A stretch of DNA of 64,000 nucleotides from Desulfovibrio sp. JC010 (lineage in GTDB: Bacteria; Desulfobacterota; Desulfovibrionia; Desulfovibrionales; Desulfovibrionaceae): positions 142,036 to 206,035 of the forward strand of contig NZ_VOIQ01000010.1 of the NCBI RefSeq assembly GCF_010470675.1, given 5' to 3'. Below the pieces are notes generated by a model. It searched no databases, was not told the origin of the DNA, and saw only the letters and a list, made by a program, of their open reading frames with translations. The translations under genes were made by a program, and so were the position numbers. How positions within the stretch are numbered: position 1 is the first letter of the stretch; each line of letters starts with the position of its first letter. Below are positions 1 to 64,000 of this stretch, one piece after another.

Positions 1-2
1 AC

Positions 3-581
3 GCATGCATTTATGATGAAAACAACCTAGTAAGTGATGAGGAGTTCGGGGAAGCATCTGATTACATTGCAGAGACTGTTAATCAAACATTAATTCTAAA
101 TGAAAATACTTGCACTATTAAAGAAAGTTTTTTCGTATTTTGGATAGGTGTAGTTGATCAAATATATTTGCAGATTGAATATTTTAAGAGAGAATTAGTC
201 AAACCAAATGTTATAGCTGTAATAGAATTTGTTCTTACTACTATAGTTGCTTGCATCATTCAGAATTTGTGGAACACTTGGTATTATCCTAGCTCTTCCT
301 TAACTGCCAATGAACTGCGAATAGAGTTGAAGGCAGTAAAAGAGGAGCTAAAACAAGGCGGTTACAATCTCTATAGTGTTCGTGTTGTAAAAGTGAAGAC
401 ATCTTTAAGGGTTCATAGTAATCCAAAGTTGAAAAGCCCTGTCGTCTACAGGTTACGACCTGCTGTTGCCGTACAAGTCATAGACACAAAAGGAAAAATG
501 GCATTAATCCTGTATAGAGATCCCCTGTCAGGAGATGCTATATCTGGATGGGTTGCGAAGAAGTATCTGGTGAAAGTTTAA
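3..581 (+). CDS. partial membrane protein with C-terminal SH3-like domain
   Basis: The frame is open from the left edge of the window to a TAA stop, so the N-terminus lies outside; 192 residues are visible. A TTG inside the frame at 168 is probably not the start, because the upstream codons read as ordinary protein. One hydrophobic segment (about residues 68-90 of the visible part, VIAVIEFVLTTIVACII) looks membrane spanning. It is followed by a lysine/glutamate-rich linker and then about 60 residues with the pattern of bacterial SH3 domains (SLRVHSNP, then GWVAKKYLV at the end). The family is not recognised; the topology suggests an anchored protein exposing an SH3b-like module. It converges with the next gene. 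Function unknown. Confidence 0.6.
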   Translation, partial: ACIYDENNLVSDEEFGEASDYIAETVNQTLILNENTCTIKESFFVFWIGVVDQIYLQIEYFKRELVKPNVIAVIEFVLTTIVACIIQNLWNTWYYPSSSLTANELRIELKAVKEELKQGGYNLYSVRVVKVKTSLRVHSNPKLKSPVVYRLRPAVAVQVIDTKGKMALILYRDPLSGDAISGWVAKKYLVKV

Positions 582-599
582 AAGGTTTATTTGCAATCC

Positions 600-1043
600 T
601 CAATCTTGTGGAGAGATATCAATAATGCCTTTAAGTAATCCCTCAAATGCAAAGCTAATCTCTACAATGTGTACAGAGTCAGAATCTGCAACATTGTCAA
701 TTATATGATTTTTTTCGCACATTAACTTTGCTCTTTCGTATGTGTCTGGAAATAAATCTTTGTTCTTTTCAAGAAATGACAGTGTTGCAAGTATGTACCC
801 TCGATGAGTGTAATGCATATTACGGTTTTCGACCATTTGTTGTGCAGATTTTTTGGCATTAATCGTACGGCTATATTTATTGTAATAATTTACGCCAACT
901 CCGACTGAGACAATAAACATAAAAATATAAATGGCATGAATCAATTTCGTGTTTTTATTGTTCCTTGGAATCAACAAACTTGCGATTGAAGCGACACTAC
1001 CAGTAAGTCCTACAGTTAAATTCACTGCATTAAAAATATCCAT
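600..1043 (-). CDS. hypothetical small membrane protein
   Basis: A 147-residue protein that I do not recognise. Two hydrophobic stretches lie near the N-terminus (about residues 8-25, and 36-52 with IYIFMFIVSVGVGV), followed by a soluble helical C-terminal half rich in Lys, Glu and Asp. No strong ribosome binding site is visible upstream; the sequence before the ATG is AT rich. The stop is TGA, unlike the genes at 5-12 kb. It converges with the SH3-like gene and is separated by about 250 bases from the next minus-strand gene. The frame is the only long one here, but codon usage is AT biased, so confidence is moderate. Confidence 0.5.
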   Translation of the reverse strand: MDIFNAVNLTVGLTGSVASIASLLIPRNNKNTKLIHAIYIFMFIVSVGVGVNYYNKYSRTINAKKSAQQMVENRNMHYTHRGYILATLSFLEKNKDLFPDTYERAKLMCEKNHIIDNVADSDSVHIVEISFAFEGLLKGIIDISPQD

Positions 1044-1123
1044 AGTTCAATCCATATTTTCTGAGTCTTGTTATCGTGAAATCTTGATATTCATTTTCAT
1101 GGTTAATGTTGTTAGGCGTGCTA

Positions 1124-1136
1124 GGTTATAATAACC
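1124..1136. promoter_or_regulatory. 13-bp palindrome upstream of the small membrane protein gene
   Basis: GGTTAT-A-ATAACC is a perfect palindrome about 80 bases upstream of the minus-strand start at 1043. It may be an operator or the core of a promoter. Nothing else recognisable was seen in 1044-1299. Confidence 0.3.
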
Positions 1137-1299
1137 ACATATGAATACAGCAGTATTTGCTAATCAAGTGTGATTTACTGCTACTCTTTAATTGCTATGA
1201 TCAAATCAGGAGCACAGTTAAAGCATGTGCAAATAAATTATAGTTAAAGTTTAATTACGACATCGTTGTACATTTCATTTGTCATGTCATTACTTAGTG

Positions 1300-2331
1300 T
1301 TAAATATTCTTAAGATAATCAGCCTTAGGCCACAGTTCAAACGCTAATTCAATAAATGTCCCAATCGACATTCCTTCCTTTGCAACCCCCGCCGAGTGTG
1401 GCGATGATAGCTGGTAGCGTGATCCGGCGGTGCCATTTAGCCTGAAGTAATGATTGTCGATAACAATCATGGCGCAGTTGCTATCCCGACATTCGACAAT
1501 CGCAGTATCAAAAATGAAAGGCCAATCTTCACCAAATTCATCTTTCGTAACTTGCTGTCGCGTATATACTTTGCCGTATTTTTTGATGAAATCCTGTTCA
1601 GATATGTTGTTAATCGGAGTAGGAAGTTGCCCATTCTCGCGCTTAAGAATATACTCGTAATCATGTACGCCTAATTCAGAGTCATTAGCGTAAAGAAATG
1701 TCATCAGTGGAGATAGTAGTTGTTTCGAATCTTCATTCATGCAGTCAAAATATGGAAGTCTTACCAAGGCGCGAATATAGCGTTCTATTGTTCCTAATAT
1801 CACTGCTGATTTAATTTGCTGTGATAAGTTGTAGTCATGCCCCCTTATCACTTCTTCTTCAAGCTCTATCCACTGTTCTTTAATAGATTCTTGATTAGGA
1901 TTTTCCAAAATATTGATAGTGTCGAATTTCCCAACAAACAAGTATTCTTGTAAAATGCTTAGTATTCGATTTATCATTTCATCTGAAGTAACAAATTCAT
2001 AGTCGAGTCGTTTAGATCGGCAACCATCATTACTATACAGCGTTATGATAAAATCCTTCATCTTTAATATTTTATGGCTATATTTACACTTTATTTTATT
2101 ACGTTGTAATTCACCATTATTTAGAAATTCATCTGTAGCGATAATCAACTTACTCAACTTCTCAATCCCCAGAGACATATGCGACAAGAAAACATCGTAA
2201 CCTGAGAGGGACAAGTTTCCTTTTGAGTACGTTGCTAAAGCTTCAAGCAATACTAGCTTGACTTCATTGCTTTCTTCAATCAGGGCAAATCGCTGCTGAA
2301 CATTACTGATGCTGTGCATGTCTTCACTCAT
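1300..2331 (-). CDS. hypothetical protein downstream of the retron RT
   Basis: 343 residues, mostly soluble and helical; family not recognised. The N-terminal 120 residues are helical with a basic patch (KIKCKYSHKILK) that recalls HEPN-type folds, but no clear R-x4-6-H motif can be asserted. The C-terminal 90 residues contain small beta-like segments (CAMIVIDNHYFRLNG). It is co-directional with the reverse transcriptase and starts 62 bases after that gene's stop, so co-transcription is possible. No Shine-Dalgarno is visible before the ATG. Known Ec67-type retrons need only the RT-TOPRIM protein, so this could be an extra component or an unrelated neighbour. Confidence 0.55.
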   Translation of the reverse strand: MSEDMHSISNVQQRFALIEESNEVKLVLLEALATYSKGNLSLSGYDVFLSHMSLGIEKLSKLIIATDEFLNNGELQRNKIKCKYSHKILKMKDFIITLYSNDGCRSKRLDYEFVTSDEMINRILSILQEYLFVGKFDTINILENPNQESIKEQWIELEEEVIRGHDYNLSQQIKSAVILGTIERYIRALVRLPYFDCMNEDSKQLLSPLMTFLYANDSELGVHDYEYILKRENGQLPTPINNISEQDFIKKYGKVYTRQQVTKDEFGEDWPFIFDTAIVECRDSNCAMIVIDNHYFRLNGTAGSRYQLSSPHSAGVAKEGMSIGTFIELAFELWPKADYLKNI

Positions 2332-2393
2332 ATAATATTTGGAAGTTAAATGCTCTTGATTTTAAGTCCGTGGAGTTTAAATACTACTGATTG

Positions 2394-4190
2394 CTAGTGG
2401 CTACTATCTGAAATATGAAGTTGGTATATCTCTTTAATTCTTAAAAATGTTGGCATAAACCCAGAAAAGTTCATCGTTCTGAACGGTTGAATTCCTCTAG
2501 CAATCGAAACCGCAAAATTAGTCTTACTGAGCGCAATACTCTTTTCCGTACCATCCTTCTTCCTTAGGAAAACTTCATTATCGACAATCTTTTCATCGTT
2601 AGATGTTTTTTTCTTGGAAAAAATATTTGGGTTCATTTTGTGAACTGAATTACCATCAAATTCAGAGCTTAAATATAACCTCCTTCCGTACTCATCAGTT
2701 TTCAGCATATCGTGTAAATCGTATATCTGTTCTATTGCATATTTTTCGTAAATAGAACCTTCTGGCTTTTGGAGAAGAATGGAAAACACATTATTGCCAT
2801 GGTCGATAAACTTTTTACCTTTATGCTTATTATTAATTCTTTCAAGATCACAATCGAATACACATACTACTGGATGACGATATGTCACATAATGATCTTT
2901 TGCAGTTGAGCAAAACGTCCATAGGTTATCTTCCCCACCTTTTTCTTTTCTGCTGTGCGGGTAAAAATATATTGGAAACGACAGTTCAGGATCACTACAC
3001 AATCTTTTATATGCTGTCTTAAGGTGCATCCAGTCTGTTTGGCCTTCACCCAAAACAGTAACCATGTCACTTTCGTTAATAGTAAGGTGTTTTAAACGCT
3101 CAATATATTTTTTATACGATTGACGCTCTAACAAATTCTTACTGTAGCCTAACCTATTCAATTTTGCCTTATTGCCTTTATGCTTCTCGTTTATTTCGAA
3201 CCTTTTGTCTTTTACAGAACCTATCCATTCGAGCTTTCCCTTTATAATCTTCCCGAAGACAGTTTTATCTTCCTCTTCGTGCTGGTTGTTTCTGGTGTCA
3301 TACTTTTCAATATACTTGGTATATGCCAATTCAAGGCCATTTACTTTCCAATCATGAAGCATCGCACGAACTTGATTTATGGACCGCTTTCTGACGTTTG
3401 GAAAGTCGTTCACAGTTAAACCTGTTACTATTTGCCTATCAGATTGGGTTCTCAATGATGTTTTTTCACCATTAATTTTGAAACCATGGTCATCAATTAT
3501 TTCAACCAAACCTTCTCCCGGATTCCAGATTCCATCAAAAAAAGCGATATCTTCAGGAAAATCCTTAACATTCGTCGAAAACGTTATGTCGTCGACATAT
3601 CTCGTGTAGTAACAGCGATAATTTTTCGCGAGATCGCTTAGATCTCGGTCCATATGCGAACAGATCATGTTCGAAATTATAGGAGAACATGGCGAGCCTT
3701 GAGGAAGAAAGTCATTATAACACGCAATCTTGGCAATGAGTATTGCGATACTGCGGTCTAATTTATATGGATTAGATCGAAAAAGCCCCATAACTCTTCC
3801 GAAATGGATAGATGGAAAGAAATCTTTCAAGTCAACGTTGAATACGTATCGTTTCTTAGAATGGACTAAGGCATTTCCGAATACTGTTTTATCTTGATTA
3901 TTGTCAGATTTTTTTATGTAGCCATAGGCTGCTTTTTTAGGCTCATATACTCCAGAAAGCCTTATTGCTAATGACCTCTGAATTGCCTTTAATGCTGTTG
4001 TAGGTGCTGAGATATTTCTATCGGTTCCGTTTCTCTTTTTAATCGTAAAATCAGTATATTGTCCGTTTGGGCCGCCATGTAATCCATACAGGATGTAACC
4101 AAAGTCTTTAGGAGTGAATCCGAGGTAAGTTGCGAATTGATGAAGACTTGTTATGCGTCGTAATTGCTTTAAACTTTCTTTTCTCTTCAC
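2394..4190 (-). CDS. retron reverse transcriptase fused to TOPRIM domain (Ec67/Eco2 type)
   Basis: 598 residues starting at GTG (an in-frame TAA lies 15 bases upstream, so the start cannot be much earlier). Residues about 40-265 hold the RT core: NVDLKDFF (catalytic Asp120), LPQGSPCSPIISNMIC, and the active-site YVDD at 198-201. The retron-typical VTGLTVN follows at about 255-261. The C-terminal half carries a TOPRIM-like nuclease signature: GEGQTD at about 381-386 and VCVFDCDLE at about 442-450. From memory of the family, retron Ec67 (Eco2) RT has the same order and very similar motifs (SAPT, LKDFF, QGSPCSPIISN, VTGLTVN, TEGKTD) and a length of about 586. Such proteins make msDNA and act in anti-phage defence through the TOPRIM effector. 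The ncRNA lies just upstream. Stop is TAG. Confidence 0.92.
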   Translation of the reverse strand: MKRKESLKQLRRITSLHQFATYLGFTPKDFGYILYGLHGGPNGQYTDFTIKKRNGTDRNISAPTTALKAIQRSLAIRLSGVYEPKKAAYGYIKKSDNNQDKTVFGNALVHSKKRYVFNVDLKDFFPSIHFGRVMGLFRSNPYKLDRSIAILIAKIACYNDFLPQGSPCSPIISNMICSHMDRDLSDLAKNYRCYYTRYVDDITFSTNVKDFPEDIAFFDGIWNPGEGLVEIIDDHGFKINGEKTSLRTQSDRQIVTGLTVNDFPNVRKRSINQVRAMLHDWKVNGLELAYTKYIEKYDTRNNQHEEEDKTVFGKIIKGKLEWIGSVKDKRFEINEKHKGNKAKLNRLGYSKNLLERQSYKKYIERLKHLTINESDMVTVLGEGQTDWMHLKTAYKRLCSDPELSFPIYFYPHSRKEKGGEDNLWTFCSTAKDHYVTYRHPVVCVFDCDLERINNKHKGKKFIDHGNNVFSILLQKPEGSIYEKYAIEQIYDLHDMLKTDEYGRRLYLSSEFDGNSVHKMNPNIFSKKKTSNDEKIVDNEVFLRKKDGTEKSIALSKTNFAVSIARGIQPFRTMNFSGFMPTFLRIKEIYQLHISDSSH

Positions 4191-4208
4191 GGCAATCTCG
4201 CATTGTTA

Positions 4209-4359
4209 GGGTATCTGCTGTATAATTCTACATGCTGCGCAGCTCATGGCGTTAAAGTCAACCAGAGCCGTCGAACAGGCGGTGATAGCCAGCATGGCAA
4301 CGTACAATAATCATCGATGGAGCACCGACAAAAAGGCAATTACTTTTCAGCAGATACCC
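4209..4359 (-). ncRNA. retron msr-msd RNA with a1/a2 inverted repeat
   Basis: Directly upstream of the RT on the same strand, a perfect 12-bp inverted repeat pairs GGGTATCTGCTG (4348-4359, a1) with CAGCAGATACCC (4209-4220, a2). The 127 bases between can fold into several hairpins: AAAAG/CTTTT, GCCA-TGC-TGGC, CACCGCC/GGC-TCT-GGT, and a strong CAT-GCTGC/GCAGC-ATG stem near the 3' end. This is the layout of retron RNAs, in which msr and msd lie between a1 and a2 and immediately precede the RT gene. An AT-rich TATTAT element at about 4383 could be the -10. Exact ends, the branching guanosine and the msd boundary cannot be set by eye. Confidence 0.82.
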
Positions 4360-4765
4360 ACCACACTGTGAGCGAAACATTTATAATATGTCAAGAAGCT
4401 TTGTTCATGTGCTAAAGTAATTCGTAATTTCAACCCACTTCCTATTAAGGAGTACAATGAACTGACTTTGCAAAGATTGATTATTACCTCTCCATTAAAT
4501 ATTATATTCCTCTTAATTCCAGAGTGAAAAAGGCTCAGTGATAAATCCATTGAGTGTGACCTCAACTGATAGAAGCCCTGCTCATTCGCATTCTTTACCC
4601 CTTCGCACCGTCAATTGGTCTCTCTGAGTGGTAAGCCCTGCCTCACCTCAGAATGTTTAAATAAGGAGCAAATCTAAGATTTCAAAAAATATTAGTTATG
4701 AATATAAAATATTCGTAATTAATATAGCTAAATTCATTTTTTTCGCATAAAATACATATTTTTAT

Positions 4766-4794
4766 TTGACATTAGTGCGCAGCAGATTTAAAAG
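4766..4794 (+). promoter_or_regulatory. candidate sigma70 promoter for a small RNA
   Basis: TTGACA at 4766-4771 matches the -35 consensus. A weak -10 (TTAAAA or TAAAAG, 4788-4794) follows at 16-17 bases. The only downstream content before a strong terminator is the pentamer array, so it would drive a short non-coding transcript. Confidence 0.4.
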
Positions 4795-4850
4795 TTCTTC
4801 ACTACCAACGAAACAGTTCATGAAATCGTTTCATCGGTACACCTAAGCTT

Positions 4851-4925
4851 AAGGCAGGGTGTGGTTAGGTGAGGTTCGGTCAGGCAAGGTCTGGTTTGGT
4901 GTGGTAGGGTAAGGTCTGGGGTGGT
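4851..4925 (+). repeat. 15 tandem degenerate NNGGT pentamers
   Basis: Read in fives, the segment is aaggc, agggt, gtggt, taggt, gaggt, tcggt, caggc, aaggt, ctggt, ttggt, gtggt, agggt, aaggt, ctggg, gtggt. Every unit keeps GG at positions 3-4 and 12 of 15 keep T at position 5, while positions 1-2 vary freely. The phase never slips. The transcript would be rich in two-G tracts and could form stacked or G-quadruplex-like structure. Confidence 0.85.
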
Positions 4926-4948
4926 TTAAAGACCACCAATACAAACAC

Positions 4949-4980
4949 GAACCCCGCTTCAAATAGGAGCGGGGTTCTTT
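4949..4980 (+). terminator. intrinsic terminator after the pentamer array
   Basis: Perfect 10-bp stem GAACCCCGCT (4949-4958) and AGCGGGGTTC (4968-4977) with a 9-base loop, then TTT. It serves the plus strand, where the only upstream unit is the candidate small RNA. Confidence 0.75.
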
Positions 4981-5062
4981 ACATAAAGCTTAAAAGACCG
5001 TTTCTTTAAAAGAATTTTGATCATTCAAAATTGAGTAAGCATTCTATATGCATAATTAAATT

Positions 5063-5416
5063 TTAAATAGCGTTGCATTTAACACCTTTTTCAATCTCAC
5101 CGTTAAGAACTTTTTGGCAGTATTCCCAAGAATTTATCATTACCTCAGACTCCATATTGAGAACATCAATCTCAGGTGAATTGTCCTTCAATTCGTAGGG
5201 CTTAACGCCCACCTTACGCCTGCGAGCATTAACCTTATCAATGTATTCTTGGCGCATAGGCGACACGCCTCGTGCTCTGTCTTGGGCATCAGCGATGGAG
5301 TCATATACGTGATCATATTCTTCAGGAAAAAGTTCGCAGTGAAGATTTCTCAGAGGGGCAGTTCTATCGACATAATCTTGCATTTTTTTCTTTAAGAATT
5401 TTTTGCGTTTTGACAT
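5063..5416 (-). CDS. hypothetical small basic protein next to a serine recombinase
   Basis: 117 residues, strongly basic N-terminus (KRKKFLKKK), no membrane segment, family not recognised. The centre contains a charged stretch with a short basic cluster (NARRRKVGVKPYELKD). It starts 23 bases after the recombinase stop on the same strand and has a good ribosome binding site (GGAGG before the ATG), so the two probably form one transcript. A role as recombination accessory protein is only a guess. Stop is TAA. Confidence 0.6.
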   Translation of the reverse strand: MSKRKKFLKKKMQDYVDRTAPLRNLHCELFPEEYDHVYDSIADAQDRARGVSPMRQEYIDKVNARRRKVGVKPYELKDNSPEIDVLNMESEVMINSWEYCQKVLNGEIEKGVKCNAI

Positions 5417-5439
5417 GCAGCCTCCATGAATTATGAAAT

Positions 5440-6021
5440 TTAAATTTGAGCTGTAGGATTTTTTTGATCACCAATATTTTTATAAATTGTCACCCGCGAA
5501 ACACCGAACTCACGTGCGAGATGGGTCACTTTTTCACCGTTAGATTTTCTTTCAATTATCTCTGTCAGCTGATCGTTACTTAAAGCCCGTTTGCGGCCTT
5601 TATATTTCCCCTTTTGCTTGGCAATGGCGATGCCCTCGGCCTGTCTTTCACGAATCAGATTTCGTTCGAACTCACCGAATGCGCCCAGCATTTGAAACAT
5701 CAGCTGTTGAAGGGGCGAAACCTGACCATTGAAAATCAAATTTTCTTTCATAAAATGGACCGCGACACCCTTCTCGGAAAGTTCATCAACAATATTTTGA
5801 AGGTCTCTGAGGTTTCGTGCCAGACGATCAATACTATGCACATATAAGGTATCACCCTCTCGAAGGTAAGAAAGGCAGTCTGACAGTGCAGGGCGGTTTT
5901 TATCTTTGCCTGAAATACGGTCTTCGAACACCCGATCCAAATCAATGTCTGCTAATTGCCGTTCAGTATTTTGCAACAAGGAACTCACTCGAACATATCC
6001 GACACGTGCACCCATACTCAC
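5440..6021 (-). CDS. small serine recombinase (resolvase/invertase family)
   Basis: 193 residues, the usual length of Tn3-resolvase/Hin-type enzymes. The N-terminal catalytic domain has YVRVSS with the nucleophilic Ser13, then SIDRLARN with the active-site arginines, and FGEFERNLIRER leading into the long E-helix. A C-terminal HTH (about residues 150-185, VTHLAREFGVSRVTIYKNI) should bind the crossover site. Such proteins resolve cointegrates or invert DNA through a serine-linked intermediate. The non-coding 0.5 kb upstream holds several inverted repeats that are candidate res or inversion sites. It is followed 23 bases later by a small basic protein gene. Stop is TAA. Confidence 0.93.
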   Translation of the reverse strand: MSMGARVGYVRVSSLLQNTERQLADIDLDRVFEDRISGKDKNRPALSDCLSYLREGDTLYVHSIDRLARNLRDLQNIVDELSEKGVAVHFMKENLIFNGQVSPLQQLMFQMLGAFGEFERNLIRERQAEGIAIAKQKGKYKGRKRALSNDQLTEIIERKSNGEKVTHLAREFGVSRVTIYKNIGDQKNPTAQI

Positions 6022-6060
6022 CCTCTCATGAAGTGTTAATTTGAAATCTTAAACACCAGC

Positions 6061-6072
6061 TTACATATGTAA
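6061..6072. promoter_or_regulatory. 12-bp palindrome upstream of the recombinase gene
   Basis: TTACATATGTAA is a perfect palindrome 40 bases upstream of the recombinase start and may be an operator or part of subsite I of a resolution site. Confidence 0.4.
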
Positions 6073-6299
6073 ATAAACTATCAATACAACCCTATATTAA
6101 CACATTTATAGAATTTGTAAACTGTAAGTGTGAGCTAGACTCTAAACTAGCACTTTAAATCTGAGGCATTACCCCTTAGCAAGCTGATGTTCTAATTCAA
6201 TGTTCACACTCTATATACAACTACCCCATATGAACCCCATATTCATACGTTGTTTAATTAAAGAGAATTATCTTAATAATTAGGAGGCAAGTGAGAACT

Positions 6300-6451
6300 G
6301 TCTCATATAGCGTGCATGTGACGTATATGAGACCTATAAGGCAGCGCATTAGGTATGTATCATATACCCATACCTAAACGAGCAACTACAACACCCCTGT
6401 TCATATCAATAGGTAAAGGATATGGTCACAGTAGATTGATATACCTGAACA
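6300..6451. repeat. cluster of three inverted repeats, candidate res/recombination site
   Basis: Three inverted repeats follow one another. The first pairs GTCTCATATA (6300-6309) with TATATGAGAC (6324-6333). The second pairs TTAGGTATG (6349-6357) with CATACCTAA (6369-6377). The third pairs TGTTCA-TATCAAT (6398-6410) with ATTGATA and TGAACA (6435-6441 and 6446-6451). Resolvase res sites also consist of three imperfect dyads upstream of the recombinase gene, which here begins 280 bases away. The rest of 6073-6511 shows no credible gene. Confidence 0.5.
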
Positions 6452-6511
6452 GATTCTCAGCACACAAGCATATCAATCAACCATCACATCACTACTAAGC
6501 CACATGCACAC

Positions 6512-6778
6512 CTACTCTCTGGGCCTTATCAAGGTCTCAGGGTTTGCTTCCATTACTGCCTGCTTCAGAATCTCTGGAACACCTTCACCAACGTAACTTT
6601 CAGGTCAGAATTCAGATGTGTCAGATCCGTGTACACCTTTAATGACATCTCTTAATCAAATATTAAGAACACGGTTACAGTAGGAACTCACAGATTTATC
6701 ATGTGACTCCGCAAGAACCTTAAGACTTTCACAAAGACCTTCATCGACGTATACATTAAGTTTAATGTTATTTTTCAT
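6512..6778 (-). pseudogene. ribbon-helix-helix (CopG/Arc-like) protein with two in-frame TGA codons
   Basis: ATG at 6778 has a strong ribosome binding site (AGGAGT, 6 bases away). The first 40 codons read as a ribbon-helix-helix domain: a strand KLNVYV, a helix ending VLAESHDK, then SVSSYCNRVLNI. A TGA follows (6656-6658). The same frame continues without any TAA or TAG through LRDVIKGVHGSDTSEF, a second TGA (6605-6607), PESYVGEGVPEILKQA and on to TAG at 6512. Read through, the product is 88 residues, and the second RHH helix would continue across the first TGA. Under the standard code it is a 40-residue fragment. Three other genes in this block show the same pattern. The ATTGATATG motif just upstream recurs at the inverted-repeat cluster and could be its operator. 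Confidence 0.6.
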
Positions 6779-6888
6779 TTTTTACTCCTGATTGTATTGA
6801 TATGGCAGATCTCTTTATTAGTCATATTTCAAATTACATTACTTTAAGATACTACCATAGTTTTAATTCTACCTTTATTTATAAAAAA

Positions 6889-6908
6889 GTTACGTTACGT
6901 TAACGTTA
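6889..6908. promoter_or_regulatory. iterated TTACG element with palindrome
   Basis: GTTACGTTACGTTAACGTTA: TTACG twice, then TTAACG, with the perfect palindrome ACGTTAACGT at 6897-6906. It lies between the flagellin 3' end and the RHH gene and could be an operator for the RHH protein. Nothing else is evident in 6779-7061. Confidence 0.35.
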
Positions 6909-7061
6909 TTTTTTAAAACATACTGAACGGATGGCTTGTTACATTGAAAAATATGTGAGTTGATATGATATTGTTTTTACCTTCAGGGTTCAGTATGAAG
7001 CAATTCTCAGTCTGGAAAAAATATTCGTAATGATTTTTTTATGATGCGGGGAAGTTTCCTG

Positions 7062-8894
7062 TTATCCGCCTTCAATTAGCCGAAGAATGGTTCTCGGCAT
7101 GGAGTTCGCTTGCGCGAGCATCGCCGTTGCTGACTGTGATAGAATCTGATCTTTCGTGAACTCGGTCATTTCATTAGCTACATCAACGTCAGAAATTCGA
7201 GATTCAGCAGCCTGTAGGTTCTCAGCTTGAATCGAAATATTCGTAGCGGAATTTTCAAGACGGTTCTGTGTGGCCCCAAGGTTGGCCCTGATTTTATCCT
7301 TCTTGATGATTGCATCATCAATAGCAGCAAGTGAGTACTGTGCGGCTGTCTGGCTCGCGACATTGAGGTTGCCAATCCCTAACCCTGAATCTGATATTCC
7401 AGCATCACCGGAAGTTATTCGATAAAAATCTTCAGCAGCGTCATTCCCTGCACCGAAGTGGATCAATGGACCTGTGCTGCTCACTTCGCCAAGTTTGTAG
7501 ATCTCGGTACCATCTGTAAGGTTAAAACTGGACGCATACACCTCATCACCGCTGGTTTCGATAAACTGAAAAAATAAGTTGTTGGCATTGCCTAACCCAT
7601 CCTGCGCTGTCTCATTCCATTCTCCATCGCTTTCGGACAGAAAATTGCCGCCTGTTACGTCGTTTCGTGTAGAGATAACTGGAACACCCGCAACATTATA
7701 AACCTCGGCAGTAATGTTATTCGGATCGCCGAAACCATCTAGGGTAATAGTTTTCCAACCGAATTCAGTTAGCTCGTAGACTTTTGCACCTTCAATCTCG
7801 TTACGGGTAGAAACGTATAGGTCACCATCAACCTCACTGAATCTTACCCTAATGTCATTGCTATTAAATCCGGGTAAATCTACATCGCTCCACTCGCCAG
7901 TCAAGCCGTCATACTGTTTAATCACAGAACCGCTGTTATTCGAGGAGCCTGCATACAGAGTCCCATTATGATCGGTAAATCTGAGTCCATAGTTATCAGG
8001 GTCTCCGAATCCGTCCTCGGCGAGCATGGTTAGCTCATCGCCGTTGACTCTGTATAAAGAGCCTCCTGTGGTGGGGTTAGAGGCAGAAACATAAGTAACA
8101 CCGCTAAACTCTTCAATAATACCACCTCTATTCGTGGTGTCTCCTGTAATTCCATTGTTAAACAGTTGCACCCAGTTTCCATTGCTGTCCATCTGGTGGA
8201 TCTTGCCGCCAGTAGCAGAATCTGATGAATGAGCAGTCAACTTACCATCGATTATTTTTAATCCCGTAGCTCCGCCAGTTGGACTCAACCTGTTATCTGC
8301 GTTCGGAACAATCGGAGTCCATGTGCTCCCGCCATCGTAACGATAAACTCGACTTCGGTTGTCAGCGGCATATAGTTGCCCATTATATGAGACTATAGAC
8401 CCTTCAACATTGCCAACTCCACCGAAGCCGGAAGTATTAATCTGTTGCGGGTCCATTTCAAATCCCAAAACTTCATCATTAATAATTTTGATCCCGTTGA
8501 AGTCTGTGGCTTCACTGATCCGCTGAATCTCATTTTTCATGGCCTGAAATTCATCATTAATAATTTGACGCTGGTCAGCATTGTACGTGCCTGTAGCGGC
8601 CTGAGTGGCGAGTTCTTTCATTCGGATAAGCTTTTCATCAATGACGGAGAGAGCACCATCAGCTGTCTGAATCATGGAAATTGCGTCATTGATATTTCGT
8701 ACCCCCTGTTGGTGTGAGGCAATGTCAGACCTCATCAGTTCACGTATTGCCAGACCTGCGGCATCGTCTGCGGCGGTGCCAACCCGAAGACCTGAGGACA
8801 ACCTTCGTGTCGAAACTCCCAGCGAACCGTAATGTTTACTCAAAGATTTAGCGGCAGAAGATGCCATTAAATTGTGATTTATCGACAAGACCAT
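7062..8894 (-). CDS. flagellin with a seven-repeat propeller-like variable domain
   Basis: 610 residues. Residues 1-140 are a classic flagellin D0/D1 N-terminus (SINHNLMASSAAKSL, RLSSGLRVGTAADDAAGLAI, ADQRQIINDEF), and residues about 515-610 are the matching C-terminal helices (LGATQNRLENSATNI, LAQANSMPRTILRL). In place of the usual variable D2/D3 region, residues about 168-472 hold seven repeats of about 46 residues. Each starts with an x-G-x-LY/VY strand and most have ATR/STR and DGFGDPNN-like turns (starts near 171, 217, 264, 310, 356, 402, 448). The period and beta-rich pattern suggest a seven-bladed propeller displayed on the filament. The ribosome binding site is GAGGAG. No other flagellar gene is nearby, and no sigma28 or sigma54 promoter was recognised. 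Stop is TAA. Confidence 0.9.
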   Translation of the reverse strand: MVLSINHNLMASSAAKSLSKHYGSLGVSTRRLSSGLRVGTAADDAAGLAIRELMRSDIASHQQGVRNINDAISMIQTADGALSVIDEKLIRMKELATQAATGTYNADQRQIINDEFQAMKNEIQRISEATDFNGIKIINDEVLGFEMDPQQINTSGFGGVGNVEGSIVSYNGQLYAADNRSRVYRYDGGSTWTPIVPNADNRLSPTGGATGLKIIDGKLTAHSSDSATGGKIHQMDSNGNWVQLFNNGITGDTTNRGGIIEEFSGVTYVSASNPTTGGSLYRVNGDELTMLAEDGFGDPDNYGLRFTDHNGTLYAGSSNNSGSVIKQYDGLTGEWSDVDLPGFNSNDIRVRFSEVDGDLYVSTRNEIEGAKVYELTEFGWKTITLDGFGDPNNITAEVYNVAGVPVISTRNDVTGGNFLSESDGEWNETAQDGLGNANNLFFQFIETSGDEVYASSFNLTDGTEIYKLGEVSSTGPLIHFGAGNDAAEDFYRITSGDAGISDSGLGIGNLNVASQTAAQYSLAAIDDAIIKKDKIRANLGATQNRLENSATNISIQAENLQAAESRISDVDVANEMTEFTKDQILSQSATAMLAQANSMPRTILRLIEGG

Positions 8895-9071
8895 TTTCTA
8901 CGAACTCCTCAACAGGAAATTTTTTCCGACTCAGGTCAACAGGAACCCTTGAAACAACACAAATCGAATCAACTTCGTCTTTCGTAGAAAAAATATGAGC
9001 AAAATTCATACCACTGTTGATTATTAATCATCATACCATTCACTACCATTGTCAGCCTTAAGGAGGCGACG

Positions 9072-9395
9072 ATGACAACACTTCAAGATGCATTTGGTAA
9101 ACGGCTACGTGATATCCGTCGCAGGATGGATCTTACTCAGGAAAAATTAGCGGACTCCGCAGATATGTCGGTTCAGTACATTTCCGATATTGAGCGCGGC
9201 AAAAGGAACCCTTCACTGTCGAGCATAGAAACGCTCGCAAGGGCCTTGGATATGTCTGTTTCAGATCTTTTCAATATGGAAGAATTTCAAATTGATGCAG
9301 GTGAGATGAGAGATAAACTCATATCTAGAATTGAGCAGGCGGACGAAGAAAAGCTCCGTGTGTTTTTCGCCATTTCGCGGACGATACTTGGGTAG
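9072..9395 (+). CDS. XRE-family HTH transcriptional regulator
   Basis: 107 residues with a strong ribosome binding site (AAGGAGG). Residues about 8-65 form a Cro/C1-type HTH (FGKRLRDIRRRMDLTQEKLA, MSVQYISDIERGKRNPSLS, LARALDMSVSDLF). The short C-terminal part is probably for dimerisation. It is divergent from the flagellin gene, which it may regulate, and convergent with the TGA-interrupted replicase gene. Stop is TAG. There is no tryptophan codon or TGA in the frame, so it is neutral with regard to the codon question raised for its neighbours. Confidence 0.9.
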   Translation: MTTLQDAFGKRLRDIRRRMDLTQEKLADSADMSVQYISDIERGKRNPSLSSIETLARALDMSVSDLFNMEEFQIDAGEMRDKLISRIEQADEEKLRVFFAISRTILG

Positions 9396-9488
9396 CTTCT
9401 GATTGATAGCCTCTTGCGTCGGTTTTAACCCCATGAGGGCTGTCTGACGGTCTCTCAGATGTTATTCTGGGGTAGGATAAATCAAGAT

Positions 9489-9511
9489 GGCAGCCCCATT
9501 ACGGGACTGCC
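9489..9511. terminator. hairpin between convergent genes
   Basis: GGCAGCCCC and GGGACTGCC pair with one bulge around a short loop. It sits between the XRE gene and the 3' end of the replicase frame and is a plausible bidirectional terminator. Confidence 0.45.
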
Positions 9512-9529
9512 TCTTCTCTGGGGTAGTCG

Positions 9530-10990
9530 CTAACCGATCTTAATTTCGTTAGTAGTATTTAGCACACTCTGAAATTCAGAGAGCATCAGACCATGAAGGA
9601 ATTCTTCGTCTTCAGCCTTCATTAAAAAGCTGTCATGAATCGGAATGCACGGTTTACCTAGCTCCATACATCGTGAAAGTATCCTTGATACGATGAGTGA
9701 ATCAAGACATTGGATTGATCTACCTGTCTCGGTGAAGAAGTACTTCTTGATCGGGGCATGATGTTGAGTGAGACTATCAAGTATTTTTCAAATCTCCCAA
9801 TCCTCAAGTTTACCTCTGGGTACTGCCTTCCTGATTGCTTCGTAGGCAGCCCTTTTCCCCCGTGTATTGAAAATAATCAACATTGATTTTTTTACATAGG
9901 GACGAAGGGGTTCAAATCCCGGAATAGTGTAAAGATCACCATGTGGTGGGACTATACCCTCAAGAGCGTACAAGAGGTTTAAATGATAGCTCGAAAAGTC
10001 AAGCTCAATCACCTTTGAATAATTGATTAAAACCTGCTTGCGTAAGTGGTATGGCAGTCCACTTTTACACAGTTTCTTCTGCCAAAGACACTGAACCCAA
10101 TGACCGTACCAACGTCCACCTCAGGCGAAATAACGACCTGTGGATTCATCGTAATTGAATGATCTTCGAAGATACGGAAACCGAAAAGCATCTGGATACT
10201 GACGACGGCACATTTCTAATCCATACTGCTGCTCTGGGGTTAGTTCGTCCATTGAAAAATGAAACTTCGATAGGAAGGTATTGTAAGCTGTGATGAATCC
10301 TTCTTGCTGCTCAGAACTGAAATAAAATTTGAACCCGTTTAGATCATGCAGGACAATTTCACCTTCAAAATGTTCATAAGGTATGAATTTTGATTGCCTG
10401 CGCTTCTTCCCCTTTTTACCCTTGACTGGGGCCTTCCAGATCTTTTTGACTGAAATTGGATTTCTTATGAGTTGCAGACTAGAAAGATCAATTTTTCCAG
10501 AGAGATGACTTTGAATAATGCTGATCAATTCCAATTTTGGAAGAAAAAAAGATCTGATGCTTTCATATTTAAGGTCATCATCCTCAGACTCCTCAGATTC
10601 AGTTGGGAGTTCAAATGTTTTCCCCTGACAGATCCGAACCAACTTGAATTCCTCAAGCTGATCCATAACTGACATAACCCATTTGGAATATCCACGAGGA
10701 TTTCTGGGATTTGATGATACTCAGTAATTTTTATCCCGTGAAAGTGTGATGGCATCTGCGCCTTCATCAATCAGAATAAGTGTATTGAGGATCAATTGGT
10801 TAATTAAGTCCCGTGCTTTTAAGCGGGTGGTTTTATATTTAAACATCTGATTAACGCCAGCAATGCCACAAAGTTCGTCAGCGCATGGGGTCATAATTGC
10901 ATTAAGGTCATCATCAATGTTGAAAAATTTCATTCAAACCAGATGAATACTCTTCATCAGTTGATAATCGTTATTGTCAAATTTAATCAT
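9530..10990 (-). pseudogene. Pol I/T7-RNAP-fold replicase-like gene with four in-frame TGA codons
   Basis: From ATG at 10990 (ribosome binding site AAAGGAA) to TAG at 9530 there are 487 codons in one frame, interrupted only by TGA at 10934, 10721, 10121 and 9788 (codons 19, 90, 290, 401). There is no TAA or TAG and no frameshift. The downstream parts are well formed. GGRWYGHW follows the third TGA. Then come ELDFSSYHLNLLYALEG (like motif A of A-family polymerases), VKKSMLIIFN (like motif B) and, beyond the fourth TGA, PCIPIHDSFLM (like motif C, HDSF as in T7-type RNA polymerase). Conserved motifs on both sides of every TGA argue that the frame is or recently was one gene. By fold it would copy nucleic acid for a mobile replicon. 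Exact family membership is inferred from motifs only. Six TGG codons also occur. Confidence 0.65.
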
Positions 10991-11046
10991 TTTATATTCC
11001 TTTGTTTAAAGTATTGAAGAAGAAACCATTAAACCTATCAAGGTAT

Positions 11047-11100
11047 TTAATGTATTACCCTTTTTTTTATTTCTCTATTCTTTCCTTCTCTCTTTTTCAT
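11047..11100 (-). CDS. possible 17-residue leader peptide
   Basis: A short frame (MKKREGKNREIKKRVIH, stop TAA) with a purine-rich ribosome binding site (GAGAGGGG) lies 57 bases before the replicase start on the same strand. It is very basic. The purine-rich composition could equally be chance, so this is only a candidate leader peptide. The remainder, 11101-11369, holds an inverted repeat (GGGCTG near 11302 with CAGCCC near 11334) that could be a terminator, and no other gene. Confidence 0.25.
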   Translation of the reverse strand: MKKREGKNREIKKRVIH

Positions 11101-11369
11101 TTTCCCCTCTCTTCATTAATAGGACATTTTGAAATCATTGAATCAGAATAAATGTTAACCACGTAATCGAAACCCTCACCATACCATAAACATTATTTTG
11201 TTTCGGATTAATTCGTCATAACCACTTATTTTCTAACAACATTTACTAACTTTAAAGCTAGTATCGATATCAATATTCCAACCTGTCACAATAAAGACGG
11301 GCTGTTTCAACTATTACATTTAACTGATTTAGATCAGCCCAACACATAGCTTTTCAACCCGACTTTTAA

Positions 11370-11909
11370 CTAATTAATTCAAGGACTTTCCCTTTGCAAT
11401 GGGCGACCCATACCATATTTAATATAAGCATCTCTTACTACTTCAGTGATATAGTTTTTTTCATCCTGTACAAAGTCTAAGCCAACATTCACGAATTTCA
11501 CCTTTTGCCCTTGAATTACACGATGTAGCTCTTTCCAGCTTTCAGCAAAGGCCAATTCTCGCCCCTGACTTCTTGTTCATCCATCAGCTTCTCACTTATA
11601 AATCAGCCCACGATCGATCACGTCAACTAGTAATGAATTTGTTGTACAAACCAAAACACCTTTACCTAAGGCTTTAGCGACACTACCTTCTATCACCGAA
11701 GCAATCGTTGCAGGTTCTTTACCGTAGCAAGTTTGATCTGTATCAACATTTACAAATTCATTAACCATTCCTCTATAGTTACAAGATGCTATACACCCAT
11801 AGTAATTACCAAAAACACTACTTATGCGACTACTAGTCGCAACCTTCAATATTGCTCATTCATTTTTATCGAATGGCACAGAAGTACAGTTAAAATCTAT
11901 TACATTCAT
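11370..11909 (-). pseudogene. RNase HI-like protein gene with in-frame TGA codons at Trp positions
   Basis: ATG at 11909 has a good ribosome binding site (AAGGA). One frame of 180 codons runs to TAG at 11370 with TGA at codons 18, 106, 111 and 177 and no other stop. The segment after codon 90 matches RNase HI without gaps: TNSLLV aligns with TDSQYV of the E. coli enzyme, and IYK-TGA-EADG-TGA-T aligns with IHN-W-KKRG-W-K, so the TGAs at codons 106 and 111 coincide with E. coli Trp85 and Trp90. The later SWKEL (TGG) aligns with Trp104. The catalytic Asp70 position is Asn here and the N-terminal TDG motif is not intact, so the product may be inactive or the gene decaying. RNase H would suit a replicon using RNA primers. 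Confidence 0.62.
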
Positions 11910-12000
11910 AATTTTTCCTTCTCATGTTACAAAGTTTAAAAATAAGATGCTACGGCCTGCTTTAGCACAACCGACATCTCGCAGATTCAATACCTGAAAC

Positions 12001-12219
12001 CTACAACGCATCTAGCCATTCCAAAAAATCTCTTTTCAGGTAGTAGACTTTCCCGGCTTCGACCCCCTTCACAGGGCCTGCTCCACTAGAATCAAGATTA
12101 GCCAAGCTTCCACGTGTATACGGGACACCGAATTCTTTTCGATATTCAGCCCACTTCGAACGTCAAAGCACAGATGGAAGCACATGATTTAACTCAGTGC
12201 TCAAATTTTTCACATACAT
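12001..12219 (-). pseudogene. AlpA-like helix-turn-helix protein gene with one in-frame TGA
   Basis: The frame from ATG (12217-12219) to TAG at 12001 encodes 72 residues with a single TGA at 12163-12165, between LPSVL and RSKWAEYRKEFGVPY. The C-terminal half (GSLANLDSSGAGP, then YYLKRDFLEWLDAL) is an excisionase/AlpA-type winged HTH. It closely parallels the intact protein at 38328-38567 (GYLANLDSQGRGP, YLRGDLISWL). Proteins of this type control excision or replication of tRNA-integrated islands. The frame stays open upstream of the ATG to another TGA near 12338, so a longer Cys-rich start cannot be excluded. The promoter lies at about 12312-12340. Confidence 0.55.
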
Positions 12220-12311
12220 AAGAGTCACAACTCCATTAGTTAATGTTATATAACAAGCATGCACTGAAAAACCATTACATTCAGCACAGCAATACCGAAA
12301 ACATGCAAACC

Positions 12312-12340
12312 ATGCTAGACAACACTCACTGTTGTGTCAA
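12312..12340 (-). promoter_or_regulatory. sigma70-like promoter with operator in the spacer
   Basis: TTGACA (12335-12340), a 17-base spacer and TAGCAT (12312-12317) on the minus strand, ahead of the AlpA-like gene. The spacer contains the inverted repeat ACAACA-GTGAG-TGTTGT (12319-12335), well placed for a repressor. The leader would be about 85 nt. Confidence 0.55.
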
Positions 12341-12506
12341 TAGCTTTTTTGATTTTTCTCATATACTTTAAAATATTAATTATGAATTTTTTATACAAAA
12401 CAAGATCAAACCACATAATTTAATATTCATAATTAATATTTAACATCACAATTAGACGCAAATGCATAATATATACTCAAAAAATACATTAGCAATATTA
12501 ATAAAA

Positions 12507-12735
12507 CACTCAGAATATTTACAGTGAATATTATATACATATTAAAAATATTCATTATTAATAATTAAGCAGTCACTCAGAATATTAATAGTGAATATTT
12601 TAAACATACTAAAATTACTCATTATCAATAATTAAGCACACACTCAGAATATTAATAGTGAATATTTTAAACATACTAAAATTACTCATTATCAATAATT
12701 AAGCATACACTCAGAATATTAATAGTGAATATTCT
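12507..12735. repeat. three and a half 67-bp AT-rich tandem repeats
   Basis: Units start with CACTCAG at 12507, 12574, 12641 and 12708, exactly 67 bases apart; the second and third differ at one base and the fourth breaks off after about 26 bases. Each unit contains GAATATTAATAGTGAATATT, itself an imperfect dyad. They could be replication iterons or integrase/excisionase arm sites at the right end of the left element. There is no gene in 12350-12860. Confidence 0.9.
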
Positions 12736-12828
12736 AGGACACACTAAAAAAGACTCATGGCGAACAATTGAGAAAGGGCGAAAGCTGACGAAAACATCAC
12801 TGACTATCATCTGCTTTAACCTATAAAA

Positions 12829-12846
12829 GTGGGGCAGGAGTGGGGC
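12829..12846 (+). repeat. heptamer-AGGA-heptamer element (GTGGGGC copies)
   Basis: GTGGGGC-AGGA-GTGGGGC. The same layout with a different heptamer (GTTGTAC) occurs at both ends of the neighbouring island (13093-13110 and 39585-39602). It is probably an integrase arm-type site marking the right end of the left-hand element. Confidence 0.55.
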
Positions 12847-12862
12847 AGATTTTACCCCAACA

Positions 12863-12966
12863 AAAAAAGGACTCACAGCATAAAAGCTGTAAGTCCTTGT
12901 AATATCTGGTACCGGGAGCGAGACTCGAACTCGCAAGGGCGTGAACCCGGCGGATTTTGAGTCCGT
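12863..12966. repeat. attachment-site repeat, left copy (tRNA-Leu 3' half plus terminator)
   Basis: About 104 bases nearly identical to 39619-39720: the tRNA-Leu terminator hairpin (AAGGACT...AGTCCTT) and the 3' half of the tRNA. Together they define the ends of the island 12.97-39.6 kb. Similarity stops inside the anticodon stem, as expected of integration into a tRNA gene. Confidence 0.88.
12907..12966 (-). pseudogene. tRNA-Leu(CAA) 3' fragment
   Basis: Carries the anticodon loop, variable arm, T arm and CCA end of tRNA-Leu but lacks the acceptor 5' strand and D arm; beyond 12966 the sequence is unrelated. The T stem differs from the intact gene by a compensated pair (GCGAG/CTCGC against GAGAG/CTCTC). 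Confidence 0.88.
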
Positions 12967-13092
12967 TCTATCAAGCTTCACAATAAATCACGAGATTTAA
13001 TTTAAACCAACTTAAACTTTGTTTTTATTGAATTTTATACTAGAAAACCTTCATAAATCATCACTTGTGATCATTGTCCATCCTCCAAAAAA

Positions 13093-13110
13093 GTTGTACA
13101 GGAGTTGTAC
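13093..13110 (+). repeat. heptamer-AGGA-heptamer element, left end of island
   Basis: GTTGTAC-AGGA-GTTGTAC, 19 bases before the integrase start, repeated exactly at 39585-39602 near the other end of the island. It is a likely arm-type integrase site. Confidence 0.6.
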
Positions 13111-13128
13111 AAAAACTTGGAGATAAAA

Positions 13129-14316
13129 ATGGCAACAAGATCGAAATGGAATAAAACAAAGTTCCCCGGAGTTCGCTACCGGGAGCATGAAACCCGCAAA
13201 CACGGCATCCAGCCGGACAAATATTACACCATCACCTACAAGTATAAAGGCAAGACCAAAACCGAAGCCATCGGCTGGGCCACTCAAGGTATCAAAGCAC
13301 AGGATGCGGCAAACATTCTCAGCGAGCTTAAAGTCAACCAGACGCAGGGCAAATTCCCCCAGACGCTGAAGCAAAAAAAGGAAATGGCCGCATTTGAACT
13401 CGAAGAACAGGAAGCACACGCAAAAGCAGAGAAAGCCAAAGGTATCACCTTTGATGAAATCTGGGAGCAATTTTATCGACCACAAGCGGAAGCCAACAAA
13501 GCAGCCAAATCATGGAAGCGAGAAGAAAGTTTGCATCGCATCTGGATTTCACCGGCCATTGGCAAAATCCCCTTTGCCGGTGTCTCAGCCACTGACCTTG
13601 AAAAAATAAAAATCAACATGGCTGAGAAAGAACTCAGCCCCCGCTCCATACAGTATGCGCTTGCGACCGTGCGCCAAGTATACAATGTTGCCAAGAATCT
13701 GGATATTTTCAAAGGCGATAATCCAGTCAAAAAAATCAAAATGCCCAAAATGGACAACCGGAGAACACGATTCCTTTCAGAAGATGAAGCTGTTCAGCTC
13801 CTTGAAATTTTGCAGGAAAGGAACCCTTTACTGCATAGTGTATCTTTGATTTCCCTTTACTGCGGACTGCGGGCAGGTGAAATCATTGAGCTTGAATGGC
13901 GCGACTTAAACTTCGCAGAAGATATGATTTTGATACGTGATGCCAAGAATGGATTTTCCCGCCATGCTTTCATGACCAAACAGGTCAAGCTGCAACTCCG
14001 GGAAATGCGCAAACAGGTCGCCCCCGACCAGAAGCCGGTATTCAGCGCACAACGCGGCGAAAAACTTAATGAGGTCTCCAGACTTTTCAATGAAGCAGTT
14101 GACGAGCTGGGCTTAAATGTCGGTATCGACGACCGCAGGCAGAAAGTTGTTTTCCATACCCTGCGCCACACTTTTGCAAGCTGGCTGGTTCAGCGAGGCA
14201 CTCCGCTCTACACCGTAGCAAAGCTCATGGGCCATTCCACTCTGGCTATGACTGAGCGGTATGCCCATCTTGCACCGGACAACTTGAAAGCTGCTATAGC
14301 TGTTTTGGAAAATTAG
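13129..14316 (+). CDS. tyrosine site-specific integrase
   Basis: 395 residues from ATG at 13129 (GGAG 6 bases upstream); the frame is open further upstream only through a TTG inside the arm-site repeat. The N-terminal arm-binding part (FPGVRYREHETRKHGI) is followed by a SAM-like core-binding domain, and the C-terminal catalytic domain has all the expected residues: Arg in YCGLRAGEI, HTLRHTFASWL, GHSTLAMTERYAHL with the nucleophilic Tyr. Length and layout fit P4-type/genomic-island integrases that use the 3' end of tRNA genes. It lies beside the tRNA-Leu fragment and should integrate and excise the 12.97-39.6 kb island. It converges with the ATPase gene. Confidence 0.95.
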   Translation: MATRSKWNKTKFPGVRYREHETRKHGIQPDKYYTITYKYKGKTKTEAIGWATQGIKAQDAANILSELKVNQTQGKFPQTLKQKKEMAAFELEEQEAHAKAEKAKGITFDEIWEQFYRPQAEANKAAKSWKREESLHRIWISPAIGKIPFAGVSATDLEKIKINMAEKELSPRSIQYALATVRQVYNVAKNLDIFKGDNPVKKIKMPKMDNRRTRFLSEDEAVQLLEILQERNPLLHSVSLISLYCGLRAGEIIELEWRDLNFAEDMILIRDAKNGFSRHAFMTKQVKLQLREMRKQVAPDQKPVFSAQRGEKLNEVSRLFNEAVDELGLNVGIDDRRQKVVFHTLRHTFASWLVQRGTPLYTVAKLMGHSTLAMTERYAHLAPDNLKAAIAVLEN

Positions 14317-14344
14317 CTTTTCACTATTTTATGTAGTGGCCTTT

Positions 14345-14388
14345 TGTACCCAGCTACACTGTTGCGAGACATCAGGGAGCTGGGTACA
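14345..14388. terminator. hairpin between convergent integrase and ATPase genes
   Basis: TGTACCCAGCT (14345-14355) and AGCTGGGTACA (14378-14388) are perfect complements with a 22-base loop. Confidence 0.5.
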
Positions 14389-14393
14389 TAATT

Positions 14394-15620
14394 CTATCTC
14401 CAAAGCATACTTATGGGGACAGCAAACAAGTCCTCTCCGAACGGTACAATATCTTTGCCGCCATATAAAACAACACCAGCTTTGAACTTATCGCCAAGAT
14501 CTTCTTTCAATGTTTTTAATCCCCGGAAATGTTTAGGGGCTACTTGGGCGGATTGTTTAATTTCTATGCAAGCTATTTCGCCGGAAGTTTTTTCCAGAAC
14601 CATATCCACTTCAAGTCCGGCATGGGTGCGGAAGTGATACGGAGTGGCTGAAACATTGCTCCATGTCAGGTGTTTGAGCACTTCATTGACCACAAAAGTT
14701 TCAACGAGCTGCCCGGCGAGTTCGGGTGTGTTCTTCAGTCGATCAGCGTCTGCGCCCATGAGGTGAGCCGCAAGCCCGCAGTCCACCAAGTAAAGCTTGG
14801 GAGATTTGACCAGACGTTTACCTAGATTCGGTCCCCATGCCGGAAGAAAATGGATCAGGAATACTTTTTCAAGCAGGTCCATGTAGCGGCGAAGTGTCGC
14901 ATTGGGAATCTGCATGGTTCGAGATAGTTCCGACAAATTGAGCTGATTGGCTGTACGTGTTGCGAGCAGCCGCACAAGCTTAAGCATGACGGCTGTTTCC
15001 TGAATACGGGCGATGTCGCGTATATCCCGCTCAATGATGGATGTCAGGTATGACTCAAACCATGCATCCCGCCGCTTTAGCGATTTGCGAGCCATGACTT
15101 CAGGATAGCCGCCCGTGACAATCATTTCGGGAAGATCGTATTCGTTCGTTTCGTATTCACGTATGAAATCTTTGTTGAACAATGTCTCCACAAAATCTGC
15201 CTTGTGCCTATGGATCTCGACTTGGGCTAGAGGCCAGAGAGTCTGTATCTCCATGCGTCCGGCAAGTGAATCGCTTACAAGTGGCAAAGTCAGCAGATTT
15301 GCAGAACCTGTCAGAAGAAATTGCCCCGGCTTTCTGTCATTATCCACTGCCTCTTTGATTGCCAGCAACAATTCCGGGACACGCTGCACCTCATCAATAA
15401 TAAGCGGCTTCGGCTGTCCGGCAATAAAAGCCGTTGGATCATCGGCAGCCAAGGCCAGAGATGTGGCATTGTCGAGAGTGACATACTTGGCTTTATAGGC
15501 ATCAGAGAGAAGATTTTTGACCAAAGTGCTTTTACCCACCTGTCTGGCCCCGCGCAGAAAAAGAACGGGGGAATCTTCCAGTGCCTCAACAAGTTCTTGA
15601 GTGATATTTCGTAAGTACAT
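14394..15620 (-). CDS. AAA+ ATPase with DUF4143 C-terminal domain
   Basis: 408 residues. Walker A GARQVGKST (about 24-32), Walker B LIIDEVQ (about 74-80) and sensor TGSAN place it in the AAA_14/DUF4143 group. The C-terminal DUF4143 part has a winged-helix stretch and an LEVDMVLEK...ACIEIKQS segment like a PD-(D/E)XK fold. Such genes are common in mobile islands; their role is unknown, with suggestions of toxin-antitoxin or defence-like functions. The start ATG directly follows a palindrome that probably controls it. It is a single gene, convergent with the integrase. Confidence 0.88.
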   Translation of the reverse strand: MYLRNITQELVEALEDSPVLFLRGARQVGKSTLVKNLLSDAYKAKYVTLDNATSLALAADDPTAFIAGQPKPLIIDEVQRVPELLLAIKEAVDNDRKPGQFLLTGSANLLTLPLVSDSLAGRMEIQTLWPLAQVEIHRHKADFVETLFNKDFIREYETNEYDLPEMIVTGGYPEVMARKSLKRRDAWFESYLTSIIERDIRDIARIQETAVMLKLVRLLATRTANQLNLSELSRTMQIPNATLRRYMDLLEKVFLIHFLPAWGPNLGKRLVKSPKLYLVDCGLAAHLMGADADRLKNTPELAGQLVETFVVNEVLKHLTWSNVSATPYHFRTHAGLEVDMVLEKTSGEIACIEIKQSAQVAPKHFRGLKTLKEDLGDKFKAGVVLYGGKDIVPFGEDLFAVPISMLWR

Positions 15621-15629
15621 GGTGAAATA

Positions 15630-15648
15630 TTTACCACCTAATGGTAAA
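15630..15648. promoter_or_regulatory. operator-like palindrome before the ATPase gene
   Basis: TTTACCA (15630-15636) and TGGTAAA (15642-15648) separated by 5 bases, 10 bases upstream of the start codon. Suggests repression, possibly by the gene's own product. Nothing recognised in 15649-15907. Confidence 0.5.
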
Positions 15649-15907
15649 ATTTCAAGGTAAAAATGTAGTACTCAAAATATGAGCGAGCGTCCGTTTGCGG
15701 CGAAGCTTATTATCGCCATACATTGAACAGTAAAGCCTGAATCATGATATTTTTTGATACTGGATGATATTTTTTGAGAAATTTTGATTTAGTTTGATTC
15801 AGATTGATTTTCTTTGCCATTATTCTTTATTGTGCGAGATTATTTGCTATTTTTCCAAAACTGCACCCAAAATACCAAAAAATGGCAAACTTTCTCATGG
15901 TGCCATA

Positions 15908-16008
15908 AGGCAGGACAGGTAAGGTAGTCCCACTTTTTCAAAGCGGTGTACCTTACGTCCTGCCCAGCCTTGGGCTGAGGGTGACTTATTCACCTTCGGT
16001 TCAACGTG
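15908..16008 (+). other. oriT-like sequence, second copy in inverted orientation
   Basis: Almost identical to the reverse complement of 35902-36003, next to the mob genes. It contains a long dyad, GGCAGGAC-AG-GTAAGGTA with TACCTTAC-GTCCTGCC, enclosing CCCACTTTTTCAAAGCGG, then a CAGCC-TTG-GGCTG hairpin. TCCTG|CC resembles the nic consensus of RP4-type (MOBP) origins. It marks the left end of the cargo region. Confidence 0.6.
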
Positions 16009-16066
16009 TTTTGATTGATGGGACTTAAGGACTGCTCAGCTTTAATCGTCACGATTAAAAATATAT

Positions 16067-16804
16067 TTATCCATCGGTTATAATATTTAAGGGCCATTCC
16101 TCATTAACCTTACCATCCAGCAGATTGCCACCCTTATTTGGTTTACGGCCATAGCTGCCCATCTGTTTCAGCCAGAAGAGGACCCCGGCAGTTTTGCATG
16201 TGTCGCGGAGTTTTCTTGCCCATTCCGGTTTCATTTCTCTTGCGCCGCTCCCGGATTCACCTCCGGCAACAACCCAGTCTATGTCCTCCAGCATTTGGGG
16301 GATAAGGTCCGGCAAGCCGTCAAGTAGCGGTTCAAATGTCACTGCCCGTGCTGTTGCGGGAACCTTTTTTAGGTTTTCAATGCGGTAGAGGTATTGGTTG
16401 GCCTCAACGGTTACTCCGGGCATGATGTTCGGGGTATAGTTGAATTCGTGGGCCAGCTCGGCAAGCCGGGTGGACCGTTTGGTCAGGAAATGAAAAGTGT
16501 GCTGCGGAGCCTGATTCATGATGGTGAAAATTTCGCGCAGGAATTCAACCGGAACATCCTTGTGGAAGGTGTCCGACATGCTGTTTACAAAGTAGAAGGT
16601 CGGCTTTTTTCTTTTGAGCACCGCTTCCATAACACCCGGATGACAGGTGATCTTTGCTCCGTTTTTATATTTTGGGTTTCCGAAACTTTGCAGTCTGGGA
16701 ATCATGCGCAGGGCATAGCAGTTCTTGCAGCCGGGGCTGTGTTTGTCACATCCGGTAATGGGGTTGATGGTGATTACTTTGGGGCGTTTAAATGTGCTTG
16801 TCAT
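16067..16804 (-). CDS. DUF5131 (phage Gp37/Gp68) family protein
   Basis: 245 residues. The family hallmark is an N-terminal cysteine cluster (GCDKHSPGCKNCYA) resembling a radical-SAM CxxxCxxC-type cluster, followed by FHFLTKRS, a GVTVEAN strand, VTFEPLLDG, and WVVAGGESGSGAREMKPEW near the C-terminus. Members are widespread in phages and islands and are predicted radical-SAM-like TIM-barrel proteins of uncertain reaction. Here it is the first gene inside the left oriT-like repeat and is co-directional with the C_GCAxxG gene upstream, though a strong hairpin lies between them. Confidence 0.88.
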   Translation of the reverse strand: MTSTFKRPKVITINPITGCDKHSPGCKNCYALRMIPRLQSFGNPKYKNGAKITCHPGVMEAVLKRKKPTFYFVNSMSDTFHKDVPVEFLREIFTIMNQAPQHTFHFLTKRSTRLAELAHEFNYTPNIMPGVTVEANQYLYRIENLKKVPATARAVTFEPLLDGLPDLIPQMLEDIDWVVAGGESGSGAREMKPEWARKLRDTCKTAGVLFWLKQMGSYGRKPNKGGNLLDGKVNEEWPLNIITDG

Positions 16805-16827
16805 TTCCTTGCTCTTGTCTTGATGAG

Positions 16828-16867
16828 AGCAGAACCTGCTTGATCTATTGGATGGACAGGTTCTGCT
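16828..16867. terminator. perfect 11-bp hairpin downstream of the selenoprotein gene
   Basis: AGCAGAACCTG (16828-16838) and CAGGTTCTGCT (16857-16867). It should end the transcript of the minus-strand gene at 16884. Confidence 0.6.
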
Positions 16868-16883
16868 TTATTAATAGTTGTGT

Positions 16884-17321
16884 TCAGGAATCTAAATCAA
16901 GCAATTCCAGTACAATGCGATAGGCCGTATCTACAGCCGGAACGCATACGGTTTTTGGGGTCTCCGATTCTATATATTCTGCGAAAAGCTCTGGATCAGT
17001 CAAATCCACACCAATCAGTTCGCGACACTGGATGGTTTTCATTTCCGCCTCGAATCGACGGCGGAACTCCTGAATCACGGTCATATTTTGATACCATATC
17101 TGTTTGTTTTCAGCAGGGCCTTGTACAAGGCCGATTGACATTACAGCACCGGAGACGGCACCGCATACGGTCCCGGTAAGGCCCATGCCGCCACTTAAGC
17201 CTGTGGCTACGCCCGGAATAATGTCGCTTTCAATGTCGATTTTCTGGCTCACGGCCAGCAATACTGATTCAGATCAGGAAAAGCCTTGTTCCATGAAATG
17301 GGAAGCAGTGTGGGTGGTCAT
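16884..17321 (-). CDS. C_GCAxxG_C_C family redox protein, predicted selenoprotein (Sec16)
   Basis: The frame begins at ATG 17321 with a strong ribosome binding site (AAAGGAG) and reads MTTHTASHFMEQGFS, then TGA (17274-17276, codon 16), then SESVLLAVSQKIDIES and on to the normal C-terminus, 145 residues in all. In C_GCAxxG_C_C proteins this position is the first conserved cysteine (G-F-x-C-S/A-E/Q-A-V-L). The paralogue at 32282-32716 has YNCAQAVL there. A hairpin CTGGC-CGTGA-GCCAG begins 15 bases after the TGA with GU in the loop, as bacterial SECIS elements do. TGA therefore most likely encodes selenocysteine. Later motifs GLTGTVCGAVSGAVM and CRELIG fit the family. It is divergent from the GlxA regulator and shares its AraC-type box. 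Annotating from the GTG at 17261 would lose the active site. Confidence 0.88.
17240..17265 (-). promoter_or_regulatory. bacterial SECIS-like hairpin
   Basis: Starts about 15 bases after the in-frame TGA: stem CTGGC (17254-17258) with GCCAG (17244-17248), loop CGTGA, extended below by an ATT/AAT pairing after one G-A mismatch. Distance to the loop is about 21 bases and the loop contains G-U, matching known SelB-binding elements. Confidence 0.7.
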
Positions 17322-17395
17322 AGTTTTCTCCTTTATCCGGGTTAGGGTGGTTGCGTTTGATGTAATTAGAATCCCCATTTGCGATCAAAAAGAAA

Positions 17396-17431
17396 AGTGG
17401 CGTATACGACATAAAAATGTTCTAATGCGTC
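17396..17431 (+). promoter_or_regulatory. regulator box, copy 1 (shared with 19737-19772)
   Basis: A 36-base element beginning AGTGGCGTAT and containing CATAAAAATGTTC and AATGCG. 32 of 36 bases are identical to the copy upstream of the PNPOx-like operon. It lies between the selenoprotein gene and the GlxA-type gene and probably is the binding site of the GlxA-type regulator. Confidence 0.65.
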
Positions 17432-17445
17432 ATGAGGAAAACGCG

Positions 17446-18414
17446 ATGAGGAAAATAACTATTTTGATGCCGCACAGGTTTATGCTTTCATCTCTGGCAA
17501 TCCCTCTGGATGCATTCAAGGGGGCCGGGGTATATTGGAATATTTTAAACGACAGGGAACCTGAGCCACTATTCGAGGTCAAGACGGTCAGCATCGACGG
17601 CAATCCGGTGCAGACTTATGATGGTCTTGAACTCAAGCCGGACGGCTCCATTCAAGACGTGAAGGACAGCGAGACCATCCTTATTCCACCCTCGGACGCA
17701 TCGGAAGCATTGCGGCCGGAAGAGGTTGAATGGATTATGACGGCTCACGCACGGGGGGCGCATATTGCCAGCATCTGCCTTGGTGCGTTTTTGCTGGCAA
17801 AGACCGGATTACTTGACGGCAAGACCGCAACGACCCATTGGGGCTATGTGAATCGTTTTCGCAAGGAATTCCCGGCGGTGCGTTTGAAACCGGATAAAAT
17901 CATCACTGATGAAGGAAATATGTTTTGCACGGGTGGGGCCAATGCCGGGGGCGATCTTTCCCTTTACCTCATAGCAAAATACGTAAGCTGGGAGGTGGCG
18001 CATCAGACCGCACGGGTCATGCTCATGGATGCGGACAGGATTTCACAGTCCCCGTATTCGACATTCCGCTTTGATAAATCCCATGGAGATAAGCAGATAT
18101 TGGACATCCAGTTCTGGCTTGAAGATAACTTCAGTGAAGATGTCACAGTGGAGCAGCTTGCGGAAAAAGTCGGCATGTCACGCCGGACATTCGAGAGGCG
18201 GTTCAAGGATATTACCGGGGATTCCCCCAGACGGTGCATTCAGCGGATCAGAGTGGAAAAGGCCAAACGGTTTCTTGAACTGGGCGGAAAAACCTTTGAT
18301 GAAATCACCTATCTGGTTGGATATGAGGACAGCAGTACATTCAGCAGGGTTTTCAAGAAAAGTACCGGGCTTACCCCGAACCTGTACAGGCGGAAATACA
18401 ACCAGACTTGTTAA
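17446..18414 (+). CDS. GlxA-type regulator: DJ-1/PfpI domain plus AraC HTH
   Basis: 322 residues from ATG 17446 (AGGA 7 bases upstream; an in-frame ATG at 17425 is possible). The N-terminal half is a DJ-1/PfpI-like fold with the nucleophile-elbow SICLGAFLLAKTGLLDG and the ATTHW strand typical of GlxA proteins. The C-terminal half has two AraC-type HTH motifs (VTVEQLAEKVGMSRRTFERRF and FDEITYLVGYEDSSTFSRVF). GlxA-type proteins are cytoplasmic transcription activators sensing small metabolites. The gene is divergent from the selenoprotein and is preceded by the 36-base box that recurs before the PNPOx-like operon, so it likely controls both. Confidence 0.92.
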   Translation: MRKITILMPHRFMLSSLAIPLDAFKGAGVYWNILNDREPEPLFEVKTVSIDGNPVQTYDGLELKPDGSIQDVKDSETILIPPSDASEALRPEEVEWIMTAHARGAHIASICLGAFLLAKTGLLDGKTATTHWGYVNRFRKEFPAVRLKPDKIITDEGNMFCTGGANAGGDLSLYLIAKYVSWEVAHQTARVMLMDADRISQSPYSTFRFDKSHGDKQILDIQFWLEDNFSEDVTVEQLAEKVGMSRRTFERRFKDITGDSPRRCIQRIRVEKAKRFLELGGKTFDEITYLVGYEDSSTFSRVFKKSTGLTPNLYRRKYNQTC

Positions 18415-18433
18415 ATATATTAATTGTTTTTTG

Positions 18434-18464
18434 AGGTCCGACCGAATTTAATCCGGTCGGACCT
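18434..18464. terminator. bidirectional terminator hairpin
   Basis: AGGTCCGACCG (18434-18444) and CGGTCGGACCT (18454-18464), perfect 11-bp stem between the convergent GlxA-type and PNPOx-like genes. Confidence 0.75.
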
Positions 18465-18482
18465 GAGTTTTGCACAAAGTTT

Positions 18483-19091
18483 TTATTTATCTGCCCACTG
18501 AGTCTGTCTTTCTTGCCATTCCTGAAAATCGTCAGCATCAAATCGGACATAATCCCAGTGACCATAACCCTTGGTAAAGTCCAGAACGCAGCCCATTTCA
18601 GGGCGGATGCGATACACGGCCATTCCCTCTCCGGGATAGGCGGTGTCGCCTTCGTACTTGGCGAACTGTTTCATATGGGGAAGCCGGGTAAGAAACTGGT
18701 GGTAGAGGTCTCCGATTTCCGCTTTGCAGGTGACCTTTTCAGCGCGGGCGGCCATGGTGATGCCCTGCATCCTTCCAAAGTCGTGGTCAAAGGAGGGCGT
18801 GAGCGTGAATGATATGCGCGGGTCCCGTTCAATGTTTTGTGCCTTGGAAGCGGCTTCGTGGGTCTGGAAATACAGGGTCAGGCCGAGATTCCAGATATCA
18901 ACTACGTTGGCTTGCGGCCAGCCGTCGGCCCGCACAGTGGCGAGGGATATTTCGCTTTGGCGGGCAAACATGTCGAGTATGAGAGCGCGAATTTCGTCGC
19001 TCAACTTGGCGGGTTCGCCTGTAGGGTTCCAGTTGGCCATGATTTCGGTCATTTCGGCCTTGAAATCTCTTTTTGTGCTCAGTTCAGTCAT
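18483..19091 (-). CDS. pyridoxamine 5'-phosphate oxidase-like FMN-binding protein (second of pair)
   Basis: 202 residues of the split-barrel flavin-binding fold: ISLATVRADGWPQANVVDIW is the typical first strand pair, ALILDMFARQ precedes it, and YFQTHEAASKAQNIERDPRISFT gives the conserved K-x2-N/D-x2-R-DPR region that contacts FMN phosphate. The C-terminal part (YRIRPEMGCVLDFTKGYGH) is like that of the upstream gene. These proteins bind FMN, F420 or haem and are usually reductases or oxidases of unknown substrate. It starts 3 bases after the stop of its paralogue, so it is clearly in the same operon. Confidence 0.88.
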   Translation of the reverse strand: MTELSTKRDFKAEMTEIMANWNPTGEPAKLSDEIRALILDMFARQSEISLATVRADGWPQANVVDIWNLGLTLYFQTHEAASKAQNIERDPRISFTLTPSFDHDFGRMQGITMAARAEKVTCKAEIGDLYHQFLTRLPHMKQFAKYEGDTAYPGEGMAVYRIRPEMGCVLDFTKGYGHWDYVRFDADDFQEWQERQTQWADK

Positions 19092-19094
19092 GTT

Positions 19095-19655
19095 TTATTC
19101 CCCCGTCACAACCAGGTCTGCGTGTCCGAATCCTTTTTCGAAATCAAGAATGGAAATCACGGTGGGAATGATGCGGTATTTGGTGATGTTGGGATCAGGA
19201 AAGACCGGATCGCCGTCATTGTAAGTAATATCCGCCAGTTCAGGCATTTTTTCGAGCAGCAAGCGGGTGCATTCCTTCGCAGTCTCCTCGTCTGTGACCG
19301 GCTCTGCGTAACCTGCCAGCGAAATACCGCAACCGTTGGCGACGTTTTCATAGAAAGGTGAAATGGCTATGGAAATACGGTTATCACGGGCGATGTTGAG
19401 TGCCTTGGATGACTTTGTAAAGGTCTCGAAATAGATGTGCTCTTCCATGCTGACAAAGCCTACGGTATTTGCCTGCGGCCAGCCGTCTTCGCGGGTGGTG
19501 CAGATGACCATGTCCTTGCACTGCCCGAGGATTTCAATCATTTTCCGGCGCAATTCTTCAGTCATTTCTGTGGCACCGTTGCCGTAGATCCTTTTTTTGA
19601 TCACTTCGTCCATTTCATTTTCAGCCTGCAATTTTTTGTTGTTCAGATCGTTCAT
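19095..19655 (-). CDS. pyridoxamine 5'-phosphate oxidase-like FMN-binding protein (first of pair)
   Basis: About 186 residues from the ATG at 19655, chosen because GGGAG lies 6 bases upstream; the frame is open 14 codons further. Split-barrel flavin protein: MVICTTREDGWPQANTVGFV, YFETFTKSSKALNIARDNRISIAI, then YRIIPTVISILDFEKGFGH. It is clearly paralogous to the next gene and probably arose by tandem duplication. About 80 bases upstream is the second copy of the 36-base box also found before the GlxA-type gene, so this operon is probably its regulon. Confidence 0.88.
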   Translation of the reverse strand: MNDLNNKKLQAENEMDEVIKKRIYGNGATEMTEELRRKMIEILGQCKDMVICTTREDGWPQANTVGFVSMEEHIYFETFTKSSKALNIARDNRISIAISPFYENVANGCGISLAGYAEPVTDEETAKECTRLLLEKMPELADITYNDGDPVFPDPNITKYRIIPTVISILDFEKGFGHADLVVTGE

Positions 19656-19736
19656 TATCCACTCCCTTTTGCACATTGTTCTTGTTGTCTTGCCCAATTC
19701 ATTTTTGAAATTTTACATGTTGCATTACTTTTCATA

Positions 19737-19772
19737 AGTGGCGTATGCGGCATAAAAATGTTCAAATGCGAC
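19737..19772 (+). promoter_or_regulatory. regulator box, copy 2
   Basis: Same 36-base element as 17396-17431, with four substitutions, 82 bases upstream of the PNPOx-like operon start. Just beyond, 19828-19847 holds a GC-rich dyad (GGCCCGGAC-AG-GTCCGGACC) that may be a terminator. Confidence 0.65.
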
Positions 19773-19887
19773 ACAAAGAAGGCCTGAGAGAAATCACAAT
19801 GGCAACATTTTGAGTGTATCAAAGATAAGGCCCGGACAGGTCCGGACCTCGTGCTGCAATGAGTTTTTTCGGTTCATGAATTCCTGC

Positions 19888-20466
19888 TTAGCTGTTTATG
19901 GGAATAAGTTCCTGAGCAAGTTTGGTTGCTTCAGCCTCAAAAGTGGAGACATCCTCATCCGGGCTGCCCATGGAAAGTCCGGCGGCACGGATAACCTTAA
20001 AATCATAGCCGTAAAGATCGGCCAAAAGCTGTTGCCGCTCCACAACATCGCGCTGGTTTTCCTCTACGTCAGCCTGAGTCACAACAAATATGACAGTTTT
20101 TCCTTCTGGAAGGCGTGAAATATAGGGATTTGTCTTTTCGGGCTGGTAATCAATGTGGGACCACGTGCGGTCCAGAAATGTTTTGAACTGGCCGGAGACA
20201 TCCAGATAGTAAACGGGTGTGGAATAGACGATGATGTCAGCTTCGCGCATACCGTCCAGCACCGGGGTCAAATCATCCTTGAGAATGCACTTATCGTCTT
20301 TGGAGTGGCATTTTTCACAGCCCTGACACCCTTTGTAATTCATGCCGTTCAGATAAAATTCCTGCACTTCAGCTCCGTTCTGCTCGGCCACAGTGGTGAA
20401 AGATTTTGCGATACGGCTGCTGGTTCCTTTTTTTCTGGGGCTGCCCAGTATGCTGAGGACTTTCAT
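19888..20466 (-). CDS. flavodoxin-family NAD(P)H-dependent FMN reductase
   Basis: 192 residues. ILGSPRKKGTSSRIAKSF is the FMN phosphate-binding loop of the flavodoxin_2/FMN_red group. GCQGCEKCHSKDDKCILKDDL is a Cys-rich loop often found in iron-sulfur flavoproteins, and STPVYYLDVSGQFKTFLDRTW is the conserved flavin-contacting segment. The protein is a cytoplasmic flavoenzyme, probably moving electrons to quinones or other small acceptors. It is divergent from a TetR gene, with a TetR-type operator between them, and is similar to the gene at 31640. Confidence 0.9.
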   Translation of the reverse strand: MKVLSILGSPRKKGTSSRIAKSFTTVAEQNGAEVQEFYLNGMNYKGCQGCEKCHSKDDKCILKDDLTPVLDGMREADIIVYSTPVYYLDVSGQFKTFLDRTWSHIDYQPEKTNPYISRLPEGKTVIFVVTQADVEENQRDVVERQQLLADLYGYDFKVIRAAGLSMGSPDEDVSTFEAEATKLAQELIPINS

Positions 20467-20505
20467 GACTTGCTCCTGTTTTGAGGTTTTGTTTGGATTA
20501 ATTTT

Positions 20506-20536
20506 TTAGTACAGTTGACTAGGTCATTTGTACTAA
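20506..20536. promoter_or_regulatory. TetR-type operator
   Basis: Perfect inverted repeat TTAGTACA (20506-20513) and TGTACTAA (20529-20536), with a further half site GTGTACTA near 20554-20561. It lies between the divergent flavodoxin-like and TetR genes and overlaps TTGACT. Confidence 0.6.
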
Positions 20537-20672
20537 GATTGTATTTAGGTCTGGTGTACTAGATTGTCAATCCCCAAGCGCAAAATTTTCAGGTTACAAT
20601 TTCCTGAACTTGACAGCGAAGGTATGAGCGGCCAAGTTTAGGCCCAGTGTTTTCAAGCCAAAGGAGCAAGTT

Positions 20673-21266
20673 TTGTCAGAATGCAGTCCCAAAAAAGTGA
20701 GTCCCAAAGTCGCGCTGATTATTGAGAGCACCCTTGAAATTCTCCGTGACCATGGGGAGCAGGGTTTATCCATGCGTAAGGTCGCTGCCAAAGCGGGCAT
20801 GGCTTTGGGGAATCTGCAATATTACTTCAAGAACAAAACCGCCTTGCTGATCGGTTTGGGTGATGTTTATTTCGGACAATGCGCCGAGCATTATCAGCAG
20901 GAACTTGCAGCGCAGAATCCGCAGGGCAAGGATGAGATAATCCGTTTTCTGGTGGATTACGGAGTTAATTACGGTGATTCCGAAATCGGGAAAGTTATCC
21001 GCGAACTCTGGGGAATCGCGGATCGCAATGAGGAAATCAAAAACCAGCTGCACGGCTTTTATCAGCATTACGTGAAAGATTATGCAGAAATGCTGGCCCC
21101 CTTCGCCAAAGATCGTGACTGCGCAATCAAGGCTGCGTCTGTGCTGATTATGTCAGTTGATGGACATGGTATGATTTCATCTTCGCTGCCTTTGAGTAAG
21201 CAGGAAGTATCCGGGCTGCTGGTGCGAATGGTTGAATCCTGCCTTGCAGGAAAGTTTTCCGGGTAG
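20673..21266 (+). CDS. TetR-family transcriptional regulator
   Basis: 197 residues with a TTG start supported by AGGAG 7 bases upstream (no ATG lies near the N-terminus). The N-terminal TetR HTH spans about residues 10-60 (IIESTLEILRDHGEQGLSMR, VAAKAGMALGNLQYYFKNKTALL); the rest is the helical ligand-binding and dimer domain, of the type with a TetR_C_BetI-like layout. It probably represses the divergent flavodoxin-like gene and itself through the TAGTACA operator. It is the first of three TetR genes within 2.3 kb; the others use a different operator. Confidence 0.92.
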   Translation: MSECSPKKVSPKVALIIESTLEILRDHGEQGLSMRKVAAKAGMALGNLQYYFKNKTALLIGLGDVYFGQCAEHYQQELAAQNPQGKDEIIRFLVDYGVNYGDSEIGKVIRELWGIADRNEEIKNQLHGFYQHYVKDYAEMLAPFAKDRDCAIKAASVLIMSVDGHGMISSSLPLSKQEVSGLLVRMVESCLAGKFSG

Positions 21267-21289
21267 CGAAAGTATGTTCGCAAACCACG

Positions 21290-21319
21290 TTGACAGTTTC
21301 AGACCGATCGGTTTATAAG
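21290..21319 (+). promoter_or_regulatory. promoter with TetR operator ACCGATCGGT
   Basis: TTGACA (21290-21295) and TATAAG (21314-21319), with the palindrome ACCGATCGGT at 21303-21312 filling the spacer. The expected transcription start coincides with the ATG at 21327. Confidence 0.7.
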
Positions 21320-21326
21320 AAAGCAT

Positions 21327-21908
21327 ATGGCAAGACCAAAGGCATATGACCGGGAAAAAGTCCTTGATGCGGCAACGGAAATATTCTGGAGAAAAGGCTA
21401 CAATGCCGCCTCTCTGGCTGATCTGGTGGCAGCAACGGGACTGAACAAACACAGCATGTACAAAGAGTTCGGCAGCAAAGCCGGGCTTTTTGCTGCCTGC
21501 CTTGACCATTATGCCGCTACCGCATGGCAGAAGCTGGGCAAAATCCTGAAACGCGAACCGCTTGGGCTTGAGAATATCCGGGCCTTTTTTGCAGAGCGGA
21601 TTCAGTACACCTGTTCTGAAGATTACAAGAGTTGCCTGACCCTGAAAGCAACTGTCGGGATTAATTTGCTCGAAAGCAATGCTGTGGAACGGCTTGCTGT
21701 CCATGAAAAAGTGTTCAAGCAAGCATTTTGGGATTGTCTCCAGGCTGCCATTGACAATGGAGAGTTGCCCAAAGGTAAGGACCCTGCGTTGCTGACGGAT
21801 TTTTTGTTGAATAATATTCGTGGCATGCTTGTCTCTGCGGAGTTGAGTAAAGACGAAGACAGGGCGCGGAAGATTGTGGAACTGGTAATGGGAACACTTG
21901 AGTCGTGA
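21327..21908 (+). CDS. TetR-family transcriptional regulator
   Basis: 193 residues. MARPKAYDREKVLDAATEIFWRKGY and SLADLVAATGLNKHSMYKEFGSKAGLF form the TetR HTH; the ligand domain follows the AcrR/YezE-like pattern with a Cys-containing helix (YTCSEDYKSCLTL). No Shine-Dalgarno is visible and the predicted transcription start falls on the ATG, so translation is probably leaderless. The operator in its own promoter recurs before the next gene (CMD-like protein at 21980), indicating autoregulation and control of that gene. Confidence 0.92.
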   Translation: MARPKAYDREKVLDAATEIFWRKGYNAASLADLVAATGLNKHSMYKEFGSKAGLFAACLDHYAATAWQKLGKILKREPLGLENIRAFFAERIQYTCSEDYKSCLTLKATVGINLLESNAVERLAVHEKVFKQAFWDCLQAAIDNGELPKGKDPALLTDFLLNNIRGMLVSAELSKDEDRARKIVELVMGTLES

Positions 21909-21935
21909 CAATGTCTTTAAGTGTGACCATTTTTT

Positions 21936-21964
21936 TTGAACAATTACAGAACGATCGGTTTAAA
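21936..21964 (+). promoter_or_regulatory. promoter with TetR operator AACGATCGGTT
   Basis: TTGAAC (21936-21941), 17-base spacer, TTTAAA (21959-21964); the dyad AACGATCGGTT (21950-21960) overlaps the -10. It drives the CMD-like gene. Confidence 0.6.
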
Positions 21965-21979
21965 AATAGAGAAAATTCA

Positions 21980-22324
21980 ATGAGTGAAAGTCAGATTGAA
22001 AAAAACGAAAAACGCAAAGAGAACCTTGGTAAATTTCTGGAAACAATGCCGGAAGCGGGAAAAAATGTGATCGAAATGGTGGAAATTGCCTATAAAGACG
22101 GTGCCATCGACTCAAAAACCAAACGGCTGATGGCTCTGGGGATCGGCCTTGCTGTGGGTTGTGAAAACTGCACGCTCGGTCAGGCTACCGGAGCCATTGA
22201 GCTGGGGGCCACTAAAGAAGAAATTCTGGAAACAATTCAGGTTGTGATCAGTATGCGCGGCACTACCGGTGCTGCCGAATCCCTGAAAGTAATCCAGCTG
22301 CTGGATGAACTGGAAAAGCTGTAG
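21980..22324 (+). CDS. carboxymuconolactone decarboxylase-like (AhpD-fold) protein
   Basis: 114 residues from ATG 21980. The CMD/AhpD signature is clear: ALGIGLAVGCENCTLGQATGAIELGATKEEILE with the redox Cys-x2-Cys and the acid/base residues around it, then a helix MRGTTGAAE. Small CMD proteins are hexameric and act as thiol-dependent peroxidase partners or decarboxylases. The promoter carries the TetR operator of the preceding gene, so this is the likely target of that repressor. The frame is open upstream to 21905, but the start at 21980 fits the promoter position. Confidence 0.88.
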   Translation: MSESQIEKNEKRKENLGKFLETMPEAGKNVIEMVEIAYKDGAIDSKTKRLMALGIGLAVGCENCTLGQATGAIELGATKEEILETIQVVISMRGTTGAAESLKVIQLLDELEKL

Positions 22325-22392
22325 GCTGCTATTGTACAGAAGTTTCCGCTCAGGCTAATAATCTGGGCGGAATTTTAGATTTTATTGCCATG

Positions 22393-22421
22393 TTGACAAC
22401 CTCTGTACCGATCGGTATACG
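22393..22421 (+). promoter_or_regulatory. promoter with perfect TetR operator TACCGATCGGTA
   Basis: TTGACA (22393-22398), 17-base spacer and TATACG (22416-22421); the 12-bp palindrome at 22406-22417 overlaps the -10. The expected start of transcription is at the ATG, 22428. Confidence 0.72.
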
Positions 22422-22427
22422 AGCGAC

Positions 22428-22997
22428 ATGGACAATAAAGAAAAGATACTTGCATGCGCGTTGAAGCTCTTTGGATCAAAGGGTTATGAAGCAACCGGGG
22501 TGCAGGAAATCGTCAAGCAGGCTGGGGTCACAAAGCCTACTTTGTATCATTATTTCGGCAGTAAGAAAGGCCTCTTGGAAGTCCTTCTTGATCGCTACTA
22601 TCAGGAATTGGTGCGCGATATTTCCGCAGCGGCCCGGTATGAAGATGACCTTGAGCAAAGCCTGACCAAAGTTGCAAAAGCATTTTTCAATTTTGCCGAG
22701 GAAAACAAAGACTTTTACCGAATGCAGTTGGCCATGGTTTTCGGGCCTAAGGATGGAGATCCGGTACGAATTATTGAAAAGGTGGCTACAGCTCCCTATT
22801 TGATTATGCAGGGACTGTTTGCTGAAGCTTTAAAGGATAATGATCAGATTACGGATAATATCTGCATGGGCCACGCAATAACCTTTATCGGCATTGTGCA
22901 TCAGTATATAGCTTTGTATCTGAATGAAATTACAGACCTTTCAGATACAAAGGTCGATTTTATAGTTAAGAATTTTTTATACGGAATCGGGAGCTGA
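22428..22997 (+). CDS. TetR-family transcriptional regulator
   Basis: 189 residues. KILACALKLFGSKGYEATGVQEIVKQAGVTKPTLYHYFGSKKGLL is a textbook TetR HTH; the C-terminal part is helical. The -10 ends only 6 bases before the ATG, so the mRNA is probably leaderless and the operator in the promoter implies autorepression. A related operator with arms TATACC/GGTATA lies before the acyltransferase gene downstream, which is therefore a likely target. Confidence 0.92.
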   Translation: MDNKEKILACALKLFGSKGYEATGVQEIVKQAGVTKPTLYHYFGSKKGLLEVLLDRYYQELVRDISAAARYEDDLEQSLTKVAKAFFNFAEENKDFYRMQLAMVFGPKDGDPVRIIEKVATAPYLIMQGLFAEALKDNDQITDNICMGHAITFIGIVHQYIALYLNEITDLSDTKVDFIVKNFLYGIGS

Positions 22998-23046
22998 TCC
23001 ATAACACGCGGTCACTTGGTGGCTGCGTATTTTTTTGATTAGCAAC

Positions 23047-23062
23047 TATACCGACTGGTATA
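23047..23062 (+). promoter_or_regulatory. TetR-type operator before the acyltransferase gene
   Basis: TATACC-GACT-GGTATA, perfect 6-bp arms, resembling the operator at 22406-22417. The acyltransferase ATG follows 39 bases later, with an AGGAGG ribosome binding site. Confidence 0.6.
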
Positions 23063-23100
23063 CATAATTTAGTCATGAATTTCTTTTAGGAGGTTTAGTT

Positions 23101-24216
23101 ATGGGTGGTGGCAACAGGTTGTACTTTATTGATAATTTGCGCGCGTTTATAATCGGGCTGGTGGTCATGTTCCATGCGGCCTTATGCTACATGGCATACG
23201 CACCGAACTGGTGGTATGTCCTTGATCCGCAGCGCAGTTTTGTATTCACTGTGATGGTACTTTTGACTGATGTTTTTATTATGCCGGTAATGTTTTTCTG
23301 TGCCGGATATTTTGCTTACACCTCGCTTCGCAGCAAAGGTGCGGCTCATTTCTGGAAAGATAAGCAGATCAGAATTACCGTGCCGTGGGTTGCCGGAGTT
23401 TTGCTTCTGGGACCACCCATAGCATACATGACTTATTTCACACGCAATGTGCCTGTTTCGTTAGGGCAATTCTGGATGAATGATTTCTGGGGAAAGATGT
23501 ACCAGCAGGTCCAGTATTGGTTTCTGGGGATTCTACTCCTCTTCTTTTTGCTTGCTTTGCTGGCAGCTAAAATCAAGCCGGAGCTGGTGCAGAAAGAAAA
23601 CCAAGCAGTAAAGCCGTCTCTGTTGCTTTTTATCGGATTTCTCGTTTTTACCAGCGCAGCCTTCCTGTTCATGAGCCTGTTTTTTTCTCCCGACTACTGG
23701 TTTAACAAAACATATGTGCTCAGCTTCCAGCCTGTTAAGATTATCGGCCTTTTTTCCTACTTTGCGCTGGGTATCTATGCAGAAAAACAAGGTTGGTTCA
23801 CCCCGCAAGGTTATAGTCCCCGCGCTATCAGCTGGACTGTCTTGGCTTTGGTAAGCGCATATTGTTTTATCAATTATCGTTTGGCGATACCGTTGGAGAC
23901 CCAGACAACCCCGCTTTTGAAAGGTGGATATGCCTGCCTGTTCAACCTGTTCTGTCTTAGCACGACCATGTCCTTGATCGCAATTTTTCAAAAACTGCTC
24001 AACAGAGAGACCAGAGTCTGGAAAAATTTCGCAGGCTGTTCATACGCCATTTACTACGTGCATATGTATTTTGTTTTCTGGACTGCTTATTTTCTGATTC
24101 CTTATCAGTTCTCGGTTTTTAGCAAGTTCACGATTTCATTTGTCGTCGGGCTGGTTTTGTCGTGGATAACTGCAAATATTATGAAGAATATGCCTGTATT
24201 ACGGCGAATATTTTAG
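23101..24216 (+). CDS. acyltransferase 3 family membrane protein
   Basis: 371 residues with about ten hydrophobic segments. The N-terminus YFIDNLRAFIIGLVVMFHAALCYM contains the Arg and His typical of the acyltransferase_3 (OafB/OpgC-like) family, and NFAGCSYAIYYVHMYFVFW near the C-terminus is the second family signature. Such enzymes transfer acetyl or succinyl groups to sugars or lipids across the inner membrane; the substrate cannot be inferred. A strong ribosome binding site (AGGAGG) precedes the ATG. Control by the TetR at 22428 is likely from the shared operator. A small secreted protein gene follows 35 bases later. Confidence 0.88.
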   Translation: MGGGNRLYFIDNLRAFIIGLVVMFHAALCYMAYAPNWWYVLDPQRSFVFTVMVLLTDVFIMPVMFFCAGYFAYTSLRSKGAAHFWKDKQIRITVPWVAGVLLLGPPIAYMTYFTRNVPVSLGQFWMNDFWGKMYQQVQYWFLGILLLFFLLALLAAKIKPELVQKENQAVKPSLLLFIGFLVFTSAAFLFMSLFFSPDYWFNKTYVLSFQPVKIIGLFSYFALGIYAEKQGWFTPQGYSPRAISWTVLALVSAYCFINYRLAIPLETQTTPLLKGGYACLFNLFCLSTTMSLIAIFQKLLNRETRVWKNFAGCSYAIYYVHMYFVFWTAYFLIPYQFSVFSKFTISFVVGLVLSWITANIMKNMPVLRRIF

Positions 24217-24251
24217 CTCTGTGTTATTGCAATTAAATTTGAGGAGTAAAA

Positions 24252-24719
24252 ATGAAATTTAAATTTATGTTGCTGTTCGTGTCGGTGCTTGTTCTTGGTT
24301 TGTTGCCTGCCGTTGGTTATGGTTCGGATGCTGATAAACTTGTACGAACCATGGCAGACAAGGGGATTCAGCCACTGACTAAATTAGAAATCGTAACTCT
24401 CCTGAAAGATAAAACAATGGAAGAGTCGTTAGCAAAGTACCATTACATGATGTACCAAGCCCCGGATGGAACCCTGAAAGGCAAGGCATGGGGCGATTGG
24501 GGTGAAGAACTGGATACCGGGATCTGGTATGTTACTGATGAAGGATTGTATTGTTCAGAATGGTCCGGCATGTGGGCTAAAAACGGCAAACAATGCTCGG
24601 CGCTGTATCCTTCGAAAAATGGAGATGGGTATGTCCGGGTAATAGTTAAGGGAAAAAGAACCAAGGCCCATCCGTCCGGTGTTTACCGACCGCAGTTAGT
24701 TTCCGGTGATCAAATCTGA
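24252..24719 (+). CDS. small secreted protein (DUF995-like)
   Basis: 155 residues starting with a typical signal peptide (MKFKFMLLFVSVLVLGLLPAVGYG, cleavage expected near residue 24). The mature part is about 130 residues with DGTLKGKAWGDWGEELDTG, GIWYVTDEGLYCSEW and YPSKNGDGYVRV, a lipocalin-like beta pattern that resembles DUF995 proteins. The two cysteines (YCSEW, KQCSAL) could form a disulfide in the periplasm. It is downstream of the acyltransferase with 35 bases between, probably co-transcribed. A strong terminator follows. Stop is TGA. Confidence 0.7.
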   Translation: MKFKFMLLFVSVLVLGLLPAVGYGSDADKLVRTMADKGIQPLTKLEIVTLLKDKTMEESLAKYHYMMYQAPDGTLKGKAWGDWGEELDTGIWYVTDEGLYCSEWSGMWAKNGKQCSALYPSKNGDGYVRVIVKGKRTKAHPSGVYRPQLVSGDQI

Positions 24720-24761
24720 TTCCCAAAGTATGGCAGTCAGCAGAAATCTGTTCTTTGTAAA

Positions 24762-24800
24762 TAACATCCGGCACTACCTTTCAGTAAGTGCCGGATGTTA
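24762..24800. terminator. perfect 14-bp terminator hairpin
   Basis: TAACATCCGGCACT (24762-24775) and AGTGCCGGATGTTA (24787-24800), between the convergent secreted-protein and radical SAM genes. Confidence 0.85.
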
Positions 24801-24815
24801 TGAACTGATTCTTGC

Positions 24816-25961
24816 CTATATAAACTGCTTCGTAATCCGTTCCACAATTTCATCCATATTTTCAGCCGTAGCTCCCAGTTGAGCGCACATCCTTTGTGCG
24901 TTGCTGCGCAGTTCAGGATTTTGCAGGTCCGTGAAGCGTGCAAAACGTCGAGTGCGGCGACCGATGGAAAAGAGCATCTGTTCTTCAGCCGGAAGAGCCA
25001 GATAGTCTTTGATGGGTGTCATTATTTTTTCTTTGTCTTCCGGTATGTTACCGTCCACTTCCTGAAAGAGATTGAGCACATGGTCACTGCGGATTGTGGA
25101 ACTGATGCCGTCCAGTGCTTCGAGCATAAGCAGCAGTTCCTGTGCTGTTTCCACCTCGCCCATTTTATCGAATTCTCCGGCCTTATATTCTTCAGTAATA
25201 GGAGCACCAAAAGGCAGGGCCAGAGTGCGTAGACGGATGAAGTCGGGATTGATCTGGTTGAGGGCGTCGGCTGTTTCCAATGCATTCTCACGGGAAAGAC
25301 TGCGCCCGCCAAGCCCGGGCATCCAGTATTCGGAAAGCTGCATGCCCGAGAGTTTTACCTTCTGCCCGGCAATGATCTGGGTTTCCTTGTCCACTCCCTT
25401 TTTGACCTTTTTCAGCACCGCATCGGAACCGGATTCCATGCCGATATGAATACGGTTCAGCCCGGACTTACGAATACGCAGCAGGTCTTCGTCACTGATA
25501 CGGGCGATGGATTTTGAGCGGGCATAGGATGTGACTCGGTCCACATCCGGGAAGCGCAAGCGCACATGCTCCAGAATGCGCACCAGCTCATCAGGTTTTA
25601 GTACAAAGCTGTTGCCGTCCTGCAGGAAGATGGATTTCATGCCGTTGCTGACGAAATTGTAGGCAGCATGAAAGGCGTGGGCATCAAAGTCCGGCTGATT
25701 CTTGAGCTGCTCAAAGCGGCTGAAAGGGGATGATCCCTGAAGCTCAAGCATTTTTTCCACATAACCATGCACAATATCAATGTCGCGCATGATGTGTTCA
25801 ACAGGTCGCTTGGAAAATTTTTGGCCCTTATAGATAGCGCAGAAAGTACATTTGTTCCACGGACAATTGCGGGAAACACGGAGAAGCAAGCTCCCGGCCT
25901 CACTGGGAGGGCGGATGGGGCCTTGTTCAAATCCGGTGTAATTTTCTAAAATCTCGGTCAT
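24816..25961 (-). CDS. radical SAM protein
   Basis: 381 residues. RVSRNCPWNKCTFCAIYKG carries a Cys-x4-Cys-x2-Cys cluster motif, a variant of the CxxxCxxC loop that binds the 4Fe-4S cluster and S-adenosylmethionine. IHIGMESGSDAVLKKVKKG is the glycine-rich/ESGS segment of Elp3/HemN-like barrels, and YWMPGLGG follows. The C-terminal 100 residues are helical. The substrate is unknown. It is similar in type to the shorter gene at 29727. The ATG is preceded by AGAGG. Downstream and upstream lie intergenic hairpin repeats. Confidence 0.9.
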   Translation of the reverse strand: MTEILENYTGFEQGPIRPPSEAGSLLLRVSRNCPWNKCTFCAIYKGQKFSKRPVEHIMRDIDIVHGYVEKMLELQGSSPFSRFEQLKNQPDFDAHAFHAAYNFVSNGMKSIFLQDGNSFVLKPDELVRILEHVRLRFPDVDRVTSYARSKSIARISDEDLLRIRKSGLNRIHIGMESGSDAVLKKVKKGVDKETQIIAGQKVKLSGMQLSEYWMPGLGGRSLSRENALETADALNQINPDFIRLRTLALPFGAPITEEYKAGEFDKMGEVETAQELLLMLEALDGISSTIRSDHVLNLFQEVDGNIPEDKEKIMTPIKDYLALPAEEQMLFSIGRRTRRFARFTDLQNPELRSNAQRMCAQLGATAENMDEIVERITKQFI

Positions 25962-26003
25962 TTTCTACCTCTGAGTAAATTAAATGACGGTTTGAAATTA
26001 TCA

Positions 26004-26087
26004 GTGGCGAAGCCCTAATAAAAAGTTTTGGGATTCTTAAACCCTTTTCCCAAAAGGGTTTAAGGTCCCCGGCAGGGTCGCCGAAGG
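26004..26087. repeat. intergenic repeat with terminator hairpin, copy 1
   Basis: GTGGCGAAGCC..., then TTAAACCCTTTT-CCC-AAAAGGGTTTAA and a GGCAGGG/CGCCGAAGG tail. A related copy is at 27444-27557. Both sit immediately after a minus-strand stop codon (aldehyde dehydrogenase here, OYE there), so they act as terminators. Confidence 0.7.
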
Positions 26088-27428
26088 CTAACTGTTCACA
26101 ACACGAGTCTGGGCGAACATGCGGTGTCCTTCGGCTGAACCGTGAAAACCGAACCCGCTCATCTTGGCCCCGACCCACGGGGCATCGCCCATACCGCCGA
26201 CACCTTGATTGATACCGACCATTCCGGCCTCAAGGCAATCCGCTACCGCTTCGGCATTCTCTTTTCCGTAGACCACCGCACCGAGTCCATAGTCGCTGTC
26301 ATTTGCACGGGAAATGGCATCTTCTACATCGCTGAATCGACTGATGGCGACAACGGGGCCGAAGGTCTCGTCCTGCTCCATGAGCATATCAGGAGTCATG
26401 CCGGAAATTACAGTGGGATTAATGTAGCGTTCCGGCTGATTTGATCCGCCGAGGAGTATGCGTGCTCCCTTGTCTTCAGCATCCTTGATGTGCTCGACAA
26501 TCTTAGCGTGCTGAGTCGCATTGACAATAGGACCGATATTGACTCCCGGTTCATTCCATGGCCCAACCCGGTATGCGGATGCAATTTCTACTACCCGTGC
26601 TTCGAATGGATCGGCAATACGTTCATCCACGTAGATTCGCTCGGTTGAGGTACACATCTGGCCTGCATTTTCAAAGCTGCTGGCTACTGCGAAACGTGCT
26701 GCGGATTCAATATTGGCATCATGTAACACAATCATGGGATCATTGCCGCCAAGCTCCATGAGCAGCCGTTTCAGTCCTCCGGATGCGCGGCGCATGATGT
26801 CCTTGCCCGCAGCCATTGATCCGGTGAAGGCGATTATGTTTACATCACTTTCAACCAAAGTCTTGCCCTGCTCGGCAGTACCGAAGATGATGTTTAACAC
26901 TCCTTCAGGCAGAACGCGGTTCAAAATTTCAACGTACTGCCCTGCCACCAGCGGGGTTTCTTCCGAAGGCTTGAACACAACCGTGTTTCCGGCCACCAAA
27001 GCGGGAACGATCAGGTTGTTGGCCATGGCCAGAGGATAGTTCCACGGTGAGATTACCGCCGCAACTCCCAGCGGCTTGTATTCCACACGGGTTTCATTGC
27101 TGACCCGGCGTGTTTGCAGGGCTGCTTTCACGGAGTCGGCAATGTAGGAACCGCCGTAGATTGTGCCGGAAGCTTCGCCCCCGGAGCGGCGCAGGTCTTT
27201 GCCCATTTCCCGGCTGATCAGTTCCGCAAGTTCAGAGATATGCGGTTCAAGGCCGGAAAAAGCGCGGCTGACGATTTCGGCCCGTTCGTTGATGGATTTG
27301 CTTCCCCACTCCTTGGAGGCAGAACGGGCAGTGGAAACAACATCGCTTATGTTTTCAACAGGGGTGATCTCAACACTGCCGACCAGTTCCCCGTTGCAGG
27401 GATCATATGAATTAAGCATATTTTTCAT
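26088..27428 (-). CDS. NAD(P)-dependent aldehyde dehydrogenase
   Basis: About 446 residues from the ATG at 27428; the frame is open for 44 more codons into the intergenic repeat, which is not expected to be coding. The family features are complete: SPWNYPLAM (coenzyme site), FKPSEETPL, FTGSMAAGK, the general base in ELGGNDP, the catalytic Cys in NAGQMCTSTERIYV, and EQDETFGPVVAI. The length is slightly shorter than the usual 480-500 and most like succinate-semialdehyde dehydrogenases. It oxidises an aldehyde in the cytoplasm and lies downstream of the OYE gene on the same strand, though separated by a terminator repeat. Confidence 0.93.
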   Translation of the reverse strand: MKNMLNSYDPCNGELVGSVEITPVENISDVVSTARSASKEWGSKSINERAEIVSRAFSGLEPHISELAELISREMGKDLRRSGGEASGTIYGGSYIADSVKAALQTRRVSNETRVEYKPLGVAAVISPWNYPLAMANNLIVPALVAGNTVVFKPSEETPLVAGQYVEILNRVLPEGVLNIIFGTAEQGKTLVESDVNIIAFTGSMAAGKDIMRRASGGLKRLLMELGGNDPMIVLHDANIESAARFAVASSFENAGQMCTSTERIYVDERIADPFEARVVEIASAYRVGPWNEPGVNIGPIVNATQHAKIVEHIKDAEDKGARILLGGSNQPERYINPTVISGMTPDMLMEQDETFGPVVAISRFSDVEDAISRANDSDYGLGAVVYGKENAEAVADCLEAGMVGINQGVGGMGDAPWVGAKMSGFGFHGSAEGHRMFAQTRVVNS

Positions 27429-27443
27429 TTCGTTATATCCATT

Positions 27444-27557
27444 GGTGGCGAAGCCTATTAAAGGTTTTAGGAGAGTCCAAAGAACCCTTTTCCAAAAGGG
27501 TTCTTTGGCCCCGCTGGAGGCGGCCCCCGACAGGGTTCCCCGAAAGGGCCGCCGGAG
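27444..27557. repeat. intergenic repeat with terminator hairpin, copy 2
   Basis: GTGGCGAAGCC..., then AAAGAACCCTTTT-CC-AAAAGGGTTCTTT (perfect), then CGGCCCCCGACAGGG...CCGCCGG. Same architecture as 26004-26087 with compensating changes in the stem. Confidence 0.7.
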
Positions 27558-27561
27558 CATC

Positions 27562-28767
27562 TTAATTCAACACACAAACAGTGGGGCCCTGCCCGTAGTT
27601 GGCGATGCATTCGTTGCAGGCCACGCACTGGGCATGTGTTTCAGGGGCTTCCTTCCATTTGTTGACCAGATCAGGCTCGGAAAGCAGAGTCCGGCAGAGC
27701 CCAAAAGCCACGATGTGCGGATTGGTGTTCAGTTCTTTTTCCATGATCTCCATGCGGCGGTTGCCTCCGGTGAGGATCAGCGGCAGCTTGACGGTTTTGG
27801 AATATTTTCGGGCATCCGCAGCAAAATAGGTCTGGTTCTGGGGTTCGTCTTCAAGATCGCCGCGCCATGGCATGGTATCAAAGCCGTTTACGAGGTTACC
27901 ACCGCTGATTTCAAGGGCGGTGACGCCGCGCTTTTCCAGACCCTTGGCAAAGAACAACCCTTCATCAATGGTCATGCCGTTTTTTTCCAGATAGTCGCGG
28001 CCATGGATTTTGGCGAGTACCGGGTAATCCGGGCCAACAGCCTTGCGCACGGCTTCGGTGATTTCAAAGTGCAGACGGGCGCGGTTCTCAATGGGGCCGC
28101 CGTACTCGTCAGTTCTTTTGTTGTAATAGGGAGTAAGGAACTGGCTGAGCATAAAGTTGTGGCAGAAGTGCAGTTCGATAGCATCAAAGCCTGCTTTCTT
28201 GGCCCGGAGTGCTCCGTCGGCCATGGTCTTGACCACGTGCTTTATCTCTTCCTTGGAGATGGCTTTGGTCGGGGTGACCTTGGTCAGCGGGTGCTGCACT
28301 TTGGAGGGACCCCAGACTTCACGTTCCTTGATGCGGTATCCGGTGATGGTCATGGACCCGGCCCAGCCGAGTTGCATGCAGACTTTTGATCCGGCCTTGT
28401 GGATTGCGTCCACTGCTTTTTTGAATGCGGGAATCTGGCTGTCGTCGTGGATGGAAAGGTCCGCGTGGCTGGGGCGGTCGTCAAATTCCACGTAGGTCAC
28501 ATCGGTTACCATCATGCCGGGGCCGCCTTCTGCTGCTTCCACGTAGGTGTCGATCCAGTCCTGAGAGGGACGTCCGTGGTGGTCGGACAGATCGTAGGAT
28601 GTGGCGGCCTTGAAGATGCGGTTCTTGATCTTCAGGTTGCCGATGGTCACGGGTTCGAAAATATTGCGCTTAGCCAGTGCGAATGTGGGCTGCATGGTAG
28701 CTGTTACGGATGCAGCCACTGCTCCGGCGGCCATTACTTTCATTGCTTTTCTGCGGGTCATGGTCAT
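27562..28767 (-). CDS. Old Yellow Enzyme-type NADH:flavin oxidoreductase with Tat-like signal
   Basis: 401 residues with GAGGAA 7 bases before the ATG. Residues 1-33 look like a twin-arginine or Sec signal (TMTRRKAMKVMAAGAVAASV, then an AxA-like FALAK), which is unusual for this family. The remainder is a TIM-barrel OYE: FKAATSYDLSDHHGRPSQDW, LHFCHNFMLSQFLTPYYNKRTDEYGG (active-site and FMN contacts), VNGFDTMPW, and the C-terminal CVACNECIANYGQGPTVC. Clostridial-type OYEs with such Cys residues bind a 4Fe-4S cluster. It should reduce enones or other activated alkenes, possibly in the periplasm. It is divergent from the ArsR gene. Confidence 0.9.
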   Translation of the reverse strand: MTMTRRKAMKVMAAGAVAASVTATMQPTFALAKRNIFEPVTIGNLKIKNRIFKAATSYDLSDHHGRPSQDWIDTYVEAAEGGPGMMVTDVTYVEFDDRPSHADLSIHDDSQIPAFKKAVDAIHKAGSKVCMQLGWAGSMTITGYRIKEREVWGPSKVQHPLTKVTPTKAISKEEIKHVVKTMADGALRAKKAGFDAIELHFCHNFMLSQFLTPYYNKRTDEYGGPIENRARLHFEITEAVRKAVGPDYPVLAKIHGRDYLEKNGMTIDEGLFFAKGLEKRGVTALEISGGNLVNGFDTMPWRGDLEDEPQNQTYFAADARKYSKTVKLPLILTGGNRRMEIMEKELNTNPHIVAFGLCRTLLSEPDLVNKWKEAPETHAQCVACNECIANYGQGPTVCVLN

Positions 28768-28913
28768 AGTTTTATTCCTCGGATATTTTGGGATTCAAGT
28801 TGTGACGGATGCTTTCCGTCCTCAGCGTTGAATTTAATATGACCATGACGAGATTATTTTTGAATGAACATAGCTGCCGAAAAGATGCACATTTCTGCCA
28901 AAGGGGAAAAAGG

Positions 28914-28956
28914 TTGACATTTAAACTCTGATAATTATAGTTCGAAACATGTCGAA
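28914..28956 (+). promoter_or_regulatory. promoter and ArsR operator overlapping the start codon
   Basis: TTGACA (28914-28919), 16-base spacer, TATAGT (28936-28941), then the inverted repeat TTCGAAACATGTCGAA (28941-28956), which contains the ATG at 28949. A second copy of the dyad lies at 29355-29370. Confidence 0.75.
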
Positions 28957-29275
28957 GTACAAAACGAATATACCTGAAGCTGACTTTAAAAATGTGGCCG
29001 CAATGTTCAAGGCTTTGTCCAATCCTTATCGATTGCGCATTTATAAGGCCCTTATCGAGCATTATACCGATGGCCCGGTGGAGGAAACCATGGAAGAAGA
29101 CGCCAATTGCCAGCGGGAATTTTCCACTCTGCTTGAACTGGCACCTTCGACCGTGTCGCACCATTTCAAGGAGTTGCGGCAGGCTGGACTGATCCATAAG
29201 GAACGCAAGGGCAAAAATGTCCTTTTCTGGGTGGATACCGAGGCTGTAGAATTGATGAAAGATTTTATCAGTTAG
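28949..29275 (+). CDS. ArsR-family transcriptional regulator
   Basis: 108 residues: FKALSNPYRLRIYKALIEH and LLELAPSTVSHHFKELRQAGLIHKERKGKNVLFWV form the winged HTH of ArsR/SmtB proteins. It lacks the ELCVCDL metal motif of ArsR; Cys37-like residues are limited to DANCQREF. The predicted transcription start is one base before the ATG, so translation is probably leaderless. The operator over its own start codon recurs before the next operon (29355-29370), implying autoregulation and control of the TIGR04076/radical SAM pair, and possibly of the divergent OYE gene. Confidence 0.92.
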   Translation: MSKYKTNIPEADFKNVAAMFKALSNPYRLRIYKALIEHYTDGPVEETMEEDANCQREFSTLLELAPSTVSHHFKELRQAGLIHKERKGKNVLFWVDTEAVELMKDFIS

Positions 29276-29317
29276 TTTTGGGCTTCTGCATGGCTGACAA
29301 TTAATGATGTGCTTTGT

Positions 29318-29335
29318 GGTGTCGGTAGCGGCACC
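29318..29335 (+). terminator. short terminator after the ArsR gene
   Basis: GGTGTCG-GTAG-CGGCACC, 7-bp stem with one G-U pair, followed by ATAATTTTTATTT. Confidence 0.6.
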
Positions 29336-29354
29336 ATAATTTTTATTTACGTAA

Positions 29355-29370
29355 TTCGAAACTTCTCGAA
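29355..29370 (+). promoter_or_regulatory. ArsR operator, second copy
   Basis: TTCGAAACTTCTCGAA, the same dyad as at 28941-28956, 31 bases before the start of the next operon. Confidence 0.7.
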
Positions 29371-29400
29371 GTTGAATATTTAAAACAAGGAGAACTAACC

Positions 29401-29718
29401 ATGTCTATGTGTAAAATTACCGTAATCCGAAGAATGTTTAATGAAGATTTTGCCCGTGAGTTCTGCAAGCATCCCGCTGTAGGGCCTTGCGAAATGCTTA
29501 GGGAAGGGCAGGAATTCGTAGTACGCGGTCCCATGCCGGATAAACCGCATGGATTCTGCTCTGAGGCATGGGCGGCGATTGACCGCTACGTTTTTGCTTT
29601 TTGTCTTGGCGGCGGTGAAATTTTTAACGGCAGCTGGATGAAACGAGAAAATGAAATGATTGCCTGTTGCAATGACGGCGTGCGTCCCGTTGTCTTCAAG
29701 CTTGAACGTATTGATTAG
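29401..29718 (+). CDS. TIGR04076-family small protein
   Basis: 105 residues. The pattern VIRRMFNEDFAREFC, GPCEMLREGQEFVVRG, PHGFCSEAWAAIDRYVFAFCLGG and ACCNDGVRPVVFKLERI matches the Cys-rich TIGR04076 family of unknown function. Seven cysteines suggest metal or redox chemistry. A good ribosome binding site (AAGGAG) precedes the ATG. The radical SAM gene follows 8 bases after the stop, so they are co-transcribed under the ArsR operator at 29355. In this context it may be a partner or carrier for the radical SAM enzyme (inference). Confidence 0.82.
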   Translation: MSMCKITVIRRMFNEDFAREFCKHPAVGPCEMLREGQEFVVRGPMPDKPHGFCSEAWAAIDRYVFAFCLGGGEIFNGSWMKRENEMIACCNDGVRPVVFKLERID

Positions 29719-29726
29719 GAGCAGAC

Positions 29727-30605
29727 ATGCATTATACAGGTCCGGTTTACAGACATCCTCTTGAGGCGCGCACCCCGCTATTGCAGATAACTGCCGGGTG
29801 TTCCCATAATAAGTGTACTTTTTGCACCATGTATAAAGATGTGGATTTTTCAATCAGCAGTATGGAGCATATTGAGGAGGATCTTCAGGAGTTACGGCGC
29901 ACTTATCCCCGGCTACCCCGTATTTTTCTGGTCAACGGTGACCCTTTTGCACTACCCGCGAAAAGGTTGGAGCAGATCCTGACCCGGATAATTGAAGTCT
30001 TCCCGGAGATGGAAACGATCTCTACCTATTCTTCGGTGCGCAACCTGAAAGGCAAGAATTTGGATGAGCTTAAGAGGCTGAAGGAATTGCGGTTAAATGA
30101 TCTTTATGTAGGGCTTGAGTCTGGCAATGACGCGGCCCTGAAAATTATGAATAAAGGCTATGATTCCGAACAGGCTTATTCCAATCTGGGTAAACTGAAA
30201 GAAGTGGGCATCAGCTACATGGCCTTGATCCTGCTGGGCATGGGTGGATTGAATGAGGGTATGAAAAGCGCAAGTGATACCGCAGCGTTACTGAATGCTA
30301 CGGCCCCGAAACTTATTTCGGTAATTCCCTTGGGAATTTTCCCCGGCAGCAATCTTGAAACACTGCATAATGCAGGAAAGTTCGTCCCGCCCACCGAGCG
30401 GGAAATGCTGGAAGAAGAACGTGAGTTATTGCGCAAATTGGAAGTAGAGGATTGCCTTTTTTACGGTTCGCATATGAATAATCTGGTCAGTGTCAGCGGC
30501 AACCTGCCCCATGACCGGGAGGTAATGATTAAACGCATTGATGCGGCTGTGGAGCAACTTCCGGCCGCAACCCTTGATGCATTTGCAGACCGCAGCACTT
30601 TGTAA
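29727..30605 (+). CDS. radical SAM protein
   Basis: 292 residues. ITAGCSHNKCTFCTMYKDV carries the same Cys-x4-Cys-x2-Cys spacing as the protein at 24816, followed by IFLVNGDPFALPAKR, YVGLESGNDAALKIMNKG and YMALILLGMGG, all characteristic of the same Elp3-like barrel group. The C-terminus is short and helical. It forms an operon with the TIGR04076 gene. The reaction is unknown. The presence of two related radical SAM genes in one cargo region points to repeated modules. Confidence 0.9.
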   Translation: MHYTGPVYRHPLEARTPLLQITAGCSHNKCTFCTMYKDVDFSISSMEHIEEDLQELRRTYPRLPRIFLVNGDPFALPAKRLEQILTRIIEVFPEMETISTYSSVRNLKGKNLDELKRLKELRLNDLYVGLESGNDAALKIMNKGYDSEQAYSNLGKLKEVGISYMALILLGMGGLNEGMKSASDTAALLNATAPKLISVIPLGIFPGSNLETLHNAGKFVPPTEREMLEEERELLRKLEVEDCLFYGSHMNNLVSVSGNLPHDREVMIKRIDAAVEQLPAATLDAFADRSTL

Positions 30606-30624
30606 AATAGCGCATCAAATTGAC

Positions 30625-31515
30625 CTAACGTACCAAGCCCGGAATTACAGCCTTATGCGCATCCCTTGGCGGGTAGCCGAAGTAGCCTTTGAATTCACGG
30701 CTGAACTGGGATGTACTTTCATAGCCGACCATGTGTGAGGTTACATTGGCCTGCAAGCCTTTGCGCACCAGCAGGTGCCGGGCGCGGTCAAGGCGGATGC
30801 GCTTCAGGTATTGGATGGGGGTGCAGTCTGTGGCGGCTTTGAAATGACGCTGGAAGGAGCGCGGACTCATGCTGGCGGTCTTGGCAAGCTGGGCGACATC
30901 CAGTGACTCTGCGTAATTGTCATGAATGGTGCGGATGGCCTTGGCTATTTTGGCGTATGCGCTTTCGCCACCTGCTGCGGAAGCAAGGATATGTCCGTTT
31001 TCGCTCATGAGGGTGCGGTAGTAGATTTCGCGGATCATCTGGCGCCCCAGCACCATAGCGTCACTTTCATTTTCAAGACTTCGCAGCAACCGCAAACAGG
31101 ATTCCTGCATTTTTGAGTCGAATTTTTCCAGATACATGCCCGGACTCGGCTCCATGGACATGCTGGCTTCGCTGAACTTGTCGCCGAGCATATCCATGAT
31201 CTCCTGCACCACGGAAAAATCTATGTCCACGGCAAGACCGAGGAACGGCTCTTCTTCGGTATAGATGGTCTCGCACTCGAACGGCATGATGGTCGGAACG
31301 ACCACGAAATGTTCCGGGTTGTATTCCAGAACCCGGTCCGCAGTGCGGGTGATCTTGCGTCCCTGAACCGCAATGCAGATGGTCTGCTCGTAAATAATCG
31401 GCATGGTCGGGACATTCTTCTGGGCGCGGAAAACAGCTACTTCCGGTAGATGGGTGCTGCCGTACCCTTCAGCCGGGGTGAGCTTTTCAAGGGTGGTGAT
31501 AAGTTCCTGCATCAT
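30625..31515 (-). CDS. AraC-family regulator with AraC_N cupin domain
   Basis: 296 residues from the ATG at 31515 (AAAGGAG 8 bases upstream); the frame is open 23 codons further. The N-terminal region (IIYEQTICIAVQGRKITRTADRVLEYNPEHFVVVP) is the AraC_N cupin typical of this group. The C-terminal region has two HTH motifs (LDVAQLAKTASMSPRSFQRHF and ANVTSHMVGYESTSQFSREFKGYFGYPPRD). It is downstream of the flavodoxin-like gene on the same strand but separated by a strong terminator. Its targets are not evident from sequence. Confidence 0.92.
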   Translation of the reverse strand: MMQELITTLEKLTPAEGYGSTHLPEVAVFRAQKNVPTMPIIYEQTICIAVQGRKITRTADRVLEYNPEHFVVVPTIMPFECETIYTEEEPFLGLAVDIDFSVVQEIMDMLGDKFSEASMSMEPSPGMYLEKFDSKMQESCLRLLRSLENESDAMVLGRQMIREIYYRTLMSENGHILASAAGGESAYAKIAKAIRTIHDNYAESLDVAQLAKTASMSPRSFQRHFKAATDCTPIQYLKRIRLDRARHLLVRKGLQANVTSHMVGYESTSQFSREFKGYFGYPPRDAHKAVIPGLVR

Positions 31516-31587
31516 GAATGATCTCCTTTCGGTTACCGTTCCATAGCATCTGCTGGGTTTGTATGTATCCGACAAAAGTTGCAAAGC

Positions 31588-31624
31588 AAAACAGGGCGCA
31601 GAATATTTTTCTGCGCCCTGTTTT
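31588..31624. terminator. perfect 16-bp terminator hairpin
   Basis: AAAACAGGGCGCAGAA (31588-31603) and TTCTGCGCCCTGTTTT (31609-31624), loop 5. It ends the CMD/C_GCAxxG/flavodoxin operon on the minus strand. Confidence 0.9.
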
Positions 31625-31639
31625 ATGGCTGGAAAGCTG

Positions 31640-32263
31640 TTAAATGCAAACCGCTCCTTTGAGTAATTTACCGAGTTGTTTGGCTTCTTTGAGCACCTGT
31701 GGCTGTTTGTTGAGGTTTGGCTTGCAGTTCATATCCACATCGCCGTTTTCATCCAGACCGCAGACGAGGCTGATATCGCATTTATTGCCGATACCGCAGG
31801 AATAGCAGGCAAAATCTCCTTGGGCAGTCACTGAGCCGACAGTATTGAAACCGAACATCTTAAACCTGTTCAACAGTTCCTGTGCCGGGGGATTTCCATC
31901 ACCGCCGCCGACACCTATTGCCACCGCAGGTTTGCCACGCAGGGGATTGTTACCCTGATGATGGAACTGGAAGAGTCGTTCCATAAAATTGTGGGTGTAG
32001 CCATTCAGGGTAGACCACATATTGCAGCCGCCGATGACGAATCCGTCCGCTTCAAGAAGTTTTTCGCGCAGTTTATACATATCGTCTTTAACTTTGCAGA
32101 CGTTGTCTTTGGCGCAGGCCAGACAATATTTGCAAGCGGAAATTTTCTTGCCGCCCAGTGATATGAATTCAGTCTCCAGCCCGGTGGCTTCAAGGACGGT
32201 CTGAACCAACTCGGACGTTGAGCCTTTTTTACGCGGACTGCCGCTGATACCGAGTATTTTCAT
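31640..32263 (-). CDS. flavodoxin-family iron-sulfur flavoprotein-like reductase
   Basis: 207 residues. GISGSPRKKGSTSELVQTVLE is the FMN phosphate loop, and ISACKYCLACAKDNVCKVKDDM is the compact Cys cluster of iron-sulfur flavoproteins. GGCNMWSTLNGYTHNFMERL and VAIGVGGGDGNPPAQELL are further flavin-binding segments. A second cysteine group (FACYSCGIGNKCDISLVCG) near the C-terminus is an addition not seen in its paralogue at 19888. It is last in the operon CMD - C_GCAxxG_C_C - flavodoxin, which suggests an electron relay from flavin to thiols. Confidence 0.9.
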   Translation of the reverse strand: MKILGISGSPRKKGSTSELVQTVLEATGLETEFISLGGKKISACKYCLACAKDNVCKVKDDMYKLREKLLEADGFVIGGCNMWSTLNGYTHNFMERLFQFHHQGNNPLRGKPAVAIGVGGGDGNPPAQELLNRFKMFGFNTVGSVTAQGDFACYSCGIGNKCDISLVCGLDENGDVDMNCKPNLNKQPQVLKEAKQLGKLLKGAVCI

Positions 32264-32281
32264 AATTGATTCCTTATAAAA

Positions 32282-32716
32282 TTATTGTCTCAGGTTGCCG
32301 CTGACAGCCTGCATGGGCAGCAGAACCTGTTCTCGTTCTTTAAGATTGGAAATATAGTCGGGATCATCCGGGCGCAGGTCCTTTGCATATTGGCTGACAA
32401 GAGCGGCTGAAAGGGCCACGCATTCACGGCAGTTGATACGCCTGAATGAGCGGATTTCCCGGCAAATAGTCGAGCCTGCTGTTTTGGAAAATTCCTGCTT
32501 GACCCGGTCCACAATTGTGGGATCATCAAGCAGAATCATGGCTGCATGCAGAGCCCCGCAGGTTCCTCCTACAGCTCTTCCGCCTCCGGCCATGGAAGCT
32601 GCTTGCACTGCCATTTCAGAAATACCTGATTCCGGTTGATAGGCCTTGAGTACCGCCTGAGCGCAATTGTATTTTTTCCTGCCATGAAAAAGCCCGACAG
32701 CCTGTTCAACTTTCAT
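32282..32716 (-). CDS. C_GCAxxG_C_C family redox protein (cysteine version)
   Basis: About 144 residues from ATG 32716 (AAGGAA 7 bases upstream; the open frame upstream is not supported). It has YNCAQAVLKAYQ, then ASMAGGGRAVGGTCGALHAAMILL (the GCAxxG-type motif reads TCGALHAA) and the paired C-terminal cysteines TICREIRSF and INCRECVALSA. These proteins are predicted cytoplasmic redox proteins. It is the paralogue of the predicted selenoprotein at 16884, and Cys in YNCAQAVL aligns with the TGA of that gene. The operon neighbours are CMD-like and flavodoxin-like genes, 18 bases from the latter. Confidence 0.88.
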   Translation of the reverse strand: MKVEQAVGLFHGRKKYNCAQAVLKAYQPESGISEMAVQAASMAGGGRAVGGTCGALHAAMILLDDPTIVDRVKQEFSKTAGSTICREIRSFRRINCRECVALSAALVSQYAKDLRPDDPDYISNLKEREQVLLPMQAVSGNLRQ

Positions 32717-32780
32717 CTTTGAATTCCTTATTCTCGGACATGCCCCGTTTACCCCCGGAGCATGTCCGGTTTTTGCTGTG

Positions 32781-33293
32781 TTATTCGACAAAAACGAATT
32801 CATCGTCGAGTTCAGGATTGATGATGTGAACCGCGTAGTTGGCAAGCATTTTACGGCCTACCTGAGCGAGGATCTCGTAGATGCGCGGTCTGTCGATCCC
32901 CATACCTTCGGCAATTTCGATTTCCTTATCATTGAGGTGACCGCGTTTTTCCAGAATGGTTGTGGTGATCCAGACCAGATCGCCTACGTGTTTGTCCTTG
33001 GGAGTTTCGCCCTTGCGAATGGCGAGGACATCTTCGTGGCTCACGCCGTTTACTTCAGAAAATTTACTGTGCATGCTGGAGCAGTAGTTACAACCGTTGA
33101 AGAGTGAAACAACCAACTGCACCACCTGCTGTTCCATGGCGTCAAGATGTCCACCGTGCATGATGCCTTCGGTTTTGGTATAGACCAGAGGTGCTGCCGG
33201 ACTTTTAGCCATTTCTTTCATAAGGTTCGGAACGAAACCGAAATCGTTTTCTACTTCCGCCATGGTTGCTTCAATCTGCTTTGCGTTATCCAT
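32781..33293 (-). CDS. carboxymuconolactone decarboxylase-like (AhpD-fold) protein
   Basis: 170 residues from ATG 33293 (AGGAG 6 bases upstream). The AhpD/CMD motif LVVSLFNGCNYCSSMHSKFSEVNGVSHEDVLAIRKG contains the redox Cys-x2-Cys and the nearby His. The N-terminus FGFVPNLMKEMAKSPAAPLVY is typical of peroxidase-related CMD proteins. First gene of a probable three-gene operon, divergent from an HxlR-type regulator that is its likely controller. The combination with C_GCAxxG and flavodoxin suggests thiol-dependent reduction of peroxides or electrophiles (inference). Confidence 0.88.
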   Translation of the reverse strand: MDNAKQIEATMAEVENDFGFVPNLMKEMAKSPAAPLVYTKTEGIMHGGHLDAMEQQVVQLVVSLFNGCNYCSSMHSKFSEVNGVSHEDVLAIRKGETPKDKHVGDLVWITTTILEKRGHLNDKEIEIAEGMGIDRPRIYEILAQVGRKMLANYAVHIINPELDDEFVFVE

Positions 33294-33466
33294 TTTTTGC
33301 TCCTGTGTAATGTTTTTACTGCCTGTTTTAGCGTCCACTCCTTCCCCTGATCGGGGCGACGCTTTACCTGCCAATAAAAATAGCCTACGCTTGATTTTGG
33401 TCAAGTACCTACTTTTTTGTTCGATACTAACCTTTTTGTAAGTATGGAGATGGAGAGGGTAAAAAT

Positions 33467-33895
33467 ATGGTCGAACATGAGGCGTGCTATCCCAAGAGGG
33501 CGGGAAAAAAGGATTTTATGTGTTACTTTCAGCTGTCGCAGATGATCATCGGCGGGAAATGGAAGCCGAAAATTTTATTTTATCTGGGCCAGAATCCGGT
33601 CATGCGTTTTGGGGAATTGCGTGATTCCATCATCGGAATTTCGGAAAAGATGCTCATTTCGCAGCTTAAGGAATTGGTCAGCGACGGCATTGTGCATCGT
33701 GAAGTATACAAGGTTGTGCCGCCCAAGGTGGAATATTCGCTGACCCCCATCGGCAAAACCCTGATCCCCATTCTGGAAAATATGTTCGAGTGGGGGCAGC
33801 AGTATGCCTCGCATCTGGTGGCTGAATCATCTCTGCAGGATATTGAGCCGGGGGAAGTTATGGAGGATTTGGATGAGCGGGTTAAGGTGGGGTGA
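33467..33895 (+). CDS. HxlR-family transcriptional regulator
   Basis: 142 residues: CYFQLSQMIIGGKWKPKILFYL, MRFGELRDSIIGISEKMLISQLKELVSDGIVHREVY and VEYSLTPIGKTLIPIL form the HxlR winged helix. The N-terminal Cys residues (EACYPK, MCYFQ) recall the redox-sensing Cys of YodB/HypR-type members, which respond to quinones and electrophiles. It is divergent from the CMD operon; the 170-base gap contains AGTACCTAC and GTAAGTAT repeats as possible operators. Stop is TGA. Confidence 0.92.
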   Translation: MVEHEACYPKRAGKKDFMCYFQLSQMIIGGKWKPKILFYLGQNPVMRFGELRDSIIGISEKMLISQLKELVSDGIVHREVYKVVPPKVEYSLTPIGKTLIPILENMFEWGQQYASHLVAESSLQDIEPGEVMEDLDERVKVG

Positions 33896-33934
33896 TTTTT
33901 CTCAACCGGCAGGCCGCCTGCATTCATAATTTTG

Positions 33935-35554
33935 CTAAGTTCTCGTTAGATTCCTCTCTTTACGTACAATCACATTCCCAGATATAACAGCCTTCCGCCC
34001 GAACATCATCCGCCCAAGCTCCAGCGCAACCCGCTCCGCACCGGAATCACCAACGCTGAAGAAAATCTTATCGCCATTGTCTTTAACCATGGCTCCGCTC
34101 TTCAGCGTGTAGAGGACATTGCCGGATGAATCCACACGCCAAGTCAGTCCGGCCATGACACTTTGTTCATCGCCGCCTGTATTGCGGTTGGATTCTTCAG
34201 CTTGCAATTGCAGCATTTTGGAAATGGACAGCAGTCGACGTTGATCTTTCCAGACAAAAGAGGAATCTCGCCTGATTTCACTTTGTTTACGCTTCAGGTT
34301 TGAGAGCTTGCTGCCACGGTTATCCCTTTCCGGTTTATTTTCTGGGCTGCTGGACTCCTTCTTTGAGCGTAAAATTCCCAAGGCAACTTCATTCCCGTTT
34401 TCGGCCTTCCATTTCAAAAAATCGTTCCACCTGCTAAATGGCGTTTGTTCACGCAGGGCTGCACGCTTTACGGCCATTTTCTTTTTGAAGGTTTCGATCT
34501 CGGCACTTTTTCTATCCATCGCCAACGCAAGTAAACGGGCCTTGTTATTGGGCCGAAGCTGGGAGTCGTTCTTGGTTTTCTTTATTTTCTCATTCCAGAA
34601 CGTGGTGATTTTCTTCCAGCGAGCATCCTGCTCTTCCTTCAGGGATTTGTATGCTTTCTTTCTGGATTCGATAGCCGTGCGGTATTCGGCGTACAGTTCT
34701 CCGCGATACTTATGCAACGGCCTTGAAACGTATCGCTCTTTTTCTTCCACCTTGAAGTCGAAAGGCTTTTGGAACTTGCCCAGCTTGGATTCCAGTTTGG
34801 GCTTGGAAAAATCCCGGTCAAGGCTGCTGGCTTTAATGGCCGTTTTGGAATGGAGGTCTTTTATGCTGCATCCATTGCCGCGCAGTCTGATTTCGATACC
34901 GATTTGCGCTAGGGATTTATGGAAGCTCTGCCAGTTTTGCGCGGAGCGCAAGGACTCCAAAATGAAATCTTTGCGTTCCTTTATATATGAATCAAAGGAT
35001 TGCTGCCCGGAATGGGCTTCATAGCTTGCAGCTCGATCATTTGTGCGTTTTGGTTCGCTTTCCTTTTGCCTGCCGTTATCAACTTTTAAGCCGAACTTTT
35101 GCTCCAGATCACGATGCAGCCTATCGCGCTTGTAAAAGTCACGGTATGGCTCATGACGATTCAAAGTCTCCGGGTGAATCATGTTGTAGGCGATGTGCAT
35201 ATGCAGGTTGTTGGTGTTTTTGTGAACCCCGCAATGCCGCTGGTGTTCTTCAAACCCCAAAGCCTTGGAGAACTCCAGCTCAATCTCTTTGTACGTTTCC
35301 GGCGTAAGGATGGACTCATCTTCAGGCCTGAAAGACACTATCAAATGATATGTCTTTTCCTTGCGGGTGCGTGTATTCAAATCCTGAGTATCGAGCACTT
35401 CCTGAATGGCCAGTTCGTAATCGTCGCCAGCCCAGCATCCAGCACACCATGACATGAGACTCTTTTCGCCCTTGTGCTTGGCATCGGCAATGTAGGCAGC
35501 GAGTCGGCGGTAATTGTCGTTTTGCGGCTTGCAGGCAACCCTTCGGCTGATCAT
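33935..35554 (-). CDS. MOBP-type relaxase (TraI/MobA family) with LPD7-like tail
   Basis: 539 residues. The relaxase domain is N-terminal: a Tyr near the start (NYRRLAAYI), TYHLIVSFRPED, and the three-His motif HKNTNNLHMHIAYN at about 111-124. The middle is a charged coiled-coil region. The C-terminus (WRVDSSGNVLYTLKSGAMVKDNGDKIFFS, then LELGRMMFGRKAVISGN) resembles the LPD7 domain of large conjugation proteins. It should nick oriT and pilot single-stranded DNA through a mating channel supplied by another element, since no type IV secretion genes are present. It overlaps mobC by 4 bases, and the oriT candidate lies upstream. Confidence 0.92.
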   Translation of the reverse strand: MISRRVACKPQNDNYRRLAAYIADAKHKGEKSLMSWCAGCWAGDDYELAIQEVLDTQDLNTRTRKEKTYHLIVSFRPEDESILTPETYKEIELEFSKALGFEEHQRHCGVHKNTNNLHMHIAYNMIHPETLNRHEPYRDFYKRDRLHRDLEQKFGLKVDNGRQKESEPKRTNDRAASYEAHSGQQSFDSYIKERKDFILESLRSAQNWQSFHKSLAQIGIEIRLRGNGCSIKDLHSKTAIKASSLDRDFSKPKLESKLGKFQKPFDFKVEEKERYVSRPLHKYRGELYAEYRTAIESRKKAYKSLKEEQDARWKKITTFWNEKIKKTKNDSQLRPNNKARLLALAMDRKSAEIETFKKKMAVKRAALREQTPFSRWNDFLKWKAENGNEVALGILRSKKESSSPENKPERDNRGSKLSNLKRKQSEIRRDSSFVWKDQRRLLSISKMLQLQAEESNRNTGGDEQSVMAGLTWRVDSSGNVLYTLKSGAMVKDNGDKIFFSVGDSGAERVALELGRMMFGRKAVISGNVIVRKERNLTRT

Positions 35555-35868
35555 ATTCTTCGAACCTTCTGAAGCAGTCTGTTCTGAAGACGGCGAATGT
35601 CTTCAAGCGGCCTTTCCGCTTTGCCCCGGTTTTCGTCATCGTCCAGAATCATCATTTTTAACAAGCCACCCAGACGACCCTGATCGGCATTAAGCTTTAA
35701 AAGCTCCCGGCGTGCCTGCTGGTCAGTGCTGCTTCTGATTTCATGTCCCAGCGATACGGCCTTAACAAAGGCAGACAGCGAAAGACTGCACTGCTGCGCA
35801 GTCTCGCTGATCTGATTGTATTCCTCGTCGGAAACGTAGGTTTTAATGATTTGTTTCTTTGAGGGCAT
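35551..35868 (-). CDS. MobC-like relaxosome accessory protein
   Basis: 105 residues: a ribbon-helix-helix N-terminus (IIKTYVSDEEYNQISETAQQ, SLSLSAFVKAVSLG) and a C-terminal helical MobC segment (LLKLNADQGRLGGLLKMMILDDD). MobC proteins bind oriT and help strand separation for the relaxase. It overlaps the relaxase start (ATGA), and the oriT-like sequence begins 34 bases upstream, the normal arrangement for such modules. Confidence 0.9.
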   Translation of the reverse strand: MPSKKQIIKTYVSDEEYNQISETAQQCSLSLSAFVKAVSLGHEIRSSTDQQARRELLKLNADQGRLGGLLKMMILDDDENRGKAERPLEDIRRLQNRLLQKVRRI

Positions 35869-35901
35869 TAACCACCCATCCTTATAATCTGTTTTTCAAT
35901 T

Positions 35902-36003
35902 CACGTTGAACCGAAGGAGAATAAGTCACCCTCAGCCCCAAGGCTGAGCAGGGCGTAAGGTCAACCGCTTTGAAAAAGTGGGACTACCTTACCTGTCCTG
36001 CCT
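35902..36003 (-). other. candidate oriT next to the mob genes
   Basis: Contains GTAAGGT...ACCTTAC as a dyad around CAACCGCTTTGAAAAAGTGGGACT, then TGTCCTG|CC at 35994-36002, which resembles the RP4-type nic region (CTTCACCTATCCTG|CC). The CAAGG/GGCTGAG hairpin and GAATAAGTCACC follow towards the mob genes. The sequence is repeated in inverted orientation at 15908-16008. The rest of the 414-base gap (36004-36282) shows AT-rich DNA and no gene. Confidence 0.68.
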
Positions 36004-36282
36004 CCAGACACCACAATAACAATCGAGGTTTAACGAAATCCTTTAGAGAATTAGCAAGAGCCGGACAAAATCCTCTAGATTCTCGTTAATTCCACTTAGT
36101 TCCTGTAGAAGTCTCTACAATCCCGCTGAGATCGCATAAGTTAAAGAAAATTCAATGGGCATTGGCGTTTGTGATTTTAAATTTTTGAACGAGCATAAAA
36201 GCAAACTCCTTTTTTATTTTTCATTGCGAATTTTGCGATCTTTGCGAATTTACTGACAACGCAGGGGAGTAAATTCGCAAAA

Positions 36283-38322
36283 TTAGCTTTTTTCGCATAA
36301 ATAAAATATTTTTCTAGGCCGCCCGCCTCCCTGCGGCTTTGACTCCTCCACCCGGATATTCCGGCTGGCTAGGAGGTTGTTCAGGGCCACGGTCATCTTC
36401 TGCTTTGAGATGTGGTTTCCAAAGAATTTGTACAGCCCGGAAGTGTCGATCATTCCGCCGGACTCCTCCAGAGCTTCCATGATTTTCTGGCTGGTCGAAT
36501 CGCTTTCCAATCCGGCGAAAATGAACCGCGCTGACTGTTCACAATAATCCCAGAGCGCAAGGGCTGCTTTCAGGTGGGGCAGCCGGACATTTTCGCTGCC
36601 ATCAAGCAAGGCATAGATGAGCGCAATGCGCCGGACATATGCTTCGGATCGGTTCAGAACCGAGCCAAGCAAATCCGCACGTTCTTTCGCCAGTTGCGGA
36701 TAGACCGCGCCCCATTGGTTACGGGCTTCAGAATCAAAATCTATCTGGGAACGCTCTTTTGCGGATTCCAGCAACTCGAAGAGCTTCCTTTGAAACTCCG
36801 TCACTCGCTGGCTGTCCAAAGGCTCCGGGAAAGGAATCAATTTTGTTCTGCGGACGCAGAGCCAGAGAAAGCGGTTTGCAAAACCATTGAATATCTCAAC
36901 CCGATCAAGACGGGCGTGCAGCTCCTGCAAAGTGATGTGGGTGGTGATGGCGACATGCGGATCAGTTGCCACCAGCTTGCTTGTTTTGGTCAGCGGTTCG
37001 ATGGTTCCGCCGTCAAAGAGAGTTCTGACGATTGTCGAAAGGGTGTTTCCTTCACGCTTTGTGCAAGCCAAGGCCCCGGCGAATTCTGGATCAAGAATGA
37101 AAAGCCGTTTATCCTCAACGCCGGGATCAATGGTGATCCGCTCGCCGACTCCGGTGCTTTTGTCGACCTGATATTTCAATTCCGGGTCACGGATGGCATA
37201 GATGAGGCCCTCGCCACTGGAAAGCGGGCCGGAAGATGTCTGTGCCGAACCCCATCCTTTTTCATTGAAAGCAAACAGTTCCCGGATAGGTATGGACGAA
37301 GTGCCTTTGCGGGCCTTTGAACTCTGCCCGACCAGCACCGCATTTATCCGGCTGTATTGCTTCTCTCCGGCAAACATATGTGGCAACTGTCCGACCTCAA
37401 CGCCGAATCGACAAAGGAAAGTGGCCAGTACGGCGAGGGGATCAGCTTCTGATTTTTCCACCGCGAATTCAGCAAATTCACCAGCTAAACCGTAAAAGAC
37501 ATTTGGATTTGGGACAGGCCAAGCCGAGGTTGCAATGCCGGAATAGGGATTGCTTTCTTCAACAACCTTCTTTCCGGCCAGTACACCGCTCTGGATGGTC
37601 CGCTGGATTTCCTGCGCTCCCAAGCCTGTTTTTAAGGCAGCTTCAGCAACGTCATTAACGGAATCCTCTCCGGTCTTCCCAGAAGCAATGTCCTTCCCGA
37701 CCTGAAAAGCGACCTTGTTCAATGAATCGTTGCGCGTGCCTTCTTCGGCCTTCAGCATGGATTGTGCATATGAAGACGCCTTCAGACTGCCGGATCTCGC
37801 ACCCGAAGAAATCAGTTCGATCAGCCAAGTCGGAGCTTCAGCGAGAGGGCTTTCGTTTATCCATTGATAGGGATTCCCCGAAACATGAATTGACGGCGGC
37901 AGAATGATGTAGCCACCGCTTCCACGGATATCGAGTCCTTTGCTTATCTTGCTGGCAGAGTTGCGGATCTCGATTTCGGCAGGCTTCATAAAGAATAGAT
38001 GCCGTCCGCCGCTTCCGGTGCGCTGGGTCAAGGTTTCAGGTAGAAGGGAGTTCTGGCGTTCAAGCTCGGCAAGGGACTCCTCACCATGCGGCGGGTCAAT
38101 ATCCAGTACAAAGCTGTTCGCCCCGGTGGGGCTGCCGATATTCGCCTGTGGGAATTGCTGCCACCAGCGGGTGATTTGGTTCGCGTCAGTGGTCGCGCTT
38201 TTGAATCCGCCGGAAACACAAGGACGTTTTCCTGTGCAGGGGAAGACCGGGATGCCTTGCTTCGCATAATACAATGCGGCTTCAGAAAGCGTCATAGCTG
38301 AAACTGATGAGAGGGAAACCAT
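36283..38322 (-). CDS. primase/polymerase (Prim-Pol) plus DUF3987 helicase-like replication protein
   Basis: 679 residues. The N-terminal 170 residues are an AEP-type bifunctional primase/polymerase: YYAKQGIPVFPCTGKRP, FVLDIDPPHG (metal-binding Asp74/Asp76) and GSGGRHLFF. The remaining 450 residues fit DUF3987 (VLVGQSSKARKGTSS as P-loop-like, LLIEPEFA-type LFILDPEFAGAL, HVAITTHITLQEL, FANRFLWLCVRR). Such proteins start replication of satellites, P4-like islands and mobilisable elements. It is co-directional with and 5 bases downstream of the AlpA-like gene, so the two form a replication/excision control operon. Confidence 0.9.
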   Translation of the reverse strand: MVSLSSVSAMTLSEAALYYAKQGIPVFPCTGKRPCVSGGFKSATTDANQITRWWQQFPQANIGSPTGANSFVLDIDPPHGEESLAELERQNSLLPETLTQRTGSGGRHLFFMKPAEIEIRNSASKISKGLDIRGSGGYIILPPSIHVSGNPYQWINESPLAEAPTWLIELISSGARSGSLKASSYAQSMLKAEEGTRNDSLNKVAFQVGKDIASGKTGEDSVNDVAEAALKTGLGAQEIQRTIQSGVLAGKKVVEESNPYSGIATSAWPVPNPNVFYGLAGEFAEFAVEKSEADPLAVLATFLCRFGVEVGQLPHMFAGEKQYSRINAVLVGQSSKARKGTSSIPIRELFAFNEKGWGSAQTSSGPLSSGEGLIYAIRDPELKYQVDKSTGVGERITIDPGVEDKRLFILDPEFAGALACTKREGNTLSTIVRTLFDGGTIEPLTKTSKLVATDPHVAITTHITLQELHARLDRVEIFNGFANRFLWLCVRRTKLIPFPEPLDSQRVTEFQRKLFELLESAKERSQIDFDSEARNQWGAVYPQLAKERADLLGSVLNRSEAYVRRIALIYALLDGSENVRLPHLKAALALWDYCEQSARFIFAGLESDSTSQKIMEALEESGGMIDTSGLYKFFGNHISKQKMTVALNNLLASRNIRVEESKPQGGGRPRKIFYLCEKS

Positions 38323-38327
38323 CCTGT

Positions 38328-38567
38328 TTACCCCTGCAACCAGTTTTCAAGCCATGAAATCAAGTCTCCACGCAGATAGGCGACTCGCCTACCGCTCTTG
38401 ATACTTTTCGGGCCGCGACCTTGCGAATCAAGATTTGCAAGATAGCCGCTGGAGATGAGACCGCCCAGATATATCTTTATGTCTTTACGGGCGATAATCG
38501 GGGGCAGGGTTTTGTGCAGGATCGCCAGATCCGCCCCTGAGGATTCATTTGAATTTTTGATTGGCAT
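38328..38567 (-). CDS. AlpA-like HTH protein
   Basis: 79 residues: LPPIIARKDIKIYLGG, ISSGYLANLDSQGRGP and AYLRGDLISWLENWL form a winged HTH of the AlpA/excisionase kind. It directly precedes the primase gene. Similar proteins regulate integrase or replication in P4-like islands and act as excisionase. Its C-terminal half is closely similar to the TGA-interrupted frame at 12001-12219 in the left element, showing that the two elements share this module. Confidence 0.9.
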   Translation of the reverse strand: MPIKNSNESSGADLAILHKTLPPIIARKDIKIYLGGLISSGYLANLDSQGRGPKSIKSGRRVAYLRGDLISWLENWLQG

Positions 38568-38692
38568 AAGTGTTAACCTCCGAACATTTGTTAAGATGTG
38601 TGAAGGCTAGCACCGAGCGATAAGGTGTGCTGAAAAGTATGAGACTTTCAGATCTTTAGGTTTTTATAAATATTTCAGCGCATTGATAAAAT

Positions 38693-39508
38693 TTATGATT
38701 TTTCTATGATACTTTTGAAGTCAGATAAATAATTGCTGAATGTTTCATAGCTAATCGAAGATGCTTTTCTTTTTGTCACATAGTCATTCCAATCCTTTTC
38801 ATTCATTCGCATATTAGAGTAATATAATTTCCCGTCATGAATAATGGCCTCAAAAATATCAAACGAAAGAGGGGTCGCAGGAGACCACGACTTCTTTATG
38901 TTGCTCCAAACCCTCCACGCGGATTGATTTGGGTTAATATCATGGTGGTTGCAGAGAGAAACAAACCACTTAGGTGCACCACTTTTATACTTCTTTTTAC
39001 TTTGCCCTTTGTCTTTAACGGCTATTTCAGCTTTTGAAAGATGAACTTTTGAAGCCCATTCGTGATATTTATTCACATCGTCCAGCAAGCGGGAACATAA
39101 AGATCTGGGAGCTACTTTATTTTGCTCGTATATTTCAAGGATGTCATTGGCCGTAGCTATAATGACAAGCAAATTTTTTATTGGACGATAAAGTTCAAGC
39201 TGTTCTAATTCCGAGGCTGAAATTTCAGCAGTATGGCTCATATCAAATTCAGCAATTTTTGTATTAGCAATCAGCGGAGAATCTTTTGCTATTAATTCTA
39301 CAATCTGAGGAGGGAAAAGAAAAAGGCTCCCGAAAGCCCGATCTTCAATACCCCAAACTGACATATTAAAATATTTATCTCTGCGGGAAAGACGTTTGGC
39401 ATAGTCCAGCATTCCTTCAGCATAAATCAACAAATGAGTGTCAAATTTCTCAGGACAATACACATCCAACAACTTGGCAAACCCAATATCATTTTCATCA
39501 ATACTCAT
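38693..39508 (-). CDS. hypothetical island-end protein
   Basis: 271 residues from ATG 39508 (GAGGG 5 bases upstream; the open frame beyond has no support). Soluble and helical in the first two thirds (DRAFGSLFLFPPQIVELIAKD, then LEQLELYRPIKNLLVI), basic linker (KDKGQSKKKYKSG), then WRVWSNIKKSW. The family is not recognised. It is the last gene before the right attachment repeat, transcribed towards the AlpA gene. The region is more AT rich than the mob genes, which suggests separate acquisition; such positions often hold defence or regulatory cargo, but no motif supports this. Confidence 0.6.
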   Translation of the reverse strand: MSIDENDIGFAKLLDVYCPEKFDTHLLIYAEGMLDYAKRLSRRDKYFNMSVWGIEDRAFGSLFLFPPQIVELIAKDSPLIANTKIAEFDMSHTAEISASELEQLELYRPIKNLLVIIATANDILEIYEQNKVAPRSLCSRLLDDVNKYHEWASKVHLSKAEIAVKDKGQSKKKYKSGAPKWFVSLCNHHDINPNQSAWRVWSNIKKSWSPATPLSFDIFEAIIHDGKLYYSNMRMNEKDWNDYVTKRKASSISYETFSNYLSDFKSIIEKS

Positions 39509-39584
39509 AAACTGCCCTCTTTTGGATTTCTTAGACAGATATAAGCTCAAAAAAGCCACAAATTCAATCTCACACCCCAAAAAA

Positions 39585-39602
39585 GTTGTACAGGAGTTGT
39601 AC
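39585..39602 (+). repeat. heptamer-AGGA-heptamer element, right end of island
   Basis: GTTGTAC-AGGA-GTTGTAC, identical to 13093-13110 and in the same orientation; 28 bases including the flanks are the same at both sites. Confidence 0.6.
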
Positions 39603-39618
39603 AAAACACCGCCCAAAT

Positions 39619-39720
39619 AAAAAAGGACTCACAGCCAAAAGCTGTAAGTCCTTGTATTATCTGGTACCGGGAGAGAGACTCGAACTCTCAAGGGCGTGAA
39701 CCCGGCGGATTTTGAGTCCG
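39619..39720. repeat. attachment-site repeat, right copy
   Basis: About 102 bases matching 12863-12966, covering the tRNA-Leu terminator and the tRNA 3' half. The right boundary of the island. Confidence 0.88.
39624..39654 (-). terminator. tRNA-Leu terminator
   Basis: AAGGACTCACAGC with GCTGTAAGTCCTT (one mismatch), loop CAAAA, then a T run on the minus strand. Confidence 0.8.
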
Positions 39721-39748
39721 CTGCGTCTACCAATTCCGCCATCCCGGC
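39662..39748 (-). tRNA. tRNA-Leu (anticodon CAA)
   Basis: 87 bases, with the acceptor GCCGGGA pairing TCCCGGT, D arm GGCGGAATTGGTAGACGC, anticodon stem-loop CGGACT-CAA-AATCCG, the long class II variable arm, T arm with GTTCGAG, and encoded CCA. It is the integration target of the island on its left; integration duplicated its 3' half. Confidence 0.96.
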
Positions 39749-39950
39749 ATAGGTGAGGGATTGTTAATATTAAATGACTTTACAGCTGTCAAGGTTAATT
39801 ATCAAGATCGGCCTGCATTTATAGCCGCTCTGCCAGACATATCCGCTAATTATCCATATGTAAAAAAGTTACGACTTTACTCTATTGTAAAGCGGATGAT
39901 CCGGTGCTATTTTCTTGCTCCTTTCACTAATTCTAAAAAAGAGATTCCCA

Positions 39951-40634
39951 ATGATTCCCATCGGCTCACTTGTGAACGGTGCTGCCATCATCGGCGGTTC
40001 CATTATCGGCATCCTGCTGCACAGCAGGTTTCCGGAACGTATCCGGGAGATTATTTTTCAGGCTCTGGGGCTTGGCGTGCTGCTCATCGGCATCCAGATG
40101 TCTTTGAAGGTTGAAGATATTCTTGTTGTCATCTTCAGCCTGATCATAGGTGGAATCCTTGGGGAACTGCTCCGGCTGGATACCCTTTTCGAACGCGGGG
40201 CCGCATGGCTGAAAAAGAAAGTCGGCTCCAGCGACACCCGATTCATTGACGGCATGATCACCGCTTCCCTTATTTTCTGCATCGGTGCCATGGCCATTAT
40301 CGGCTCACTGGAGGAAGGCATAAACGGCAACACCGACATCCTGTACACCAAGGCCATGCTGGACGGTTTCGCATCCATCGCCCTTGCTTCATCCTATGGG
40401 ATCGGGGTGCTCTTTTCCTTTATCCCGGTGGTCATCTATCAGGGCGCACTGACCCTTTTTGCCGGTTCATTTCAGGAATACTTCTCCCCGCTGATGATCG
40501 GTCAGCTGACCGCCTGCGGCGGGCTGCTCATCATCGGCATCAGCCTTACCATTCTGGACATCAAGAAAATCAACCTCGCCAACCTGCTGCCTTCACTGGG
40601 AGCGGTTATCGCGCTTACAGCACTGCTGAACTGA
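39951..40634 (+). CDS. DUF554 family membrane protein (YdfK-like)
   Basis: About 227 residues from ATG 39951. IPIGSLVNGAAIIGGSIIGILLH, LGLGVLLIGIQMSLK, LEEGINGNTDILYTKAMLDGFASIALASSYGIGV and TACGGLLIIGISL are all typical of DUF554 proteins, with about seven transmembrane segments. They are inner-membrane proteins of unknown transport function. First gene of the chromosomal segment right of the tRNA; single transcription unit. Confidence 0.88.
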   Translation: MIPIGSLVNGAAIIGGSIIGILLHSRFPERIREIIFQALGLGVLLIGIQMSLKVEDILVVIFSLIIGGILGELLRLDTLFERGAAWLKKKVGSSDTRFIDGMITASLIFCIGAMAIIGSLEEGINGNTDILYTKAMLDGFASIALASSYGIGVLFSFIPVVIYQGALTLFAGSFQEYFSPLMIGQLTACGGLLIIGISLTILDIKKINLANLLPSLGAVIALTALLN

Positions 40635-40707
40635 CTTCACCAAAAAAGCGGACGTTTTAAACGTTTTCTTCATTGAATATTAAGTTTGGATAGGTTTTAA
40701 TACCCTT

Positions 40708-42906
40708 ATGAAACTCCGCTGGAAACTGCTCATAGTACTGCTGACTTTTTCCCTGACTCCTTTGTTCGTGCTCAAAACACACGGACTGAATTCACTTAAG
40801 GAGCTGGGGGCTGATCTGCAGACCCAGACCCGTGTAACCCTGCTGGAACGGGCCACCCGCACCCTTGCCGATCAGGCCAAGGGTGCTGCGGTCATGATCA
40901 ATATTGAGGAAAGACTTTACAAAAGCAGCCTCAACAGCATTCAGGGAGAAGCGGAACTGCGGTTGAACGATGATGATACAGCCCCGCAGGTGAAAAAAGC
41001 TTTCATTACCACTCCAAACACAAGCTTTGACAAACCGGAGCTCATCAACATCCCTGCCTATAAAAAACGGGCACTTTTAGGCAAAAGCGGGAACCGCAAA
41101 AACAGCCACACCCAGATGGCCGACATCCAGCGCGGAGACCTCATTGACCTGCCTGTTACGCTCGACCATGTTTCGTTTTGGCTGGCCGGGGATCTGACCC
41201 GTGAACAAGCCGCAAGAGATATCAACAGAATCACCCCCCTGCTGGATGATTTCAAAACATCCGCCGCTGTTTTGCAGGATCTCGTTCTCTGGCAGGAAAT
41301 CATCCTTGAAAACGGTCTGGTTGCCAGCTATCCGGGTCATACTTCCTTTCCCAGAAAGTATGACCCCAGAACCCACGAATGGTACAAAGCAACCCGCAAG
41401 CTGGGTACAGCAAACTGGACCCTTCCGTCCACCGATGCAGCCACAAAAACCCTCTGCAACAGGTTGACCGCCCCGCTTTATGGAGCTGACGGTCAATTCA
41501 TCGGAGTTGCTTCACTGGTAATCCCCATTGGGGAGAGCATAAACAAAGCCCTCATTTCAACCGACATCCAGAAAGCAAAAGTACTGATGGTCTCGACTTT
41601 GTATCGGGAAGAAGAGCAACAGAATTCACTGCTGGTAATCAGTAAGATAGGCGAGGAGCAGGATGAAAACAGATTCCGCCCTGAACATGGGCGATTCTGG
41701 CAGGCTCCCCCGAAAAAAGAATGGCTGAGCGAAGATAACCCTGAATTCAAAACTCTGATCACAGATGTTGATGAAAAGAATTCAGGTGTTCTGCAGATGA
41801 ATTACAAGGGAGTCCCTTCCTTGTGGACATACAGCCCTGTAAACAAAGCCGTATCCATTCTCATCATCACCCCGGTTCACGAATTCACAGCCGAGGCGGA
41901 TGAAGCCGAACAGTATGTGCGGGAAAGCATTGCCAACCAGTACGAAGGAACTTCGCTGATCGCACTGGCGGTAATCCTGTCCATCGCGGTTGTAGCCTTT
42001 TTTGTGGCCCAGAGCCTATCCACACCCATCCGCAAAATTTCAGAAGCCATGACCAAGGTGGGTGAGGGAGACTGGGATGCCCGTGCGGACTTCCACTCCA
42101 GGGATGAGCTTGGCGACCTTGCTGAAAATTTCAATATCATGGTCCCGCAACTACGCGAGCATTCCCAGATCAGGCAGGCCCTGAGTCTGGCCGATGAAGC
42201 CCAGCAGTCACTTTTCCCGCAGGCTTCCCCCGTTGTGGAAGGAGTCGAGATAGGAGCACGCTGCACCTTTTCCGAAAAGACCGGGGGCGACTACTATGAC
42301 TTTTTAGGCTGCTCCACCTGCGGCCCGAATACTTTTGCCACGGCCATCGGCGATGTGTCCGGCCATGGCATAAGCGCAGCCCTGCTCATGACCAGTGCCC
42401 GGGCCTACATGCGCGCCCTTTCCGGCCGAGGCAAAACTCTGGTAGAGGCAGCAGTGGAACTCAACCGCCTTGTTACCAAGGATTGCGCCCAGACCGGGCA
42501 CTTCATGACCATGTTCATGGCCGTCTGCAATGCTGAGAAAAGAATCGTCAACTGGATCAGGGCCGGGCATGACCCCGGACTGGTCTACACCCCCGAAGAA
42601 GACCGTTTTGATCAACTTCTGGGCGAAGGGCTGGCTCTCGGTGTGGATGAAGATTATCCTTACCGCGAATACGCGACCCCCATGAATCAAGGGCAGATCA
42701 TGGTTCTTTACACTGACGGCATCTGGGAAGCGCACGACCTTTCAGGCAAGCAGTTCGGTAAGGAGCGTCTGAAACAACTTATTCGCGACAACAGCCACAA
42801 GCAGGCTCAGGAAATAGCGGACACGATTCTCATTGAAGTGGCTGCCTACCGCAAAGGTTTTCCGCTGGAAGATGACTGCACAATCATAGTGGTGAAATTT
42901 TTATGA
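40708..42906 (+). CDS. membrane sensor with Cache, HAMP and SpoIIE/PP2C phosphatase domains
   Basis: 732 residues. An N-terminal membrane segment (LRWKLLIVLLTFSLTPLF), a periplasmic Cache-like domain of about 370 residues (YDPRTHEWYKATRK, LTAPLYGADGQFIGVASLVI), a second membrane segment (LIALAVILSIAVVAFFVA), a HAMP domain (ISEAMTKVGEGDWDARADF) and a C-terminal PP2C domain with its metal ligands (GGDYYDF, IGDVSGHGISAALLM, IRAGHDPGLVY, LYTDGIWEAH). RsbU/RsbP-type proteins of this layout control anti-sigma-factor antagonists. The stop overlaps the next start (ATGA), so it works with that membrane protein. It probably senses an extracellular ligand. Confidence 0.92.
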   Translation: MKLRWKLLIVLLTFSLTPLFVLKTHGLNSLKELGADLQTQTRVTLLERATRTLADQAKGAAVMINIEERLYKSSLNSIQGEAELRLNDDDTAPQVKKAFITTPNTSFDKPELINIPAYKKRALLGKSGNRKNSHTQMADIQRGDLIDLPVTLDHVSFWLAGDLTREQAARDINRITPLLDDFKTSAAVLQDLVLWQEIILENGLVASYPGHTSFPRKYDPRTHEWYKATRKLGTANWTLPSTDAATKTLCNRLTAPLYGADGQFIGVASLVIPIGESINKALISTDIQKAKVLMVSTLYREEEQQNSLLVISKIGEEQDENRFRPEHGRFWQAPPKKEWLSEDNPEFKTLITDVDEKNSGVLQMNYKGVPSLWTYSPVNKAVSILIITPVHEFTAEADEAEQYVRESIANQYEGTSLIALAVILSIAVVAFFVAQSLSTPIRKISEAMTKVGEGDWDARADFHSRDELGDLAENFNIMVPQLREHSQIRQALSLADEAQQSLFPQASPVVEGVEIGARCTFSEKTGGDYYDFLGCSTCGPNTFATAIGDVSGHGISAALLMTSARAYMRALSGRGKTLVEAAVELNRLVTKDCAQTGHFMTMFMAVCNAEKRIVNWIRAGHDPGLVYTPEEDRFDQLLGEGLALGVDEDYPYREYATPMNQGQIMVLYTDGIWEAHDLSGKQFGKERLKQLIRDNSHKQAQEIADTILIEVAAYRKGFPLEDDCTIIVVKFL

Positions 42907-43757
42907 GATATTCCATTTATGAACTGGCTACCTATGCCTTCGACCCGCTGCATGCGTTCTGGAAAAACGAAAAAACGGAACGGGCTGTAGCGGGTCTGCT
43001 CATAGCCTGTTTTCTGGCCGCCCTGCTTGGCATTGAGCTGGGCAGGCAGGGTTTGCTGTCCGAAGTCATTGCAGCCAAGACTCCTACCAGCCACTATGCC
43101 GCAGTAGGCATAGCATTTACTTTGGTGCTGGTGCTGGAGGTGATCAGCTTTATCTTCGTACTGCCCTGTTCTCTTTCCAAATCCGTGGGCAAACAGCTGG
43201 AAATCCTCTGCCTGATCCTGATCCGCAATTCATTCAAGGAACTGGTCAATTTCCCGGAGCCGATCACTTTTACCGGAGATATGACCCCCATCTACCAGAT
43301 ACTTTCGGACGGAGCCGGAGCCTTTGCGGTTTTTGTCTTGCTGGGAATCTACTACCGTATCCAGAAACCGCTGCCCACACTGGGACCATCTGCGAAATTC
43401 TGCTACGTTGCCTCCAAAAAGCTGGTCTCCCTGATACTGCTCGGCCTGTTCATGGGCCTCAGCGGCTACCTGCTCTACTGCTCGATAACCGGAAAGCCGA
43501 CATTTGACTTCTTCAGCACTTTTTACACTATCCTGATCTTCAGTGATATCCTGCTGGTACTCATTTCCCAGCGTTTTCTTCCGGCTTTCCATGCGGTTTT
43601 CAGGAACTCCGGCTTCGCTCTGGTCACCCTGCTGATCAGACTTGCGCTTGCGGCCCCGCCCTTCTACAATGCAGCACTGGGGGTTGCTTCGGCCGGGTTT
43701 GCGGTCCTTTTAACCCTCGCTTATAATTCATTTTACCGAAACGAAAAGGAATCCTGA
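42903..43757 (+). CDS. multi-pass membrane protein coupled to the SpoIIE-type sensor
   Basis: 284 residues with about seven hydrophobic segments (VAGLLIACFLAALLGIELG, ALVLEVISFIFVLP, FVLLGIYYRIQ, LILLGLFMGLSGYLLY, ILIFSDILLVLI). The family is not recognised. Translation is coupled to the phosphatase gene by a 4-base overlap and 2 bases separate its stop from the LOG gene. It may be a partner or target in the same signalling unit (inference). Stop is TGA. Confidence 0.75.
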   Translation: MRYSIYELATYAFDPLHAFWKNEKTERAVAGLLIACFLAALLGIELGRQGLLSEVIAAKTPTSHYAAVGIAFTLVLVLEVISFIFVLPCSLSKSVGKQLEILCLILIRNSFKELVNFPEPITFTGDMTPIYQILSDGAGAFAVFVLLGIYYRIQKPLPTLGPSAKFCYVASKKLVSLILLGLFMGLSGYLLYCSITGKPTFDFFSTFYTILIFSDILLVLISQRFLPAFHAVFRNSGFALVTLLIRLALAAPPFYNAALGVASAGFAVLLTLAYNSFYRNEKES

Positions 43758-43759
43758 GA

Positions 43760-44359
43760 ATGAAAAGCATATGTGTTTTCCTCGGCGCAAATCCGGGAAA
43801 CGACCCTAAATACGCGCAGGCGGCCCGCAACATGGGCCGGGAGCTGGCTGAGCGCGGCCTGACCACGGTTTACGGAGGCTCGCGCACCGGATTGATGGGC
43901 ATACTGGCCCAGTCCGCCCTTGATGCCGGGGGCAAAGTCATCGGGGTAATTCCTGAAAGCCTCTACAAAATTGAGATAGCCCACACCGAACTGACCGAGC
44001 TGCACGTCTCCGATTCCATGCATGAGCGCAAGGCACTCATGGCCGAGCTTTCCGACGGTTTCGTGGCCATGCCCGGCGGAATCGGCACCATGGATGAAAT
44101 TTTTGAAATCTTCACCTGGGCACAGCTCGGATTTCACACCAAACCCTGCGGCCTGCTCAATGTGGACGGCTACTACAACAAACTGCTCTCTTTTCTGGAC
44201 GGCGTGGTTGAGGAAGGATTCCTGAAAGATATGCACCGGGAAAAACTGCTTATCGCTGAAACACCGGACCTGCTCATTGAAGCCTTTGCCACCTACGAAC
44301 CTCCGTCCGGCTCCAAATGGGTGGAAAAGGTTGAAGTCGACCAGCGCAAGAGCCAGTAA
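43760..44359 (+). CDS. LOG-family protein (TIGR00730, nucleotide 5'-monophosphate phosphoribohydrolase-like)
   Basis: 199 residues with the full signature: VFLGANPGNDPKYAQAA, VYGGSRTGLMGILAQSAL, HERKALMAELSDGFVAMPGGIGTMDEIFE (PGGxGTxxE catalytic motif), TWAQLGFHTKPCGLLN. In plants LOG makes free cytokinins; in bacteria these enzymes release ribose phosphate from nucleoside monophosphates and may have housekeeping roles. It is the last gene of the three-gene unit starting at 40708, followed by a terminator. Confidence 0.93.
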   Translation: MKSICVFLGANPGNDPKYAQAARNMGRELAERGLTTVYGGSRTGLMGILAQSALDAGGKVIGVIPESLYKIEIAHTELTELHVSDSMHERKALMAELSDGFVAMPGGIGTMDEIFEIFTWAQLGFHTKPCGLLNVDGYYNKLLSFLDGVVEEGFLKDMHREKLLIAETPDLLIEAFATYEPPSGSKWVEKVEVDQRKSQ

Positions 44360-44388
44360 AGCCGACGAATAATACCAACACAGGAAAA

Positions 44389-44424
44389 GCACTGCATGAA
44401 AACTAAAATCATGCGGTGCTTTTT
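44389..44424 (+). terminator. intrinsic terminator
   Basis: GCACTGCATG (44389-44398) and CATGCGGTGC (44410-44419), 10-bp stem with one wobble pair, then TTTTTGG. Confidence 0.75.
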
Positions 44425-44552
44425 GGTTTTGCATTCCCGGCAATGCAAAACATGCTAATATATTACGTAGAATAACAGGACAATGCTGGATAAAACGGAC
44501 TTATTCTTGTAAATAAGTAATTCAAACCAATTTCACAACGGAGATTCACACC

Positions 44553-45752
44553 ATGAAACAGTCCGAATACATTGAACTTGAAGACAGATTTGGTGCCCGG
44601 AATTACAAACCTCTCGATGTTGTTATTGAAAAAGGCGAAGGGGTCTGGGTCTGGGATGTTGAAGGGAACAAATATATGGACTGCCTCTCCGCCTACTCCG
44701 CAGTAAATCAGGGCCATTGCCATCCGCGTATAAAAAAAGCCATGCAGGATCAGCTGAACAAACTGACCCTGACCTCACGGGCCTTCCGTAACGACCAGTT
44801 GGGACTTTTCTACGAAGAACTCTGCTCCCTGACCAATTCCCATAAAGTGCTGCCCATGAACAGCGGTGCCGAAGCCGTGGAAACCGCCATCAAAGCGGTG
44901 CGCAAATGGGGCTACGAGGTAAAGGGAGTCCCCGAAGACCGCGCTGAAATCATCGTCTGCAGTGACAACTTCCACGGAAGGACCATCACCATCGTCAGCT
45001 TTTCCACCGACCTCGGCTCACGCAAAGGTTTCGGCCCTTTCACCCCCGGCTTCAAAATCATCCCCTTCGGTAATGCCGATGCCCTTGAAGCAAGCATTAC
45101 CCCCAAGACAGTGGCTTTCATGGTCGAACCCATTCAGGGCGAAGCCGGGGTTATCATTCCCCCGGACGGCTACCTCAGAAGAGTCCGTGAAATATGCACT
45201 GCCAACAACATCAGCCTGATCCTCGATGAAATCCAGACCGGACTGGGCCGCACCGGAAAAATGCTGGCCGAAGAACACGAAGGAATTGAAGCGGACATCA
45301 CTCTCATCGGAAAAGCCCTTTCCGGCGGCTTCTACCCGGTATCGGCTGTGCTTTCCAACACCGAAGTCCTCGGCGTACTCAAACCCGGTGAACACGGCTC
45401 AACCTTCGGCGGCAACCCGCTGGCCTGTGCTGTAGCCCGGGAAGCCCTTAAGGTGCTCAACGAAGAAAAGCTGATTGAAAACGCTGAAAAAATGGGTGAA
45501 AGATTCCTTGCCGGACTGCGTTCCGTTAATAACAGCAAGATCAGGGAAGTACGCGGCCGCGGCCTCCTGCTGGCAGTGGAATTCAAACAGAATGCGGGCG
45601 GAGCACGCCAGTACTGCGAAAAGCTGAAAGATGCCGGATTGCTCTGCAAAGAGACCCACGACAACATCATCCGCTTTGCACCTCCACTGGTGATCAATGC
45701 GGAGCAGGTGGACTGGGCACTGGAACGCATCAAGCTCATTATCTCTGTTTAG
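44553..45752 (+). CDS. rocD: ornithine aminotransferase (class III)
   Basis: 399 residues, the normal length. [85 protein letters not shown] (PLP-contacting Asp) and [17 protein letters not shown] with the Schiff-base lysine. The [10 protein letters not shown] and [10 protein letters not shown] patterns are specific to ornithine--oxo-acid transaminases. It converts ornithine and 2-oxoglutarate to glutamate semialdehyde and glutamate, linking arginine and proline pools. The 5' leader is about 130 bases with GGAG before the ATG. The large kinase gene begins directly after it. Confidence 0.93.
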
Positions 45753-45771
45753 TACAGCCCCACAATCAGCC

Positions 45772-48700
45772 ATGGATAGACACATGCCGTTTAAGATAAG
45801 ATTTGCGACCATCACCACAGGTCTTCTGATATTATTCTTACTACCTATAACATCGGCACTTGCATTTCAGGAAGAACTCAGGTTTGACAGGTTGTCCTTG
45901 AATGAAGGATTGTCACAATCCTCTATCCTGTGCATGTTGCAGGACTCCCGGGGGTTCCTATGGTTCGGGACATATGAAGGGCTGAACCGCTACGACGGCA
46001 GGCACATAAAAATCTACAAGGGCGGCAAGAACAAGGGAGAACTCTCGGACGGCAACATCTGCGCCCTTTACGAAGACAGCTCCGGAACGCTCTGGGTAGG
46101 GACCAAAGGCGGCGGGCTGAACCGCTACAACCGGCTGACCGACAGCTTCACCAGCTTTCGTCCTGATCCGGACAACCCCAATTCCATCTCAGATAAAGAT
46201 GTGAGTGCCATTTTTGAAGACTCCAAAGGAAAACTATGGGTGGGAACCAATGCGGGCCTGAACCTGTTCAACCGCAACTCAGCCTCCTTCACCAGCTTCA
46301 AACACTCGGATCAACCGGACAGCATCAGCCATGATGAAATCAGGGCGATCTACGAAGACCGGTCCGGACGTCTCTGGGTGGGGACTGCGGCAGGACTGAA
46401 CCTGTTTGATGACAAGCAGAAATCATTCAGAAACTTTCGATATGACCCTGCCGACCAAAGCAGCATTTGTGATGATACCGTACTCTGCTTTTACCAGCAG
46501 AAAAAAAATGAATTATGGGTGGGAACCAAAAAAGGGATTTCCGTCCTTGATCCCGGCAGCGGAAAATTCAAAACCATGTTCCGCTCGCTGGAAATAAACG
46601 ACATTTACGAAGACCGGTCCGGCAACCTCTGGCTGGGGACTCTGGAAGGTTTGGCCAAAAGAAAACCGGAAACCTCCGGCCAGATCCCTGAAAAGATGAA
46701 ATTTAATTTTTTCAGGAACAACCAGCTTGATCCCCAGAGCCTGGGCAGCAACAAAGTCACCAAAATTCTGGAAGATAATTCCGGAGTTATCTGGGTCGCC
46801 ACCTATACGGACGGGCTGAGCAAGCTTACCCCTAAAATGCGGGCCTTCGGCATCCTGACCCGCCAGCCGTGGAAAAAGAACACCCTTTCCGGGCTGGAAG
46901 TAAGTGCCGTACTTGAAGACAAGGAAGGGCTGCTCTGGATCGGGACATACAAAAACGGGCTTAACACCTACGATCCCCGCAACGGTAGAATAGAAAGCTA
47001 CAGCACAAACTCCCCGGCCCCGTGGAATTTATCCGGCAACAGAATTAACTGCATTTTTCAGGACAGTTCCGGACTTATCTGGGTGGGAACCCGCAAAAAA
47101 GGCATCTTTGTAATCCATAAAAAGAAAGGGATCGTAAAACGATACAAGTGGAACAAACAAAACGACAATTCCCTGAGCCAGAATAACATCTGGTGGATCT
47201 ACGAAGGCAGCATGGGCTACATCTGGATCGGGACCAGCAAAAAGGGCCTCAACCGTCTGGACCGCAAAACCGGGGAATTTAAACGGTACAAGCATTCGGA
47301 TTCCGATCCGTCCAGTCTCGGCCACAAAAGGGTCCGCAACATATTCGAGGACAGCAACAACAATTTCTGGGTCTGCACCAATGCCGGGCTGAATCTCATG
47401 GACCGGGAAAAAGGCACCTTTAAACATTTCCGCCATGATCCCGCAAATCCGCACTCTCTCTCCAACGACCGGGTCACCCCCGTTGCCGAAGCTGCGGACG
47501 GTTCCCTCTGGCTGGGAACAGATTCCGGGCTGAACCGTTTTGATCCCGTAAGTAAAATATTCACCCGCTACACGGTGAAGGACGGCCTGGCCAATGACGG
47601 CATACAAGGGCTCTGCCTCGACAGCAAAGGCCATGTCTGGGTTTCCACCTTCAAAGGAATCTCCCGTCTCGATCCGGTCAGCGGGCAGGTCTGGAATTTC
47701 GGTCCGTCCGACGGGTTGCAGGGCATCGAATTCTGGATCAATTCCTATAATATGGGCCAGAGCGGAAAGATGTACTTCGGCGGACTGAAGGGACTGAACA
47801 TGTTCACCCCCCGTGACATCAAGATCAACCTCACCCCGCCGAAACTGGTCATCACCGGGATGAATATCATGAATTCCCCGGCCAGACTTGAACGCAATAT
47901 CACTGAGTCTGATCAGGTCACCCTGTCATGGAAAGACGCCATGTTCAGCTTTGATTTTTCCGCCCTTGATTACCAGAACCCGGACCTGAATAAATACCAG
48001 TACATGCTGGAAGGATTTAATAACGAATGGATTGACGGACCGGAAGCCAAAGCCACCTTCACCAACTTCGACCATGGTAACTATATCTTCAGGGTTCGGG
48101 GTTCCAACAGCGACGGAATCTGGAACAAAGAAGGGATCAGCCTGAAAATAACCATCATCCCCCCGTTCTGGAAAACATGGTGGTTCCAGACCTGCCTGTT
48201 CATCGCTCTCATCATGCTGCTGATCCTGATCATTAACCGGAGAACCCGGGCAGTGGAACGGCAGAAAGAACTGCTGGCCCGGGAAGTGGAGGCCAGAACA
48301 TCCGACCTGAATCAGGAAATCGAGGAACACAAAAGAACCGAAAAACGGCTTGAACAGGCCATCCTGAAAACAGAAGAAGCCAACGAGGCCAAAAGTGCCT
48401 TCCTTGCCAGCATGAGCCACGAGATACGCACCCCGCTGAACTCCATTCTGGGGGTGGCGGACCTGCTCAAGAATTCGGACATGACTGACGAACAGACTGA
48501 ATATGTCAATATATTTGAATCTTCAGGTGAAGTTCTGCTGACCATCATCAACGACATCCTTGATTTTTCTAAAATCGAAGCCAACCACGTTAAACTGGAA
48601 TCCATCCCGCTGGACCTGCTGCAGGAGACCGAGTCGCTCATGTATCTGCAGTCCACCGCCGCAACTTCCCGGCATGTGGCCCTGATCCTGCGTTACAAGC

Positions 48701-49911
48701 CGGATGTACCGGAAGTTGTTATCGGTGACCCCACCCGCTTGCGTCAGATACTGCTCAACATCCTTTCCAATGCTGTGAAATTCACCAGCCGGGGGGAAGT
48801 AAGCATGGTTGTATCCCGTTCAGGTGAAGGAGGGTCGCCCGAGAACATAACCTTCACCATCTCCGATACGGGCATAGGCATCAGTGCTGACAAGCTGGAA
48901 TCCATCTTCGAACCATTTTCGCAGGCTGATTCCTCTACCACCCGCAGGTACGGCGGTTCCGGGCTGGGTCTTTCCATCAGCCGCAAACTGACCGAGCTTA
49001 TGGGCGGAGCCATTTCCGCAACCAGCACTCCCGGCAAAGGCAGTACCTTCATGGTCACCCTGCCGCTGCCCCGTGATCCGGGGCAACCTGCGGCCGCTGA
49101 AGCGGACCTCGGATATTCACAGATACTGGTGGCGGCGCAGAATCCCGAAACATTGGGTTCGCTCTGCGAAACCCTGAAATATTTCAATGGTGCCACTACC
49201 CCCTGTTCCACGATGGAGAGCTTGAAAATGCTGCTTTCATCCCCGCAGGTGAACAGGTACAAACTGCTGGTTTACGATCTTTCGCTCAAAAATGCAGACG
49301 GATTGAAGCTGCTCCATTCGCTTAAGGATGAAGGAGTCGAGCTTCCCCCGGTGCTGATGCTTCAGCAGGGAGCCGGGTTTGACCGCAATCTGTTGGAACA
49401 GGGTATCAACGGACGAGGGCAGCCGCTTCCGGCCTCACGAAAGCTGCTGCTTCGCAATGTCATGGAGCTGCTGCAGATATCCTGCTCTCTGGAAACCAAA
49501 CCTCAGAACAAAGAACAAATGCAGCTTCCGGCCATGAGAATCCTGCTGGCTGAAGACAATATCTCCAATCAGGAACTGCTCAGGCATTTTTTCAAAAACA
49601 CAGGTGTTACCCTTGTGGTGGCGGCTGACGGGAAGCAGGCTTTAAAGCTGGCTGTAAACGATAATTTTGATATAATCCTGCTTGATATGGAAATGCCGGT
49701 CATGGACGGTTATGAATTTCTCAGAAAATTCAGAGAACATGAACCGGACACTTCTCTCCCGAGGACCGGGATAATAGCACTGACAGCCCATGTTTCCTCT
49801 GAGTACAGGGAAAAATGCATTGCCGACGGTGCCGACACATTCATGTCCAAGCCCATCAAAAGGGACAAATTGCTGCAGGCAGCTGTCAACCTTTATAAAA
49901 ATTTGAAATAA
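45772..49911 (+). CDS. hybrid two-component system: propeller sensor, histidine kinase, two receiver domains
   Basis: About 1379 residues. An N-terminal signal anchor (ITTGLLILFLLPITSALA) leads into many Reg_prop repeats (LWVGT...GLNRY/LWIGT...GL, at least twelve) forming two propellers, then a Y_Y_Y domain (YQYMLEGFNNEWIDGPEAKATF), one membrane segment (WWFQTCLFIALIMLLILII) and a coiled coil. Next come HisKA ([19 protein letters not shown], phospho-His), HATPase_c (NAVKFTSRGE, DTGIGIS, GSGLGLSISRKL), a degenerate receiver-like segment and a C-terminal receiver ([22 protein letters not shown] with the phospho-Asp, MSKPIKRDK). The start could also be the ATG at 45784. It is a periplasmic-sensor hybrid kinase like those for polysaccharides or other ligands; no adjacent regulator gene is present. 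Confidence 0.93.
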   Translation: MDRHMPFKIRFATITTGLLILFLLPITSALAFQEELRFDRLSLNEGLSQSSILCMLQDSRGFLWFGTYEGLNRYDGRHIKIYKGGKNKGELSDGNICALYEDSSGTLWVGTKGGGLNRYNRLTDSFTSFRPDPDNPNSISDKDVSAIFEDSKGKLWVGTNAGLNLFNRNSASFTSFKHSDQPDSISHDEIRAIYEDRSGRLWVGTAAGLNLFDDKQKSFRNFRYDPADQSSICDDTVLCFYQQKKNELWVGTKKGISVLDPGSGKFKTMFRSLEINDIYEDRSGNLWLGTLEGLAKRKPETSGQIPEKMKFNFFRNNQLDPQSLGSNKVTKILEDNSGVIWVATYTDGLSKLTPKMRAFGILTRQPWKKNTLSGLEVSAVLEDKEGLLWIGTYKNGLNTYDPRNGRIESYSTNSPAPWNLSGNRINCIFQDSSGLIWVGTRKKGIFVIHKKKGIVKRYKWNKQNDNSLSQNNIWWIYEGSMGYIWIGTSKKGLNRLDRKTGEFKRYKHSDSDPSSLGHKRVRNIFEDSNNNFWVCTNAGLNLMDREKGTFKHFRHDPANPHSLSNDRVTPVAEAADGSLWLGTDSGLNRFDPVSKIFTRYTVKDGLANDGIQGLCLDSKGHVWVSTFKGISRLDPVSGQVWNFGPSDGLQGIEFWINSYNMGQSGKMYFGGLKGLNMFTPRDIKINLTPPKLVITGMNIMNSPARLERNITESDQVTLSWKDAMFSFDFSALDYQNPDLNKYQYMLEGFNNEWIDGPEAKATFTNFDHGNYIFRVRGSNSDGIWNKEGISLKITIIPPFWKTWWFQTCLFIALIMLLILIINRRTRAVERQKELLAREVEARTSDLNQEIEEHKRTEKRLEQAILKTEEANEAKSAFLASMSHEIRTPLNSILGVADLLKNSDMTDEQTEYVNIFESSGEVLLTIINDILDFSKIEANHVKLESIPLDLLQETESLMYLQSTAATSRHVALILRYKPDVPEVVIGDPTRLRQILLNILSNAVKFTSRGEVSMVVSRSGEGGSPENITFTISDTGIGISADKLESIFEPFSQADSSTTRRYGGSGLGLSISRKLTELMGGAISATSTPGKGSTFMVTLPLPRDPGQPAAAEADLGYSQILVAAQNPETLGSLCETLKYFNGATTPCSTMESLKMLLSSPQVNRYKLLVYDLSLKNADGLKLLHSLKDEGVELPPVLMLQQGAGFDRNLLEQGINGRGQPLPASRKLLLRNVMELLQISCSLETKPQNKEQMQLPAMRILLAEDNISNQELLRHFFKNTGVTLVVAADGKQALKLAVNDNFDIILLDMEMPVMDGYEFLRKFREHEPDTSLPRTGIIALTAHVSSEYREKCIADGADTFMSKPIKRDKLLQAAVNLYKNLK

Positions 49912-50405
49912 TGAACAAACTCACACCCAAGCAAACAAAATGGATACGGGCATTGCATATGCTCAGTGCTTGCCTCTGGGGCGGCGGTGCCCTTTCGCTG
50001 GTCCTGCTGCACTGCCTCTTTGTGCCGGGGTCGGGAGAAGCCCTTTACGGCAGGGATATCTGTCTGAAAATTGTGGACCAGTACGTGGTCACCGCCGGGG
50101 CACTGGGCTGTCTGTGTACGGGCTTCATTTTCGCATGGAAAAGTGCGTGGGGATTTTTCAAATTCAAATGGATCATCACCAAATGGATACTAAACCTCGG
50201 CTTCATCATCTTCGGGTTCACCTGCTACATGCCGTGGCTGGAGCATATGAGCGAGCTTTCCGCCAATACCGGGGCACTGGCCCTGCAGACTCCGGAATAC
50301 CTGCGTAGCCAGCTGCTAAATGAAATTTCGGCCTTCGGAGTTTTCGGCTGCCTGATCTTTCTGGTCTGGGTTTCGGTATTCAAGCCGTGGGGCAGATTAA
50401 AGTAA
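49911..50405 (+). CDS. DUF2269-like small membrane protein
   Basis: 164 residues with four hydrophobic helices. TKWIRALHMLSACLWGGGALSLVLL at the N-terminus, CLCTGFIFAWKSAWGFFKFKW and WILNLGFIIFGFTCYMPWLE match DUF2269-type four-helix membrane proteins. The start codon overlaps the kinase stop by one base (TAATG), so it is translationally coupled to it and may be part of its sensing unit, which is inference. Function unknown. Confidence 0.75.
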   Translation: MNKLTPKQTKWIRALHMLSACLWGGGALSLVLLHCLFVPGSGEALYGRDICLKIVDQYVVTAGALGCLCTGFIFAWKSAWGFFKFKWIITKWILNLGFIIFGFTCYMPWLEHMSELSANTGALALQTPEYLRSQLLNEISAFGVFGCLIFLVWVSVFKPWGRLK

Positions 50406-50516
50406 GCTTGACATCCGCATGCTGCAGATGCTTGATTCTCTTTTGCCCCGCAACTGCTGCCGGGGAATTTCATCGCAAACAAATGAAGGCTACATAATAT
50501 TTCAGGGAGAAACAAC

Positions 50517-50936
50517 ATGGACAAAGGATATGCGGAAACTATCGCCTCGGACATCATGCAGATGCTGGAATCAGCCAAAAGCAGTGATCTGGACCTCAAC
50601 AGCGGGTTTCAAAATGACGCTTTTACTGCCGAAAGCTTTTCATTCGGCTATCTTTTCTATCCCCGCGACATGCTGCTGGCCATTCCCGGACTTCCGCAGG
50701 CAGTAAGGAAAAAAATCAAGAAATCAAATATCCTCGGCACTGTGGATCTTGACGGCAAAAAAGTGGGAATCCACCTTATCTGCTCCATGAACAAAGGGTT
50801 TGATGAAGTGGAATCAGCAGAAGACATCGTTGCCGGAATCAACAATAAAGAACTCATGGACTTCAAGGAACAGATTGCCGGAATCCTGCACAAGGATCTT
50901 GTGGGCAATATTGAAGATAAAAAAACTGAGCAATAA
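50517..50936 (+). CDS. hypothetical soluble protein
   Basis: 139 residues, family not recognised. An N-terminal helix (YAETIASDIMQMLESAKSS), a hydrophobic turn (GYLFYPRDMLLAIPGLPQAV), two strands (ILGTVDLDGKKVGIHLICSM) and a C-terminal helix. Good ribosome binding site (AGGGAGAAA) before the ATG; spacing of 111 bases from the DUF2269-like gene. It converges with the kinase at 50980. Codon use is like the chromosome. Confidence 0.65.
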   Translation: MDKGYAETIASDIMQMLESAKSSDLDLNSGFQNDAFTAESFSFGYLFYPRDMLLAIPGLPQAVRKKIKKSNILGTVDLDGKKVGIHLICSMNKGFDEVESAEDIVAGINNKELMDFKEQIAGILHKDLVGNIEDKKTEQ

Positions 50937-50979
50937 AATTATGGCGGGGTGCTGTTGAATCAGACGGTTCCCCGCCTTT

Positions 50980-53136
50980 TTATGCCTTGTGAGGGACCAG
51001 CTTACCTATAATCTGGACCAGTTCATCAATCTTCACCGGCTTGGAGGAGTAGGCGTCCATACCGTTGCTTAAGAATTTTTCGCGGTCCCCTTCCATGGCA
51101 TAGGCGGTCAGGGCAATGATGGGAATGTCATTCCCCTGCTCCCTGATCCTTCTGGTCGTTTCCAGACCGTCCATTTCAGGCATCTGCACATCCATGAGGA
51201 TGGCATCAAAAGGTCCGCTCTGCTCCAGCAGTTCCAAAGCCTCAATCCCGTTCTCAGCAGTCTCGACCTCAAAGCCCTGCTCGGTCAGAAAATGGGCAAT
51301 GTACAGCTGATTGGTGGCATTGTCTTCGGCCAGCAGGATACGGGCCGGAACAGTCTTGTCCGATCCTGATGTTTCAAAAATTGTAACCGGGCTTTCCACG
51401 CACTCACCCACGCTGGACTTGAGCCTGACCGTGAACTTGAATTCCGTACCCCAGCCCTCCCGGCTGCTGAAAGTGATCTGGCCGCCCATCATCTCCACCA
51501 GCTGGCGCGAAATAGCAAGCCCCAGTCCGCTTCCGGGGTGACGCTTGGAGTATCCGGCATTAAGCTGCACAAAACTTTCAAAAAGCTTCTCAGCCTTATC
51601 ATCGGAAATACCTATCCCGGTATCCTTGACCCGGAATTCGAGAATGGCTCCCTCTTCAAAGCTGCCCACATGATCAACTGAAACTTCGACATAGCCCTTT
51701 TCAGTGAATTTGATGGCATTACCCACAAGGTTGATGATGATCTGGCCCAGCCTGTATTCATCTCCGTGGTAGCAGCGGGAAACATCGTCATTCACGTTGG
51801 CCCGCAGTTCTATGCCTTTTTCCTCCGCCTGCACCTTAAGCACTGAGAGCTGCTTTTCCAGCATGTCAAAAAGATTGAAATCATCAGGCCGAAGCTCCAT
51901 CTTACGGGCTTCGATCTTGGAAATATCAAGGATATCGTTGATGATGTGGAGCAGGGATTCCGCCGCCTTCTTGACCGTAACCAGATAGCCCTGCTGTTCT
52001 TCGGTAAGATCGGTACTCAGGGTCATCTCGCTCATGCCGATGATGGCACTGATGGGAGTACGGATTTCATGGCTCATGTTGGCGAGGAATTCACTCTTGG
52101 CCCGGCTTGCTTCTTCAGCGGCGTCACGGGCCTCGCAAAGCTCAACCTCACTGCGCTTGCGTTCGGTGATATCCTGCCCCACGGCAAGCACCCCCAGTGC
52201 CCCGCCCTTGGCATCCAGCAACCGGGAAAGTGACCATTGCATCATACGCTCTTCCCCGCCCCTTGCTATGACGTAATTTTCCAGCAGTCGCAGGGGATTC
52301 CCGGAAAGGACAGTGGAAAACTGACGGTTGTGGTCCGTCCAGAGCCGCTCCGGGACAAAAAGTTCATAATAATCCCGTCCAAGCACCTCATGACGGGTCC
52401 TGCCGAACAGGTGTTCGGCCATGCGGTTGAATTCAAGAATTTTTTTATCCGGGGACAGAAGTATGATCACGCTTTCAGCGGTCTTGACCAGTGAACGGAA
52501 GCGGTAGGCACTTTCCTTGAGGGCTTCTTCCACCTTCTTTCTGGTGGTGATGTCCTCCACTGTGGCCACGACTTTCTTGATGCTGCCGTCATCGGAAAAA
52601 ATGGGAGAGGCGTTGATGGAAAGAAGCACCTTGCGGCCGTCCAGCCAGTGGATGGCATGCCGGATATCAAGCACCGCATTGCGGATTTTCATGACCCGGT
52701 TAAAGGCCAGCCGCTCATCCGGAAAAGGGGAGCCGTCATGGGCGGTAATTTTCCAGACCGGATCATTGTGCTGCTTGCCGATGATATCCCCACGGGCCAC
52801 ACCGTGCACCCGTGCAGCCTGATCATTGGCAAAAATAATCCGGCCGTCATTATCCATGACCAGAATGCCCATGGGGCTGGTTTCCATAATACTGCCCATG
52901 AGATCACGCTCACGCTGCAGCTCCATCTCAACCCGCTTTCTTTTGTCGATGTTCAAATAAAGAAAGCCGATGAAGACCAGCAGCACAGTGATAATCACAC
53001 CCGCACCGATAACAAGTATCCTGTCCAGATTACCGGCCCCCAGCTCCGTAAGCGTGCCGGAAAGCCAGCCTTCGGCGAATATGTCCGAACAGCCGGGCAG
53101 GAAAATCAGCAGTGCAAAGAATATTGAGCGCAGCAT
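50980..53136 (-). CDS. membrane hybrid histidine kinase with two PAS domains and receiver
   Basis: 718 residues. Signal anchor ([18 protein letters not shown]) and a membrane segment ([22 protein letters not shown]), then two PAS domains ([20 protein letters not shown] and [25 protein letters not shown]), HisKA ([20 protein letters not shown]), HATPase_c ([50 protein letters not shown]) and a C-terminal receiver ([44 protein letters not shown]). PAS domains usually bind flavin, haem or small ligands. No response regulator follows; the receiver suggests a phosphorelay to an HPt protein elsewhere. Confidence 0.93.
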
Positions 53137-53266
53137 CTTTTTACAATCTATCGATTCCGTTTATGGGGTTAAGGGAAACACAGCAGTATAAGTAATAAAT
53201 GGATAAACACACCATTACCGTCATTAACAATACAGAGCAAGAGTATTAGTAATTTTATTGACTACA

Positions 53267-54304
53267 TTACAAAATCCCCTTCATCTCCATTCCCTTTATG
53301 AGGCCGAAACATCCGGCAAGCATCATATCCCCACCGGGAGCGGGAAATTCCACAGGATGTGCTTCCAGCAACGCCCGCCGGGGCCCCAACACATACGTAG
53401 GTGCGAATCCCTGCGCTTCTTCAGGCAGGTCAAGGGTCAAACAGCCGTGCCCCCAGTCGTCAAAAACATCCTGAAAACTGATTTTGCCCTGCCGGAATCG
53501 CTGCGAGTCAGCCCAGAGCTTTTCCGGGGTCATGTTTCCGGTATGGTGTTCGTAGACTCCGTACACTGCGCCTTTATAAAGCAGAAACGATACGGTGTGG
53601 CTGTTGCCTACATTAATGAGACAGACGCCCTGCCGATGGCTGTGCTCCATGATTTCATCCACAAAAAGCGCGCCCAGCACCGCAGCCGCCCCGGTATCGC
53701 TGACCGCTCCACCGCCGATGCTGTCCTGCAGTTCGGCCATACGGGTGAATTCATCAGGGACGGTTTCAAAAACCAGACTCTCCGGACGCCCGCCGTTTTC
53801 CAGCAACAGATGCTTCCAGAGGTTGAAACGCCCGATACGGTTGCTTTTGCCCGGATGGTAGCCGTGGTCCTGCACCGACGCAGTCACATAGTCCGGGTAA
53901 TCCAGCCCTGCTGCCGTGAAAAATTTTTCCCACCACTGCGCATCAAAATCCGCAAGAGGGACTTCCACACATCCTTCCGGTTTATCGTCAGAAAGAACAA
54001 TTCCATTATTCTCCAGACGGGTCAGATCATCCCCAAGGGCAAGGGCCGCGCGGGGATGGGCATAAACCTTGTACCCGGCCTCCATGTGCGGATAGACCGA
54101 GCGGCCGAAACCGCCGCCCATGTTCCTGCCGGAAAGATAAATATCGCGCCCCTGTGCGGTCAGTTCCTTGATTCTGGCCCCCACCACCCGCGCCGGGGAA
54201 GGGAGTACAAATTTAAAACAGTTCTCTATTTCCACACCCTTCATATAATAAAGGACATCCTGAGTTCCGCTGCCGATGTCCAGACTCAAAACCGTATTCT
54301 TCAC
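53267..54304 (-). CDS. DUF1786 family protein (ASKHA-like)
   Basis: 345 residues. LSLDIGSGTQDVLYYM at the N-terminus is the phosphate-1 loop of an ASKHA-type ATPase; SNRIGRFNLWKHLLL, VSDTGAAAVLGALFVDEI, LINVGNSHTVSFLLYKG and GGDMMLAGCFGLIKGME follow the DUF1786 pattern. Members are annotated as putative pyruvate formate-lyase activating or related enzymes with no firm assignment. The gene is divergent from the hydrolase at 54363; a 130-base spacer separates its stop from the kinase gene start. Confidence 0.82.
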   Translation of the reverse strand: MKNTVLSLDIGSGTQDVLYYMKGVEIENCFKFVLPSPARVVGARIKELTAQGRDIYLSGRNMGGGFGRSVYPHMEAGYKVYAHPRAALALGDDLTRLENNGIVLSDDKPEGCVEVPLADFDAQWWEKFFTAAGLDYPDYVTASVQDHGYHPGKSNRIGRFNLWKHLLLENGGRPESLVFETVPDEFTRMAELQDSIGGGAVSDTGAAAVLGALFVDEIMEHSHRQGVCLINVGNSHTVSFLLYKGAVYGVYEHHTGNMTPEKLWADSQRFRQGKISFQDVFDDWGHGCLTLDLPEEAQGFAPTYVLGPRRALLEAHPVEFPAPGGDMMLAGCFGLIKGMEMKGIL

Positions 54305-54362
54305 TTCATATCTCCCATTTGTAACAGTAAAGATTGATAATTATGTTGCAGGTGGAATCAAT

Positions 54363-55217
54363 ATGCGTCAATTGAAAACAAAGAACTTTAACGCCAACCA
54401 AAGTCACATGATAAAAATATTACTCATTCTGATCCTTCTGCCCGCACCTCTTTTTCTGTTTGCCTTCCTCTGCAATCCAACGGAAATCCAGAAAAGAGGC
54501 CGCAAACAAGCACTAAAAGACCTTGTCCGGGCCACATTTTCTGCCGGAATCAGCCTGCTCATCGCCATCTGTACCCGGCCTTTCACTTTTCTCTGCGAAT
54601 TGCCGCTGATCAGAAAAAACGGGGACAACACCCCCATCCTCATGGTCCACGGACTTTACCACAACAAGGCTGCATGGCTGCTCATGCGTTACCGTTTGAA
54701 TCTGGCCGGATTCTGCAATCTGCATACATGGCAGTACAACAGCTTCACTACATCCTATCCGGAACTGGTGCTGGAACTGCGGGATATAATTTCAAATTTA
54801 CACCGGGAATCAGGGCAAAAAGTCATCCTCACCGGACACAGCCTCGGCGGCCTGTTATCCTGCGGAGCAACGCAGCAACCGGAGATTGAGAAAAAGTGTG
54901 CCGGGATCATCACCCTCGGCACCCCTTACAAGGGCAGCATTCTGGCCTCCATCGCCATCGGAAGGCTGGGACGCAGCCTGCATCCGGCAAGCTCACTTTT
55001 CAACGGGGAAAACAGGATCGGCTACCCGCAGGATATCCCCAAGACAGCGATTATTTCACCCACCGACGAACTGGTACTGCCATGGCCGAATCTTGAACCG
55101 GACCCGGAACGCTTCTCCATCAAACGGAGTCGTGCCCTCGGTCATGTGGCCATGCTCTACAGCCGGGAGGTCAGCTCCGTGGTTGCAGAAACAATCCGCA
55201 AAATTCAACAGACATAA
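54363..55217 (+). CDS. alpha/beta hydrolase, membrane-anchored lipase-like
   Basis: 284 residues from ATG 54363 (GGTGGA upstream). One hydrophobic N-terminal segment (IKILLILILLPAPLFLFAFLC) probably anchors it. The alpha/beta hydrolase core has ILMVHGLYHNKAAW (oxyanion region), VILTGHSLGGLLSCGA with the nucleophilic Ser in GHSLGG, IITLGTPYKGS, an acid position around SPTDELVLPW, and GHVAMLYS with the catalytic His. It resembles PGAP1-/EstA-like lipases and would act on lipid or ester at the membrane. Converges with the HEAT-receiver gene; terminator follows. Confidence 0.87.
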   Translation: MRQLKTKNFNANQSHMIKILLILILLPAPLFLFAFLCNPTEIQKRGRKQALKDLVRATFSAGISLLIAICTRPFTFLCELPLIRKNGDNTPILMVHGLYHNKAAWLLMRYRLNLAGFCNLHTWQYNSFTTSYPELVLELRDIISNLHRESGQKVILTGHSLGGLLSCGATQQPEIEKKCAGIITLGTPYKGSILASIAIGRLGRSLHPASSLFNGENRIGYPQDIPKTAIISPTDELVLPWPNLEPDPERFSIKRSRALGHVAMLYSREVSSVVAETIRKIQQT

Positions 55218-55221
55218 AAAA

Positions 55222-55247
55222 AAAGGAGACCGTGACGGCCTCCTCTC
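55222..55247. terminator. bidirectional terminator
   Basis: AGGAG-A-CCG-TGA-CGG-C-CTCCT, A-run upstream and T-rich downstream, between convergent genes. Confidence 0.7.
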
Positions 55248-55270
55248 TTAATTATCTGTATTTCTCAGTC

Positions 55271-56860
55271 CTAAGAGACGTATTCAGCTATCTTGGACTT
55301 CAGCTGGTCGGCGGTGAACGGTTTGGTGATGAAATCGTTCACCCCGGTTTTACGGGCCAGCTCCTGCTGGGAATATTCGGACTCGGTGGTGACCATGATC
55401 ACCGGGATGTCCGCATAGCCGTCAGTCTGGCGGAGCTTGGATACGAATTCCATTCCGTCCATGACCGGCATGTTCATATCAGTGATGATCACATCAAACT
55501 CTTCATTCAGTTCAATGTGGGTGTATGCTTCCTGTCCGTTTTCAGCCACGGTGGGCTCATAGCCGGCAGCAGTCAGGATACTGCGGTAAAGGGCCAGCAT
55601 GGACTTGGAGTCATCCACGGCCAGAGCCTTTTTGCCGCCCACTTCCACAGCTTCAGGAAGTCTTGCAATATCGGCCTCGGCTTCTTCGCCGCCGATCTCA
55701 GCAAGCTTGACCCGGAAGGCTTCATGCACTTCGGAGTCCTTGGAAGCGACAACCGCATTCATCAGGAAGCGACCGATTTTGCCTTCGCTGTACAGTCCCT
55801 GAAAAACATTCACTGCCTTGGCGGTGACAATAGCCCGCAGGATTTTACCGGCCTTGCTTCCGCCCGCGCCGATCAATTCCACCATTTTTTTGGTTACACC
55901 CGGATTAGCCAATCCGTCCAGACCGGTCATTACAGCCACGGTGATGAGTTCATCCTCATCTTCCAGACCGTCAAAAAGGCTGACAACAGCCTTCAAAGTA
56001 CCGATCCTGCCGATGGCTTCGTAGATGGCGTACTTCACGCTGGAGTCGGTGGAGTACTGTTTTTCAATGGCATCCATGAGCACATCAAGGCCGTCTTTCT
56101 CACCTATAAAACCGAGCACGTTGGCCGCAAGGATCATGTCATCCTTGTCGGAATCAGGACTGATCACTTTGGTAAGGAACGGAACAGCCATACCGCCAAG
56201 AGATGTCAGTGAATCGGTAACCACCCGGCGTACAGTTGGGTTGCGGTGGTGCAGGTTGGCAACAATAAAATCAAGCCCGGCATCGCTGCCGATGGCCGCA
56301 AGGGCCTCCACAGCCTTCCATGTGGTCAGGTCACACACTTCATAATTGGCGTCTTCGTTGTTACGCTCAACAAAAGCTTTAAGGGCGGGGATTGACTCTT
56401 CGTCCTTAAGCTCGGCCAGCATCTCAATGGACATGACCACAATCAGGTCATCTTCATTATTGATATTGGAGCGGAAAAGGTCGAGGGCTTCCGGACCACC
56501 TATTTTAGACAGGGAAGTCAGGACTTCGAACAGAAAATCAGGATCGGAACTTCCTTCAGCCATCCCAAGCAATACGGGAACAGCATCCTTAAACTGAAAC
56601 TCGCCGCAAACCCTGATACACAAAGTTCGTAATTTGCCGTCTTCTTTGCCCAGCAAATCAACAGTTTTCTGTTCATCAACGGAAAGAACACCGTTCAAAG
56701 CGGTGACGACCATATAATCTACGGAGGTATCTCCGAGAGGATTCTGAAAAAGTTCAATCAGTGCCTCCAGCTCCGCCGGATCTTTAACGGTGGCGACCTC
56801 ATTGAGGACACTGATCTTGTCCAAGAAAGATTTTTCCCTGAAACCGGTTAACATAGACAT
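55271..56860 (-). CDS. HEAT-repeat scaffold fused to a receiver domain
   Basis: 529 residues. Residues 1-390 are at least eight HEAT-like repeats (IKDPAELEALIELFQNP-type helices, PVLLGMAEGSSDPDFLFEVLTSL, MSIEMLAELKDEESIPALKAF, FGEKDGL-type turns). Residues about 410-529 are a CheY-like receiver (KKALAVDDSKSMLALYRSIL, VIITDMNMPVMDGMEFVSKL with the phospho-Asp, VMVTTESEYSQQEL, FITKPFTADQLKSKI). A receiver on a HEAT scaffold suggests phosphorylation-dependent protein docking. It is 30 bases downstream of cheX on the same strand, so the two are likely one chemotaxis-type unit. Confidence 0.88.
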   Translation of the reverse strand: MSMLTGFREKSFLDKISVLNEVATVKDPAELEALIELFQNPLGDTSVDYMVVTALNGVLSVDEQKTVDLLGKEDGKLRTLCIRVCGEFQFKDAVPVLLGMAEGSSDPDFLFEVLTSLSKIGGPEALDLFRSNINNEDDLIVVMSIEMLAELKDEESIPALKAFVERNNEDANYEVCDLTTWKAVEALAAIGSDAGLDFIVANLHHRNPTVRRVVTDSLTSLGGMAVPFLTKVISPDSDKDDMILAANVLGFIGEKDGLDVLMDAIEKQYSTDSSVKYAIYEAIGRIGTLKAVVSLFDGLEDEDELITVAVMTGLDGLANPGVTKKMVELIGAGGSKAGKILRAIVTAKAVNVFQGLYSEGKIGRFLMNAVVASKDSEVHEAFRVKLAEIGGEEAEADIARLPEAVEVGGKKALAVDDSKSMLALYRSILTAAGYEPTVAENGQEAYTHIELNEEFDVIITDMNMPVMDGMEFVSKLRQTDGYADIPVIMVTTESEYSQQELARKTGVNDFITKPFTADQLKSKIAEYVS

Positions 56861-56889
56861 ATTCTAAACTCTCTTTTTTTCAATAAATC

Positions 56890-57348
56890 TTATTCAAAAC
56901 AGAATTCGATGGTGAACTCCCCGGCATCGGAAGTAAAAGGGATTGCCATGATGGGGGTGGAAGCGATGTGGGTGATGGTATGGTTGTCTCCCATAATCAC
57001 CGAAGGAGTGGCTCCTGAAAACTGGAGACCCTGCTCGGCCAGCCCGGCACGGGCCTGACCTGAAACCATGTTGGTTATCTCACCTACTGCATCCTGCACA
57101 TCCTGCAGGATATCCTGAACATCGTCACCGAGCATGTTTTTGACTATGGTGACTGCGCAATTCTTTGTAAAAGAGATAGAAATTGTTCCGTTCATATCAC
57201 CGGTAATGCCTACCAGTCCGGTAACATCACCGACAGCGGTCTTGCTTTTCTTTACATAAGGCTTTCCCGGCGTGGGTGTAACCATCGCCATCATTGACAG
57301 AACATCAACAGCAGCCTTGATAAATGGTTTGGCAAGTTCAACATTCAT
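56890..57348 (-). CDS. cheX: CheX-like chemotaxis phosphatase
   Basis: 152 residues from the ATG at 57348 (AGGGAATA 8 bases upstream; the open frame starts 23 codons earlier without support). VGDVTGLVGITGDMNGTISISF and DAVGEITNMVSGQARAGL are the CheX signature, the latter holding the Glu-x2-Asn catalytic pair for CheY-P dephosphorylation. The C-terminal strand PIMAIPFTSDAGEFTIEF is typical. It lies just upstream of the HEAT-receiver gene, whose receiver is its natural substrate candidate. Confidence 0.9.
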   Translation of the reverse strand: MNVELAKPFIKAAVDVLSMMAMVTPTPGKPYVKKSKTAVGDVTGLVGITGDMNGTISISFTKNCAVTIVKNMLGDDVQDILQDVQDAVGEITNMVSGQARAGLAEQGLQFSGATPSVIMGDNHTITHIASTPIMAIPFTSDAGEFTIEFCFE

Positions 57349-57575
57349 ATAAATATTCCCTACATCAGAAGTTAATTCCAGCAGCAGGAGCACCTTCAGT
57401 TCATGGTCTATTCCCACTAGATCACAATTTGAAAGATACTAACTGCAAAAACGGAAAGGTTCAAGAAGCATGATTAAAATACGGTTAAAAAGACACAGCA
57501 AGTTGCAGCCTTGGATGGGATAATGTAATCCATACCATTATTTCTGATACTCTGATTAAATTAAGGATGTTGAAT

Positions 57576-58817
57576 ATGGTTCAAAGTCTGGCCGGACTGT
57601 TGGGTTTAGTCTTTCTCGCCTGGGTTTTCAGCGAAAACAGGAAAAAAATCAGCTTAAAAAACATACTCAGCGGACTGGTGCTGCAATTCGCTGTTGCCCT
57701 GCTTATGCTGAAGGTTCCGTTTTTCAGTGATCTTATCATGTACCTCAACCACGCGGTTAACGCCTTGCAGCAGGCTACACAGGCCGGGACAAGCTTTGTA
57801 TTCGGCTACCTCGGCGGAGGTCCGCTGCCTTTCACCGAAAACTCTCCGGGCGCAAGCTGGAGTCTTGCTTTCCGTGCCCTGCCACTTATTCTCGTGGTCA
57901 GTGCGCTTTCGGCTCTTCTTTTCTACTGGAAAATCATCCCGGTAGTAGTCCGTTTTTTTTCGCTGGTCCTGCAGAAAACCATGAATATCGGCGGAGCACT
58001 GGGACTCGGAGTTGCCTCCAATATTTTCGTGGGCATGGTCGAAGCACCTATCATTATCGCCCCCTATGTAAAAAACATGAGCCGCAGTGAGCTGATGACC
58101 CTGATGATCAGCGGTATGGCGACCATTGCCGGAACTGTACTGGTTCTTTACGCATCCATTCTTAATACGGTTCTCCCTGACGCAATAGGACATATCCTTA
58201 CCGCTTCCATCATAAGTGCCCCCGCTGCAATCCTCATATCCAGAATAATGGTTCCGGAAAAAGGAAGCATCGAGAACGCAGGAAACATCGAGATCAAAAG
58301 TCCAGCCTCCAGCTCAATGGATGCAGTGGTCAAAGGTACAGCTGACGGAATCAATATGCTCATTAATATCGTGGGCATGCTGCTGGTGCTGGTGGCCCTT
58401 GTGGCCCTGACCAACCAGATACTCGGCTTCCTGCCCGCCATGGGAGGCGAGCCGCTGACCCTGCAGCGCATCCTCGGCATAATCATGTGGCCGGTAGTCT
58501 GGCTTATGGGCATCCCGGCAAGTGAAGCCTATACGGCCTCCTCACTCATGGGAACCAAGACCATCCTCAACGAATTTCTGGCCTACCTGCAACTGGCCGG
58601 ACTTCCCGAAGGCACACTCTCACCCCGATCAACCATTATCATGACCTACGCCATGTGCGGCTTCGCCAACCTCGGCAGTCTCGGCATTCTCATTGGTGGT
58701 CTGGTCAGCATTGCGCCTGAACGCAAGGACGAAATAGTGGAACTGGGGACAAAATCAGTCATCGGCGGAACTCTGGCTACCTGCATGACCGGAGCTGTGG
58801 TAGGGTTGCTTTACTAA
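57576..58817 (+). CDS. NupC-family nucleoside transporter
   Basis: 413 residues from ATG 57576 (AAGGA about 8 bases upstream). About ten membrane segments. GLVFLAWVFSENRKKISLKN at the N-terminus, LSALLFYWKIIPVVVRFFSLVLQ, LGVASNIFVGMVEAPIIIAPY, MISGMATIAGTVL, ADGINMLINIVGMLLVLVALVAL, LMGIPASEAYTASSLMGTK and YAMCGFANLGSLGILIGGL match concentrative nucleoside transporters (sodium- or proton-coupled). Followed at 18 bases by a ClC gene; possibly co-transcribed. Confidence 0.93.
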   Translation: MVQSLAGLLGLVFLAWVFSENRKKISLKNILSGLVLQFAVALLMLKVPFFSDLIMYLNHAVNALQQATQAGTSFVFGYLGGGPLPFTENSPGASWSLAFRALPLILVVSALSALLFYWKIIPVVVRFFSLVLQKTMNIGGALGLGVASNIFVGMVEAPIIIAPYVKNMSRSELMTLMISGMATIAGTVLVLYASILNTVLPDAIGHILTASIISAPAAILISRIMVPEKGSIENAGNIEIKSPASSSMDAVVKGTADGINMLINIVGMLLVLVALVALTNQILGFLPAMGGEPLTLQRILGIIMWPVVWLMGIPASEAYTASSLMGTKTILNEFLAYLQLAGLPEGTLSPRSTIIMTYAMCGFANLGSLGILIGGLVSIAPERKDEIVELGTKSVIGGTLATCMTGAVVGLLY

Positions 58818-58835
58818 ACAAGAGGATCAGGCTCC

Positions 58836-60584
58836 ATGTTCAAATCAGCAAACGGCATAAGCCCGGCGGAACTGAAACATTTTCTGCACAAGAGGGCACC
58901 ATCGCGCAATGCCGCGCTTATTCTTGCGGCTATTGCCATCGGTGTGGGCTCTGCTCTGGCCGCCGTCTGCCTGAACAAATCCCTCGATTTCCTGTCCATG
59001 CTGCGCAAAACCAACTCCCACCAGTGGTGGATGTTCATGCTTCCCGCGGCAGGTGCAGCAGCAGCCGTTATTCTGAGCCGCAAGGTTTTCAAGGAGACTG
59101 GCGGACACGGGGTGGGCGAAGTCATTGCCAAAGTGGGACTCAAGCAGGGCATTCTGCGTCCCATCTCGATCATCAGTTCACTTCTGACCAGCCTGCTGAC
59201 CATTGCCAGCGGCGGATCAGCAGGACCGGAAGCCCCGGTGGTGGTCAGCGGATCGGCCATGGGTTCCAATCTGTCCCGTATCTGCAAAATGAGCGGCCAA
59301 TCACGCATGACCCTGATCGGATGCGGCGCAGCAGGATCTATCTCGGCTATCTTCAATGCCCCGGTCACCGGAATGATCTTTGCCGTTGAAATCATCCTCG
59401 GGGAATGGACACCTTACCATCTCATCCCCATTGCCATATCATCGGTGGTAGCCACTCAGACCTCCCGCATTCTGGAAGGGAACGTCATCCCCTTTAACGA
59501 ACAGTTTCCGCCCATGGGAGTGACCGATCTGGGCACCTCCATCATGCTGGCCTTGCTGGCGGCACTGATATCAGTATTTTTTGTGCGCTCCATCAGGCAG
59601 GTGGGATCAATCTGTTCCTCATTTACCAATCAACCGTGGATCAAGGCCGGAGCCGGAGGGTTGGCTGTGGGGATAATCGGAATTTTCTTTCCGCTGGCCC
59701 TTGGCGAAGGTTATACCTCCATCAAGATGGCTATTCACGGAACCCTGCCCACCGGACTGGGGATTGTCATGCTGATGGTCCTGCTGCGCATCGCCACCAC
59801 CTCACTGACTCTCGGCAGCGGGGGGCTGGGAGGCATTTTCGCCCCCTGTCTGGTCATCGGTTCACTGTTCGGGGCTCTCTACTACCGGCTGATTTCACAC
59901 TTCATCCCCCAGCACATGCTCACCGGGGAAGGATCGTATGCCCTGCTGGGCATGGCCGGAGTCGTAAGCGGTGTGATGCAGGCCCCGCTGACCAGTGTAT
60001 TTCTTGTCCTGGAAATTACCCGCGGCTATCAGGATGTCATGCACATAATGACCGTGACCTTCCTTTCTTCCATGCTCACCCACGCCTTTGAGCCTTCTTC
60101 GTTTTACTTTAAGGATCTGGTGGAAAAAGGATTGCTGCTGCGCCCGAAAACCGATGAGAAAATTCTGGCAGATATTGATACCGGGGAACTGGTCCATGAA
60201 AACCTGACTCATGCCTGCCCGCAGATGAGTGTCAGCGACTTCCTGAAAGTACTGAGCAGCACCACTCAGACCCATGTTCCCATCATTAACAGCGAGACAA
60301 ATGAATTCATGGGCATGGTCGATGTGGTTTCAGCCCGCTCCGCCATCCTCGACCCCAAGCAGCAACAGAGCAACATAGGCGAAGTAGCCATAGACAGGAA
60401 TGCCCCCGCCATTGATAAAGGCATGGGAGCAGCGGAAATTCTGGAAATAATGAACCGTAGCGGCAAAACCACCCTGCCGGTCATGAAGGACGGAAACTTT
60501 TCCGGATTCATCAGCAAAGAAGATATCCTTGCTGCCTACAGGGGAGAAATGAAGTCATACGGACGGCGTGACAATCTTTTCTAA
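58836..60584 (+). CDS. ClC-type chloride channel with tandem CBS domains
   Basis: 582 residues. Membrane core of about 440 residues with GSGGSAGPEAPVVVSG-like selectivity region (SGGSAGPEAPVV), SAIFNAPVTGMIFAVEIILG, and LGSGGLGGIFAPCLVIGSLFG (GxFxP). Two CBS domains at the C-terminus (about 450-575: VSDFLKVLSSTTQTHVPIIN, EILEIMNRSGKTTLPVMKDG). The GSGIP/GREGP canonical motifs are varied, as in prokaryotic ClC relatives that may transport other anions. It is 18 bases after nupC. Stop is TAA. Confidence 0.92.
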   Translation: MFKSANGISPAELKHFLHKRAPSRNAALILAAIAIGVGSALAAVCLNKSLDFLSMLRKTNSHQWWMFMLPAAGAAAAVILSRKVFKETGGHGVGEVIAKVGLKQGILRPISIISSLLTSLLTIASGGSAGPEAPVVVSGSAMGSNLSRICKMSGQSRMTLIGCGAAGSISAIFNAPVTGMIFAVEIILGEWTPYHLIPIAISSVVATQTSRILEGNVIPFNEQFPPMGVTDLGTSIMLALLAALISVFFVRSIRQVGSICSSFTNQPWIKAGAGGLAVGIIGIFFPLALGEGYTSIKMAIHGTLPTGLGIVMLMVLLRIATTSLTLGSGGLGGIFAPCLVIGSLFGALYYRLISHFIPQHMLTGEGSYALLGMAGVVSGVMQAPLTSVFLVLEITRGYQDVMHIMTVTFLSSMLTHAFEPSSFYFKDLVEKGLLLRPKTDEKILADIDTGELVHENLTHACPQMSVSDFLKVLSSTTQTHVPIINSETNEFMGMVDVVSARSAILDPKQQQSNIGEVAIDRNAPAIDKGMGAAEILEIMNRSGKTTLPVMKDGNFSGFISKEDILAAYRGEMKSYGRRDNLF

Positions 60585-60614
60585 TGCGGGAACAAGAACT
60601 TCCGGCAATACCGC

Positions 60615-60800
60615 TCAGTTCCGGCCATCATCATTGGCCTCGCTGCTTTTTTCAGCTGTATTTTCATCAACATACTTATCTTTAACAATTGTATCTGCCA
60701 CACGGCCCATTACCTTTTGCAGCTTCTGTTTCAAATCAGGGTGATCTTCCAGCAGTTTCTTGGATACACTCATAAATTTATCAGGCATCTTATCGGCCAT
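60615..60800 (-). CDS. hypothetical small acidic/basic protein
   Basis: 61 residues from ATG 60800 (GGAGGGGAG 5 bases upstream; the frame is open upstream for 21 codons but that part is a poor match to protein). MADKMPDKFMSVSKKLLED, PDLKQKLQKVMGRVADTIVKDKY: helical and highly charged, no membrane segment. Function unknown; similar small proteins occur in Desulfovibrio but I cannot name a family. Confidence 0.6.
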   Translation of the reverse strand: MADKMPDKFMSVSKKLLEDHPDLKQKLQKVMGRVADTIVKDKYVDENTAEKSSEANDDGRN

Positions 60801-61008
60801 TACACTCCCCTCCATTGAAAAAATATCCATAACCGACTGCACAATACAACAGAACAATTTCAAGAACCACTCCTGCAGATGCAGGGAATTTATTGTTAGA
60901 TTAACAGAATATTAAGATGCATATTTACATTTTAACCCCCTTGTAATAATGTGTAAATCCACCTCCTCTCCTCAGAAGAAGAACATTTTTTGCAAAGGGA
61001 ATATCACT

Positions 61009-62076
61009 ATGAATGAAGATGCAGCAAACCAGAACAGCGGAGCAGAAGAGTTTCTGCAAATAAGTCCTAATATTTTAAATACATTCAGCGGTAAACTCCC
61101 TGTTTCCCTATGCATTCATGATGACGAATTCCAGCGCGTGGTCCCTCTTTTTGCCAAAGATACGAGGCTGTCAGATAAAAAACAGGAACAGGTCAACAAC
61201 TACTGCAATGAAGGAAACCTGTTCATTTCCAAGGAAGATTACGCCTCGCTGGCCGGGCATATCAGCCAGAACCTCGGCGCACTGCTGACCGAACACTTCC
61301 TTGACGAAGCCGCTGCAGCTGAAATTTTTTACAACGGCGTGCTGGAAAAAGTACGCAGCTTTTACTCCAACCCCATCGGGGACACCCTCTCGGAACTGAA
61401 CACCGTTCTGGCTATTTTCTGCGAATACGTATGGGTTGATCCCAACAGGTGGGCACATTTCTTCAATGCCCTGAAAAGAGAAAAAGATATTTGCTGCCAT
61501 GTGGTTAACACCCTATTCGTCGGCACCTCCATCTACCTGAAGATACTTTACAAACCCGGTGAAAAAATGGAGCTCAATCCGCTGGCCATGGGGCTTGTCC
61601 TGCATGATCTGGGTATGACCCAGATTCCAGCCGCAACCCTGCAGAAGCCCACGAAATTTCTGTACAAAGAAAGAATGCGCATGCAGGAGCATGTGGATAT
61701 TGCTGAAAAGATGCTCAACCGGCTTGAAATAAGGGATGAAACCATCAAAGCCTGTGTCTTCGACCATCACGAGCGCATGGACGGCAGCGGCTATCCCAAA
61801 GGCCGCCGGGGCGATGCCATCACCCTTGAAGCAAGAGTCTGTGCCATTGCTGACGCTTTTTGCGGCATGATTGCCGACCGTTACCACCGTCCCGGCCTGA
61901 ATGCCATTCTCGCAGCCATCATCCTTACGGAAAGCAAGACCAAGTACGACCCGAAGCTGACAACCTCGCTGATCTCATTCATCATATCCAACAACCCGGA
62001 TATGAAAGCACTGCTGCAGGATAAAGCAAAAATGCAGCAGCTAAGGGCCATAGCTCTTCAAAAAGCTGCCCAATAA
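61009..62076 (+). CDS. HD-GYP-like phosphodiesterase domain protein
   Basis: 355 residues from ATG 61009 (AAGGGA 9 bases upstream). The N-terminal 150 residues are not a recognised sensor domain. The HD-GYP domain has the first His in CCHVVNTLF, then HDLGMTQIPAATLQKP (the canonical HDxGK reads HDLGM), MRMQEHVDIAEKML, and HHERMDGSGYPKGRRGDAI, with the GYP motif intact, and ARVCAIADAF. Such enzymes degrade cyclic di-GMP or related dinucleotides. The Lys-to-Met change next to the HD pair could reduce activity. A perfect terminator follows. Confidence 0.85.
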   Translation: MNEDAANQNSGAEEFLQISPNILNTFSGKLPVSLCIHDDEFQRVVPLFAKDTRLSDKKQEQVNNYCNEGNLFISKEDYASLAGHISQNLGALLTEHFLDEAAAAEIFYNGVLEKVRSFYSNPIGDTLSELNTVLAIFCEYVWVDPNRWAHFFNALKREKDICCHVVNTLFVGTSIYLKILYKPGEKMELNPLAMGLVLHDLGMTQIPAATLQKPTKFLYKERMRMQEHVDIAEKMLNRLEIRDETIKACVFDHHERMDGSGYPKGRRGDAITLEARVCAIADAFCGMIADRYHRPGLNAILAAIILTESKTKYDPKLTTSLISFIISNNPDMKALLQDKAKMQQLRAIALQKAAQ

Positions 62077-62079
62077 AAC

Positions 62080-62110
62080 AAGGCCGGGATGAAATAATCA
62101 TCCCGGCCTT
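62080..62110. terminator. perfect 13-bp terminator hairpin
   Basis: AAGGCCGGGATGA (62080-62092) and TCATCCCGGCCTT (62098-62110), between the convergent HD-GYP and AEC genes. Confidence 0.9.
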
Positions 62111-62122
62111 TCTCTTTGTAAT

Positions 62123-63088
62123 CTAGCCGTTGATCAAGGGCAGTCCGCACATATCGGTCAGCAATAAAGTCAAATAAAGCATGGGTATGTACAGGATCAT
62201 GGAGACCAGAAAAGTAGCAGAAGTCTCGGCTTCACAGGTCTGGTAAGTTTCTGCCAATACGCAGGAAATCGCCGCCACAGGCATCCCCGTAAGCAGAATT
62301 CCCATTAAAAGCATTGTCCCCCTGACACCGAAAGCCCACAAACAGGCAGCAGCCAGCAGCGGGTGAATTATCAGTTTAACCAAATTGACCAGCCCGATAT
62401 TCATGACCTTCAATTCCATTTTATTTCTTGCCAGAAGAATCCCGACCGAAAAGAGAGCACATGGAACTGAAGCCATGCCGAAATTGTGCAACCCGACTTC
62501 AAGAAAATCAGGCAGTTCATAATGAAGAAATGAATAAACAGCACCGATGAACGAAGCCCCGATCAGGGGTGTTTTGATCATGGATAATACAATCTCCCAG
62601 ACCACTCTGATACGCGACTGGGATTTGTCCGCAGCATGCAGTGCAAAACTGGAGACAATCAGGATAACAATAATGATCGGCAGGATGATTCCGAGTGTGG
62701 TTGCAAGCAACGCCTGTCTTGAGCCTTCGAACAGGTACATCATAATGGGCAGGCCGAGGTAACCTGAATTAGGAAAACTTGCCGTGCCGGCCCGCATGCT
62801 GTTCTCGGTAAAACTTCCCTTTAGCGCAAACTTTGAAATTAAAAAGCCCAGGAAATAAATCCCGACCAGTGCCACCAGATACCCTGCAATAAAATTACCC
62901 TGTGCAATTTCCTCGAAAGGAGTGACTGCAAGAGAACTGAACAGAAGAGCAGGCAGAGTAAAGTAATAAACAAAGTCATTGAGTACTGCGGCCGAATTCT
63001 CCGGAAGAATCTGGCGGCGATAGGAAAAATATCCGGCCAGAATCATCAGGAGCAAAGGCGTAAGAGCTGAAAGGGCGGTTACAAGCAT
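62123..63088 (-). CDS. AEC-family auxin-efflux-like transporter
   Basis: 321 residues with about ten membrane segments. ALTPLLLMILAGYFSYRRQIL, FVYYFTLPALLFSSLA, SFPNSGYLGLPIMMYLF (conserved NxGYLGLP), KTPLIGASFIGAVYSFL and LAAACLWAFGVRGTMLLMGILLTGMPVAA are typical of AEC transporters of small carboxylates such as malonate or auxin-like acids. Single gene. The ATG at 63088 is preceded by TTTAAATAC, without a strong ribosome binding site. Confidence 0.9.
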   Translation of the reverse strand: MLVTALSALTPLLLMILAGYFSYRRQILPENSAAVLNDFVYYFTLPALLFSSLAVTPFEEIAQGNFIAGYLVALVGIYFLGFLISKFALKGSFTENSMRAGTASFPNSGYLGLPIMMYLFEGSRQALLATTLGIILPIIIVILIVSSFALHAADKSQSRIRVVWEIVLSMIKTPLIGASFIGAVYSFLHYELPDFLEVGLHNFGMASVPCALFSVGILLARNKMELKVMNIGLVNLVKLIIHPLLAAACLWAFGVRGTMLLMGILLTGMPVAAISCVLAETYQTCEAETSATFLVSMILYIPMLYLTLLLTDMCGLPLING

Positions 63089-63223
63089 AATGGTGATAAG
63101 TATTTAAACTATGGGCTAAATTGTGACGGGTCCAGCATGCGCAGCGTGAATTAATATAGACATGTTAAGAAAAAAACATTTATATAATAACAGGATGTAA
63201 TTTTTGACTCACCCGGAGGCTGC

Positions 63224-63808
63224 ATGCAGGATGAAATTATTCTAAGAAACGACTTGCGTCCAGTAGGGATTATATTATGCATTTTCGGCCTAATCGGAGC
63301 TGTAGGTTTTGTCCTGCTCAGCATTTTCGGCTCCTTTGCAACGCAGAATGAAGCGGAAATACACCTGACACGCATCATGGGCTTCGTGGGGATCGGTGCC
63401 TTTGTTTGGAAGATTATCACACTCAATGAACAAAAGAACTTTCTCGAAACCAGTAAAGACGGTATCAAAATTTTCGGCAATGTAACTAAATACATCCCGT
63501 GGGAAAATATTAAGGATATCGGTATTGAACAAGCTACGCCAGGCCCCGATCCGGAGTCAGAAAACTATTCCCCGCTCATGAAACCCCGCTTAAACCCGGT
63601 AATGTATCTTGAATTACACAGAGCAGATAAAATTTTATTTGAAAGTAAAGTCCAGAAATTCTCAGCCCGTAAAATTGATCGGCTCATTCGGGACTTAGCA
63701 GAGTTGGACAACCGCATCCCCTTGGATGTGGAATTTATGACTGCTAATACTCAGGAAGAGATTTGTGAGATGCTGCGGGTGCGATGGAGGCGGGCGGTGA
63801 GTGAATAA
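63224..63808 (+). CDS. membrane protein with PH-like soluble domain
   Basis: 194 residues. Two hydrophobic segments (GIILCIFGLIGAVGFVLLSIF and IMGFVGIGAFVWKIITL) are followed by a soluble part with a PH-like pattern (SKDGIKIFGNVTKYIPWENIKDIGI, VMYLELHRADKILFESK). The C-terminal 50 residues are acidic and helical. I do not recognise the family; the layout resembles membrane-anchored PH-domain proteins. Single gene, ending near the rRNA operon's terminator. Stop is TAA. A likely ribosome binding site (GGAGG) lies upstream. Confidence 0.65.
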   Translation: MQDEIILRNDLRPVGIILCIFGLIGAVGFVLLSIFGSFATQNEAEIHLTRIMGFVGIGAFVWKIITLNEQKNFLETSKDGIKIFGNVTKYIPWENIKDIGIEQATPGPDPESENYSPLMKPRLNPVMYLELHRADKILFESKVQKFSARKIDRLIRDLAELDNRIPLDVEFMTANTQEEICEMLRVRWRRAVSE

Positions 63809-63823
63809 TTTAAGCCAAAAAGT

Positions 63824-63857
63824 AAAAGGTCCGTTCAATTTAATGAACGGACCTTTT
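63824..63857. terminator. perfect 14-bp terminator hairpin of the rRNA operon
   Basis: AAAAGGTCCGTTCA (63824-63837) and TGAACGGACCTTTT (63844-63857); serves the minus-strand 5S rRNA and probably the convergent gene. Confidence 0.9.
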
Positions 63858-63867
63858 AAAATAAAAG

Positions 63868-63985
63868 CTTGCGACGACCTACTTTCCCACTGGCTACCGA
63901 GGCAGTATCATCGGCGATGGAGAGCTTAACTTCCGAGTTCGCAAGTGGAGTCGGGTGTGACCTGATTTCATTAACGGATAGATTT
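63868..63985 (-). rRNA. rrf: 5S ribosomal RNA
   Basis: The minus strand shows GGTCACACCCGACTCC, GCGAACTCGGAAGTTAAGC, CATCGCCGATGATACTG and GGGAAAGTAGGTCGTCGCA, the conserved 5S helices II-V. The 3' end is CGTCGCAAGC. The 5' end is placed at about 63985 from the usual length; I did not find an obvious 5' partner for the CGTCGCAAGC end within the window, so the exact start is uncertain. An rRNA operon (16S-23S) should lie beyond the right edge. Confidence 0.88.
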
Positions 63986-64000
63986 CACCCCGCCGTCCTA

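What the first reader, a model, noticed from the sequence alone, without database searches (positions are those of the whole stretch)
6512..12219. Four genes of one element are open except for in-frame TGA codons, all ending in TAG: UGA read as sense
Seen: the frames at 6512-6778, 9530-10990, 11370-11909 and 12001-12219 each begin with ATG (three with a good ribosome binding site) and run to TAG. Ten internal TGAs (2, 4, 3 and 1, plus one near the RNase H C-terminus) interrupt them; there is no internal TAA or TAG and no frameshift. Random decay should give all three stops and indels. The flagellin, XRE, recombinase and small basic protein of the same block end in TAA or TAG. Genes right of 12.97 kb often use TGA as stop, so the host reads UGA as stop. 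Inference: the element came from, or is adapted to, a host or state in which UGA encodes an amino acid, probably Trp, or UGA acts as an expression lock.
Basis: partly seen in the sequence, partly recalled or inferred. Interest (0 to 1): 0.95.

Follow-up and report, generated by a model that had tools for sequence, protein, structure and literature searches.

The report
Mobile element with UGA-locked replication genes
A mobile DNA element in a Desulfovibrio-family bacterium carries four genes interrupted only by UGA stop codons, several of them exactly where relatives carry tryptophan, so these genes were likely written for a cell state that reads UGA as tryptophan and would stay silent in their ordinary host until such a state arises.

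Summary
In detail: four frames hold 11 in-frame TGA, no TAA/TAG and no frameshift in 825 codons; all end in TAG. Decay gives this with P about 1e-7. With X at each TGA, relatives' profiles name Trp (+14.4 bits; Tyr +3.4) over the six alignable sites: two fall on the Trp pair of an RNase HI-like gene, one on a W column of a Xis-like gene, one on a W/Y column of a polymerase that keeps 22 of 22 strong residues; two polymerase sites are mixed columns. A related species has a 27%-identical gene 1 with two TGAs, one at the same codon. The host looks standard: RF2, no UCA tRNA but tRNA-Sec, TGA stops. In the same 15.3-kb tRNA-Leu-anchored element nine other genes are standard-coded (27 TGG, no sense TGA). 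A Lentisphaerae contig shows a like split with TAG in the same polymerase family. Best reading: a replication/excision module predicted to be translated only under UGA suppression, perhaps from a recoded helper phage; no suppressor or helper was found.

The parts
6512..6778 (-). g1: 88-aa ribbon-helix-helix/Arc-like protein, 2 in-frame TGA (codons 41, 58), ends TAG
   Evidence: weak, sub-threshold RHH/Arc matches; homologue with TGA at the same codon 41 in G224
9530..10990 (-). g2: 486-aa compact family-A-polymerase-like replicase (phrog_4756), 4 in-frame TGA (codons 19, 90, 290, 401), ends TAG
   Evidence: fold of a standard-coded relative matches family A DNA polymerases; 22 of 22 strong columns kept
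11370..11909 (-). g3: 179-aa RNase HI-like protein, 4 in-frame TGA (codons 18, 106, 111, 177), ends TAG; 106 and 111 fall on the conserved Trp pair
12001..12219 (-). g4: 72-aa small protein (Xis/AlpA-like by position and shape, my reading), 1 in-frame TGA (codon 19), ends TAG
6288..6382 (.). conserved noncoding stretch with two inverted repeats upstream of the recombinase (res-like site, inferred); 88% identical in G224
5440..6021 (-). serine recombinase, standard code; 75% identical to one next to a standard-coded g2 relative in the same genus (L132)
9072..9395 (+). XRE regulator, standard code
7062..8894 (-). flagellin with a long middle insert, standard code (5 TGG, 0 TGA)
2394..4190 (-). 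retron-type RT-Toprim protein, standard code (5 TGG, 0 TGA), ends TAG
600..1043 (-). 147-aa gene of the same element that uses TGA as its stop
12497..12736 (.). AT-rich tandem direct repeats (106-nt family, spacing 67); candidate replication origin, inferred only
12882..12965 (-). right attachment site: copy of the 3' part of tRNA-Leu(CAA); the left one lies at about -2339 in window coordinates (L171:15697), distance 15,276 bases
39662..39748 (-). intact tRNA-Leu(CAA), anchor of the tandem array of elements

Best explanation
Four genes of a tRNA-Leu-anchored integrative element are interrupted by UGA alone, at sites that relatives' profiles together name as tryptophan, and are predicted to be a replication-and-excision module that a standard-coded host would translate only when something makes UGA read as tryptophan. 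Shown: 11 in-frame UGA and no other stop; Trp as the best amino acid in a blind test; a UGA at the same codon in a 27%-identical copy of g1 in a related species; conserved residues of g2 intact; host with RF2, no UCA tRNA found other than tRNA-Sec, and UGA stops; integrase, recombinase, regulator, retron RT and flagellin of the same element in the standard code. Inferred: g2 replicates the element, g4 helps to excise it and g1 regulates. The integrase must work on arrival in an ordinary cell, so it stays standard-coded; replication and excision would wait, locked by UGA, for a suppressor tRNA. The likeliest supplier is a co-infecting phage that itself reads UGA as tryptophan (a known phage strategy); the element has no capsid gene that I recognised and no suppressor of its own that I found.
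For: Counts and chance. Blind inference: Trp +14.4 bits, Tyr +3.4, all others below 0, over 6 of 11 TGA sites (three do not align, two of g1 had no profile); 2 of 20,000 random site sets reach this; the same method gives Trp for the 9 alignable TGG codons and the right residue for 33 of 48 sense codons with at least 5 sites. g3 TGA106 and TGA111 align to W-k-k-n-G-W of RNase HI. g4 TGA19: W in 5 of 6 nearest relatives, F in one; A in the element-C copy. g2 TGA90: W in L123, L124 and P0001; over all 30 rows Y 22, W 5, other 3. g1: TGA at the same codon in G224, and TGA58 opposite Tyr. No decay in g2: 22 of 22 strong columns kept; g1 pair identity by codon position 0.48/0.53/0.30. Control: of 127 g2-family loci (51,316 codons, some loci duplicates) only L027, L025 (partial copy, 2 TGA) and L074 (TAG) have stops more than 13 codons from the ends. 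Split of codes: 27 TGG, 0 sense TGA in nine genes (P 4e-10 at the 11/20 TGA share; a grouping made after the fact, since the nine were picked as open frames); the integrase ends in TGA. Native context: the recombinase is 75% identical to that beside a standard-coded g2 relative in the same genus. Parallel case: L027 replicase with 7 TAG, 0 TGA, 0 TAA, a small neighbour with TAG inside and a TGA stop, recombinases with 0 TAG.
Against: No suppressor tRNA(UCA): none among 70 tRNA matches of the genome (150 of 195 first-look candidates were scored; both Trp tRNAs read CCA), none in the element (only a sub-threshold tRNA-Sec-model match to the attachment-site fragment), and 0 of 96 related genomes, own included, match a UCA-tRNA pattern (one strict, uncalibrated pattern). 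No helper phage was identified. g2 codons 290 and 401 are polar or mixed columns, Trp in none of 30 rows; codon 19 lies opposite Asp in 21 and Trp in 4, the alignment being doubtful. The relatives behind the profiles had been fetched with W at the TGAs, a slight bias. g3 has no Asp at the usual catalytic D-S motif (T-N-S), so it may not cleave. Roles of g1 and g4 rest on weak or positional evidence. Only one other genome of 297 (G224) carries a relative of g1 at E <= 0.001, and it has no g2 match. Stops inside relatives: one search lists one stop in 7 further g2 matches (1 TAG, 4 TAA, 2 TGA), four of which are the end of the frame, the rest not inspected; one search lists one g4 relative with a TGA (G015), one weak g3 relative with 2 TAG (G198). 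For L027 the amino acid is not resolved (Glu 5.7, Lys 4.3, Gln 4.1 bits) and P of 7 of 7 TAG by decay is 1e-4 to 3e-4.
Confidence: 0.5

Rival explanations
1. Remnant or graft from a recoded (UGA = Trp) temperate phage or plasmid: the four genes evolved in a replicon that carried its own suppressor tRNA or lived in a UGA = Trp host, were recombined into this element recently, and are now silent passengers.
For: UGA = Trp is well supported; no suppressor found in the host genome; two code compartments in one element fit a mosaic. Prophages with an alternative code in standard-coded bacteria are reported (PMC10746230, passage read; it cites its ref. 23, by my inference Borges 2022).
Against: g4 belongs to a family found in 65 of 297 genomes of the order, own included, and lies near the tRNA-Leu attachment site, as the element-C copy does; the recombinase and the g2 family occur in other Desulfovibrionaceae elements; a TGA-holding g1 is in a second species at 27% identity, so a single recent import is unlikely; no decay marks in g2.
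Confidence: 0.3
2. Pseudogenes: TGG codons turned to TGA by ordinary mutation in genes that are no longer used.
For: No suppressor was found in the host, so under its own code all four genes are cut. g3 lacks the usual catalytic Asp.
Against: 11 of 11 stops are TGA (P about 1e-7, or 8e-6 in the most favourable model); no frameshift; 22 of 22 strong g2 columns kept; same codon TGA in a diverged copy; other g2-family members are almost free of internal stops.
Confidence: 0.1
3. Dose control by leakiness: the host's tRNA-Trp(CCA) misreads UGA at a low rate, giving trace amounts of correct protein.
For: Near-cognate Trp insertion at UGA is established in bacteria (recalled knowledge); Trp is the residue needed. 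The host has two tRNA-Trp(CCA) genes.
Against: Four UGA codons in g2 and four in g3 would multiply to vanishing yields; the codons after the UGAs show no shared start.
Confidence: 0.07
4. UGA codes for selenocysteine in these genes.
For: The host has tRNA-Sec (G000:C9:43530-43619, 82.5 bits).
Against: Cys scores -6.7 bits and Trp +14.4 at the TGA sites; two g3 sites lie on conserved Trp of RNase HI. SECIS elements were not searched.
Confidence: 0.01
5. Sequencing or assembly error.
For: None found; the genome is a 64-contig draft.
Against: Errors would have to hit 11 codons in four genes and none of the 27 TGG of neighbouring genes, and recur in another genome, G224.
Confidence: 0.02

Closest known systems
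Stop-codon-recoded phages in standard-coded hosts (code 4, UGA = Trp; code 15, UAG = Gln; Borges et al. 2022, not held here, known through passages of PMC10746230, PMC10879173, PMC11210395)
   Same: In-frame stop codons of one kind at positions of one amino acid, in a host with the standard code; recoding thought to gate late genes.
   Different: Those are phages; some carry suppressor tRNAs (11 of 73 predicted code-4 phages, passage in PMC11210395), and the recoded genes stressed are structural and lysis genes. Here: a 15.3-kb integrative element with no recognised capsid gene and no suppressor found; the recoded genes are a polymerase, an RNase HI-like, an RHH-like and a Xis-like gene.
Phage satellites (PICI, PLE and the like; recalled knowledge)
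   Same: Small tRNA-anchored element with own integrase, Xis-like gene, replicase and likely defence cargo, apparently without capsid genes.
   Different: Known satellites sense helper proteins (recalled); dependence on a helper's decoding was not listed in the paper searches made. No helper was shown here.
Standard-coded g2-family elements of Desulfovibrionaceae (L130-L133)
   Same: Serine recombinase (57-75% identical) and g2-family polymerase close together; integrase-like matches in L130, L132, L133; a tmRNA gene beside the integrase in L130 and L132.
   Different: Their polymerases have no stop inside the conserved domain away from its ends.
Lentisphaerae contig in L027 (SUWK01000010.1)
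   Same: Same polymerase family with one kind of stop codon in frame, standard-coded recombinases beside it.
   Different: TAG instead of TGA, residue unresolved; not proven to be one element.

Membership tests
Family A DNA polymerase-like proteins (phrog_4756) | Profile match and conserved motif residues (A: E-x-D; B: R-x3-K; C: H-D-S-F) | tested here: met
   phrog_4756 E 4.9e-45; E329, D331, R363, K367, H452, D453 invariant in 23 rows, g2 included; 22 of 22 strong columns. Motif names A, B and C are my reading
Family A DNA polymerase-like proteins (phrog_4756) | Family A polymerase fold | tested here: inconclusive
   For a standard-coded relative (L130): all 16 matches at E <= 0.001 are family A polymerases, but TM only 0.23-0.30 by query length; g2 itself was not folded
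RNase HI | Profile match with the W-x4-G-W handle | tested here: met
   E 0.0023, far below NCBIfam's cut-off; E 6e-5; weak
RNase HI | Catalytic Asp of the D-S motif | tested here: not met
   T-N-S in place of t-D-S; so it is called RNase HI-like only
Stop-codon-recoded phage (code 4) | In-frame UGA at Trp positions | tested here: met
Stop-codon-recoded phage (code 4) | Own suppressor tRNA(UCA) | tested here: not met
   none in the window or in L171; a trait that many predicted code-4 phages lack too (62 of 73)
Stop-codon-recoded phage (code 4) | Recoded structural or lysis genes | tested here: not met
   No structural family and no lysis family above chance matched among the 13 genes of the element looked up in PHROGs; three of unknown function
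Host with UGA = Trp code | tRNA-Trp(UCA), RF2 lost | tested here: not met
   prfB 498 bits present, Trp tRNAs CCA only, TGA stops in use
Phage satellite / integrative element | Integrase and duplicated attachment site at a tRNA | tested here: met
Phage satellite / integrative element | Mobilised by a helper phage | not testable with these tools
   no helper known
Selenoprotein | Sec/Cys at the UGA columns | tested here: not met
   Cys -6.7 bits

The most novel reading that the evidence does not exclude
A class of code-locked mobile elements: integration genes are written in the host's code and replication genes in a stop-recoded code (UGA in Desulfovibrionaceae, UAG in Lentisphaerae), so the element can settle in any ordinary cell but copies itself only when a recoded helper phage brings the suppressor tRNA, using the genetic code itself as the helper sensor.
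Probability: 0.3. Interest if true: 0.93.

Novelty: new variant of a known kind. Interest (0 to 1): 0.82.

Why it matters
Recoded phages are known, but what sets off and what uses the code switch is open. An element without recognised capsid genes that has only its replication and excision genes in the other code, and a second case with another stop codon, would make decoding itself a regulatory signal between mobile elements, and it gives short test genes (72 and 88 codons). Practically, standard gene callers break such genes, so more of them may be hidden.

Tried and rejected
Searches that gave nothing: relatives of g2, g1, g3 and of the L027 polymerase in viral contigs by peptide patterns; g1 and g3 in the protein database; the DNA of 9530-12300 in phages and plasmids; the noncoding stretch in plasmids. 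Two viral 17-mer matches share nothing evident beyond the word, so chance. A scan of fetched loci for other one-stop-type frames (57 hits) gave mostly what look like neighbouring genes fused end to end; I did not go through them and dropped it. A first profile run timed out and was repeated with fewer sequences: 35 g2 loci chosen from those held plus 10 of the 28 proteins, 12 of 15 g3 loci, 19 of 19 g4 loci held. In one search, 9 loci yielded no frame to the motif filter and were left out of the column counts (30 rows kept). Idea dropped: that the conserved 95-bp stretch encodes a suppressor tRNA (no tRNA match there; two inverted repeats). The weak tRNA in L228 (30.5 bits) has, by my reading of its loop, anticodon CUU.


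Full report
Observation. The four frames are as described: 11 TGA, no TAA or TAG, no frameshift in 825 codons, ATG starts, TAG ends, while the other two frames of the same strand hold mixed stops. Under one-step mutation to stops from the present codons, 11 of 11 TGA has P 7e-8 to 2e-7; allowing only G:C to A:T changes from 20 ancestral TGG it is 8e-6.

What the genes are. g2 (486 aa) has no Pfam match up to E 1 and no NCBIfam match up to E 10 but matches phrog_4756 at 4.9e-45, unknown function, and 28 database proteins. It holds family-A-polymerase-like motifs (my reading). A fold of its standard-coded relative in L130 (pLDDT 77) matches family A DNA polymerases in all 16 hits at E <= 0.001, with low TM of 0.23-0.30. 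The family lies in 33 of 297 genomes of the order and 8 of 395 sampled in the phylum, own genome included in both, in 92 genome stretches of which 80 were kept, 18 viral contigs, and 240 phage records such as ICP1. g3 is RNase HI-like, weakly. g4 is a small protein with relatives in 65 of 297 genomes, own included; 'Xis/AlpA-like' is my reading of its shape and its place near the attachment site. g1 is weakly RHH/Arc-like.

Which amino acid. With X at every TGA, profiles built without the window's genes aligned 6 of the 11 sites; the relatives in them had been fetched with W at the TGAs, a slight bias. Trp scored +14.4 bits, Tyr +3.4, His -0.6. Random site sets reached the Trp score 2 times in 20,000. 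The method returned Trp for the 9 alignable TGG codons and the right residue for 33 of 48 sense codons with at least five sites. g3 TGA106 and TGA111 are the two Trp of the W-k-k-n-G-W stretch of RNase HI; the alignment to human RNase H1 shows the same. g4 TGA19 is Trp in 5 of 6 nearest relatives, and Ala in the element-C copy. g2 TGA90 is Trp in the three nearest relatives; over 30 rows Tyr 22, Trp 5. Against: g2 TGA290 (mostly H, Q) and TGA401 are Trp in none of these 30 rows and TGA19 lies doubtfully opposite Asp (21) or Trp (4); but four of the six TGG columns of g2 are likewise never Trp there.

Not decay. g2 keeps 22 of 22 strongly conserved residues. In 127 family loci (some duplicates) with 51,316 aligned codons, stops more than 13 codons from the ends occur only in L027, L025 (a partial copy, 2 TGA) and L074 (TAG). 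The search tables list single stops in 7 further g2 matches, four of them frame ends and the rest not inspected, one g4 relative with a TGA (G015) and one weak g3 relative with 2 TAG (G198). In G224, of the same genus, a 27%-identical g1 of the same length, also ending in TAG, holds two TGA and no other stop; one is at the same codon 41. Codon-position identity of the pair is 0.48, 0.53, 0.30. Between it and a serine recombinase lies a noncoding stretch 88% identical to that of the window. At E <= 0.001 neither g1 nor this stretch is in any other of the 297 genomes searched. Against: g3 lacks the usual catalytic Asp.

Host. Two genomes that the tool puts in the host's family hold contigs shared with MAG records titled Pseudodesulfovibrio (L116 equals L004) and Humidesulfovibrio (1,000 bases of L125 lie in L058), so the host is in Desulfovibrionaceae. 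It has RF2, tRNA-Sec, two tRNA-Trp(CCA), and no UCA tRNA found besides tRNA-Sec: 70 tRNA matches (150 of 195 candidates scored), of which 69 were read by ARAGORN and one by its alignment. A strict, uncalibrated pattern for a UCA tRNA found nothing in 96 genomes, own included. TGA ends 4 of 17, 3 of 23 and 4 of 11 long ORFs in three stretches.

The element. Copies of the 3' part of tRNA-Leu(CAA) lie at L171:5960, L171:15697, window 12937 and 39692 (the last in the intact gene), so three elements stand in tandem; the middle one is 15,276 bases. It holds its own integrase (ends in TGA), a 355-aa, a 147-aa (ends in TGA) and a 343-aa gene of unknown function, a retron-type RT-Toprim gene, a 117-aa basic gene, the recombinase, g1, a flagellin, an XRE gene, g2, g3 and g4. 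None of these 13 matches a structural or lysis family of PHROGs at E <= 0.01 (Pfam). The nine genes other than g1-g4 hold 27 TGG and no sense TGA, P 4e-10 at the 11/20 share; the grouping was made after the fact, since the nine were picked as open frames. The recombinase is 75% identical to one beside a standard-coded g2 relative in the same genus (L132) and 57-61% to those of L130, L131 and L133. So the element type is native to the family and the UGA state belongs to part of it.

A parallel. L027, a Lentisphaerae MAG contig, carries a g2-family gene with 7 in-frame TAG, no TGA or TAA, ending in TAA, with 19 of 22 strong columns kept, the lowest of the list; a small gene beside it has one TAG inside and a TGA stop; the large serine recombinase, a nuclease and a resolvase around it have 39 Gln codons and no TAG, P 5e-9 if TAG is Gln at the replicase's share. 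The residue is not resolved: Glu 5.7, Lys 4.3, Gln 4.1 bits. No tRNA was found in the 16.6 kb held.

Interpretation. Shown: UGA is best read as Trp in the setting in which these genes evolved, and the host as sequenced has no reader for it that I could find. Inferred: the split by gene class (arrive and stay versus copy and leave) is functional, a UGA lock opened by a suppressor, likeliest from a recoded phage. Papers: passages of PMC10746230, PMC10879173 and PMC11210395 describe code-4 phages, suppressor tRNAs in standard hosts and prophages with alternative codes in such hosts; Borges 2022 was not held. Searches for satellites or integrative elements with recoding or suppressor tRNAs listed nothing of this kind (listings and abstract starts only), nor did one with Desulfovibrio.

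Noticed in passing
L027:7362-8591 (+) and 8743-9300: A g2-family polymerase with seven in-frame TAG and small neighbours with TAG inside, between standard-coded serine recombinases in a Lentisphaerae MAG.
   Followed up: partly
12497-12736: Three AT-rich direct repeats spaced 67 bases between g4 and the attachment site; could be the origin used by g2.
   Followed up: no
7062-8894: A flagellin with a long repetitive middle insert sits inside the element, with an invertase-like recombinase (phrog_125) some 1 kb away; possible flagellar variation cargo.
   Followed up: no
2394-4190: Retron-type RT-Toprim protein (RT-Toprim_I-C in PADLOC), likely defence cargo of the element.
   Followed up: partly
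C10:129959-181783 of the genome (window -12076 to 39748): Tandem array of three elements sharing one tRNA-Leu(CAA) attachment site; the left one carries HipA-like and HerA-like genes by my reading.
   Followed up: partly
6288-6382: Noncoding DNA 88% identical between G000 and G224 although the flanking proteins are only 27-35% identical; two inverted repeats.
   Followed up: partly
G000:C15:25918-25988 (L228): A weak tRNA-like match (30.5 bits) that ARAGORN does not call.
   Followed up: partly
15898-16014 and 35896-36013: Inverted repeats of 77 and 43 nt, 20 kb apart, within element C.
   Followed up: no
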